34,559 nucleotides of DNA. Origin: Bacteroidales bacterium. GTDB taxonomy: Bacteria; Bacteroidota; Bacteroidia; Bacteroidales; P3. Below, in pieces: positions 1-34,559 of the stretch. Made by a program: the position numbers and the translations under genes. Every line of letters starts with the position of its first letter. The first letter of the stretch is position 1. The DNA is taken from NCBI GenBank assembly GCA_017524785.1, contig JAFXUY010000044.1, positions 1 through 34,559 of the forward strand, given 5' to 3'. The notes below the pieces were generated by a model. The model made no database searches. It saw only the letters and a program-made list of their open reading frames with translations, and was not told the DNA's origin.

Positions 1-633
<633 letters not shown>

Positions 634-651
634 GGTCTCCCCGCCTGCTGC

Positions 652-738
652 GGAAATCATGGAAATCTTGGAAATAGATTACACAAGATAAATTTCCAAA
701 GATTTATTAGGACCTGCAAATCTTGTGAAATTCAAGAT
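652..738 (+). repeat. atpD-atpC spacer: 9-nt tandem repeat and two small hairpins
   Basis: The 150-bp AT-rich spacer between atpD and atpC holds three 9-nt units starting GGAAAT (652-678). They overlap a potential hairpin (AAATCTTGGAAAT at 663-675 against ATTTCCAAAGATTT at 692-705). A second small hairpin follows (ATCTTG 720-725 against CAAGAT 733-738). No clear promoter is seen. It could influence mRNA processing between the two subunit genes, or be neutral repeat-derived spacer. Confidence 0.55.
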
Positions 739-783
739 AAATCAGATTTCAATGATTTCGCGAAGCGGTATAATAGAAAAAGC

Positions 784-1017
784 ATGAAAGTAAAGATAAC
801 GAAACCCGACAGCACGTTGTATGATGGCGAGGCATCGCTGGTGCAGCTGCCTGGTACAGGCGGCCTGTTCGAGGTGCTGAACAACCACGCCCCCATCATC
901 TCGTCGCTCGCCAAAGGCACGCTCCGCATCGTCACTACCGAGGGCGAGAAGACCTTCGATATCCGCGGCGGCGTGGTGAAAGGCCAGCAGAACGACCTGC
1001 TGATACTTGTGCAATGA
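784..1017 (+). CDS. atpC: ATP synthase F1 subunit epsilon (short form)
   Basis: This encodes the epsilon subunit of the F1 rotor stalk, 77 residues. It contains the N-terminal beta-sandwich domain, with the recognisable stretches GLFEVLNNHAPIISSLAKG and IRGGVVKGQQNDLLILV. It lacks the C-terminal helical hairpin that inhibits ATP hydrolysis in the roughly 135-residue proteobacterial form; short epsilons of this kind are usual in Bacteroidetes. It follows atpD in the same direction. Its TGA overlaps the ATG of the next gene by four bases (ATGA at 1014-1017), suggesting translational coupling to an amidohydrolase rather than to further ATP synthase genes, none of which are seen downstream. Confidence 0.93.
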   Translation: MKVKITKPDSTLYDGEASLVQLPGTGGLFEVLNNHAPIISSLAKGTLRIVTTEGEKTFDIRGGVVKGQQNDLLILVQ

Positions 1018-2123
1018 CCATAGGCAACGCTCTGCTCGACGGCAAGGCCGTGGATATCGTTGTCAACGGCCCGATTATCGAAAGCGTTACTCCCCATAGT
1101 CCATGCGCAGTCGACTGCGACGCGCATGGACTTTCTGTTTTCCCAGGTTTGTGCAACATGCACTCGCATGCGCCCATGACACTCTTCCGCGGCCTCGGCG
1201 ACGACCAGCCGCTTGACGTGTGGCTGAAAGACTACATCTGGCCCGCCGAGCAGAAGCTCACCGACGAGGCGGTGTATCAGGGCACCCTGCAGGCTTGCCG
1301 CGAGATGCTGGCATCGGGCACCACTGCCTTCAACGACATGTACTTCCGCCTGCCGGCAATGGCCCGAGCTGTTGCAGACAGCGGCATTATTGGAAGGTTG
1401 GGACTGAATATCTTCGGCGACGGCGACGAACTTGACGACCCCGAGGTGATAGACATGCTCTCGCATGGCGGCGGCAATGTCACCTACAGCATTGCTCCCC
1501 ACTCGGTGTACACCGTGAGCGAGAAAGGGTTGCGCTGTTCGGCCGAGATGTGCATGAAACTGGGGCTTCCGATGCACATACACATGAGCGAGACCCAGAA
1601 GGAGGTGACCGACTGCATTGCTAAATACGGCTGCCGCCCGTGGGAACTGCTGGATAGGCTCGGAATACTTGACTTGCTAGATTGTAACATCATTGCTGCG
1701 CACTGCCTCTATCTGTCGGACAATGAGATAAGTATCATGGGCAAACACCATGTTACAACTGTACATTGCCCCAATTCCAACCTCAAGCTGGGCAGCGGAT
1801 ACCGTTTCCCGATGTTGGAACTGATAGATGCCGGTGCCCGTGTCGCCCTTGGCACCGACGGTTCGGCCAGCAGCAACAATCTAGACATGATAGAGGTGAT
1901 GAAGACCGCCGCCCTGCTACAGAAAGGGTGGCGTGGCGACCCCACAGTAGTACCTGCAGGGCAGATACTCTCGCTGGCCACTCTGGGCCACACCATTTCG
2001 GCCGGACAGCCTGCATGCCTCTTCCTTGCCGACGTGAGGAGCCTCTCCGATTTGGTCTATGCCTCGCATGGCGACAGCGTGAGGATGACGATGGTCGCCG
2101 GTAAAATTGTTTTCAGAAATTAG
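1014..2123 (+). CDS. mtaD: Amidohydrolase, MTA/SAH deaminase family
   Basis: This is a metal-dependent cytosolic amidohydrolase (369 residues) of the family that deaminates 5-methylthioadenosine and S-adenosylhomocysteine to the inosyl products. Visible metal and active-site elements are the HxH pair at residues 50 and 52 (NMHSHAPMTLFRG), a second HxH at 188 and 190 followed by MSET, His230 in AAHC, and Asp282 in LGTDGSASSNN, in the order expected for the family. It is shorter than the typical 420-440 residues, with a trimmed N-terminal composite domain. The start ATG overlaps the atpC stop. The peptide-binding lipoprotein gene follows after 11 bp, so the genes probably form one transcript. 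Substrate cannot be fixed from sequence; guanine, cytosine or chlorohydrolase-like activities are alternatives within the same family. Confidence 0.82.
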   Translation: MTIGNALLDGKAVDIVVNGPIIESVTPHSPCAVDCDAHGLSVFPGLCNMHSHAPMTLFRGLGDDQPLDVWLKDYIWPAEQKLTDEAVYQGTLQACREMLASGTTAFNDMYFRLPAMARAVADSGIIGRLGLNIFGDGDELDDPEVIDMLSHGGGNVTYSIAPHSVYTVSEKGLRCSAEMCMKLGLPMHIHMSETQKEVTDCIAKYGCRPWELLDRLGILDLLDCNIIAAHCLYLSDNEISIMGKHHVTTVHCPNSNLKLGSGYRFPMLELIDAGARVALGTDGSASSNNLDMIEVMKTAALLQKGWRGDPTVVPAGQILSLATLGHTISAGQPACLFLADVRSLSDLVYASHGDSVRMTMVAGKIVFRN

Positions 2124-2134
2124 GAGTTAAACAA

Positions 2135-3712
2135 ATGAGACGTATTATATATTTGGTTGTTGTATTGGTGTTTATGGTTGCTTGCAACCGCCACAACCAC
2201 AGCGACAAGCAGATATTCCGCTATAACGAGTCGGCTGGTATAGCCACGCTCGACCCGGCATTTGCCAAAGACCAGAGCATCATCTGGCCCTGCCGCCAGT
2301 TGTACAACGGACTGATAGAGCTCGACTCAAACCTGCAAGTGCAGCCCTCGGTGGCCAAGAGCTGGACCATAAGCGACGATGGCTTGACCTACACCTTCAC
2401 CCTGCGCGACGATGTCTGCTTCCACAAGCATAGCCTGTTCGGCAACGCCGACAGCACACGGAATGTGGTTGCTTCCGATTTTGTGTACAGTTTCAACCGC
2501 ATACTCGACCCATCGGTGGCTTCGCCGGGAGTGTGGATATTCAGCGATGTGGAGAGTTTCGCGGCACCCGACGACAGCACCTTCGTCATCCGTCTTAAGC
2601 GCCCCTTCGCACCATTCCTGTCGCAGTTGGGCATGGTCTACTGCTCGGTGGTGCCACGCGAAGTGGTGGAGCACTATGGCAAGGACTTCCGCAACCACCC
2701 TTGCGGCACAGGCCCGTTCCAGTTCCAGTATTGGAAAGAAGGCGTGAAGCTGGTGATGCGCAAAAACCCGCTCTATTTCGAGCAGGGTCTCCCCTATCTC
2801 GACGCCGTAGCCGTCACCTTCATCGTCGACCGCCAGACGGTGTTTCTGGAGTTTGTAAAGGGCAACCTGGACTTCATGAACTCGCTCGACGCCAGCTACA
2901 AAGACGAGGTGTTGAATCAAGACGGCACGCTGAAGGCCAAGTATGCCGACCGAATAGATATGGTGAGCACGCCGTATCTGAACACCGAATATCTGGGTTT
3001 CAACATGGACGGCGACGACTCGCCGCTTAAAGACCGCCGCATCCGTCAGGCAATAAACCTAGGCTTCGACCGCCGCAAGATGATGCGCTACCTTCGCAAC
3101 AATATCGGCGAGCCGGGCGTCTACGGCTTTGTGCCGCGCGGCCTGCCAGGCAATGCTGAAGAGCCATTATACGAATACGACCCAGAGCGCGCCAAGGCGC
3201 TGCTTGCCGAAGCCGGACACCCCGACGGAAAGGGACTGCCGCGGCTGAAGCTATCCACCACAGCCAACTATCTTGACTTGTGCAAATACCTGCAGCAGCA
3301 GCTAGGCCTGTTGGGGATAGATGTGCAAGTAGACGTCAACCCTCCAGCGGCCCTTCGTGAGCAGATAGCCCAGGGCAAGGTAGAGTGGTTCCGTGGCTCG
3401 TGGGTGGCCGACTATCCTGATGCCGAGAACTACCTCTCGCTATTCTTCAGCGAGAATAAAGCTCCTGCCGGGCCAAACTACACACGCTTTGTGAGCCGCG
3501 ACTACGACCGCATATACCGTGCGGCACGCAGCGAGACCGACCCGGTGCGCAGGGTGCAGATGTACAAGGATATGGACCGTATGGTTATGCAAGAAGCCCC
3601 TGTCGTGGTGCTCTACTACGACCAGATACTGCATTTCACGCACAAGAACGTGCGCGGCTTGCGGTCGAACGCCATGAACACGCTCGACCTGCGATACGTG
3701 ACAATTGATTAG
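2135..3712 (+). CDS. Peptide ABC transporter substrate-binding lipoprotein (SBP_bac_5 family)
   Basis: This is a 525-residue solute-binding protein of the OppA/DppA type. The N-terminus is a lipoprotein signal with a lipobox ending VAC at residue 17, so the mature protein should be lipid-anchored. Family features are the early segment on placement of the ligand (IATLDPAFAKDQSIIWPCRQ), KSWTISDDGLTYTFTLRDDV, the central NTEYLGFNMD region, RQAINLGFDRRKMM, and a C-terminal QEAPVVVLYYDQ. Its length is normal. No permease or ATPase gene adjoins it, so it either works with a transporter encoded elsewhere or has another role. Its TAG (3710-3712) overlaps, tail to tail, the stop of prfB on the other strand. 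Confidence 0.9.
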   Translation: MRRIIYLVVVLVFMVACNRHNHSDKQIFRYNESAGIATLDPAFAKDQSIIWPCRQLYNGLIELDSNLQVQPSVAKSWTISDDGLTYTFTLRDDVCFHKHSLFGNADSTRNVVASDFVYSFNRILDPSVASPGVWIFSDVESFAAPDDSTFVIRLKRPFAPFLSQLGMVYCSVVPREVVEHYGKDFRNHPCGTGPFQFQYWKEGVKLVMRKNPLYFEQGLPYLDAVAVTFIVDRQTVFLEFVKGNLDFMNSLDASYKDEVLNQDGTLKAKYADRIDMVSTPYLNTEYLGFNMDGDDSPLKDRRIRQAINLGFDRRKMMRYLRNNIGEPGVYGFVPRGLPGNAEEPLYEYDPERAKALLAEAGHPDGKGLPRLKLSTTANYLDLCKYLQQQLGLLGIDVQVDVNPPAALREQIAQGKVEWFRGSWVADYPDAENYLSLFFSENKAPAGPNYTRFVSRDYDRIYRAARSETDPVRRVQMYKDMDRMVMQEAPVVVLYYDQILHFTHKNVRGLRSNAMNTLDLRYVTID

Positions 3713-4821
3713 CCTTCGGCCCCGAACTCCATGAGGTAAGCCTTGATGAACTCGTCGATTTTGCCGTCGAGCACACCGTTCACGTCTGATGTCTGGTAGT
3801 TGGTGCGGTGGTCTTTGACGCGGCGGTCGTCCATCACGTAGCTGCGTATCTGGCTGCCCCACTCTATCTTTTTCTGGCTAGCCTTGATTTTGTCTTTCTC
3901 CTCCATGCGGTGCTTCAGCTCGCGGTCGTAGAGTTGGCTGCGCAGCAGACGCATGGCATTTTCTTTGTTCTTGGGCTGGTCGCGCGTTTCAGTGTTTTCG
4001 ATAAGAATCTCTTCCTCCTCGCCTGTATAGGGGTCCTTATATTGGTAGCGCAGACGCACACCAGACTCCACCTTGTTGACATTCTGTCCGCCGGCGCCGC
4101 CGCTGCGGAAGGTGTCCCATGAGAGTTTCGACATGTCCACCACCACTTCTATAGAATCGTCTACCAGCGGTGTGACACTGACGCTAGTGAACGATGTCAT
4201 GCGCTTGCCCTGGGCGTTGAAAGGAGAAACGCGCACCAGTCGGTGCACACCGGTTTCGCTCTTGAGATAGCCGTAGGCAAAGTCGCCCTCAATCTGTAGC
4301 GTGCAACTCTTGATGCCGGCGCCGTCGCCGTCGAGCGAGTTGCAGACCACCACTTTGTAGCCGTGTGTCTCGGCATAACGAATGTACATGCGCATCAGCA
4401 TCTCGGCCCAGTCTTGGGCCTCCACGCCACCTGCACCGGCGTTGATAGAGAGCACGGCATCGAGGCGGTCGCTGTCGTTGCGCAGCATATTCTTGAACTC
4501 CAAATCTTCCACCTTCTTCTGTGTGACGGCAATCTGTGCCACAAGTTCTTCCTCGCTGGCGTCGCCGGCGTCGAAGAACTCGCCCATAACCTCGAGGTCG
4601 CCGCACGAGGTGTCGACATCCTTGAAGGCTGTAACCCACGTCTTCTTGGCGTTGATACCTTTCACCACCTTCTGGGCTTCCTTGGGGTCGTTCCAGAAGT
4701 CGGGGGCTTCGGTTTTCTTCTCCTCTTCTGCAATCCAAGCCTGAGTCTTATCAATGTCGAGGAATTTCTTAAGTGCCTCTTTGCGGGCAACAAGGTCTTT
4801 TATTTGTTCTTGGTTTGTCAT
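3709..4821 (-). CDS. prfB: Peptide chain release factor 2
   Basis: This is the class I release factor that recognises UGA and UAA and triggers peptide release. The start is placed at ATG 4821 (MTNQEQIKDL), giving 370 residues; the open frame extends to a TTG at 4845, but that would run into the RNA gene upstream. The RF2-specific recognition tripeptide SPF is at residues 199-201 and the catalytic GGQ at 244-246, within the usual SGGAGGQNVNK motif. Most RF2 genes have a programmed +1 frameshift near codon 25 at CTT TGA C. Here the corresponding bases read TTC CTC GAC and the frame is continuous, so that feedback loop is absent. The 5' leader is occupied by the SRP RNA gene, whose U-run ends 12 bases before the ATG. 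Confidence 0.96.
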   Translation of the reverse strand: MTNQEQIKDLVARKEALKKFLDIDKTQAWIAEEEKKTEAPDFWNDPKEAQKVVKGINAKKTWVTAFKDVDTSCGDLEVMGEFFDAGDASEEELVAQIAVTQKKVEDLEFKNMLRNDSDRLDAVLSINAGAGGVEAQDWAEMLMRMYIRYAETHGYKVVVCNSLDGDGAGIKSCTLQIEGDFAYGYLKSETGVHRLVRVSPFNAQGKRMTSFTSVSVTPLVDDSIEVVVDMSKLSWDTFRSGGAGGQNVNKVESGVRLRYQYKDPYTGEEEEILIENTETRDQPKNKENAMRLLRSQLYDRELKHRMEEKDKIKASQKKIEWGSQIRSYVMDDRRVKDHRTNYQTSDVNGVLDGKIDEFIKAYLMEFGAEG

Positions 4822-4833
4822 CTTAATAAAAAT

Positions 4834-4940
4834 AAAAAAGGGCAAGCTATTTATATCGCGCCGCTACAACCAAACACCCTTGCTGTATTCCTACCCTGGG
4901 GGATTCAATGGGAGCTGGCCGTATAAGACTTGCCCAATCC
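4834..4940 (-). ncRNA. ffs: Signal recognition particle RNA (4.5S-like)
   Basis: This is the small bacterial SRP RNA, the partner of Ffh in targeting nascent membrane proteins. The diagnostic distal hairpin is at 4881-4898 and reads CAGGGUAGGAAUACAGCA on the minus strand: 5' internal-loop CAGG, a GUA/UAC stem closed by a GGAA tetraloop, then the 3' internal-loop AGCA. This is the Ffh-binding arrangement of domain IV. The two ends pair as GGGCAAG (4929-4935) with CUUGCCC (4840-4846), followed at once by a run of six U (4834-4839) that would act as terminator. A consensus promoter lies just upstream. Counting from that promoter, the primary transcript may begin near 4982 and carry a small 5' hairpin (CAGGC-AUAG-GCCUG, 4950-4963) that could be trimmed. 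The exact ends are inferred. Confidence 0.9.
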
Positions 4941-4988
4941 TATGATATACAGGCCTATGCCTGCAAACGTCATCTCTCGTTCGGAATG

Positions 4989-5019
4989 CAAAGATACGAC
5001 ATTTTTCCGAAACGGCAAA
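4989..5019 (-). promoter_or_regulatory. Bacteroidetes promoter for the SRP RNA (and possibly prfB)
   Basis: Reading the minus strand, TTTG (5016-5019) is followed by a 19-bp spacer and TATCTTTG (4989-4996). This matches the Bacteroidetes sigma-ABfr consensus TTTG-N19/20-TAnnTTTG. It sits in the few bases after the miaA stop at 5025. Transcription would begin around 4982. Confidence 0.82.
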
Positions 5020-5024
5020 ATAAA

Positions 5025-5849
5025 TCAGTATTTTCTCATCCAGGTCAACTGCTTGCGGGCATAATGCCAAGTGTTGAGTTTTATCTGATTGATGGCATGT
5101 TCCAGGGAGTCGGAGCCTTCGATGACAGGGAAAAGCTCACGGTAGCCTACGGTGTTAAGGGTTGACAGATGGCGGAATTCGAGCAGCGAACGCACCTCGT
5201 CGAGTAGACCGGACTGCATCATGGCATCGACACGGTGGTCGATACGTCGGCGGAGCTCGTCGGAAGGAAGGCGAAGCACACGTACCTCGGTGTCGAAGGG
5301 TCGCGGAACGGTGGTCTGCTCGGCTATGATGGCGCTATAGGGTCGACCAGCGGTGAGGCACACCTCGAGTGCGCGCTGGAGGCGCACGGGGTTGCGGAGG
5401 TCGACACGTGCGTAGTAGTCGGGGTCGAGCAAGCGCAGCTGCGAACGTTTTTCCTCGATGGGCATAGCCTGCAACTGGCGGCGCAAATCGGCCGAAGGAT
5501 TGGGCAGCCGGGCCGGAGTGGCAAGCAGGGCATCGATATAAAGACCGCTGCCGCCGACGGCAACAACGGTGTCGTGCTTCTCGAACAGGTGGTCGACCTC
5601 GCGCATGGCATCCTGCTCGTAGTCGAAGATGTTATACGGCTCGGTGACCGAACGGCAGGCAATGAAATGATGCGGAGCGGCGGCGAGTTCGTCGGTTGTA
5701 GGACGTGCCACGCCGATGTTCATCTCGCGGTAGAACTGGCGCGAGTCGCACGATATTATCTCTGTGTCGAGTTGTTGTGCCAACTGAACAGCGTAGGCTG
5801 TCTTGCCTACAGCCGTAGGTCCGGCAATTATTATGAGCCGCTTGTTCAA
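5025..5849 (-). CDS. miaA: tRNA dimethylallyltransferase
   Basis: This enzyme adds a dimethylallyl group to N6 of A37 in tRNAs reading UNN codons. The start is set at TTG 5849, whose bases overlap the aroA stop (TTGA, 5846-5849). This gives 274 residues with the P-loop GPTAVGKT at residues 10-17 near the N-terminus, as the family requires. The alternative upstream start at 5879 is also TTG, and no ATG precedes the P-loop. Other family features are SCDSRQFYREMNIGVARPT (substrate and prenyl-donor region), GGSGLYIDALL and the C-terminal ARKQLTWMR. The protein stops five residues after ARKQLT, about 25-30 residues short of the usual end, so the last helix is missing. The stop lies immediately next to the ffs promoter. 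Confidence 0.93.
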   Translation of the reverse strand: MNKRLIIIAGPTAVGKTAYAVQLAQQLDTEIISCDSRQFYREMNIGVARPTTDELAAAPHHFIACRSVTEPYNIFDYEQDAMREVDHLFEKHDTVVAVGGSGLYIDALLATPARLPNPSADLRRQLQAMPIEEKRSQLRLLDPDYYARVDLRNPVRLQRALEVCLTAGRPYSAIIAEQTTVPRPFDTEVRVLRLPSDELRRRIDHRVDAMMQSGLLDEVRSLLEFRHLSTLNTVGYRELFPVIEGSDSLEHAINQIKLNTWHYARKQLTWMRKY

Positions 5850-7096
5850 GGGGCCAGCACTTTCTCGAATTCGTCCCAAAACTCGGGGAACGACTTGTCG
5901 ACAACCTCGGGGTTTTCTATCTTCAGGTCGGGGAATCGCAACTTGAGGGGTGCAAAGGCCATAGCAATGCGGTGGTCGCCATAGGTGTGCACCGCTTCGG
6001 TAGGCTTGAGTTGCGAGGGCAGGATGTGCAATTCGTCGTTGGTCGAATTGACGCGGCCGCCCATGCGTCGCAGTTCGGTGGTGATGGCCAGCATGCGGTC
6101 GCTTTCCTTGAGGGCTATGTTGCTCACACCTTTTAGGATTGTGCGCACACCGGCGGCGGCAGCGGCCACGGCAAAGGTCGGCACAAGGTCGGGACAGTCG
6201 ATGCAGTTGAACTGTACATTCTTCGACATCTCTCCCCCACCCTGTATGGTTATGCTTCGACCGGCAGCGCGGTAAGGCGAACGTACCTCGGTTGAGACAA
6301 CACCGAGCTGGCGGAAGAACGAGTCAGCGGCCGAATCGCCTTGGCACGAGTCGAGCTGCAAGCCCAGCAGGCGTATACGCTTCTCGGGCTGTAGAAGGGC
6401 CATGGTGTAGAAATAGGATGCCGACGACCAGTCGCGTTCGATGGTGATTGCTGCCGGAGGCAGTTTGCCCTGCTGTGGCTGCACATAATAGGTGCGTCCG
6501 TTGGACGAACGACGCACCTCGATGCCAGCCTGACGGAGGGCTTCGGCGGTCATTTCGATATAAGGACGCGAGGTTGGGCGTTGGGTCATGGTCAGGGAAA
6601 TGCCATCAGGCAAACGTGGAGCCACAAGCAGTAGTGCGCTGACGAACTGGCTGCTAAGCAGCGGATCGACGCTTACTGTACGTCGAACGGGCACGCTGCC
6701 CTGTATGTTGACAGGCAGGAAGCCTTCGTTCTCGGTACATTCGATGCGAAAACCCATCTGGCGGAGAGCTTCTATAATGGGAGCCATGGGGCGCTGGCGC
6801 AAGCGGGTGTCGCCGCTAAGAACATGATAGCCTGGAGTGATGGCCAGGAGTGGCATAAGAAATCGAGCCACAGAACCGGCATTGTCGCAATAATAAAGGT
6901 CACTGTTGCGATCGTCACCGTGGACAGCAAGAGAAGACTCGACCTGAGCAAGCAGACGACGCAGGAGGCGGGTGTCGCCAGAAGTGGAAAGCTTGCCAAT
7001 GCGGAAATGACTGCCAGTGACATGGTTTATCATGAGCCATCGGTTGCTCATGCTTTTTGATGCAGGGAGGTTGATTCTTATATCGTTGGTATTCAT
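5846..7096 (-). CDS. aroA: 3-phosphoshikimate 1-carboxyvinyltransferase (EPSP synthase)
   Basis: This is the sixth step of the shikimate pathway: transfer of enolpyruvyl from PEP to shikimate-3-phosphate. The protein has 416 residues. The N-terminal LPASKSMSNRW holds the conserved Lys14, Ser15 and Arg19. Later elements are NAGSVARFLMPLLA (in place of the more common GTAMRPL form), QRPMAPIIEALRQMG, DCPDLVPTFAVAAA with the catalytic Asp, KESDRM, and YGDHRIAMAFA. The sequence is divergent from proteobacterial AroA but complete. It lies 17 bp after the sigma-54 activator gene and overlaps miaA by four bases, so dnaG, the activator, aroA and miaA probably form one transcript. Confidence 0.94.
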   Translation of the reverse strand: MNTNDIRINLPASKSMSNRWLMINHVTGSHFRIGKLSTSGDTRLLRRLLAQVESSLAVHGDDRNSDLYYCDNAGSVARFLMPLLAITPGYHVLSGDTRLRQRPMAPIIEALRQMGFRIECTENEGFLPVNIQGSVPVRRTVSVDPLLSSQFVSALLLVAPRLPDGISLTMTQRPTSRPYIEMTAEALRQAGIEVRRSSNGRTYYVQPQQGKLPPAAITIERDWSSASYFYTMALLQPEKRIRLLGLQLDSCQGDSAADSFFRQLGVVSTEVRSPYRAAGRSITIQGGGEMSKNVQFNCIDCPDLVPTFAVAAAAAGVRTILKGVSNIALKESDRMLAITTELRRMGGRVNSTNDELHILPSQLKPTEAVHTYGDHRIAMAFAPLKLRFPDLKIENPEVVDKSFPEFWDEFEKVLAP

Positions 7097-7113
7097 ATCA
7101 AAACTAATAGACG

Positions 7114-8319
7114 CTATTCGCTAATTCCATACAGTTTTATCTTACGATAGAGCGACCGTTCGGAGATATGCAGTTCGTTGGCCGCCATTTTGCGGTTTCC
7201 GCCACTATGCTCCAGTGCACGGACAATGGCGTTGCGTTCACGGTCTTCAAGCGCCACAGGGTCGTCTTCGATTATCTCGGGAGTGACAAACTCCTCTTCT
7301 TCGCGTGTTGGCAGCTGATAGTGGGTGGAAGGCAGCATATTCTGTTTGGTGTCATTGCTTTGAACCATGCGACCAACCATCTGCCGCAGGTCGTTGATTT
7401 CCTGCCGCATCTCGCTAATCATCTGGCCCATTGACAGGGCTTTAAGCAGTAGCTCGCGATCAGTGACCGACTGTGCACTGCCAGCCTGCATGCCTGGCTC
7501 CACAACGGCAGGCATGCGTTCGGTGGGGATATAGGACAGATAGTTCTGCAGGATAGCCGGCGTGATGGTACGTTCGGTCTCGACAACGGCAATCTGTTCG
7601 GTGATGTTCTTCAGTTCGCGCACGTTGCCATACCACGGATAATCCATCATCATGCGTTTGGCTTCGTCGGTGAGGATTATGGGAGGCATGTGGTATTTCT
7701 CGGCCACATCGGACGAGAACTTTCGGAACAGCAACGGTATGTCGTCCTTACGTTCGCGGAGCGGTGGAAGATAAATAGACAGTTGGTTGAGACGGTAGTA
7801 TAGATCCTCGCGGAAGCGACCGTTGCGCACAGCCTTCAATATGTCAACATTTGTGGCCGCCACAACACGAACATCTATTTTCTGCGCCGTGCTGCTGCCA
7901 ACGGGCATTATCTCGCCATTCTCCAGCACTCGCAGCAGCTTGACCTGCATGGCCAGCGGTAGCTCGCCTATTTCGTCGAGGAATATGGTGCCGCCGTCGG
8001 CCTCTTCGAAGTAGCCCTTGCGGCTACGGTCGGCACCAGTGAAAGCTCCCTTTACGTGTCCGAAGAGTTCGCTCTCGATGGTACCTTCAGGAATAGCGCC
8101 ACAGTTTACGGAGATGAGTCCATGACCTTGACGCACATGCTTGCGAAGGCTGTTCTCATGTATGATTCGTGAGAAGACGTCTTTGCCGACGCCACTTTCG
8201 CCGGTGATAAGTATCGAGAGGTTAGTAGGTGCTACCTGGACGGCCTTGTTTAGGGCCAGCATCAGGCGTGGGTCGTTGCCTATAATGTCGTATCGTTGTT
8301 TCAGTGTCTGTATGTCCAT
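7114..8319 (-). CDS. Sigma-54 interacting AAA+ transcriptional activator
   Basis: This is an enhancer-binding protein of 401 residues that remodels sigma-54 RNA polymerase. The AAA+ domain starts almost at the N-terminus: Walker A GESGVGKD (40-47), the sigma-54 contact loop GAFTGA (91-96), Walker B TIFLDE (111-116), and the RFREDLYYRL arginine-finger region. A linker of about 80 residues contains a probable short coiled coil (MISEMRQEINDLRQMVGRM). The C-terminus is a Fis-type helix-turn-helix (GNRKMAANELHISERSLYRK). There is no N-terminal receiver, GAF or PAS domain, so regulation of its activity must come from another protein or from expression level, as in PspF-like activators. It is 12 bp downstream of dnaG. 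Target genes are unknown. Confidence 0.92.
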   Translation of the reverse strand: MDIQTLKQRYDIIGNDPRLMLALNKAVQVAPTNLSILITGESGVGKDVFSRIIHENSLRKHVRQGHGLISVNCGAIPEGTIESELFGHVKGAFTGADRSRKGYFEEADGGTIFLDEIGELPLAMQVKLLRVLENGEIMPVGSSTAQKIDVRVVAATNVDILKAVRNGRFREDLYYRLNQLSIYLPPLRERKDDIPLLFRKFSSDVAEKYHMPPIILTDEAKRMMMDYPWYGNVRELKNITEQIAVVETERTITPAILQNYLSYIPTERMPAVVEPGMQAGSAQSVTDRELLLKALSMGQMISEMRQEINDLRQMVGRMVQSNDTKQNMLPSTHYQLPTREEEEFVTPEIIEDDPVALEDRERNAIVRALEHSGGNRKMAANELHISERSLYRKIKLYGISE

Positions 8320-8331
8320 AGTGTATAAGTT

Positions 8332-10317
8332 CTATCTTCTGGGGGCAATTACCTGTCCCAGCTTGTTCGCTAGTATACGTGAAATGTCGGTGTATTGTTT
8401 TATTTCGGCCAGCAATTGTTGTTGCTGTTCGGTATTGGCGGTGCGAAGCTGTTCGCGGCGTTCGGCAATCATCTGTGCCAGCCGCATGCTCTTAAAAGTG
8501 CCAAGGCTGTCGCTGACATCCTGTAGCAAGTTGTCCTCAATCTTCGGAGTGTATATGTCTTTTTTCTTCCACGACTCTTCGCAAAGCGTATAGGTGTCGA
8601 TCATTAGCGAAATTGCGAAAGAACGAAGCTGTTCGTCGTTCGAGTTCATAAAACGGCTTGTGTCGACACTGCCGGTAAGGTCAATCATCAGTGTACATTG
8701 TTCCAATATACGCTGGCAGAGCGGGTGGACAAAGCTGAGCTGCTCGCTCAGCATCTCACCGATAATTACCTGCGCCACGGTGTATACCAATTCCCGTTCG
8801 CTGCCATCTTCATCTTTATATGTCTGATAGAGTTTCTCATTGCCATAGTTGAGCAGTAGCTTCGCCAGATGGCGCTCTACTTCTGGCAAGGGGTAGCTCG
8901 CTGTAGGCTGTGGCGTTTGGGGTTGGGGTTCAGCCTCGGCTTTTTCGGGTGCCGGCGTTTCGGTAGCAGCAGTCTTGTCGGCCGATGATTTTGTCGCTAT
9001 GGCTTTCGCCACAGCGTTGGTCAGGGCATCTTCGCTCACATGCAATAGGTGCGAACACTGGCGTATATATTCGTTTCGCTCGAGCATGTCTGACACGAGG
9101 GCGATGCTGCGTGCTGTCTCGTGCTCTAATTCGGCCTTGCGGATTGGGTCGCCTTTAACTTCGTCAAGGAGCACGCGAATCTTGAACAGTATGAAGTTGT
9201 CTTCGTGGTTGGCAAGATAATCCTGTAGCTGTGCGGAGCCATATTTCTGTGCGTAGCTGTCGGGGTCTTCGCCGTCGGGGAAAAGCACCAAACGCACATG
9301 CATACCCTCAGCGAAAAGCAGGTCAACGGCCCTCAATGCGGCTTTGATACCGGCCGAATCGCCGTCGTAGAGTACTGTGACGTTGGGTGTATAACGTTTG
9401 ATGAGACGTATCTGTTCCGTCGTGAGGCTTGTGCCACATGAAGCCACTGTGTTCTCTACTCCCGATTGGTGCATCGACACCACGTCGACATTTCCTTCCA
9501 CCAGATAGCATTTATTGGCCTTGGCAATTGCCGCACGAGCCTGGAACAAGCCATATAGTATGCGGCTTTTGTTATAAATGTCGGAATCGGGCGAGTTGAC
9601 ATATTTGGCAGCCTTCTTGTCCGATGTAAGTATTCGTCCGCTGAAGCCGAGCACGCGCCCAGAGATGCTGTATATAGGGAACATCACCCTGCCGCGAAAA
9701 CGGTCGTAGACACGGTGCTTTGGGGCAGTGCCAGATTCGTCTGTGTCTTTGAAAATAGTGAGACCCGTCTTTTCGAGCACCTCGTCACTGTAGCCGTTCT
9801 TGCGGGCATGGTCGGTGAAATTGCTCCATTCGTCGAGACAATAGCCCAGGCCGAAACGTTTTATTATTTCGTCGCTCATGCCTCTCTGGTGGAAATAGCT
9901 CAAGCCCACAGCTCGGCCCATCTCGTTGGAGAACAGCAGGTCGGCGAAATACTTCTGAGCAAACTCGCTAACATGAAAAAGTCCGTCTCGTTCGGTCTGA
10001 CGCTGTTTCTCTTCGTCGGTGAGTTCTTCTTCCTTTATTTCAATATGGTATTTGTCGGCCAACCAGCGCAATGCTTCTGGATAGGTGTAGTGCTCATGCT
10101 TCATCAGGAACTTCACCACATCTCCAGCCTCGCCGCAACCGAAGCACTTATATATGCCTTTGGCCGGAGACACATAGAATGACGGAGTCTTCTCGTTGTG
10201 GAAAGGACAGCAACCAATATGGTTGGCACCCCGTTTCTTAAGAGACACAAATTCACCGACCACCTCTTCGATGTGGGCGGCATCCATAATGCGCTGTATG
10301 GTCTCTTGGTCTATCAT
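8332..10317 (-). CDS. dnaG: DNA primase
   Basis: This enzyme synthesises RNA primers on the lagging strand. The protein has 661 residues. The N-terminal CHC2 zinc finger has ligands at CPFH (Cys37, His40) and CFGC (Cys58, Cys61). The catalytic core follows, with RVMFPIYSISGRVLGFSGR, the TOPRIM domain with YLVEGNVDVVSMHQSG, the acidic LYDGDSAG motif, and FPDGEDPDSYA. A Pro/Glu/Ala-rich linker around residues 450-475 leads to a C-terminal helicase-binding domain that is poorly conserved, as usual. A -7 type promoter element sits 12 bp upstream of the ATG. It heads a probable transcript with the sigma-54 activator, aroA and miaA. Confidence 0.96.
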   Translation of the reverse strand: MIDQETIQRIMDAAHIEEVVGEFVSLKKRGANHIGCCPFHNEKTPSFYVSPAKGIYKCFGCGEAGDVVKFLMKHEHYTYPEALRWLADKYHIEIKEEELTDEEKQRQTERDGLFHVSEFAQKYFADLLFSNEMGRAVGLSYFHQRGMSDEIIKRFGLGYCLDEWSNFTDHARKNGYSDEVLEKTGLTIFKDTDESGTAPKHRVYDRFRGRVMFPIYSISGRVLGFSGRILTSDKKAAKYVNSPDSDIYNKSRILYGLFQARAAIAKANKCYLVEGNVDVVSMHQSGVENTVASCGTSLTTEQIRLIKRYTPNVTVLYDGDSAGIKAALRAVDLLFAEGMHVRLVLFPDGEDPDSYAQKYGSAQLQDYLANHEDNFILFKIRVLLDEVKGDPIRKAELEHETARSIALVSDMLERNEYIRQCSHLLHVSEDALTNAVAKAIATKSSADKTAATETPAPEKAEAEPQPQTPQPTASYPLPEVERHLAKLLLNYGNEKLYQTYKDEDGSERELVYTVAQVIIGEMLSEQLSFVHPLCQRILEQCTLMIDLTGSVDTSRFMNSNDEQLRSFAISLMIDTYTLCEESWKKKDIYTPKIEDNLLQDVSDSLGTFKSMRLAQMIAERREQLRTANTEQQQQLLAEIKQYTDISRILANKLGQVIAPRR

Positions 10318-10328
10318 GAAACGAATTG

Positions 10329-10336
10329 CAAAAATA
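10329..10336 (-). promoter_or_regulatory. -7 promoter element upstream of dnaG
   Basis: TATTTTTG on the minus strand matches TAnnTTTG. Transcription would start only a few bases before the dnaG ATG, giving a very short leader. No good -33 TTTG is seen at the expected spacing, so this is weaker than the ffs and rnf promoters. Confidence 0.5.
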
Positions 10337-10368
10337 CAACTTTTTTTTCATATATAAGAATAAATATT

Positions 10369-10402
10369 TAAAAAAGGGCCGGTGCATGAGTTGCATCGGC
10401 CC
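10369..10402 (-). terminator. Rho-independent terminator after the T9SS cargo gene
   Basis: A stem of 11 pairs (minus strand GGGCCGATGCA against TGCACCGGCCC, one G-U pair) with a 5-base loop lies at 10376-10402. It is followed on the minus strand by TTTTTT. It ends transcription of the large secreted-protein gene just before dnaG. The rest of the 107-bp gap holds the dnaG promoter element. Confidence 0.85.
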
Positions 10403-10424
10403 TAAATACTTTTAACTCCTGATT

Positions 10425-13400
10425 CTACTTTATCACCTCGACGGCACCATTGTGCTCTACGTTTCCGTTATAACCACGACCGGTGAAGCGGAAGAAGTAG
10501 GTGCCGGCAGGAACCCCGGCGGGATCCCACCAGTCATCGTCGGTGGCTATATTGTCGCGGTGGAACACCATCGTGCCCCATTTATTGTAAATGTAGAGGC
10601 TGTTGATAGGATAGCCCAGACCGTCAACGAGGTTCTTGATGACGAAACGGTCGTTGATACCGTCGCCGTTAGGTGTCACCACATTGGGGAACTGTAGGAA
10701 GTCGTTGACCATAAGAATGGTAGCCTCGGTGGTGTCGCTACAGTATACGAAGTTACCCGAAGGAGCCATGTTCTTGGATTCGGAGATGAGTTTTACACTG
10801 TAGTTGCCGGCAATATCCTCGGTAGATGTATATGCCGAATAGTCAAACACAGGATTGTCTTCAATCATCGTGTGAACTGATAGCGGATATTCTTTGCTGT
10901 ACTGGAACTCCCAGAAGTAGCGGGTGTCTTCGTCACGCGGTGTGGTCAGGTTTGTAAACTGCACGTTGGGCGTCAGAACGGACGGATATACAGGTTCCCA
11001 GGCAAAGGCTGCTTTTGGAGCCTTGTATACTGCGATGGCCTTATCGTAGATTAGCGAATCTTCGCATCCGTCTTCCGACACAATATAGTATTTCAGTTTG
11101 TATATACCTTCGGCATAGGTATGGGTGGGGGTTGCAAGGTCGGAGGTATTGCCGTCGCCGAAGTCCCAGAAGTGCTTGTATCCGTCAATACTCTGGTTGT
11201 CGAAGGTCAGTGTCAAGGGGTCACAACCCTCGAGGGTGAAGGGCGTTGGAACAAAGCTGGGATATGGCTGGCGACGCAGGAAGATGTCAATGGTGTCGCG
11301 CGTCACACACACCTTGTTGCCTTGGTCGTTGGTCACCTGCACCACATACGTGATGTCGCGTCCTGGTTCGATGGCCGTGGTAATAGTGTCGGTGGTTTGT
11401 CCAAAAGGCGACCAAACATACTTGTAGTTGACTTCGGGCAGTTTAGAATGGACATCGTTGGCGTCGAGGAGGGTCTGGTACACACCGCACAGGTTGGTGT
11501 CGTTGCCCAATGAAGGTTTCGGAGTCCAATATGATGTTATGTGGGTATTGGTGTCCCACACGCAGCCGAACTCGTCATATATCGATACATTAATCTTAAA
11601 TGTACCTGCTGTGTCGGGTGTCAGGATGTATGCCTCCACGTCATTGTGACGATGCACTTCGGCACCACGGTAGTGGCCAAGCTCGTAGTCGCAATACTGC
11701 GATGCAGTATCGGCATACCAAATCAGCGAGTCGATACCAACCTGGTATCTGCACTTGCTCTGGCCCACGTTGCAGATATCCATACTCCAGCTGAACACCC
11801 AGCCGTTATCGATACCAAAGTAGTCGCAAATTTCGATGTTCCATTCGCCGTTCAACGGGCATCCTATCAAGGTGCTGAAATCGTCGGCAGGAGTATAGTA
11901 GTTGGATTTGTTCTCGTGGTCTGACGAGTCAAGTGTGGTTGTAGTTACAGTGCCACAGGTCTGTCCGGCCGCAACATATCCAGCTGGAATATTCCAGAAG
12001 GTCTGTGTGGCGCTCACCGTCGGGCCATTTGCCATACCTGCATTGGTCGGCATAGCCACATTGGCGGCTTCGCCCGAAACAAGAGTGTAATCGCCGTTGC
12101 GCGAGAAGCAGTAGTTCCAGCCAACGCCGTAGGGGTTATATATGGAATCGCAGTAGTTGCCGCCCAGCATTTTGTCATATCCGCTATCGTTGTTGCCACC
12201 ATAGGGGATGCCAGTATAACGGCTACCGCCGCCGCCTGTACCTTGAGGTCCGTTTGCAGGTATCTGGTTTGCCAACTGATACTTCAGCACGGCTTTGTTG
12301 TTGCTAGGGCAGATAATGGCCAGCTGGTAGTCACCCATATACGAGTGCTCGTAGTTGATGCATATCGAGCATATGTCTTTCTTGTCGGTGACAGCCATAC
12401 CGCTGGGGTATTCGTCGAAACGCACAGGGGCTGTGTAACAGTTCACCTGGCAGTTAGGTCCGTCGGGAATGAACACTCGGGCATCGTTGACCTTTGTTCT
12501 TACTTCGTCGAATTGAATCTTGCGCAGCACAAGTGTGGCATCCTCGCCGCTGAAGCCCATATTGACCAACAGCGAGTCACGGTTGCATATTTCATCCAGC
12601 GTGAACAGTGTCTTCAATGGGTTCTGCGCTGTTCGTACCTTGACCGCCGGGAACTGTGACGATCCACACCCTCGTTCATCCACTACACCAAGCACTACAT
12701 CGTAGCAGCCGATCTTCAGATATTCGTTATAGTATACACTTGTTTTGTTTAGTCCCAAGATCGTATCGCCAGTACCCATGCTCCATGTGAAGGTTGTGGT
12801 GCTGTCGGTGGGGTGGTACCAGCCGCAGCTGTTGCTATACTCGCAGTGTGCTGTGAAGATTACACCGTCGCCCAAGCAGAGGTTGACACCGCTGAATGGT
12901 GTAGTGTCATAGGACATTACCGAGTCCAACAATATCGAGTCCCACACCATCATCGAGTCGATGTCCAACAACTGTTTCACACGACCGAACTCGTATATCT
13001 CACCATTGCGGGTCTTGTAGTATATGGAATCAATATACGGGGTGAATGTCTCACATGGAAAATCGCAGCTGACAATGATGTTGAAACCAGAGCCCGTTTC
13101 CTTGGCGATACCGCTACAATCGCACGATTTGAAGCGTATTGTCAACATGTTGGTGGTGTTTTGCGGGCTCATGTATATATGACGGGTATACGGGTTGAAA
13201 ACATTACCGGTGGCATACCAAATCAGCGAGTCGTTGATTGTGGGACCGTCGTATACAAACAATGTGTCGCCACAAGGGATGCCGGCTGTGGTAAAACGCA
13301 GGTCAAGAAGGTCAAGACCCAGTGTCAGCACATAAGGCGAGTCGCATACGGCTGTTACCGTAACCCAGTAGTCCACGCCATTGCGATAGTTTGCCTGTGC

Positions 13401-13553
13401 ACCGCCGTCGTCGTAAATACGCATACCGGCCGAAGGCAGTGGTAATGTATCACCGTGGACAGCATCGATATTGTAATTCTCGATCAGCTGACCCCACGCA
13501 TTTCCTCCGGCAAACATTGCCGCAAGCAACAGGATAAAACTAAATTTCTTCAT
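10425..13553 (-). CDS. T9SS type B cargo protein with CUB-like, P-like and PKD domains
   Basis: This is a large secreted or surface protein. The start is ATG 13553 (MKKFSFILLLAAMFAGGNAWG, a Sec signal), preceded by a GGAGGG ribosome-binding site; this gives 1042 residues. An upstream GTG at 13568 is less likely. Domains in order: a CUB-like domain (about 25-165, with GDTLFVYDGPTINDSLI); a proprotein-convertase P-like beta domain with an insertion (about 385-600, with NYEHSYMGDYQLAIICPS and GCPLNGEWNIEICDYFGIDN); a PKD domain with WDFGDGNTS (about 765-850); and a C-terminal gliding-motility-type sorting domain (from about 954, with FPNVVTPNGDGINDRF and YIYNKWGTMVFHR). The last directs export by the type IX system. 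There is no catalytic domain, so an adhesive or structural role is likely. It lies 14 bp after a small secreted protein gene. Confidence 0.9.
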   Translation of the reverse strand: MKKFSFILLLAAMFAGGNAWGQLIENYNIDAVHGDTLPLPSAGMRIYDDGGAQANYRNGVDYWVTVTAVCDSPYVLTLGLDLLDLRFTTAGIPCGDTLFVYDGPTINDSLIWYATGNVFNPYTRHIYMSPQNTTNMLTIRFKSCDCSGIAKETGSGFNIIVSCDFPCETFTPYIDSIYYKTRNGEIYEFGRVKQLLDIDSMMVWDSILLDSVMSYDTTPFSGVNLCLGDGVIFTAHCEYSNSCGWYHPTDSTTTFTWSMGTGDTILGLNKTSVYYNEYLKIGCYDVVLGVVDERGCGSSQFPAVKVRTAQNPLKTLFTLDEICNRDSLLVNMGFSGEDATLVLRKIQFDEVRTKVNDARVFIPDGPNCQVNCYTAPVRFDEYPSGMAVTDKKDICSICINYEHSYMGDYQLAIICPSNNKAVLKYQLANQIPANGPQGTGGGGSRYTGIPYGGNNDSGYDKMLGGNYCDSIYNPYGVGWNYCFSRNGDYTLVSGEAANVAMPTNAGMANGPTVSATQTFWNIPAGYVAAGQTCGTVTTTTLDSSDHENKSNYYTPADDFSTLIGCPLNGEWNIEICDYFGIDNGWVFSWSMDICNVGQSKCRYQVGIDSLIWYADTASQYCDYELGHYRGAEVHRHNDVEAYILTPDTAGTFKINVSIYDEFGCVWDTNTHITSYWTPKPSLGNDTNLCGVYQTLLDANDVHSKLPEVNYKYVWSPFGQTTDTITTAIEPGRDITYVVQVTNDQGNKVCVTRDTIDIFLRRQPYPSFVPTPFTLEGCDPLTLTFDNQSIDGYKHFWDFGDGNTSDLATPTHTYAEGIYKLKYYIVSEDGCEDSLIYDKAIAVYKAPKAAFAWEPVYPSVLTPNVQFTNLTTPRDEDTRYFWEFQYSKEYPLSVHTMIEDNPVFDYSAYTSTEDIAGNYSVKLISESKNMAPSGNFVYCSDTTEATILMVNDFLQFPNVVTPNGDGINDRFVIKNLVDGLGYPINSLYIYNKWGTMVFHRDNIATDDDWWDPAGVPAGTYFFRFTGRGYNGNVEHNGAVEVIK

Positions 13554-13567
13554 AGCTGTGCCCTCCA

Positions 13568-14014
13568 CTATTGGTTGTCATTCTTGGTACCGAACTCGGT
13601 ACGGTTGTAAATGTCATTCAGCGAGCGCAACACCAGATACCTGTGTTCCGAGCCGGGAGTCTCGAAGCATATCGTGGTGTTCAGGTCTTTGAACCTGTGC
13701 TGGATGTCAATGAAGTTATAGGCGTAATAGCTGAAGGTGTTGAGGTTTACGCTGAAGTTGCGTGGCAGCGCCTCGCCAGTCCATTTGTCTTTCACCTCGT
13801 CGATGGTGTAGAGCACCGCTTTCGCTGGTATCTCGTCGGTCACATAGAAAGCGTTGCGGGCATAGTTGCAGCGCCACTCCAGCTTCTCGGCAGGATACTC
13901 GGCCATTCGTTCCTGGTCACCGCCGAAGAACGGCAACATGATGGTGGCACAGTCCTGTGCGTTCATCCCTACCGTTGTCATCAGCATTGCGACGATAAAA
14001 AATATTCGTTTCAT
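13568..14014 (-). CDS. Small secreted protein of unknown function
   Basis: The start is ATG 14014 (MKRIFFIVAMLMTTVGMNAQ), a clear Sec signal peptide with a probable cut after NAQ; the longer reading to 14071 would bury it. The 148-residue product has about 128 mature residues. It has three cysteines (the first two mature residues are Asp and Cys, but there is no proper lipobox). The composition is rich in Tyr, Phe and Asn, and no family motif is recognised. It precedes the large T9SS cargo gene by 14 bp in the same direction and probably shares its transcript, which suggests a role with that protein. It occupies the place directly after rnfE where rnfA is normally found. Confidence 0.75.
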   Translation of the reverse strand: MKRIFFIVAMLMTTVGMNAQDCATIMLPFFGGDQERMAEYPAEKLEWRCNYARNAFYVTDEIPAKAVLYTIDEVKDKWTGEALPRNFSVNLNTFSYYAYNFIDIQHRFKDLNTTICFETPGSEHRYLVLRSLNDIYNRTEFGTKNDNQ

Positions 14015-14060
14015 AACAATACATTTTTGTGCTTTTATATATATGACGGCGAGGTGCCTG

Positions 14061-14094
14061 AAAGTGTTCAAAATTTAATATTATTTAACACTTT
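14061..14094 (-). terminator. Possible weak terminator hairpin at the end of rnfE
   Basis: AAAGTGTT (14061-14068) and AACACTTT (14087-14094) are perfect inverted repeats around an AT-rich 18-base loop that includes the rnfE stop codon. The long loop and the lack of a U-run on the minus strand make termination uncertain. Confidence 0.35.
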
Positions 14095-14674
14095 TTCTCC
14101 TTATGTGGTTAATAAGGGCCATCAACAAACCGAGCGCGAGGAAGCCACCAGGAGGCAGAATCATCATCAGCATACCGTCGGCGCCGCCAATAAGATTGAC
14201 ACCGAAGAAGCTGCCGGTTCCCAGTAGTTCGCGTACCATACCCACAAGGGTCAGTGCCCAGGTGAAGCCAAGGCCCATGAAGAGACCGTCGAGGAACGAC
14301 TGTCCAACGTTGTTTTTCGAGGCAAAAGCTTCAGCGCGGCCCAGCACGATGCAGTTGACGACTATGAGGGCAATGAAGAGGCCCAAACTTTCATACAGTG
14401 CAGGCAGGTAGGCTTTCATCACCATCTCCACCATGGTGACGAATGTGGCGATGATAACAATAAATGCCGGGATACGCACTTTGTCGGGGATGACGCTCTT
14501 GAGCAGCGAGATGACGATGTTCGACATCATCAGCACAAAGGTAGTTGCCAAGCCCATACTCAAGCCATTCACTGCCGAGGTGGTAGTGGCCAGCGTGGGG
14601 CACATACCCAGTACAAGCACCCAGGTCGGGTTCTCTTTTATTAGTCCGTTCTTGATAATATCTTTGGTTTTCAT
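14081..14674 (-). CDS. rnfE: Rnf complex subunit E
   Basis: This is an integral membrane subunit of the Rnf ferredoxin:NAD+ oxidoreductase, which couples electron flow to Na+ or H+ pumping. The protein has 197 residues and about six membrane segments. ENPTWVLVLGMCPTLATTTSA holds Cys25 and ALIVVNCIVLGRAEAFAS holds Cys108, the two cysteines that in the known complex share a 2Fe-2S cluster with the matching pair in RnfA. It lies 12 bp after rnfG. RnfA, its structural twin, is not encoded next to it here. Confidence 0.95.
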   Translation of the reverse strand: MKTKDIIKNGLIKENPTWVLVLGMCPTLATTTSAVNGLSMGLATTFVLMMSNIVISLLKSVIPDKVRIPAFIVIIATFVTMVEMVMKAYLPALYESLGLFIALIVVNCIVLGRAEAFASKNNVGQSFLDGLFMGLGFTWALTLVGMVRELLGTGSFFGVNLIGGADGMLMMILPPGGFLALGLLMALINHIRRKSVK

Positions 14675-14686
14675 AATGCTGAGGGT

Positions 14687-15250
14687 TTACTTGTTGATGT
14701 TGGCAAACACTGTAGATGCTTCGTTCACGATACTCAAGAAGGCTCTCGAGGTAATGGTCGAGCCGCTGATGGCATCCACCGAGCCACCGTCTTTCTTCAC
14801 CGTAAGGGCACTTTCGGCGGGATTTGCACCCACCACGCAACCTTTGCCGTCTTTCTGGAACCACTGGTCGGCTTTTGCACCGAGACCGGGAGTCTCGTGG
14901 GTCTCCAGTATCTGATAGCCGCTGACGACGCCTTCTTTGTCGAAGCCGACCATCAGCTGCAGGTGGCCACCGAATCCTTTGTCGTTGCCAGCCTCTATGG
15001 CGGCACCAACCAGTTCGTCGGCCTCGTTATAGCCCAGGTGGCACACATGTCCGTCCACCTCGGCGTCTTCCAATCGTGCAAATTCGGGCATCACCATCTT
15101 GATAGCGTTCTCCACCTTTGCTTTCTGTGCTTGGGCGATGGGCTCTTTGGTAACACCGTTCAGGGCTGCCAGCGCGGCTGCAGCCACAAGGGCTATAGCC
15201 GTCAGCGATAGCAGCATATTCACTAATGTCGATTCTGCTTTCTTTGCCAT
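14687..15250 (-). CDS. rnfG: Rnf complex subunit G (covalent FMN)
   Basis: This is a membrane-anchored flavoprotein of the Rnf complex, 187 residues. It has one N-terminal membrane helix (about residues 10-31) and then an extracytoplasmic FMN-binding domain. The flavinylation motif is SGSTIT at 162-167, a variant of SGATxT; the last Thr is expected to carry the phosphoester-linked FMN added by ApbE. ETHETPGLGAKAD is a further conserved segment of the family. It lies between rnfD and rnfE as in other Bacteroidetes operons. Confidence 0.94.
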   Translation of the reverse strand: MAKKAESTLVNMLLSLTAIALVAAAALAALNGVTKEPIAQAQKAKVENAIKMVMPEFARLEDAEVDGHVCHLGYNEADELVGAAIEAGNDKGFGGHLQLMVGFDKEGVVSGYQILETHETPGLGAKADQWFQKDGKGCVVGANPAESALTVKKDGGSVDAISGSTITSRAFLSIVNEASTVFANINK

Positions 15251-15302
15251 AACTATCTATATTTTATTTATAGTTCCAATAGTGCTTATGGTACCTATAT
15301 AT

Positions 15303-16256
15303 TTATTCTGCAAATCTTTTAGGTTTGCACCAGCAGTTGAGCAGCGGGGTCACGCTGTTCATTATCAGGATGGCGAAGCTCACACCTTCGGGATAAGCGC
15401 CCCAGTTGCGGATAATGATAGTCAGTAGGCCGCATCCGAAACCGAATATCAGCTGGCCGCTCTTGGCCATTGGGCTGGTCACCATGTCGGTAGCCATAAA
15501 GCAGGCACCAAGCATGATACCACCTGTGAAGATGGTCATCACGGGATCCATATAGGTCTCGGGGTTGATGAGCCACAATATGGCGCTGAACACAAAGGCC
15601 GTGCCGATGAAGGCCACGGGAATGTGCCAGGTGATGATCTTGCGGCAGAGCAGGTAGATGGCGCCGATGAGAATGGCGATGGCCGAAATCTCACCCATCG
15701 AGCCGCCAATGTGGCCAAGGAATGCATCCCACAGCGTCACGTCGGCAGGCAGTGCACCCTCCTTGAAGGCCCCCAGCGGGGTGGCGCCAGTGGCGGCGTC
15801 GAAGCTCATGGTGAAGCCAGGCACAGGCCATGTAGTCATCTGCACAGGGAAAGAAATGAGCAGGAAGATACGTCCCACAATGGCGGGGTTGAAGGGATTC
15901 TTGCCCAAGCCGCCGAAGCTCATCTTGCCGATGCCGATGGCCACCAGGGCACCGATGACCACTATCCACAGCATCTGGGCAGTGGCAGGCACGTTGAAGG
16001 CCAGCAAAAGGCCGGTGACAACAGCCGAACCGTCCCATATAGTGGGTTTCTGCTTAAGGATGTATTTCTCGATAAGCCACTGGAACAGCACACAGCTCAC
16101 AACCGAGATGAGGCTCACCAACAGGGCGTTCACTCCGAAGAACACTGTGGCCACTATCAGTGCAGGCACCAACGCCAGATTGACGCGCCACATGATTTTC
16201 TTTGTCGACTCGTCACTGTGCACATGAGGCGAGCCAGATATATTCAATAAGTTCAT
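15303..16256 (-). CDS. rnfD: Rnf complex subunit D (covalent FMN)
   Basis: This is an integral membrane subunit of Rnf with 317 residues and about nine hydrophobic segments. The flavinylation site is ATGATP at 155-160, corresponding to SGATP, with Thr159 expected to hold FMN. WDGSAVVTGLLLAFNVPA and GGLGKNPFNPAIVGR are typical RnfD/NqrB motifs. The C-terminal region ends with a short basic tail. The 52-bp gap to rnfG is AT-rich and shows no obvious promoter. Confidence 0.95.
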   Translation of the reverse strand: MNLLNISGSPHVHSDESTKKIMWRVNLALVPALIVATVFFGVNALLVSLISVVSCVLFQWLIEKYILKQKPTIWDGSAVVTGLLLAFNVPATAQMLWIVVIGALVAIGIGKMSFGGLGKNPFNPAIVGRIFLLISFPVQMTTWPVPGFTMSFDAATGATPLGAFKEGALPADVTLWDAFLGHIGGSMGEISAIAILIGAIYLLCRKIITWHIPVAFIGTAFVFSAILWLINPETYMDPVMTIFTGGIMLGACFMATDMVTSPMAKSGQLIFGFGCGLLTIIIRNWGAYPEGVSFAILIMNSVTPLLNCWCKPKRFAE

Positions 16257-16287
16257 ACTATATTAATATTACGTTATTGTGTTATTA

Positions 16288-17616
16288 CTACTTTTTGGCA
16301 GCCATCATGGCGCGTACTTTGTTCTTGCCGAGACGAATCTCGTCGGTCAAAGGCTTGTTGGCCGGGCAGCTGAAGAAGCAGCATCCGCACTCGATGCAGT
16401 CGAGTATGTTGTGAGCCTTGGCTTCCTCAATTCGGTTGTTCTTCACCAACAGCGAGAACATGTAGGGCTCCAGACCCATCGGGCATACACTGGCGCACTT
16501 GCCGCAGCGTATGCAGTTGGTCTCCGGATTGCGACGGGCTTCCTTCTCCCCTATCACCAACACGCTGCTGTTACCCTTCACCGTCGGTGCGTCAAGGTTC
16601 ACCACAGCCTTGCCCATCATGGTTCCGCCGCTGATCACCTTGCCGGTGGTCTCGGGCAACTGGCCGATGCTGTGGGCTATAATCTCGTTGTATGTGGTGC
16701 CGATGCGGACAATGTAGTTGTGCTGGCTCGGCAGTTCCTTGCCGGTGACGGTCAAGATATTCTCGATAAGGGGCTTGTTCTTCTGTATGGCCTCGTACAC
16801 AGCGAAGGCGGTGCCGAGGTTGCTCACCACGCAGCCGCTGTCGATAGGCAGCTTGCCGCTGCCAACCCTGCGGCCGGTAACAGCGTTGATAAGCTGTTTC
16901 TCTGCGCCCTGCGGATACTTTACCTTCAGCGGTTCGATAATGATGCCCTCAAACTGGCGGGCCGTTTCCTGCATTTTGGCAATGGCCAGGGGCTTGTTGC
17001 TCTCTATGCCGATATATGCATTGGGAACGCCCAGAGCCTTGCGCAGGATACTAACGCCGATGCACACCTCTTCGGCATGCTCCATCATCACTCGGTAGTC
17101 GCTAGTCAAATAAGGCTCGCACTCGGCGGCATTGATTATGAGGTATTCGGCCTTCTTGCCTTCGGGTATGCTGTATTTGATATGTGCCGGGAATGTGGCA
17201 CCGCCAAGGCCCACGATGCCCATCTCTTTCAGTTTGGCAACAATCTCCTTGGGCTCGAGGGTGCACTCGCGTTTGATGTCGGGCGTGCGGTCGATGCTCT
17301 CCATCCATTCGTCGCCTTCGACATTGATATATACGGCAGGTTTTGCCAGGCCGAAAGCATCCTTGCAGGTGTCGACCTTGAGCACTGTGCCGCTCACCGG
17401 CGAGTGAACATTGGCGCACATGAAAGTCTGGGCTTCGCCAATCAGCTGGCCCACCTTCACCTTGTCGCCCTTCTGCACCACTGGCGTCGCGGGGGCGCCG
17501 AGGTGCTGGTTCATCAGCACCACCATCTGTTTGCCCACAGGCATCACCTCGATGGCGGCATCGTTCGATATCTTGTTTTCTTCGGGGTGTACACCACCCA
17601 TTCGAAATGTCTTCAT
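16288..17616 (-). CDS. rnfC: Rnf complex subunit C (NADH-binding, two 4Fe-4S)
   Basis: This is the peripheral subunit of Rnf that carries the NADH/FMN site, 442 residues. The N-terminus (MKTFRMGGVHPEENK) is typical. GLGGATFPAHIKYS lies in the nucleotide-binding region, and INAAECEPYLTSDYR is also conserved. Two ferredoxin-type cysteine motifs lie near the C-terminus: CIRCGKCASVCP starting at residue 368 and CIECGCCFFSCP starting at 407, each binding a 4Fe-4S cluster. The ATG directly abuts a 7-nt tandem repeat that separates it from rnfB. Confidence 0.96.
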   Translation of the reverse strand: MKTFRMGGVHPEENKISNDAAIEVMPVGKQMVVLMNQHLGAPATPVVQKGDKVKVGQLIGEAQTFMCANVHSPVSGTVLKVDTCKDAFGLAKPAVYINVEGDEWMESIDRTPDIKRECTLEPKEIVAKLKEMGIVGLGGATFPAHIKYSIPEGKKAEYLIINAAECEPYLTSDYRVMMEHAEEVCIGVSILRKALGVPNAYIGIESNKPLAIAKMQETARQFEGIIIEPLKVKYPQGAEKQLINAVTGRRVGSGKLPIDSGCVVSNLGTAFAVYEAIQKNKPLIENILTVTGKELPSQHNYIVRIGTTYNEIIAHSIGQLPETTGKVISGGTMMGKAVVNLDAPTVKGNSSVLVIGEKEARRNPETNCIRCGKCASVCPMGLEPYMFSLLVKNNRIEEAKAHNILDCIECGCCFFSCPANKPLTDEIRLGKNKVRAMMAAKK

Positions 17617-17650
17617 AACTCTTAACTCTTAATTCTTAACTCTTAACTTC
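17617..17650 (-). repeat. Heptamer tandem repeat forming the rnfB-rnfC junction
   Basis: There are four full units of AACTCTT (one with a C-to-T change) plus a partial unit, on the plus strand. On the coding strand the units read AAGAGTT, and the TAA they contain is the rnfB stop (17636-17638). The tract ends exactly at the base before the rnfC ATG. Confidence 0.9.
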
Positions 17651-18550
17651 CACCTTCTCGGCCACCGGTATCTCCACCTTTTCGGCGGCGGGGGCAGCCT
17701 GTGCTTCGGGTTTAGGGGCAGGTTTCACTGCGGGAGCGGGGAATCCCACATCGTGGATGGCCTTGGTCGGGCATTCGGTGACGCACTTGCGGCAGGCTAT
17801 GCACTTCTTGTAGTCGATATACGACACGTTGCCTTCCACGGTGATGGCCTCCATGGGGCACACCTTGGCGCACTTGCCGCAGGCTATGCAGGCGTTGGCG
17901 CAGCTCTTCATGGCCACGGCACCTTTCTCGCGGTTCACGCAGCTCACATACACGCGGCGGTCTTTCTTGCCCTTGTTGCGCAGCTCTATTATCTTGCGCG
18001 GGCAGGCTTTGGCACAAGCGCCGCAGGCGGTGCACTTGTCGGCATCCACCACAGGCACGCCGTTCTCGCCCATCTTGATGGCGTTGAACTGACAGGCGGC
18101 CACACAGTCGCCGCAGCCCAGACAGCCGAAGGGGCAGCCGCTCTCGCCGGTGTACACCGTATTCTCGAAGGCGCAGCTGCGCAGGCCGTCGTAGTTCGAC
18201 TTGCGCTTGTCGCCACAGTTGGCGGGGTTGCAGCGCACAACGGCAACCATAGGTTCGCCCTGTTCCACTACGCAGCCCAGCAGGGCGGCAATCTTGGCGG
18301 CCACGGCATCGCCGCCGGGGGCGCAACGCAGGCCGTCGAGGCTGTGCTGTGCCACACAGGCTTCGGCGAAGGCACGGCAGCCGGCCTTGCCACAGCCGCC
18401 GCAGTTGGCGCCGGGCAACACCTCGGCAACCTCGTCAATCAAGGGGTCCTCGACCACTTTGAACTTCTGCGCCACGATGTAGAGCACCACGGCGAAGAAA
18501 ATGCCCAAAGCACCCAGAATCAGTACCGCAATGAGGATTTGTTGAGTCAT
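17636..18550 (-). CDS. rnfB: Rnf complex subunit B (multi-cluster ferredoxin)
   Basis: This is the electron-input subunit of Rnf, 304 residues. An N-terminal membrane helix (about 5-27) is followed by a 4Fe-4S domain with Cys50, Cys53, Cys58 and Cys65 (CGGCGKAGC). Ferredoxin-type motifs then follow: CLGCGDCVAAC, CTACGACAKAC, CIACGKCAKVC and CIACRKCVTEC. The C-terminal 40 residues are a low-complexity Ala/Pro/Glu/Val tail whose final codons are made from the heptamer repeat. As the first gene of the operon it follows a consensus promoter with a leader of about 90 bases. Confidence 0.96.
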   Translation of the reverse strand: MTQQILIAVLILGALGIFFAVVLYIVAQKFKVVEDPLIDEVAEVLPGANCGGCGKAGCRAFAEACVAQHSLDGLRCAPGGDAVAAKIAALLGCVVEQGEPMVAVVRCNPANCGDKRKSNYDGLRSCAFENTVYTGESGCPFGCLGCGDCVAACQFNAIKMGENGVPVVDADKCTACGACAKACPRKIIELRNKGKKDRRVYVSCVNREKGAVAMKSCANACIACGKCAKVCPMEAITVEGNVSYIDYKKCIACRKCVTECPTKAIHDVGFPAPAVKPAPKPEAQAAPAAEKVEIPVAEKVEVKS

Positions 18551-18646
18551 ATTTGTTGTTTTGTTTTAGGATTATCGTTCTTACTTGTTAATTATCAATA
18601 TATTCATACGCTTGCACCCATGTGCAACCGCATAGAATATCCGATG

Positions 18647-18678
18647 CAAAAATACATAATTATATTTATACGGCCAAA
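18647..18678 (-). promoter_or_regulatory. Bacteroidetes promoter for the rnf operon
   Basis: On the minus strand TTTG (18675-18678) is followed by 20 bp and TATTTTTG (18647-18654), a full match to the sigma-ABfr consensus. Transcription would start near 18640 with a leader of about 90 bases. The rest of the 192-bp priA-rnfB gap shows no other feature. Confidence 0.8.
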
Positions 18679-18742
18679 TTTTGCCGCATTTTTTTTCCAC
18701 AGCGCAATCAACAATTGTCAGCGAAAGCTATGTGCGAAGGAA

Positions 18743-21214
18743 TCAGTATGGGTCGACGTCGAAGTGGACGGATACGCGTCCCCAGCCGTCTTGCTTGACG
18801 AGGTTGTCGGCAAGCTGCATCATCAAGCTTTTGGCATCGGCAATGTTCTCGGTGCGCTCGAAACGGACGGTGATGGTCTTGAGATACAGCGCACGTACAC
18901 GGCTGACCAGTGGATATTCCGGACCCATGACGCGGTTGCCGAATAGACCGCGCATCTGTGCCGCCAGCCAGTCGGCAGCCCGGTTCAGGACGTCGCTTTC
19001 ACGGTGCTTCAGGGTCACTTCGACAAGGCGATAGTAAGGTGGATAGCGGAACACACGCCGCTCGTTGTCCTGGTCGCAATAGAGCCCTTTGTAGTCGTTG
19101 TCTTCCACCTTCTGCAGTATCTGGTGGCCGGGATTGTAAGTCTGGACTATCACCTTGCCGGCGTCGCCGTGGCGACCGGCGCGGCCACTGACCTGCGTTA
19201 GCTGCTGGAAAGCGCGCTCGTAGGAGCGGAAGTTGGGATAGTTGATAAGGTTGTCGGCATTGACGACGCCCACAACGCTTACATGCTCGAAGTCGAGACC
19301 TTTGGTGACCATCTGTGTTCCCACCAGTATGTCGATACGTCGCTCGGCGAAGTCGTTGAGGAGTTCCATATACTGGTTCTTCTGCAGCGTGCTGTCGAGA
19401 TCCATACGTGCTATGCGTGCATCGGGGAAAAATATCTGAAGGTCTTCCTCAATGCGCTCGGTGCCCACGCCCACCATGCGCAGGTGCGTCGAGTGGCATG
19501 CCGGGCATTCTGCGGGTACAGGAATGGAGTAGCCGCAGTAGTGGCAGCGCAGCGAGTTGCTAGCCTTGTGGTACACCAGCGACACATCGCAGTGCACACA
19601 CTGTGGAATATGGTGGCAGTCGTCGCATTCCAGCCGCAGGGCGAAGCCACGCCTGTTCTGGTAGAGTATCACCTGCTGGCGATGGGCCAGAGCCTCGCGG
19701 ATGGCGTCGAGTAGCGTGTCGCTGAAGTGGCCGCGCAGATGCCCTTCCCTACCCTCTTTCTTCATGTCCACGCACACCACCTCGGGCAGGCTGAAGCCAC
19801 CGTAGCGCTGGCGCATTTCGGCCAGGCCGTACTTGCCGCTGACGGCATTGTGGTAGCTCTCCACGCTCGGCGTGGCGCTGCCCAGCACGGTACGTGCGCC
19901 CCAGAGGTGTGCCAGATAGACGGCGGCATCGCGTGCCTGATAGCGCGGCGCCGGGTCTTGCTGTTTGTACGAGGGGTCGTGCTCTTCGTCGACAATCACC
20001 AGCGACAGGTCGTTGAACGGCAGGAACAAAGCGCTGCGGGCACCAAGGAGCACCTGGTAGCGGCCTTCGCCCGAGGCCTGCGTGCGTCGCCACACCTCGA
20101 CACGTTGCGACGCCGAGAAACGCGAATGGTAGACGCCCACTTTGTCGCCGAAATAGCAGCGCAGACGGTTTATTATCTGCGATGTGAGTGCTATCTCGGG
20201 CAGCAGGAACAGCACTTGGTGCCCGGCACGCACCTGCTCGTCGATGAGCTTGATATACACCTCTGTCTTGCCCGACGAGGTGACGCCGTGCAGCAGCCAC
20301 ACGGGCTTCTGGCCGCCAGCCTTGTCGTCGGGCCGCAGGGCGGCGAACGCCTGTTGCTGCTCGTCGTTGAGGACGATAGAGGAAACCGGCGTCAGGTCGC
20401 TGTCGGAGTATTCCTTCAGGCGGCTCTCGACGCGTTCCTCGGTCACCAGGATGCCGTTCTTGACGAGCGTCTGCATGGCGCTGCCGGCAGGCAGTGTGCG
20501 CTTGGCCACCAGTTCGCGTCCGAAATGCGACATCTGCAGGAACTGCATGAGCAGCTCCACCTGCTTGGTGCGGCGGTGGCGTTCCAGGTCGTCGAAGAGC
20601 GCCCGCTGGGCCTCGTCGGTCGCGTATTCGTCGGCCAGCCGCACATATACCGATTTGCGAGGCACAAAGCGTTCGCGCAGTTCCTCGTCCATCACCACCA
20701 CCTCGCGCTCTATCATGGTGCGAATCAAGGGCATGATTTTCTGCACGCCTATGGCACGGCTGATGTCGAGCACACGCATCACTGGGTGCTCCGTGAGCAG
20801 GTTGACGATTTGCAGTTCGTATTTTGTAAGACGCGAAAGCTCGCCATCGAAGTCGGGGTGTATAGACACCGCGCTTTCGCTGGCGAGCTTCATGCCTGCC
20901 GGCATGGCCACAGCCATCACGTCGCCTGGATAGCACATATAATAGTGCGCCATCCATTCCCAGAACTCCATCTGGCGCTGGGTGACCACAGGTTCTTCGT
21001 CGAGCACCGAGAGGACATACTTCGACTTCCATTTGGGCGCCGTGGTGTGTATGCGGCGCACCAGGGCCGAGTACATCTTGTCGCTCTTGGAGCCGAACTG
21101 CACCACCACCCTCTTCCCTATCGCCACCTCGTCGTTAAGCTCGCGTGGCACACGATAGGTATAAGTGCCGGGCAGATGCAGCGGCAACAGCACGTCGACG
21201 TAGTATACCGTCAT
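18743..21214 (-). CDS. priA: Primosomal protein N' (replication restart helicase)
   Basis: This is the superfamily 2 helicase that reloads the replisome at stalled forks, 823 residues. An N-terminal DNA-binding domain carries YRVPRELNDEVAIGKRVVVQFG. Walker A is GVTSSGKTEVY (about residue 309), and the Walker B DEEH box VDEEHDPSYKQQ lies near 410. A zinc-binding region with paired cysteines lies at about 525-575 (CDDCHHIPQCVHC, CHYCGYSIPVPAECPAC). Helicase motif V/VI segments are GTQMVTKGLDFEHV and QVSGRAGR. It starts 2 bp after the stop of a tiny lipoprotein gene, so it is probably co-transcribed with it and perhaps with ftcD. Confidence 0.96.
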   Translation of the reverse strand: MTVYYVDVLLPLHLPGTYTYRVPRELNDEVAIGKRVVVQFGSKSDKMYSALVRRIHTTAPKWKSKYVLSVLDEEPVVTQRQMEFWEWMAHYYMCYPGDVMAVAMPAGMKLASESAVSIHPDFDGELSRLTKYELQIVNLLTEHPVMRVLDISRAIGVQKIMPLIRTMIEREVVVMDEELRERFVPRKSVYVRLADEYATDEAQRALFDDLERHRRTKQVELLMQFLQMSHFGRELVAKRTLPAGSAMQTLVKNGILVTEERVESRLKEYSDSDLTPVSSIVLNDEQQQAFAALRPDDKAGGQKPVWLLHGVTSSGKTEVYIKLIDEQVRAGHQVLFLLPEIALTSQIINRLRCYFGDKVGVYHSRFSASQRVEVWRRTQASGEGRYQVLLGARSALFLPFNDLSLVIVDEEHDPSYKQQDPAPRYQARDAAVYLAHLWGARTVLGSATPSVESYHNAVSGKYGLAEMRQRYGGFSLPEVVCVDMKKEGREGHLRGHFSDTLLDAIREALAHRQQVILYQNRRGFALRLECDDCHHIPQCVHCDVSLVYHKASNSLRCHYCGYSIPVPAECPACHSTHLRMVGVGTERIEEDLQIFFPDARIARMDLDSTLQKNQYMELLNDFAERRIDILVGTQMVTKGLDFEHVSVVGVVNADNLINYPNFRSYERAFQQLTQVSGRAGRHGDAGKVIVQTYNPGHQILQKVEDNDYKGLYCDQDNERRVFRYPPYYRLVEVTLKHRESDVLNRAADWLAAQMRGLFGNRVMGPEYPLVSRVRALYLKTITVRFERTENIADAKSLMMQLADNLVKQDGWGRVSVHFDVDPY

Positions 21215-21216
21215 TT

Positions 21217-21342
21217 TTACTCAACGGCTTCGGCCATCACCACAGAGCCACGGTAGGCGGGGCAGGTGTGATGGGTGCAGCTGGCTGCAAAGGCAGCGAG
21301 CATGAGCACCAGAGCCATGAGGGCAAAAGTTTTCTTTTTCAT
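21217..21342 (-). CDS. 41-residue lipoprotein
   Basis: This is a short gene between ftcD and priA. ATG 21342 opens a frame of 42 codons to TAA 21217. The N-terminus MKKKTFALMALVLMLAAFAA leads to a lipobox A-A-S-C with Cys22 as the lipidation site. The mature peptide would be only 20 residues (CTHHTCPAYRG, then an acidic end), with a second cysteine. Spacing supports a real gene: 37 bp after ftcD, and the stop is 2 bp before the priA ATG. A small Cys-Pro-Ala-Tyr tail after a lipobox recurs in tiny Bacteroidetes lipoproteins as far as I recall, but no function is known to me. Confidence 0.75.
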   Translation of the reverse strand: MKKKTFALMALVLMLAAFAASCTHHTCPAYRGSVVMAEAVE

Positions 21343-21353
21343 CTGTTCACTTT

Positions 21354-21389
21354 TATAGAGGCTATAGGGGCTATAAGGACTATAGGCCT
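21354..21389 (-). repeat. Nonamer tandem repeat at the 3' end of ftcD
   Basis: There are four units of a 9-nt repeat beginning TATA on the plus strand (TATAGAGGC, TATAGGGGC, TATAAGGAC, TATAGGCCT). The ftcD stop TAG (21380-21382) and its last codons lie inside the tract. The repeat fills the space before the small lipoprotein gene. Confidence 0.85.
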
Positions 21390-23077
21390 ATCTTCTCGTT
21401 TACCATCTTTAGTATCTCCGCTTCCTGTTTTATTGCTTCGTCCTCTATTTTTTGGGCACGGGCGAGGATGTCGGCCTTGAAGGCTTCGTCCTTGAGCGAG
21501 GAGGCGTTGATCTTGACATTGAGGTGTGCACCCATGACGCCGGCGCGTGCTGCGAGGGCTCCCACGCCGCCGTCGGTCACGCTGTTGGGGTTGCCCCATT
21601 CAACCATGGCGCGGCACACCTCGAAGGCTTCGAGCGAGCGCTGCATGGTGCGGAAAGGCACCTCGGTGGCGAACTTCGTGGCTTCCTGGATGGCAGCGCT
21701 GCGGGCGGACTTCTCTTCGTCGGTCTTCTTGGGCAGGCCGAAGGCGTCCATAATCTTGTTGAAGGCGGCAGTGTCCTCGTCGACGAGGTGCAGCAGCTCG
21801 TCCTTCAGCGCCTGGCCCTTGACGGCCACGTCGCTGAATTTCTCCCATTCGTCGTCGTAGGCAGCCTTGCCTCCGGTGAGGTTGGCCACCATGGTGCCGA
21901 GCGAAGCCGCGAGGGCACCCATATAGGCGCTCACCGAGCCGCCGCCGGGGGCCGGGCTCTCGCTGGCCGTCTCGTTGCAGAAGCCGGTGCAGGTGAGGTC
22001 GACAAGTTTCTTCTTCGAGTGGTCCTCGATAAGGAACTCAATAACTTTTTCCTTGGGATCGAAGGGCTTCAGGTCGTCGAGACCCATGCTCTTGATGGCC
22101 ACTTTCATTATTTCGTCCTCGCTGACGCCTAGGCTGCGCTGCTGTTTCGCAAGGTAGTATCTGCCGGCATCGATAAGCACGCTCTTGGGGATGAGGCCCA
22201 CAATCTCGCATCCGGTGACGCGGAGGCCGCGGTTCTGGGCGCAGCGGCACACCTCGTCGAAGCAGAGGTGCACAGGGGCAACCTTGATGGAGGTGATGTT
22301 CATCGACACCTGTGCGATGCCGTAGTCCTCGATATACCAGCCGATGGCCTTGGTGCCCTTCAGGGTGCCGGGAATCATGATGGTCTTGCCGTTCTCGTCC
22401 TTCATGGGCTTGCCGCTGGGCTTGCCTCCCTCGCGTTTCGGACGGCCTTTCTCGCGCACGTCGAAGGCTATGGCGTTGGCGCGGCGGGTGCTGGTGGTGT
22501 TGAGGTTGTAGTTGATGGCCACGAGGAAGTCGCGGGCGCCAACCTGGGTGGCACCGGTGCGGGCGGTGTGGTCGTTCCATGCGTTGGGGCCGAAGTCGGG
22601 CTTCCACTCCTCGGTGCCGAGGCGGCTCGAGAGGCTCTCGTATTCGCCGGTGCGGCAGTAGGCCAGGTTGCGGCGCTCGGGTTTGAAGGCGGCATTCTCG
22701 TAGCAGTAGATGGGTATCTGCAGCTCCTCGCCGAGGCGCTTGCCCAGCTGGTGGGCATACTCGACGACCTCTTCCATCGTGACGTTGCTCACAGGGATGA
22801 GGGGGCACACGTCGGTGGCACCCTGACGCGGGTGGGCACCGTGATGCTGCGTCATGTCGATAAGCTCGGCAGCTTTCTTCACCACCTGGTAGGCAGCCTC
22901 GAGCACAGGCTCGGGTTCACCCACGAAGGTGATGACAGTGCGGTTGGTGGTCTGACCGGGGTCGACATCGAGAAGCTTCACGCCTTCCACTTTTTCAATC
23001 TCGGCAGTCACCTGATTGATGATATCCATGTTGCGGCCTTCGCTGATATTCGGCACGCATTCAATAAGTTGTTTCAT
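21380..23077 (-). CDS. ftcD: Glutamate formimidoyltransferase / formiminotetrahydrofolate cyclodeaminase
   Basis: This is a bifunctional enzyme of histidine degradation. It transfers the formimino group from formiminoglutamate to tetrahydrofolate and then releases ammonia to give methenyl-THF. The protein has 565 residues. The N-terminal transferase (about 1-340) has MKQLIECVPNISEGR, DPGQTTNRTVITFVGEP and HHGAHPRQGATDVCPLIP. The cyclodeaminase (about 355-565) has SESPAPGGGSVSAYMGALAA, where the Gly-rich turn binds folate, and an all-helical remainder. The fused order is the same as in vertebrate FTCD and is common in Bacteroidetes. No other hut gene is in the window. It heads the leftward unit from the 565-bp divergent region and is followed by a tiny lipoprotein and priA. 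Confidence 0.95.
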   Translation of the reverse strand: MKQLIECVPNISEGRNMDIINQVTAEIEKVEGVKLLDVDPGQTTNRTVITFVGEPEPVLEAAYQVVKKAAELIDMTQHHGAHPRQGATDVCPLIPVSNVTMEEVVEYAHQLGKRLGEELQIPIYCYENAAFKPERRNLAYCRTGEYESLSSRLGTEEWKPDFGPNAWNDHTARTGATQVGARDFLVAINYNLNTTSTRRANAIAFDVREKGRPKREGGKPSGKPMKDENGKTIMIPGTLKGTKAIGWYIEDYGIAQVSMNITSIKVAPVHLCFDEVCRCAQNRGLRVTGCEIVGLIPKSVLIDAGRYYLAKQQRSLGVSEDEIMKVAIKSMGLDDLKPFDPKEKVIEFLIEDHSKKKLVDLTCTGFCNETASESPAPGGGSVSAYMGALAASLGTMVANLTGGKAAYDDEWEKFSDVAVKGQALKDELLHLVDEDTAAFNKIMDAFGLPKKTDEEKSARSAAIQEATKFATEVPFRTMQRSLEAFEVCRAMVEWGNPNSVTDGGVGALAARAGVMGAHLNVKINASSLKDEAFKADILARAQKIEDEAIKQEAEILKMVNEKIGL

Positions 23078-23100
23078 GTGTGTGTAGTTTTATTATTCTG

Positions 23101-23108
23101 CAAATATA
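23101..23108 (-). promoter_or_regulatory. -7 promoter element of ftcD
   Basis: TATATTTG on the minus strand matches TAnnTTTG, 23 bp upstream of the ftcD ATG. The -33 region is not a clear match. A palindrome lies about 60 bp further upstream. Confidence 0.6.
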
Positions 23109-23164
23109 CATATATTTTTGGAAAATGCGAGTCGAAAGTTTAAAATATTTTCAAACAAAGGAAA

Positions 23165-23181
23165 TATATCGCACGCGATGT
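23165..23181. promoter_or_regulatory. Palindromic element, copy 1
   Basis: The element reads TATATCGCACGCGATGT. Its core ATCGCACGCGAT is a 12-bp near-perfect palindrome. It is the same as copy 2 at 23553-23569 except for one base in 17. It lies 57 bp upstream of the ftcD -7 element, a position suited to a regulator site. Confidence 0.7.
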
Positions 23182-23195
23182 CAATTCAGCATCCC

Positions 23196-23439
23196 TAATG
23201 CCAAATCAGGCCAAAAACAGCCACCAACAGGGGTCAAGGTGGGGATAAGCAGGGGTTGAATAGCAACTGAAACATTATTTTAGATATATCATCCACTTAA
23301 CTCAAACTAATCTTCTCTTACAAAAATAGGAGTTGATAAGGAGATGACTAGGCGATGAGTAGGTGTTGAGTAAGAGAGGGTTGCTACTTATCCCTGACTT
23401 ATAGGCTGTTAGCCCCCTTGCTCCCGTAGTTTGGCATTA
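23196..23439. other. Long imperfect inverted repeat in the gene-free divergent region
   Basis: Five inverted pairs are nested in order: TAATGCCAAA (23196-23205) with TTTGGCATTA (23430-23439); AACAGCC (23216-23222) with GGCTGTT (23404-23410); GGGATAAG (23242-23249) with CTTATCCC (23387-23394); TAGCAAC (23261-23267) with GTTGCTA (23380-23386); and CTCTTAC (23315-23321) with GTAAGAG (23370-23376). The whole could fold as a large hairpin, as DNA or RNA. The 565-bp region 23078-23641 has no credible gene. A MITE-like element, a structured RNA or a regulatory region are all possible. Confidence 0.55.
23229..23382 (+). repeat. 11-nt imperfect tandem repeats
   Basis: Two blocks of 11-nt units lie in the inverted-repeat region. 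Block one (23229-23261) is AGGGGTCAAGG, TGGGGATAAGC, AGGGGTTGAAT. Block two (23328-23371) is AGGAGTTGATA, AGGAGATGACT, AGGCGATGAGT, AGGTGTTGAGT, with a degenerate fifth unit to 23382. The approximate consensus is AGGNGWTGANT. The block starts are 99 bp apart, which is nine units. Confidence 0.6.
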
Positions 23440-23552
23440 TAATATTGATTTATTGTCAATTACACCATGTTTTTGCATCTATTTCATGAGGTGCCGACCT
23501 GGCGAGTGAAAGAAAATGCAACGAGGTTGGAAAGAGGTGGAAAAACACCAGT

Positions 23553-23569
23553 TATATCGCATGCGATGT
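23553..23569. promoter_or_regulatory. Palindromic element, copy 2
   Basis: The element reads TATATCGCATGCGATGT, with a perfect 12-bp palindromic core ATCGCATGCGAT. It is 54 bp upstream of the -7 element of the rightward T9SS gene, mirroring copy 1 in front of ftcD. Confidence 0.7.
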
Positions 23570-23622
23570 GAAATAAATTGCTGTAGGCATAACTTTTTTT
23601 TCGTAGGTTTAAGTTTTTGTTG

Positions 23623-23630
23623 TATCTTTG
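23623..23630 (+). promoter_or_regulatory. -7 promoter element of the first rightward T9SS gene
   Basis: TATCTTTG matches TAnnTTTG, and a TTCG lies 20 bp upstream in place of TTTG. The ATG is only 12 bp downstream, so the leader would be very short. This also shows that the upstream in-frame ATG at 23516 is not the start. Confidence 0.65.
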
Positions 23631-23641
23631 CATATTTGAAT

Positions 23642-25852
23642 ATGCGCACGAGATTATATAAATATGCCTTTATCTTGCTGATTGCCGTGTGGTTGCCGTC
23701 TGCAACCAGGGGTCAGCAAATCGTCAGTGTAGACATCGACACAGCGTCGTGCATGAGCGACTCGATACATGTGAGCATAGGCTACAATGCCGACCGCGAG
23801 GTGGTGGTCCGCAACCTGTTGAGCCGCCTTTCGGTGGGTGAAACGGCGTTTTTGCCCGACGGCGAACCGTGCAACGGCACCTGCTTCTACCGCTCGACGG
23901 TGACATTCGAAGGCTTTCCCGATTCGTCGCATGTGAGGACTGTGCAGGACATCAACTTTATCCGCATCAATATCGAGCACAGCTACATAGGCGACATCTA
24001 CATGGGCATTGTGTGTCCAAGCGGCCAGCGTGCGTCGCTGATGAACTGGAAGGGCACCGGCTCGTCGAGCTGCACAGGCTCGGTGCCGGCAGCCTATCGC
24101 AGCTGGAACAGCGGCAACAATGTGTCGTCGGACACCTATCTCGGCAATGCCTACGACTTTACAAGCTATATCAACGACTGCGACTCGACGTCGAGCGGCA
24201 ACGAGCCAGGCACCGGATGGAACTACTGCTGGAGCGACAACACGGTGAACGGCTACAGCTATGCTTCGGGCGACGGCATCATCTACCGTAGCGGACATGC
24301 CCACGGCGGACGCATAGACAGCAGCAATGTGGCCGCCCACACCAACTTCTACAGACCTAACCAGAGCTTCAGCGCGCTGGTGGGCTGTCCCGTGAACGGC
24401 AACTGGAGCATCGAGGTGGTCGACGCCTACGGTGGCGACAACGGATATGTGTTCAGCTGGGAGGTGTCGCTCAACGACGAACTCATCCCCGCGGGCGGCG
24501 TGATGACACAGCGGCTGGTGGAAGGCGACAATGTGACGCAGGAGAACGACTCGACCTACTGGCTGCATGGCCCCACGGGCATCGACGTCGACACCACGAT
24601 GGGCTATATAGTGCGTGTGCTGGGCTCCAGCGGCGACACTATCGACAGCACCTTCTCGGTGCACTGGTTCTCGGCCAAACGCACCAACATCAACGACACC
24701 TTGTGCGCCGGCGACACGGCACGCTGGGGCGCGATGGCATTCCTGACCGACACCATGATAACCGAACACGGCACCACCGTCGACGGCTGCGACAGCATCG
24801 TGGAGGTGCGCTACACCTTCCTGCCCACCTACGACACCGTTGACACGCTGCGCTACTGCCGCTGGAGCGAATTCCTGTACGAAGGCATAGACTTCGGCGG
24901 GCCAATCGATTTCGACAGCCCCCACATGGCTTCCAACGGATGCGACAGCATGGTGCATGTGAGCCTGCTGATGATCGACAGCGCCTTCCTGCCACACATA
25001 CTCCTCGGCGACGACGGCAACAGCTGGAGCAGCGACACCGTGCTGCTGGGTTGCGTGCCCTACCGCATATACCTGCGCGACACCACCGAGCTTGAAGCGT
25101 GGCGCACGTGGACGGTGAGCAGCGGCGAATGGGCCTTCGACACCACGGCGGCGCAGTGGGACCTGCTGCTCGACACCGCCAGGATATATTCCATAACGCT
25201 GAAAGCAGGCAGCGTCAACGGCTGCGAAGACAGCGTGACGCTACAGGATGCCGTATGGGTGTTCGAGAATCCCACGGCCGCCTTCGACTGGGAGATAAAA
25301 GTTCCGGCCATACACGATTCGCGTACAACCTTCAAGAACCTGAGCGAGCCCAACGGCTTGAGCTACCTGTGGACCATCAACACCTTCGGTGGCGGGCAAG
25401 ACACCACCTCGGAGACGAACCCATCATACAAATGGGGCGAGCCCAACGAGAACACCGCCGGCAAATACGGCGTGCAGCTCGAGGCCTTTTGGCTGCACCA
25501 GGGGCCCGACACGCTGGTGAAGGTGTGCGCCGACACCGCGTGGGACACGGTGACGATAGTGAACGACTTCCTTGAATTCCCCAACCTGGTGACCCCAAAC
25601 GGCGACGGCGTGAACGACCGCTGGGAGGTGGTGAACCTGGTGGAGATAGGCCTGTTCCCGGTGAACGAGCTTTGGATATACAACCAGTGGGGTGTGAGGG
25701 TGTTCCACGCCCGCGACATACGCACCCACGAGGACTTCTGGGACCCCAACGCCACCGACAGCCCCGACGGCACCTACTACTTCCGCTTCTCGGCCTTGAG
25801 CGACTACGGACTGGTGAGGCGCAACGGGACGATAGAGGTGTTGAGAAACTGA
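23642..25852 (+). CDS. T9SS type B cargo protein with P-like domain
   Basis: This is a secreted or surface protein of 736 residues. The start is ATG 23642, just after the promoter, giving the signal peptide MRTRLYKYAFILLIAVWLPS. Domains: a proprotein-convertase P-like domain (about 95-280, with NIEHSYIGDIYMGIVCPSG, GTGWNYCWSDN and GCPVNGNWSIEVVDAYGGDN); two short modules ending in GCDS (near residues 382 and 433) of the kind repeated in the next gene; a PKD-like region; and the gliding-motility-type C-terminal sorting domain (from about 646, FPNLVTPNGDGVNDRW, LWIYNQWGVRVFHARD). No catalytic residues were recognised, so binding or surface-layer roles are likely. The next gene, 17 bp away, is a paralogue. 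Confidence 0.9.
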   Translation: MRTRLYKYAFILLIAVWLPSATRGQQIVSVDIDTASCMSDSIHVSIGYNADREVVVRNLLSRLSVGETAFLPDGEPCNGTCFYRSTVTFEGFPDSSHVRTVQDINFIRINIEHSYIGDIYMGIVCPSGQRASLMNWKGTGSSSCTGSVPAAYRSWNSGNNVSSDTYLGNAYDFTSYINDCDSTSSGNEPGTGWNYCWSDNTVNGYSYASGDGIIYRSGHAHGGRIDSSNVAAHTNFYRPNQSFSALVGCPVNGNWSIEVVDAYGGDNGYVFSWEVSLNDELIPAGGVMTQRLVEGDNVTQENDSTYWLHGPTGIDVDTTMGYIVRVLGSSGDTIDSTFSVHWFSAKRTNINDTLCAGDTARWGAMAFLTDTMITEHGTTVDGCDSIVEVRYTFLPTYDTVDTLRYCRWSEFLYEGIDFGGPIDFDSPHMASNGCDSMVHVSLLMIDSAFLPHILLGDDGNSWSSDTVLLGCVPYRIYLRDTTELEAWRTWTVSSGEWAFDTTAAQWDLLLDTARIYSITLKAGSVNGCEDSVTLQDAVWVFENPTAAFDWEIKVPAIHDSRTTFKNLSEPNGLSYLWTINTFGGGQDTTSETNPSYKWGEPNENTAGKYGVQLEAFWLHQGPDTLVKVCADTAWDTVTIVNDFLEFPNLVTPNGDGVNDRWEVVNLVEIGLFPVNELWIYNQWGVRVFHARDIRTHEDFWDPNATDSPDGTYYFRFSALSDYGLVRRNGTIEVLRN

Positions 25853-25869
25853 AAACCGGAATTTGAAAG

Positions 25870-28839
25870 GTGAAACCGACTAGGCACATAGCATTAAGAC
25901 TGGCGCTCGCGATATGCACGGGCATGCTTCTCGGTTTCCACCATCCGGCACAGGCGCAGCGATTCACCGACATCAACCTGCCCGACGACCTGTGCGCCGG
26001 AGCCCACCAGACGCTGACCTTCGGCCACAACCAGCAGTACAACATCAACATCTTCCAGCCGACGACGACGATGAGCCAGGCCGGCCAGGCCTTCCTGCCC
26101 GACGGCGTCTCGTGCAACGGCTCGTGCTCCTACCGTTCGGCGGTGACCTTCACCGACTTCAATCCAGGGACCACCATCACTTCGGTGCAGGACATAAAGT
26201 ATGTGAGGCTTAACATTGAACACAGCTGGATAGGCGACATATACATCGGCATCACATGTCCCAACGGCCAGTCGGCTTCGCTGATGAACTATGGCGGCAC
26301 AGGCACATCCAGCTGCCTGAGCAGCATTCCGAACAGTCATCGTGGATGGGCAAGCGGCAACAATGTCAGCAACAGCACCTACCTGGGCGTACCCTACGAC
26401 TATTCCAGTTCGACATTCCCCTGCGATGCGACGGTATCGAGCAATCGACCCGGCACAGGGTGGAACTACTGCTGGAGCAACAACACCACCAGCGGCTACA
26501 GCTATGCCTCGGGCGACGGGCTTATCTACCGTTCGGGCAACGCCCACAGCGGAAGAGTGGACAGCAGCAACGTGGCGGCACACACCAACTTCTACAAGCC
26601 ACAGCAGAACTTCGGTTCCTTGGTGGGTTGCCCGCTCAACGGACAATGGTATATCGAAGTGTTGGACGGCTGGAGTGGCGACAACGGATATATATTCAGT
26701 TGGGAACTGTCGCTCGACCCGACGCTTATCCCGCAGCCCTGCCACCTGACAAGCCGTGACATTATAGGCGACGGCATCACAAAAATCAACGACTCGACCT
26801 ACACACTGGACGTGCCTGGCAATATAACCACCGACAGCTCGATGCTGTTCACTCTGCGCATGCTCAACGACTGCGGCGACACGATAGACAGCGTGGTGAG
26901 CATCGCCGTGCACCCCAACTTCGACACACTGCTGTTCGACACAGTATGCGACCAATATGCGTGGAACAACGGCTTTGTGACCAACGACTGCACGCTGCAG
27001 AACAACCTGCAATCCCAATACCAGTGCGACAGTCTGGTGAACATACAGCTGAAAGTGCTGTATTCCACAGCCGACACACTGATTGACACGATAGTGGAGA
27101 ACAGCCTGCCATATACGGTTTGCGACACTACGATGGACCACTCGGTGACCGACACGGTGTTCCACTTCACCAACGCCGTGGGATGCGACAGCTCGTACCA
27201 CTTCTCGCTGACGGTGTGGCCCAATGTGAGCACCACCCTTGACTCTGTCATCTGTGCCCATCAGCTTCCCTTTGAATGGCAAAGCCTAACCTTCGACAGC
27301 GCAGGCATACTGTACGACACCCTGCTAGACCGTCATGGAGCCGACAGCGTGCTGGTGATGCGTCTCGGCGTGAAGCCCGACGACACGGTATATGTGGCAG
27401 ACACCGTTGTACAGAACGACCTGCCCTACATCATAGCCTACAGCGCCGTGGACGCTGCCTGCGCCGACACCACCTTCCTGCTGACAGGCAATAACGGCTG
27501 CGACAGCCTGATTCACCTGGCACTGCATGTGTGGCCAAATGTAGACACAACCCTCGACACCACCGTCTGCCGCCACCAGATGCCTATCACGTGGAAAGGG
27601 ATAACGGTGACCAACGCCGACACCGTCAGCGTGCTCGTTCTCGACTCGCACGGCGCCGACAGCATCATCTATATGCGCGTGGCGGTGCTCAACGACGACA
27701 CGGTATACCGTCACGACACCATTGTCGAGAACGACATCCCCTACTCTATCGAAGGCGGATTCCACTTCTTCAACGATGCCGATACCACACTATACCTGCA
27801 GAACTGGCAGGGATGCGACAGCACGGTGCACTACACGCTGAAAGTGTGGCGCAACGTGGAGGTACGCTACGACACCACGGTGTGCGACGATATGTGGCCT
27901 CTCGACTGGCGTGGGTATCACTTCCTCGGCGGCGGCCCCGCTAAAACCCAGGACTATACTTCCCACGGGGCCGACAGCACCACACTGCTATACGTGGCAG
28001 TAAATCCCGTCTACGACACTACCCTGCAGCCAGAGATATGCGACAACGGCATCTACACCCTCGGTCCGCAGAAACTCAATGCCACAGGGCACTACGAACA
28101 CACCTTCGCTACGGTGAATGGTTGCGACAGCCTGGTGCGTGTAGACCTCACGGTGTGGCCCACTTACAGAATAGACCATTACGACACAGCCTGCTTCTCG
28201 CAAGGCATAGAGATTGGCGGCGAGCGCTACTATGAATCGGGCATAATGCCGCACATGTATACCTCGACACAGGGATGCGACAGCCTTGTGACGCACTATC
28301 TGCACATCAAAGGCCAATACCTCAAGGCCCGCGCCCATATCACCCCCTCGATTGTAACCATGGGCAATCTTGAAGTGCAGCTAAGGGACGAATCACGCGC
28401 CGCCATAGACAGACTGTGGCTCATCGGTGACGAATATACGTCGGCCAACGAGGCGCTGACCTATGTATATCCCGAAGAATTCGACACCGTTCAGTTATAC
28501 CTTATAGCCTACAGCGAGGACGGCTGCGAAGATACCCTGCGCAGCATACTGCAGATAGACCGCTCGGTAATATTCGCGCCCAACGCCTTCACTCCCAACC
28601 AGTCGACCAACGACCGCTGGTTCTTAATTTCGAAAGACCTGAGCGAACTGGAGGTGTGGATATACAATCGCCAAGGCAACCTGGTGCACCACTACGAAGG
28701 CACAGACGGCTACTGGGATGGCACTTCCAACGGCCGCGACTGCCCTCAAGGGGCCTATGTCTTCAAAGCCGAATACCGTTCCCGCGTCTATCCAGACCGG
28801 ATGGAAACACTGACAGGCACAATACTTCTGATACGATGA
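25870..28839 (+). CDS. T9SS type B cargo protein with P-like domain and GCDS repeats
   Basis: This is a paralogue of the preceding gene, 989 residues, starting with GTG 25870 (signal MKPTRHIALRLALAICTGML, then an Ala-Gln cut region). The P-like domain (about 100-280) shares NIEHSWIGDIYIGITCPNG and GCPLNGQWYIEVLDGWSGDN with its neighbour. The middle is a run of repeats of about 105 residues, each with a GCDS turn followed by an LxVWPN strand and later an HGADS turn. GCDS lies near residues 438, 543, 648, 751 and 802. The C-terminus (from about 904, PNAFTPNQSTNDRW, VWIYNRQGNLVHHYEG) is the T9SS sorting domain. Its TGA overlaps the dapD ATG by four bases, coupling a secreted protein to a lysine-pathway gene. 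Confidence 0.9.
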   Translation: MKPTRHIALRLALAICTGMLLGFHHPAQAQRFTDINLPDDLCAGAHQTLTFGHNQQYNINIFQPTTTMSQAGQAFLPDGVSCNGSCSYRSAVTFTDFNPGTTITSVQDIKYVRLNIEHSWIGDIYIGITCPNGQSASLMNYGGTGTSSCLSSIPNSHRGWASGNNVSNSTYLGVPYDYSSSTFPCDATVSSNRPGTGWNYCWSNNTTSGYSYASGDGLIYRSGNAHSGRVDSSNVAAHTNFYKPQQNFGSLVGCPLNGQWYIEVLDGWSGDNGYIFSWELSLDPTLIPQPCHLTSRDIIGDGITKINDSTYTLDVPGNITTDSSMLFTLRMLNDCGDTIDSVVSIAVHPNFDTLLFDTVCDQYAWNNGFVTNDCTLQNNLQSQYQCDSLVNIQLKVLYSTADTLIDTIVENSLPYTVCDTTMDHSVTDTVFHFTNAVGCDSSYHFSLTVWPNVSTTLDSVICAHQLPFEWQSLTFDSAGILYDTLLDRHGADSVLVMRLGVKPDDTVYVADTVVQNDLPYIIAYSAVDAACADTTFLLTGNNGCDSLIHLALHVWPNVDTTLDTTVCRHQMPITWKGITVTNADTVSVLVLDSHGADSIIYMRVAVLNDDTVYRHDTIVENDIPYSIEGGFHFFNDADTTLYLQNWQGCDSTVHYTLKVWRNVEVRYDTTVCDDMWPLDWRGYHFLGGGPAKTQDYTSHGADSTTLLYVAVNPVYDTTLQPEICDNGIYTLGPQKLNATGHYEHTFATVNGCDSLVRVDLTVWPTYRIDHYDTACFSQGIEIGGERYYESGIMPHMYTSTQGCDSLVTHYLHIKGQYLKARAHITPSIVTMGNLEVQLRDESRAAIDRLWLIGDEYTSANEALTYVYPEEFDTVQLYLIAYSEDGCEDTLRSILQIDRSVIFAPNAFTPNQSTNDRWFLISKDLSELEVWIYNRQGNLVHHYEGTDGYWDGTSNGRDCPQGAYVFKAEYRSRVYPDRMETLTGTILLIR

Positions 28840-29633
28840 AAGAACTTATAGAAAAAGCATGGGAAGAGCGCGAACTGCTCAACGACAATGCCACACGGCA
28901 AGCCGTCGAAGAGGCCATAGCAATGCTCGACTGCGGCAAACTGAGGGTTGCCGAACCCGATAGCGACGGCCAATGGCATGTGAACCAATGGGTGAAGAAA
29001 GCCGTGCTGCTGTACTTCCCCTTGTGTGGCATGCAGACCCTCGAAGCAGGCCCGATGGAATACCGCGACAAGATACCCCTGAAACATAACTTTGAAGAGG
29101 CCGGAGTACGTGTGGTGCCGCCAGCGGTGGCACGCTATGGTTGCTACCTGGCCCCCGGAGCGGTGATGATGCCCTCATACGTGAACATCGGCGCCTATGT
29201 CGACAGTGGTACCATGGTAGACACTTGGGCCACCGTGGGCAGCTGCGCCCAGATAGGCAAGAATGTGCACCTCAGTGGCGGCGTTGGTATAGGCGGCGTG
29301 CTGGAACCCGTGCAGGCAGCCCCGGTAATTGTCGAGGACAACTGCTTCATAGGCTCGCGCTGCATAGTGGTAGAAGGCGCCCATGTCGAGCACGAAGCCG
29401 TGCTCGGTGCCGGCACCGTGATTACCGCCAGCACCAAGATTATCGACGTCACAGGCCCCGAACCAGTGACATACATCGGCCGTGTGCCTGCCCGCAGCGT
29501 GGTCATCCCTGGCAGCTATACCAAGCATTTCCCTGCCGGCGACTACAGCGTAGGCTGCGCCCTAATCATTGGTCAACGTAAAGAATCAACCGACAAAAAG
29601 ACATCACTCAATGAAGCACTGCGCCTGTTTTAG
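28836..29633 (+). CDS. dapD: Tetrahydrodipicolinate N-succinyltransferase
   Basis: This enzyme succinylates tetrahydrodipicolinate in the succinylase branch of meso-diaminopimelate and lysine synthesis. The start is ATG 28836, overlapping the stop of the upstream T9SS gene (ATGA), giving 265 residues. After a helical N-terminal domain (about 1-95) come hexapeptide repeats forming a left-handed beta helix (GAVMMPSYVNIGAYVDSGTM, WATVGSCAQIGKNVHLSGG, IVEDNCFIGSRCIVVEGA). The C-terminal strand with SVVIPGSYTKHF also fits DapD. The length is close to the usual 270-275. Confidence 0.96.
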   Translation: MKELIEKAWEERELLNDNATRQAVEEAIAMLDCGKLRVAEPDSDGQWHVNQWVKKAVLLYFPLCGMQTLEAGPMEYRDKIPLKHNFEEAGVRVVPPAVARYGCYLAPGAVMMPSYVNIGAYVDSGTMVDTWATVGSCAQIGKNVHLSGGVGIGGVLEPVQAAPVIVEDNCFIGSRCIVVEGAHVEHEAVLGAGTVITASTKIIDVTGPEPVTYIGRVPARSVVIPGSYTKHFPAGDYSVGCALIIGQRKESTDKKTSLNEALRLF

Positions 29634-29982
29634 TATTGTAATACTTCTCCTGTCATGCCTGACGGCAAGTTGCGTAAAGCACGACGAGATAGAGTTCTCC
29701 GGCACCGTGATCGACGTGCGCTCGTGCTCAAGCCTCAACCTGTCGATGGACCAGAATCCAGCCTACCTTGTTGCGCTCGACTATCCTGCCGGCATGGGTG
29801 GCAACTACTATGGCGACAGCAATGTTGTGGCCCTCTACGAGCCCACACGCCACATCATGGGCGACGACCACATACACGGCACCTTCTATCTCGACGACAA
29901 ATATTCTAGGACGACCTGCGATTGGCACAACACCGACTACGACCTGCCCGAGGGCGTATTCACCGAGACCATTGTTGATTAA
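29611..29982 (+). CDS. Lipoprotein of unknown function
   Basis: The start is placed at ATG 29611 (MKHCACFSIVILLLSCLTAS), giving 123 residues with a lipobox L-T-A-S-C at Cys21. An earlier in-frame ATG (29569) would put charged residues before the signal. The start overlaps the 3' end of dapD by 23 bp in another frame. The mature part holds EIEFSGTVIDVRSCSS, often seen at the start of small Bacteroidetes lipoproteins with a beta-barrel-like fold, but I recognise no named family. The end is rich in Asp and His. A role in the cell envelope is likely only by location. Confidence 0.8.
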   Translation: MKHCACFSIVILLLSCLTASCVKHDEIEFSGTVIDVRSCSSLNLSMDQNPAYLVALDYPAGMGGNYYGDSNVVALYEPTRHIMGDDHIHGTFYLDDKYSRTTCDWHNTDYDLPEGVFTETIVD

Positions 29983-29983
29983 G

Positions 29984-29992
29984 TGTGGATAA
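29984..29992 (-). promoter_or_regulatory. DnaA-box match upstream of dnaN
   Basis: TTATCCACA on the minus strand is an exact match to the strong DnaA-box consensus, 83 bp before the dnaN ATG. It overlaps a small GGATA-AAA-TATCC palindrome. A single box does not make an origin but could allow DnaA control of dnaN. Confidence 0.45.
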
Positions 29993-30031
29993 AATATCCT
30001 TCTGCGGGGTCAGCGTTCAATAAATTGTTTG

Positions 30032-30039
30032 TAATTTTG
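30032..30039 (+). promoter_or_regulatory. -7 promoter element of dnaN
   Basis: TAATTTTG matches TAnnTTTG, 36 bp before the dnaN ATG. No clear -33 TTTG is seen at the expected spacing. The dnaN-ftsX-DUF3098-uppP-truB run may be transcribed from here. Confidence 0.55.
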
Positions 30040-30075
30040 CATTCTGATACGAATAAAAAATAAAAACATAATAAC

Positions 30076-31218
30076 ATGAAATTCATAGTCAACAGCCAGC
30101 AGCTGCTCAAACAGTTGCAGTCACTCAGCGGTGTGCTTACAAGCAACAACACCATGCCTATCATCAACTGCTTTCACTTCCATCTGGAAGAGAATGCGCT
30201 GACCATCAAGACCACCGACCTCTCCACCACCCTCGTGGCCCGCATGGAGGTTGAGACCGGCCGCATGGAGAACGCCGAAGAAGTAGCCATCCCCTCGAAG
30301 ATGCTCCTCGAGATATTGAAGAGCTTCGACGACGTGCCCATGACCTTCAGCGTCGACCCGTCGAGCTACGCCATCGAGCTCTCCAGCGGCGAAGGCGAAT
30401 ACCACCTTGCCGGCATGGACGCCGAGACCTACCCCACAATGCCCACCGCCGAAGGCACCAGCACCGTCGTCATGAGCTGCTCCGCCCTGGTGGCAGCCAT
30501 CAACAAGACCTACTTCGCCACCTCGAACGACGAGATGCACCAGCAGATGAGCGGCATCTTCTGCGAGATGACACCCGACGGCGTCACCTTCGTGGCCACC
30601 GACGCCCACAAGCTCGTCCGTTACCGCCGCAAAGACATCACCTCGTCCGAGAGCACCAACTTCATCCTGCCCAAGAAGCCCATCACCATTGTCAAGAACA
30701 TTCTGGCTGCCCGCAAGGACGACGGCGACATCACCGTAGAGTATAACAACACCAACCTCTTCATCACCTTCGACAACTTCTACATCGTCTGCCGCCTGGT
30801 CGATGGCCGCTACCCCAACTACGAGGCTGCCATTCCCAAGGACAACCCCAACAAACTCATCCTCGACCGCCAGTCGTTCCTCAACACCCTGCGCCGCGTC
30901 AGCATCTTCGCCAGCGAAGCCACCCGTCAGGTGCGTCTCTCCATCTCGGCCAACAAAGTCGACATCTCGGCCGAAGACCTCGAGTTCTCCAACAAGGCCC
31001 ACGAGAGCATCCCCTGCCAGTATGAGGGCGACCCAATGGACATAGGTTTCAACGCCAAGTTCCTCACCGAGATGATTTCCAACCTCGACACCGAGCAGGT
31101 GCTCATCGAACTCTCGCACCCTTCGCGCGCGGGTATCATATTCCCCTATGGCGACGAGGCCGAAGGCAAGCAGGACGATATCCTGATGCTTGTCATGCCC
31201 GTAATGTTGGCAAACTGA
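30076..31218 (+). CDS. dnaN: DNA polymerase III beta sliding clamp
   Basis: This is the ring-shaped processivity factor that tethers the replicative polymerase to DNA. The protein has 380 residues and three repeats of the clamp fold. Family segments are MKFIVNSQQLLKQLQSLSGV, TMPIINCFHFHLEENALTIK, FVATDAHKLVRYRR, the interdomain GRYPNYEAAIP, VSIFASEATRQVRLSIS, and the C-terminal MLVMPVMLAN forming part of the protein-binding cleft. The next gene, ftsX, begins one base after the stop. Upstream are a -7 element and a DnaA-box match. Confidence 0.97.
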   Translation: MKFIVNSQQLLKQLQSLSGVLTSNNTMPIINCFHFHLEENALTIKTTDLSTTLVARMEVETGRMENAEEVAIPSKMLLEILKSFDDVPMTFSVDPSSYAIELSSGEGEYHLAGMDAETYPTMPTAEGTSTVVMSCSALVAAINKTYFATSNDEMHQQMSGIFCEMTPDGVTFVATDAHKLVRYRRKDITSSESTNFILPKKPITIVKNILAARKDDGDITVEYNNTNLFITFDNFYIVCRLVDGRYPNYEAAIPKDNPNKLILDRQSFLNTLRRVSIFASEATRQVRLSISANKVDISAEDLEFSNKAHESIPCQYEGDPMDIGFNAKFLTEMISNLDTEQVLIELSHPSRAGIIFPYGDEAEGKQDDILMLVMPVMLAN

Positions 31219-31219
31219 T

Positions 31220-32074
31220 ATGAAAAGCAAGGTTAATCTCTGGGGCACCTACGGAACCACCGTGCTCGGCATCACCCTCGTGCTGCTGATGCTCGGCCTG
31301 TTGCTGGCCATCGAGTACCACTCCTACCGCCTCACCCACGACGCCCAGGAGCGCATCACCTACAAGGTCGACCTCTCGCCCGACGTCAGCGACTCGCTGG
31401 CCATAGCCCTCAGCAAGGCCGTCGGGGCCATGCCCTATGTGAAGCACGTGGACTATATCTCCAAGGCCAAGGCCGCCGAGATATTCACCGAGGAACTCGG
31501 CGAGGATTTTGTAGGCTTCGTTGGCTACAACCCGCTTTACCCCTCGCTGATGGTCAACTTCAACGTCAGCCTGCTGCCCGACAACAGCACCCAGGTGCTC
31601 GACAACTTCTGCGCCGAAGTCAGTGCCCTCGAGGGCGTCACCGGCGTAGCCTATCAGGAGAACGTGGTCAGCGAGCTGCGCGAAGTGTTCTACAAGCTCT
31701 CGTGGTTCCTCATAGTCTTTGTGGTGTTGCTGCTGCTCATCACCATAGTGCTTATCGGCAGCCTCATCCGCATAGCCATCTATGCGCGCCGCGACACCAT
31801 CCACACCATGCGCCTTGTCGGTGCCACCGCAGGCTTCATTTCGCGTCCATTCCTCTGGCGTGCCGTGCTCTACGGTGCCCTTGGCGGCATTTTCGCATCG
31901 CTGCTCACGGTCATAGCCCTCTGGGTGGCCTCCAACGAGCTAAGCATCGACCTCATGGCCACCGTCCACTGGCCTTGGTACGGAGCCATAGCCGCCGCAC
32001 TCGTGCTGGTGGGCATAGCCATCACCTACCTCTCCACGGCCATCACCGTGCGTCGTTACATCGTAAACAATTAA
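31220..32074 (+). CDS. ftsX: Cell division protein FtsX
   Basis: This is a permease-like membrane protein that with FtsE links the divisome to activation of peptidoglycan hydrolases. The protein has 284 residues and four membrane segments (about 12-32, 165-190, 215-240, 250-275). The large extracytoplasmic loop after the first segment contains YISKAKAAEIFTEELGEDF, a typical FtsX pattern. The cytoplasmic RIAIYARRDTIHTMRLVGAT is the coupling region. It lies one base after dnaN; ftsE is not in the window. DUF3098 and uppP follow, as commonly in Bacteroidales. Confidence 0.92.
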   Translation: MKSKVNLWGTYGTTVLGITLVLLMLGLLLAIEYHSYRLTHDAQERITYKVDLSPDVSDSLAIALSKAVGAMPYVKHVDYISKAKAAEIFTEELGEDFVGFVGYNPLYPSLMVNFNVSLLPDNSTQVLDNFCAEVSALEGVTGVAYQENVVSELREVFYKLSWFLIVFVVLLLLITIVLIGSLIRIAIYARRDTIHTMRLVGATAGFISRPFLWRAVLYGALGGIFASLLTVIALWVASNELSIDLMATVHWPWYGAIAAALVLVGIAITYLSTAITVRRYIVNN

Positions 32075-32084
32075 TCGTCCAACC

Positions 32085-32339
32085 ATGGAAAACAAAATAG
32101 AAAACAAGAACGACGAACAAGGTCTGCAAATGACCTTCGGTCTCGTGAACTACATTCTCATGGCCGCCGGCATCCTGCTGCTTGCCATAGGCTACATCCT
32201 GCTCAGCGGCGGCGGCAGCGACGATCCCAACGTCTTCAACCCCGCCATGTTCGACGTACGCCGCCTCTACGTGGCCCCAATACTCATCGTGCTGGGCTTC
32301 GTGGTCGAGATTGTCGCCATAATGTACAAGAAGAAGTAA
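32085..32339 (+). CDS. DUF3098 family small membrane protein
   Basis: This is an 84-residue protein with a charged N-terminus and two membrane helices (about 17-40 and 59-80). Between them is a short loop with the conserved FNPAMFDVRRLYVAPILI, which fits the DUF3098 family. Members sit between ftsX and uppP in Bacteroidetes genomes, and this arrangement is kept here (11 bp after ftsX, 3 bp before uppP). Its function is unknown; the context suggests the cell envelope or division. Confidence 0.87.
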   Translation: MENKIENKNDEQGLQMTFGLVNYILMAAGILLLAIGYILLSGGGSDDPNVFNPAMFDVRRLYVAPILIVLGFVVEIVAIMYKKK

Positions 32340-32342
32340 GCT

Positions 32343-33146
32343 ATGGAATGGTTTGAAGCACTGATTCTTGGTGTAATCCAAGGCCTCACCGAGTATCTGC
32401 CGGTATCGTCGAGCGGTCATCTGGCCATCGGCGCCCACCTCTTCGGCCTCAGCGGCGAGGAGAACCTCACCTTCACCGTGGCTGTCCACGTGGCAACCGT
32501 CCTCAGCACCATCGTCATCCTCTGGAAGGAAATCGTGTGGCTCTTCACCGACTTCTTCAAGTTCAAATGGAACGAAGGCACCAAGTATATCGTCAACATC
32601 ATCATCTCGATGATTCCCGTCGGTATAGTCGGCCTATTCTTCAAGGACAAAGTCGAGGCCATCTTCGGCAGCGGTCTGCTCGTTGTTGGCATCTGCCTGC
32701 TGGTGACGGCCACACTGCTGGCCTTCAGCTACTGGGCCAAGCCGCGCCAGCGCGAGAACATCTCGCCGTGGCACGCCTTCGTCATCGGCATAGCCCAGGC
32801 GTTGGCAGTGCTCCCCGGCCTCTCGCGCTCGGGCAGCACCATCGCTACAGGCCTCTTGCTGGGCAACAAGAAAGAGCGCCTTGCCCAGTTCTCGTTCCTC
32901 ATGGTCATTCCTCCAATCCTCGGCGAGGCACTCCTCGACGTGAAGGACATGGCCGAGATGGGCGTAAGCCAGGCCATGGCAGGTCTGCCGCCGCTCTCGC
33001 TCCTCGTAGGCTTCCTTGCCGCCTTTGTTTGCGGATGCCTGGCTTGCAAGTGGATGGTCAACATCGTGAAGCGCGGCAAGCTCATCTGGTTTGCCCTCTA
33101 CTGCGCCATCGTGGGCCTTGCCACCATCGTCATCCCATTAATCTAG
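32343..33146 (+). CDS. uppP: Undecaprenyl-diphosphatase
   Basis: This enzyme dephosphorylates undecaprenyl pyrophosphate to recycle the lipid carrier for peptidoglycan and other glycans. The protein has 267 residues and is highly hydrophobic. Active-site elements are [14 protein letters not shown] (Gln13 and Glu17 of the (E/Q)xxxE motif, then the SSSGH segment) and [18 protein letters not shown] (PGxSRSGxT). The TAG stop (33144-33146) lies within the first unit of a 9-nt repeat that runs up to the truB start. Confidence 0.96.
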
Positions 33147-33185
33147 AAAATCTAGAATATCTAGAATATCTAGAAAACCTAGAAT
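33141..33185 (+). repeat. Nonamer tandem repeat forming the uppP-truB junction
   Basis: Five units of a 9-nt repeat, consensus ATCTAGAAW (fifth unit ACCTAGAAT), fill the junction. The TAG in the first unit is the stop of uppP, and the truB ATG begins at the base after the fifth unit. Confidence 0.93.
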
Positions 33186-33992
33186 ATGATCACCCTCGAG
33201 CAGCTGCAGGCCGGCATCGTCGTTCCAGTCGACAAGCCCCGCCAGTGGACCTCCTTCCAGGCTGTCAACAAGATTAAGGCCGTAGTGCGCAACCTCTACG
33301 GCCTTAAAAAATTCAAGATAGGCCATGCCGGCACCATCGACCCGCTGGCCACAGGCCTGCTGCTCGTATGCCTAGGCAAGGCCACCAAGAGCATCCCGCA
33401 GCTGCAGGACGGCGACAAGGTCTACACCGGCACCATGGTCCTCGGCGCCACCACCCCCTGCTTCGACCTCGAACGCCCCGTAGACCGATACTACCCCTAC
33501 GAGCACATCACACGCCAGCTGCTCGACGAGAAGGTGCGCCAGTTCACCGGCACCATCCTCCAGGTGCCGCCAATGTTCAGCGCCGTCAAGATAGACGGCC
33601 AGCGGGCATACGAATATGCCCGCACCGACGACCCGACGGTGACCATACAGCCCAAGCCCGTCGAAGTCTACAGCTTCGAGATAACGGCCTTCAGAGAAGC
33701 CTCGGTCGAGAAAAACAATACCAATATTCCCGGCACAGCCGATTCAGCCAACGTCGCCAGCAATGCCCGGAACCTCTACAAGAACCCCTTGGGCACCGTG
33801 CCGCCACATCTGCCGCAGGCCGACTTCCGCATCCACTGCGGCAAGGGCACTTATATACGCTCACTGGCCCGCGACCTCGGCGAGGCGCTGGGTTCAGGAG
33901 CTTTCCTTTCGTCGCTTCGTCGCGAGCAGGTTGGCGCCTACAGCGTCGCCGACGCCATCAGTCCCGAGCAGGCTGCCGACTACTTCGCCTGA
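33186..33992 (+). CDS. truB: tRNA pseudouridine(55) synthase
   Basis: This enzyme makes pseudouridine 55 in the T loop of tRNAs. The protein has 268 residues. VDKPRQWTSFQAVNKIK and KIGHAGTIDPLATGLLLV are family motifs, with the catalytic Asp at 52. QVPPMFSAVKIDGQRAYEYAR and the later GKGTYIRSLARDLGEAL also fit. Between the last two core strands is an insert of about 40 residues (about 171-210) rich in Asn, Ala and Pro, not usual for the family. The 3' end is overlapped antisense by the tail of the DUF6266 gene. queA, frequently next to truB in this order, is absent here. Confidence 0.95.
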   Translation: MITLEQLQAGIVVPVDKPRQWTSFQAVNKIKAVVRNLYGLKKFKIGHAGTIDPLATGLLLVCLGKATKSIPQLQDGDKVYTGTMVLGATTPCFDLERPVDRYYPYEHITRQLLDEKVRQFTGTILQVPPMFSAVKIDGQRAYEYARTDDPTVTIQPKPVEVYSFEITAFREASVEKNNTNIPGTADSANVASNARNLYKNPLGTVPPHLPQADFRIHCGKGTYIRSLARDLGEALGSGAFLSSLRREQVGAYSVADAISPEQAADYFA

Positions 33993-34559
33993 AACCTCCC
34001 GTTCCGCAGGCAACACCCCACTCTTAACTCCCCCCAACTCCTCACTCCTCATTCCTTCCTCCTCACTAACAACGCAGCCCGCGTATATGGTTTCGCTCCA
34101 TTCGCCTTCCTCGTTGACAACCAGGCCGTAGAGGTGCACCTCGTGGCCGGCGTAGCCGTCGGGCAAGGCAACTGTAATCTTCTTCGTGCGGCGGTAGACC
34201 GGCGCCGCCAGGAAGCCGTCCTCCATGTCCGGGCAATAAGCATATAGATACACGCTGTCGTAGTATTCGCCGCGCTGGCCCGAAGCGTCGCGGTCGAACG
34301 TCACAGTCAGCACGTTGCCCTCGCCCCACACAGGTGCGCCGAACGCCACGCCAGCCACCGGCCCGCTGCACAAGCGCAACGCGCTGTAGTCCACCGTGAA
34401 GATGTTGTCCACCAGACTGAACGCATGTTGGTTCAGGTGCACGAACATGTTGTACGGCGTCATGCCGTTGTCGTACGACAAATCGCGGAAGCCCAGGTTC
34501 ACCGCCCAGCTCATGTACGATGCCAGCTGCACCTCGCGCTTGAACATCTCGCGGTGCGC
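33894..34559 (-). CDS. DUF6266 family protein, 5' end outside the window
   Basis: The frame is open from the right edge to TGA 33894; an ATG at 34547 is probably internal because in-frame codons continue to the edge. The readable part (ASYMSWAVNLGFRD, VYLYAYCPDMEDGFL, AGHEVHLYGLVVNEEGEW) matches the Bacteroidetes DUF6266 pattern, with tandem Ig-like beta domains of unknown function. The family usually ends soon after the ETIYAG segment. Here about 55 more residues follow, rich in Glu, Gly, Ser and Val. They are translated from a 7-nt repeat tract and then antisense to truB for 99 bp. The original stop may have been lost. Confidence 0.75.
   Translation of the reverse strand, partial: AHREMFKREVQLASYMSWAVNLGFRDLSYDNGMTPYNMFVHLNQHAFSLVDNIFTVDYSALRLCSGPVAGVAFGAPVWGEGNVLTVTFDRDASGQRGEYYDSVYLYAYCPDMEDGFLAAPVYRRTKKITVALPDGYAGHEVHLYGLVVNEEGEWSETIYAGCVVSEEEGMRSEELGGVKSGVLPAEREVSGEVVGSLLGTDGVGDAVGANLLATKRRKESS
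34036..34070 (-). repeat. Heptamer repeat in the DUF6266 C-terminal extension
   Basis: There are five 7-nt units on the plus strand (AACTCCT, CACTCCT, CATTCCT, TCCTCCT, CACTAAC), related to the heptamer at the rnfB-rnfC junction. In the DUF6266 frame the tract is read through as a Glu/Ser/Gly-rich segment. Confidence 0.75.

Follow-up and report, generated by a model that had tools for sequence, protein, structure and literature searches.

In an uncultured Bacteroidales bacterium from the gut, the SRP RNA gene almost abuts prfB, the gene for peptide chain release factor 2 (RF2), on the same strand. This raises the question of which promoter transcribes prfB, and whether RF2 supply is tied to a protein-targeting RNA. 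The two genes lie on the minus strand of the window, by which we mean the whole stretch of DNA that was analyzed (34,559 nt, contig JAFXUY010000044.1). The locus includes the following features, in the order of transcription:

4989 to 5019, minus strand: SRP promoter, with TTTG (5019–5016), 19 nt and TATCTTTG (4996–4989), from direct reading and a literature consensus
4943 to 4983, minus strand: 5′ leader of the SRP transcript, with a predicted start at about 4983–4981
4836 to 4942, minus strand: small SRP RNA (4.5S/ffs type), from RF04183 and the fold
4834 to 4839, minus strand: U6 run after the closing stem, a terminator-like 3′ end, from direct reading; putative terminator
4822 to 4833, minus strand: 12-nt spacer from the U-run to the prfB start codon, from direct reading
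3709 to 4821, minus strand: prfB, peptide chain release factor 2, without the programmed frameshift, from TIGR00020, PF03462, PF00472 and a single open frame

By its covariance-model match, the RNA is a Bacteroidales small SRP RNA of the 4.5S/ffs type. A sequence-only reading of the window had placed a complete small SRP RNA upstream of prfB and proposed a search with the Rfam bacterial small SRP model. The search bears this out: RF04183 (Bacteroidales_small_SRP) matches at 4942–4836 on the minus strand over its full length (model positions 1–107 of 107) with 114.7 bits and an E-value of 9.9e-24, against a gathering threshold of 55.2 bits. It is the sole Rfam family above its gathering score in the window. 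The Ffh-binding core of small SRP RNAs consists of a GGAA tetraloop and a CAGG/AGCA internal loop; in the window this core is read directly as CCCAGGGUAGGAAUACAGCAAGGG, and it is identical in all 21 aligned loci. The closing stem GGGCAAG/CUUGCCC and the U-run behind it are also read directly. The distance of 12 bases from U-run to ATG and the coordinates given in that reading are exact, with U6 at 4839–4834, the spacer at 4833–4822 and the ATG at 4821; measured from the end of the SRP model, prfB starts 14 nt away. The predicted fold is the expected rod, with an energy z-score of −1.46 relative to shuffles, 18 of 200 of which fold equally well. Folding energy by itself is weak evidence, and the identification rests on the covariance model. 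A chance match is ruled out by the E-value together with the conserved neighborhood. The genome to which the window belongs is 67% complete and yields one copy of the SRP RNA. The locus thus has an SRP RNA gene directly upstream of a protein gene on the same strand, the arrangement of an SRP-led operon.

The consensus promoter described before the SRP RNA is present as well. TTTG and TATCTTTG, 19 nt apart, fit the TAnnTTTG/TTTG consensus of the −7 and −33 elements of the Bacteroides primary sigma factor, as it appears in the excerpted text of PMC7366714. A generic sigma-70 scan of the window finds no promoter, which is expected for this phylum. For terminators, the same scan admits only loops of 3–8 nt, which is why it calls none at the SRP 3′ end. 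The rod, with its loop of ~85 nt, presumably ends transcription, and termination at this end may be efficient.

Judged from its sequence, the downstream gene is a complete RF2 gene. It encodes 370 aa and scores 449.5 bits against TIGR00020 (cut-off 370), while the two RF1 models give 224.5 and 204.3 bits, under their cut-offs of 400 and 423. The PF03462 and PF00472 domains are both matched. The programmed +1 frameshift (in-frame UGA after CUU, upstream AGGAGG) is absent from the window prfB, which is one open frame. Relatives with a transporter gene between SRP RNA and prfB likewise have no stop inside prfB, among the matches listed. Among the RF2-like matches listed, TGA is found in G080 and G085 only; G080 alone was inspected, and this genome of the same genus has the frameshift site (AGGAGG..CTTTGAC, locus L213). 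In a set of related loci, 10 of 80 carry the RF2 frameshift site (for example L012 and L017).

The junction was followed through the genus. Of 99 genomes, 86 have an RF04183 match that exceeds the cut-off, and RF2-like prfB matches come from at least 88 of the 99, RF1-like rows and small second pieces being left out. Thirteen of those 88 have no SRP match on the prfB contig, which leaves 75 genomes, among the matches listed, with SRP RNA and prfB on one contig, 71 of them with both on the same strand. Two of the 75, G077 and G080, have SRP matches that lie at contig ends and are below cut-off. G082, in which the two are 6.3 kb apart, was left out, giving 74 loci; the set consists mostly of incomplete draft genomes, and related genomes are non-independent observations. 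In 18 of the 74 loci prfB starts 3–15 nt past the SRP model end, mostly 11–15 nt. The gap is 94–102 nt in three loci, 393 and 479 nt in two, 722–1130 nt with a ZIP-family transporter gene inside in 35, and ~2–3 kb in 12; in the remaining four, the genes are on opposite strands. By pattern search, 19 of the 120 genomes screened in the genus have the direct junction, counting the window.

One route to prfB would start further upstream, with read-through from the gene before the SRP RNA, miaA here and priA in many close relatives. In the window, miaA (5025–5840, minus strand) is on the same strand and lies 82 nt before the SRP RNA, which suits such a route. However, miaA was found at this place in the window's genome only, the 73 other genus loci that were read having a different neighbor; its position reflects a local rearrangement or an assembly join. 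Across the genus the upstream neighbor varies (mltG in 31, priA in 24 and neither in 19 of the 74 loci) while the downstream spacing stays short, and transcripts arriving from upstream would still face the SRP terminator. We consider this route very unlikely.

The −7 motif of the SRP promoter is widespread in the genus. Of 73 readable loci, 71 have exact TANNTTTG ahead of the SRP RNA. It abuts the SRP 5′ end in 39 of the 71 and lies 19–61 nt before the RNA in 32; L163 is in the abutting class only through a second motif that overlaps the SRP start, its first motif being 47 nt away. All 18 direct-junction loci are of the leader type, L163 included, and a leader is also found in ten ZIP-bearing loci from the same part of the tree. 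The window leader, from the expected start site to the SRP RNA, is ~40 nt. With the −7 motif at a distance from the RNA, the precursor therefore needs 5′ trimming. In Escherichia coli, the 4.5S RNA precursor is trimmed at its 5′ end by RNase P. The 3′ end of the SRP RNA is readable in 73 genus loci, and in 67 of them the longest T run in the 10 nt past the stem is at least 6. In the fold of the predicted read-through transcript, the prfB start codon is unpaired, and some bases of the U-run are paired to the end of the leader.

The strongest rival to read-through from this promoter is a hidden promoter: prfB would be driven by a promoter of its own inside the SRP RNA gene or the U-run, and the adjacency would be positional only. 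The sequence-only reading held that no separate prfB promoter fits in the gap, and this holds for the exact motif. None of the 18 direct loci has exact TANNTTTG within 110 nt of the prfB ATG, a distance that covers the spacer and most of the SRP gene. ZIP genes at most 60 nt from the SRP RNA give the same picture, with no exact motif within 110 nt of the ZIP ATG in 33 loci, so that the total for closely spaced loci is 0 of 51. Where the ZIP gene is distant from the SRP RNA or on the other strand, the motif is found in 5 of 9 cases, always 17–18 nt before the ATG. Fisher's test of close against far loci gives p = 2e-5, or 2e-4 with five longer-spacer prfB loci added to the far group, kinship being ignored in both. 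Nine of the 74 loci are unscored in this count, six having no ZIP match and three no ZIP ATG. The exact motif is also missing before prfB at spacings of 94–479 nt (0 of 5) and before prfB behind ZIP (0 of 35), that is, at every spacing (0 of 58). In a wider set, 19 of 69 prfB genes without the frameshift site have the motif within 130 nt. Given these last counts, the absence of the motif is weak evidence against a prfB promoter; the motif counts fit a shared transcript and also a promoter that the motif misses.

Near-matches bear on the same point. In the window, TATTTTTA is one mismatch from TAnnTTTG and overlaps the U-run and the spacer; its use would yield a nearly leaderless prfB mRNA. Three further direct loci have other one-mismatch sites there. 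Counting the window, 4 of the 18 direct loci thus have such a site no more than 40 nt from the ATG. However, these sites are no commoner than in shuffled letters (~50% in shuffles), and neither their position nor their letters are conserved. The SRP core is invariant in the 21 aligned loci and is thus unlikely to have gained a promoter. A precedent for such promoters comes from Bacillus subtilis, whose scr, dnaX, yaaK and recR genes are reported with promoters of their own in the excerpted text of PMC10454642. On balance, a hidden prfB promoter seems doubtful, though it deserves more weight than transcription from miaA or priA.

Two direct-junction genomes, each known from a single draft assembly, have lost parts of the terminator-like 3′ end. 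G019 has lost the U-run, with the promoter motif of the SRP gene and the start of prfB both kept. G067 has lost the 3′ closing strand in addition, again with promoter motif and prfB start kept, so that no terminator-like feature separates prfB from the SRP promoter. In the other 16 of the 18 direct loci the U-run is intact; termination therefore seems to matter, and the RF2 message would be a minor product.

We think it probable that a short operon begins with the SRP RNA gene and that prfB is reached by read-through from the SRP promoter. Of the two expression routes proposed in the sequence-only reading, read-through thus stands as the likeliest one, on the strength of gene order, spacing, promoter and U-run losses, and an internal promoter stays as its rival. 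RNA polymerase would start at the TAnnTTTG promoter at 4996–4989 and make the SRP RNA. Most transcripts would probably end at the closing stem and U-run and yield SRP RNA, while a fraction would continue into prfB, and the SRP and prfB parts would probably be parted by RNA processing. The loss of ZIP would have moved prfB directly behind the SRP RNA (3–15 nt, mostly 11–15), and RF2 supply would now hang on the SRP promoter and the leakiness of the SRP terminator.

The history of the junction centers on the transporter gene. A ZIP-family gene lies between SRP RNA and prfB, on the same strand, in 41 of 74 loci, alone in 35 and with more genes in 6; PF02535 is matched in the one ZIP protein tested. 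The ZIP ATG follows the SRP RNA at 3–59 nt in 31 of the 35 loci; two others have distances of 101 and 115 nt, and no ZIP ATG was found in the last two. A ZIP query against the 24 shortened-junction genomes (the 18 direct ones, G264 and the five at 94–479 nt; several are incomplete) gives no match save a weak one in G022 (28% identity, E = 4e-4), and the same query finds ZIP in all four ZIP-bearing control genomes. Placing the direct junction on the prfB tree takes 11 changes, a count that is blind to gain versus loss on a tree with many open forks, and at least five of them are forced by well-supported branches. That ZIP was lost several times from one fixed position would seem likelier than that it was gained there again and again. 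Originally, loci of the genus probably had SRP RNA, ZIP transporter and prfB in this order, and prfB, probably not the first partner of the SRP RNA, would have taken over the seat of ZIP after its loss.

Other traces of change are seen at ZIP-bearing loci. In G027 (L199) and G079 (L206), the U-run and the ZIP ATG are lost, just after the SRP end at 1907. The SRP RNA of G027 is open in the ZIP frame, and a GTG inside the RNA could serve as start; ZIP of G079 has no ATG, GTG or TTG start. Both are possibly decaying genes. Repetitive spacer DNA is seen by eye between SRP RNA, ZIP and prfB in L143, L149, L152, L159, L172, L189 and L190, and is perhaps involved in the ZIP deletions. We also considered whether the prfB spacer is the former SRP–ZIP spacer; the two agree at 9 of 9 nt in two loci and weakly elsewhere, which is suggestive only and is not used here.

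With prfB arriving by deletion, the junction might be a neutral by-product, with negligible read-through and prfB expressed from weak unrecognised promoters. This would agree with the several switches of state on the prfB tree, with the SRP–prfB spacings of 94–479 nt and with the missing exact motif before prfB at any spacing. However, prfB is normally essential, and two genomes have lost the U-run that separates prfB from the SRP promoter. We rate this explanation as highly improbable.

Outside the genus, the SRP gene has other neighbors. The order set comprises 149 genomes, 139 with an RF04183 match and 138 over the cut-off; loci were read in 129 of 138 non-own genomes with a match, some of the stretches being cut by contig ends. 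Within the stretch examined, prfB is behind the SRP gene in none of the 129. The adjacency that the sequence-only reading had proposed to look for across Bacteroidales is therefore seen in the genus (19 of 120 genomes) and in none of these order loci; an order-wide linkage is ruled out, and a deep link between SRP RNA and RF2 is not supported by these counts, nor by the 41 of 74 genus loci with ZIP in between.

In 24 of the 129 order loci, a tRNA directly follows the SRP RNA (23 Thr-TGT and 1 Tyr; for example L217–L227), and such SRP–tRNA pairs occur in several Bacteroidales lineages. A U-run follows the RNA in 97 loci, and 8 have neither tRNA nor U-run. A TsaC-like gene (t6A synthesis) lies downstream on the same strand in 34 order loci, with TIGR00057 matched in the one tested; in 16 of the 129 it starts 12–39 nt behind the SRP RNA (for example L373, L382, L347 and L365). 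The −7 motif precedes TsaC in 1 of 16 loci at no more than 40 nt and in 9 of 18 farther away (p = 0.008), the trend already seen with ZIP. A family survey, in which 22 of 55 non-own genomes with a match were inspected and one locus (L287) was parsed wrongly, adds genus g136 of the same family. Its four loci read (L272, L274, L275 and L279) have a U-run that is weak or missing, followed 54–58 nt on by an ORF, lipoprotein-like by eye. An SRP gene right before another same-strand gene is a recurrent arrangement in Bacteroidales, with changing partners (tRNA-Thr, TsaC, ZIP–prfB and prfB).

From the sequence evidence, a meaningful regulatory coupling between SRP RNA and RF2 is possible. We tentatively suggest a stronger form, which we hold to be unlikely as it stands: RF2 of this clade, which lacks the autoregulatory frameshift, would be supplied by leakage of the SRP terminator, so that the RF2 stock would track the targeting RNA, and in G019 and G067 every SRP transcript would also be an RF2 mRNA, both being cut from one precursor. 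The loci form a natural series, from ZIP in between, to ZIP gone, to the U-run lost, to the U-run and the 3′ closing strand lost. Along this series, a housekeeping RNA gene turns into a leader that precedes an essential translation gene. That the SRP gene of Bacteroidales often stands right before another same-strand gene, not alone, bears on annotation and on deleting or tuning SRP RNA or RF2 there.

SRP-led operons such as scr-dnaX are already known; here the partner is prfB. An earlier report of an SRP RNA–prfB operon was not found in the PMC literature, a collection that leaves most subscription journals outside. The main text of the B. thetaiotaomicron transcriptome paper (PMC7366714) contains none of the terms SRP, 4.5S, ffs and prfB.

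SRP genes ahead of dnaX are described for Bacillus and Borrelia in the excerpted texts of PMC3871023, PMC10454642 and PMC9879097, and Scr of B. licheniformis is listed between tadA and dnaX in the first of these. The scr-dnaX locus of Bacillus (scr, then dnaX-yaaK-recR) resembles the present one in that an SRP RNA gene lies upstream of a housekeeping operon. The downstream gene is dnaX there and prfB here, and the B. subtilis genes from scr onward have their own promoters according to the part of PMC10454642 cited above, whereas here no exact motif is found before prfB and the spacing is 14 nt. In srp-dnaX-ebfC of Borrelia burgdorferi, an SRP RNA gene is again just ahead of an operon, but the 5′ UTR is ~179 nt and the promoter lies within the RNA gene, where no such exact motif is found in our case. 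Other parallels come from within the order. The SRP RNA–tRNA-Thr(TGT) pairs of other Bacteroidales also have a second same-strand element directly behind the SRP RNA; this element is a tRNA, however, and its release by tRNA maturation would be expected. The SRP RNA–TsaC (L-threonylcarbamoyladenylate synthase) loci, in which prfB is not found, differ in the gene and share the layout, with a protein gene 12–39 nt on, on the same strand, and without the −7 motif in 15 of 16 cases.
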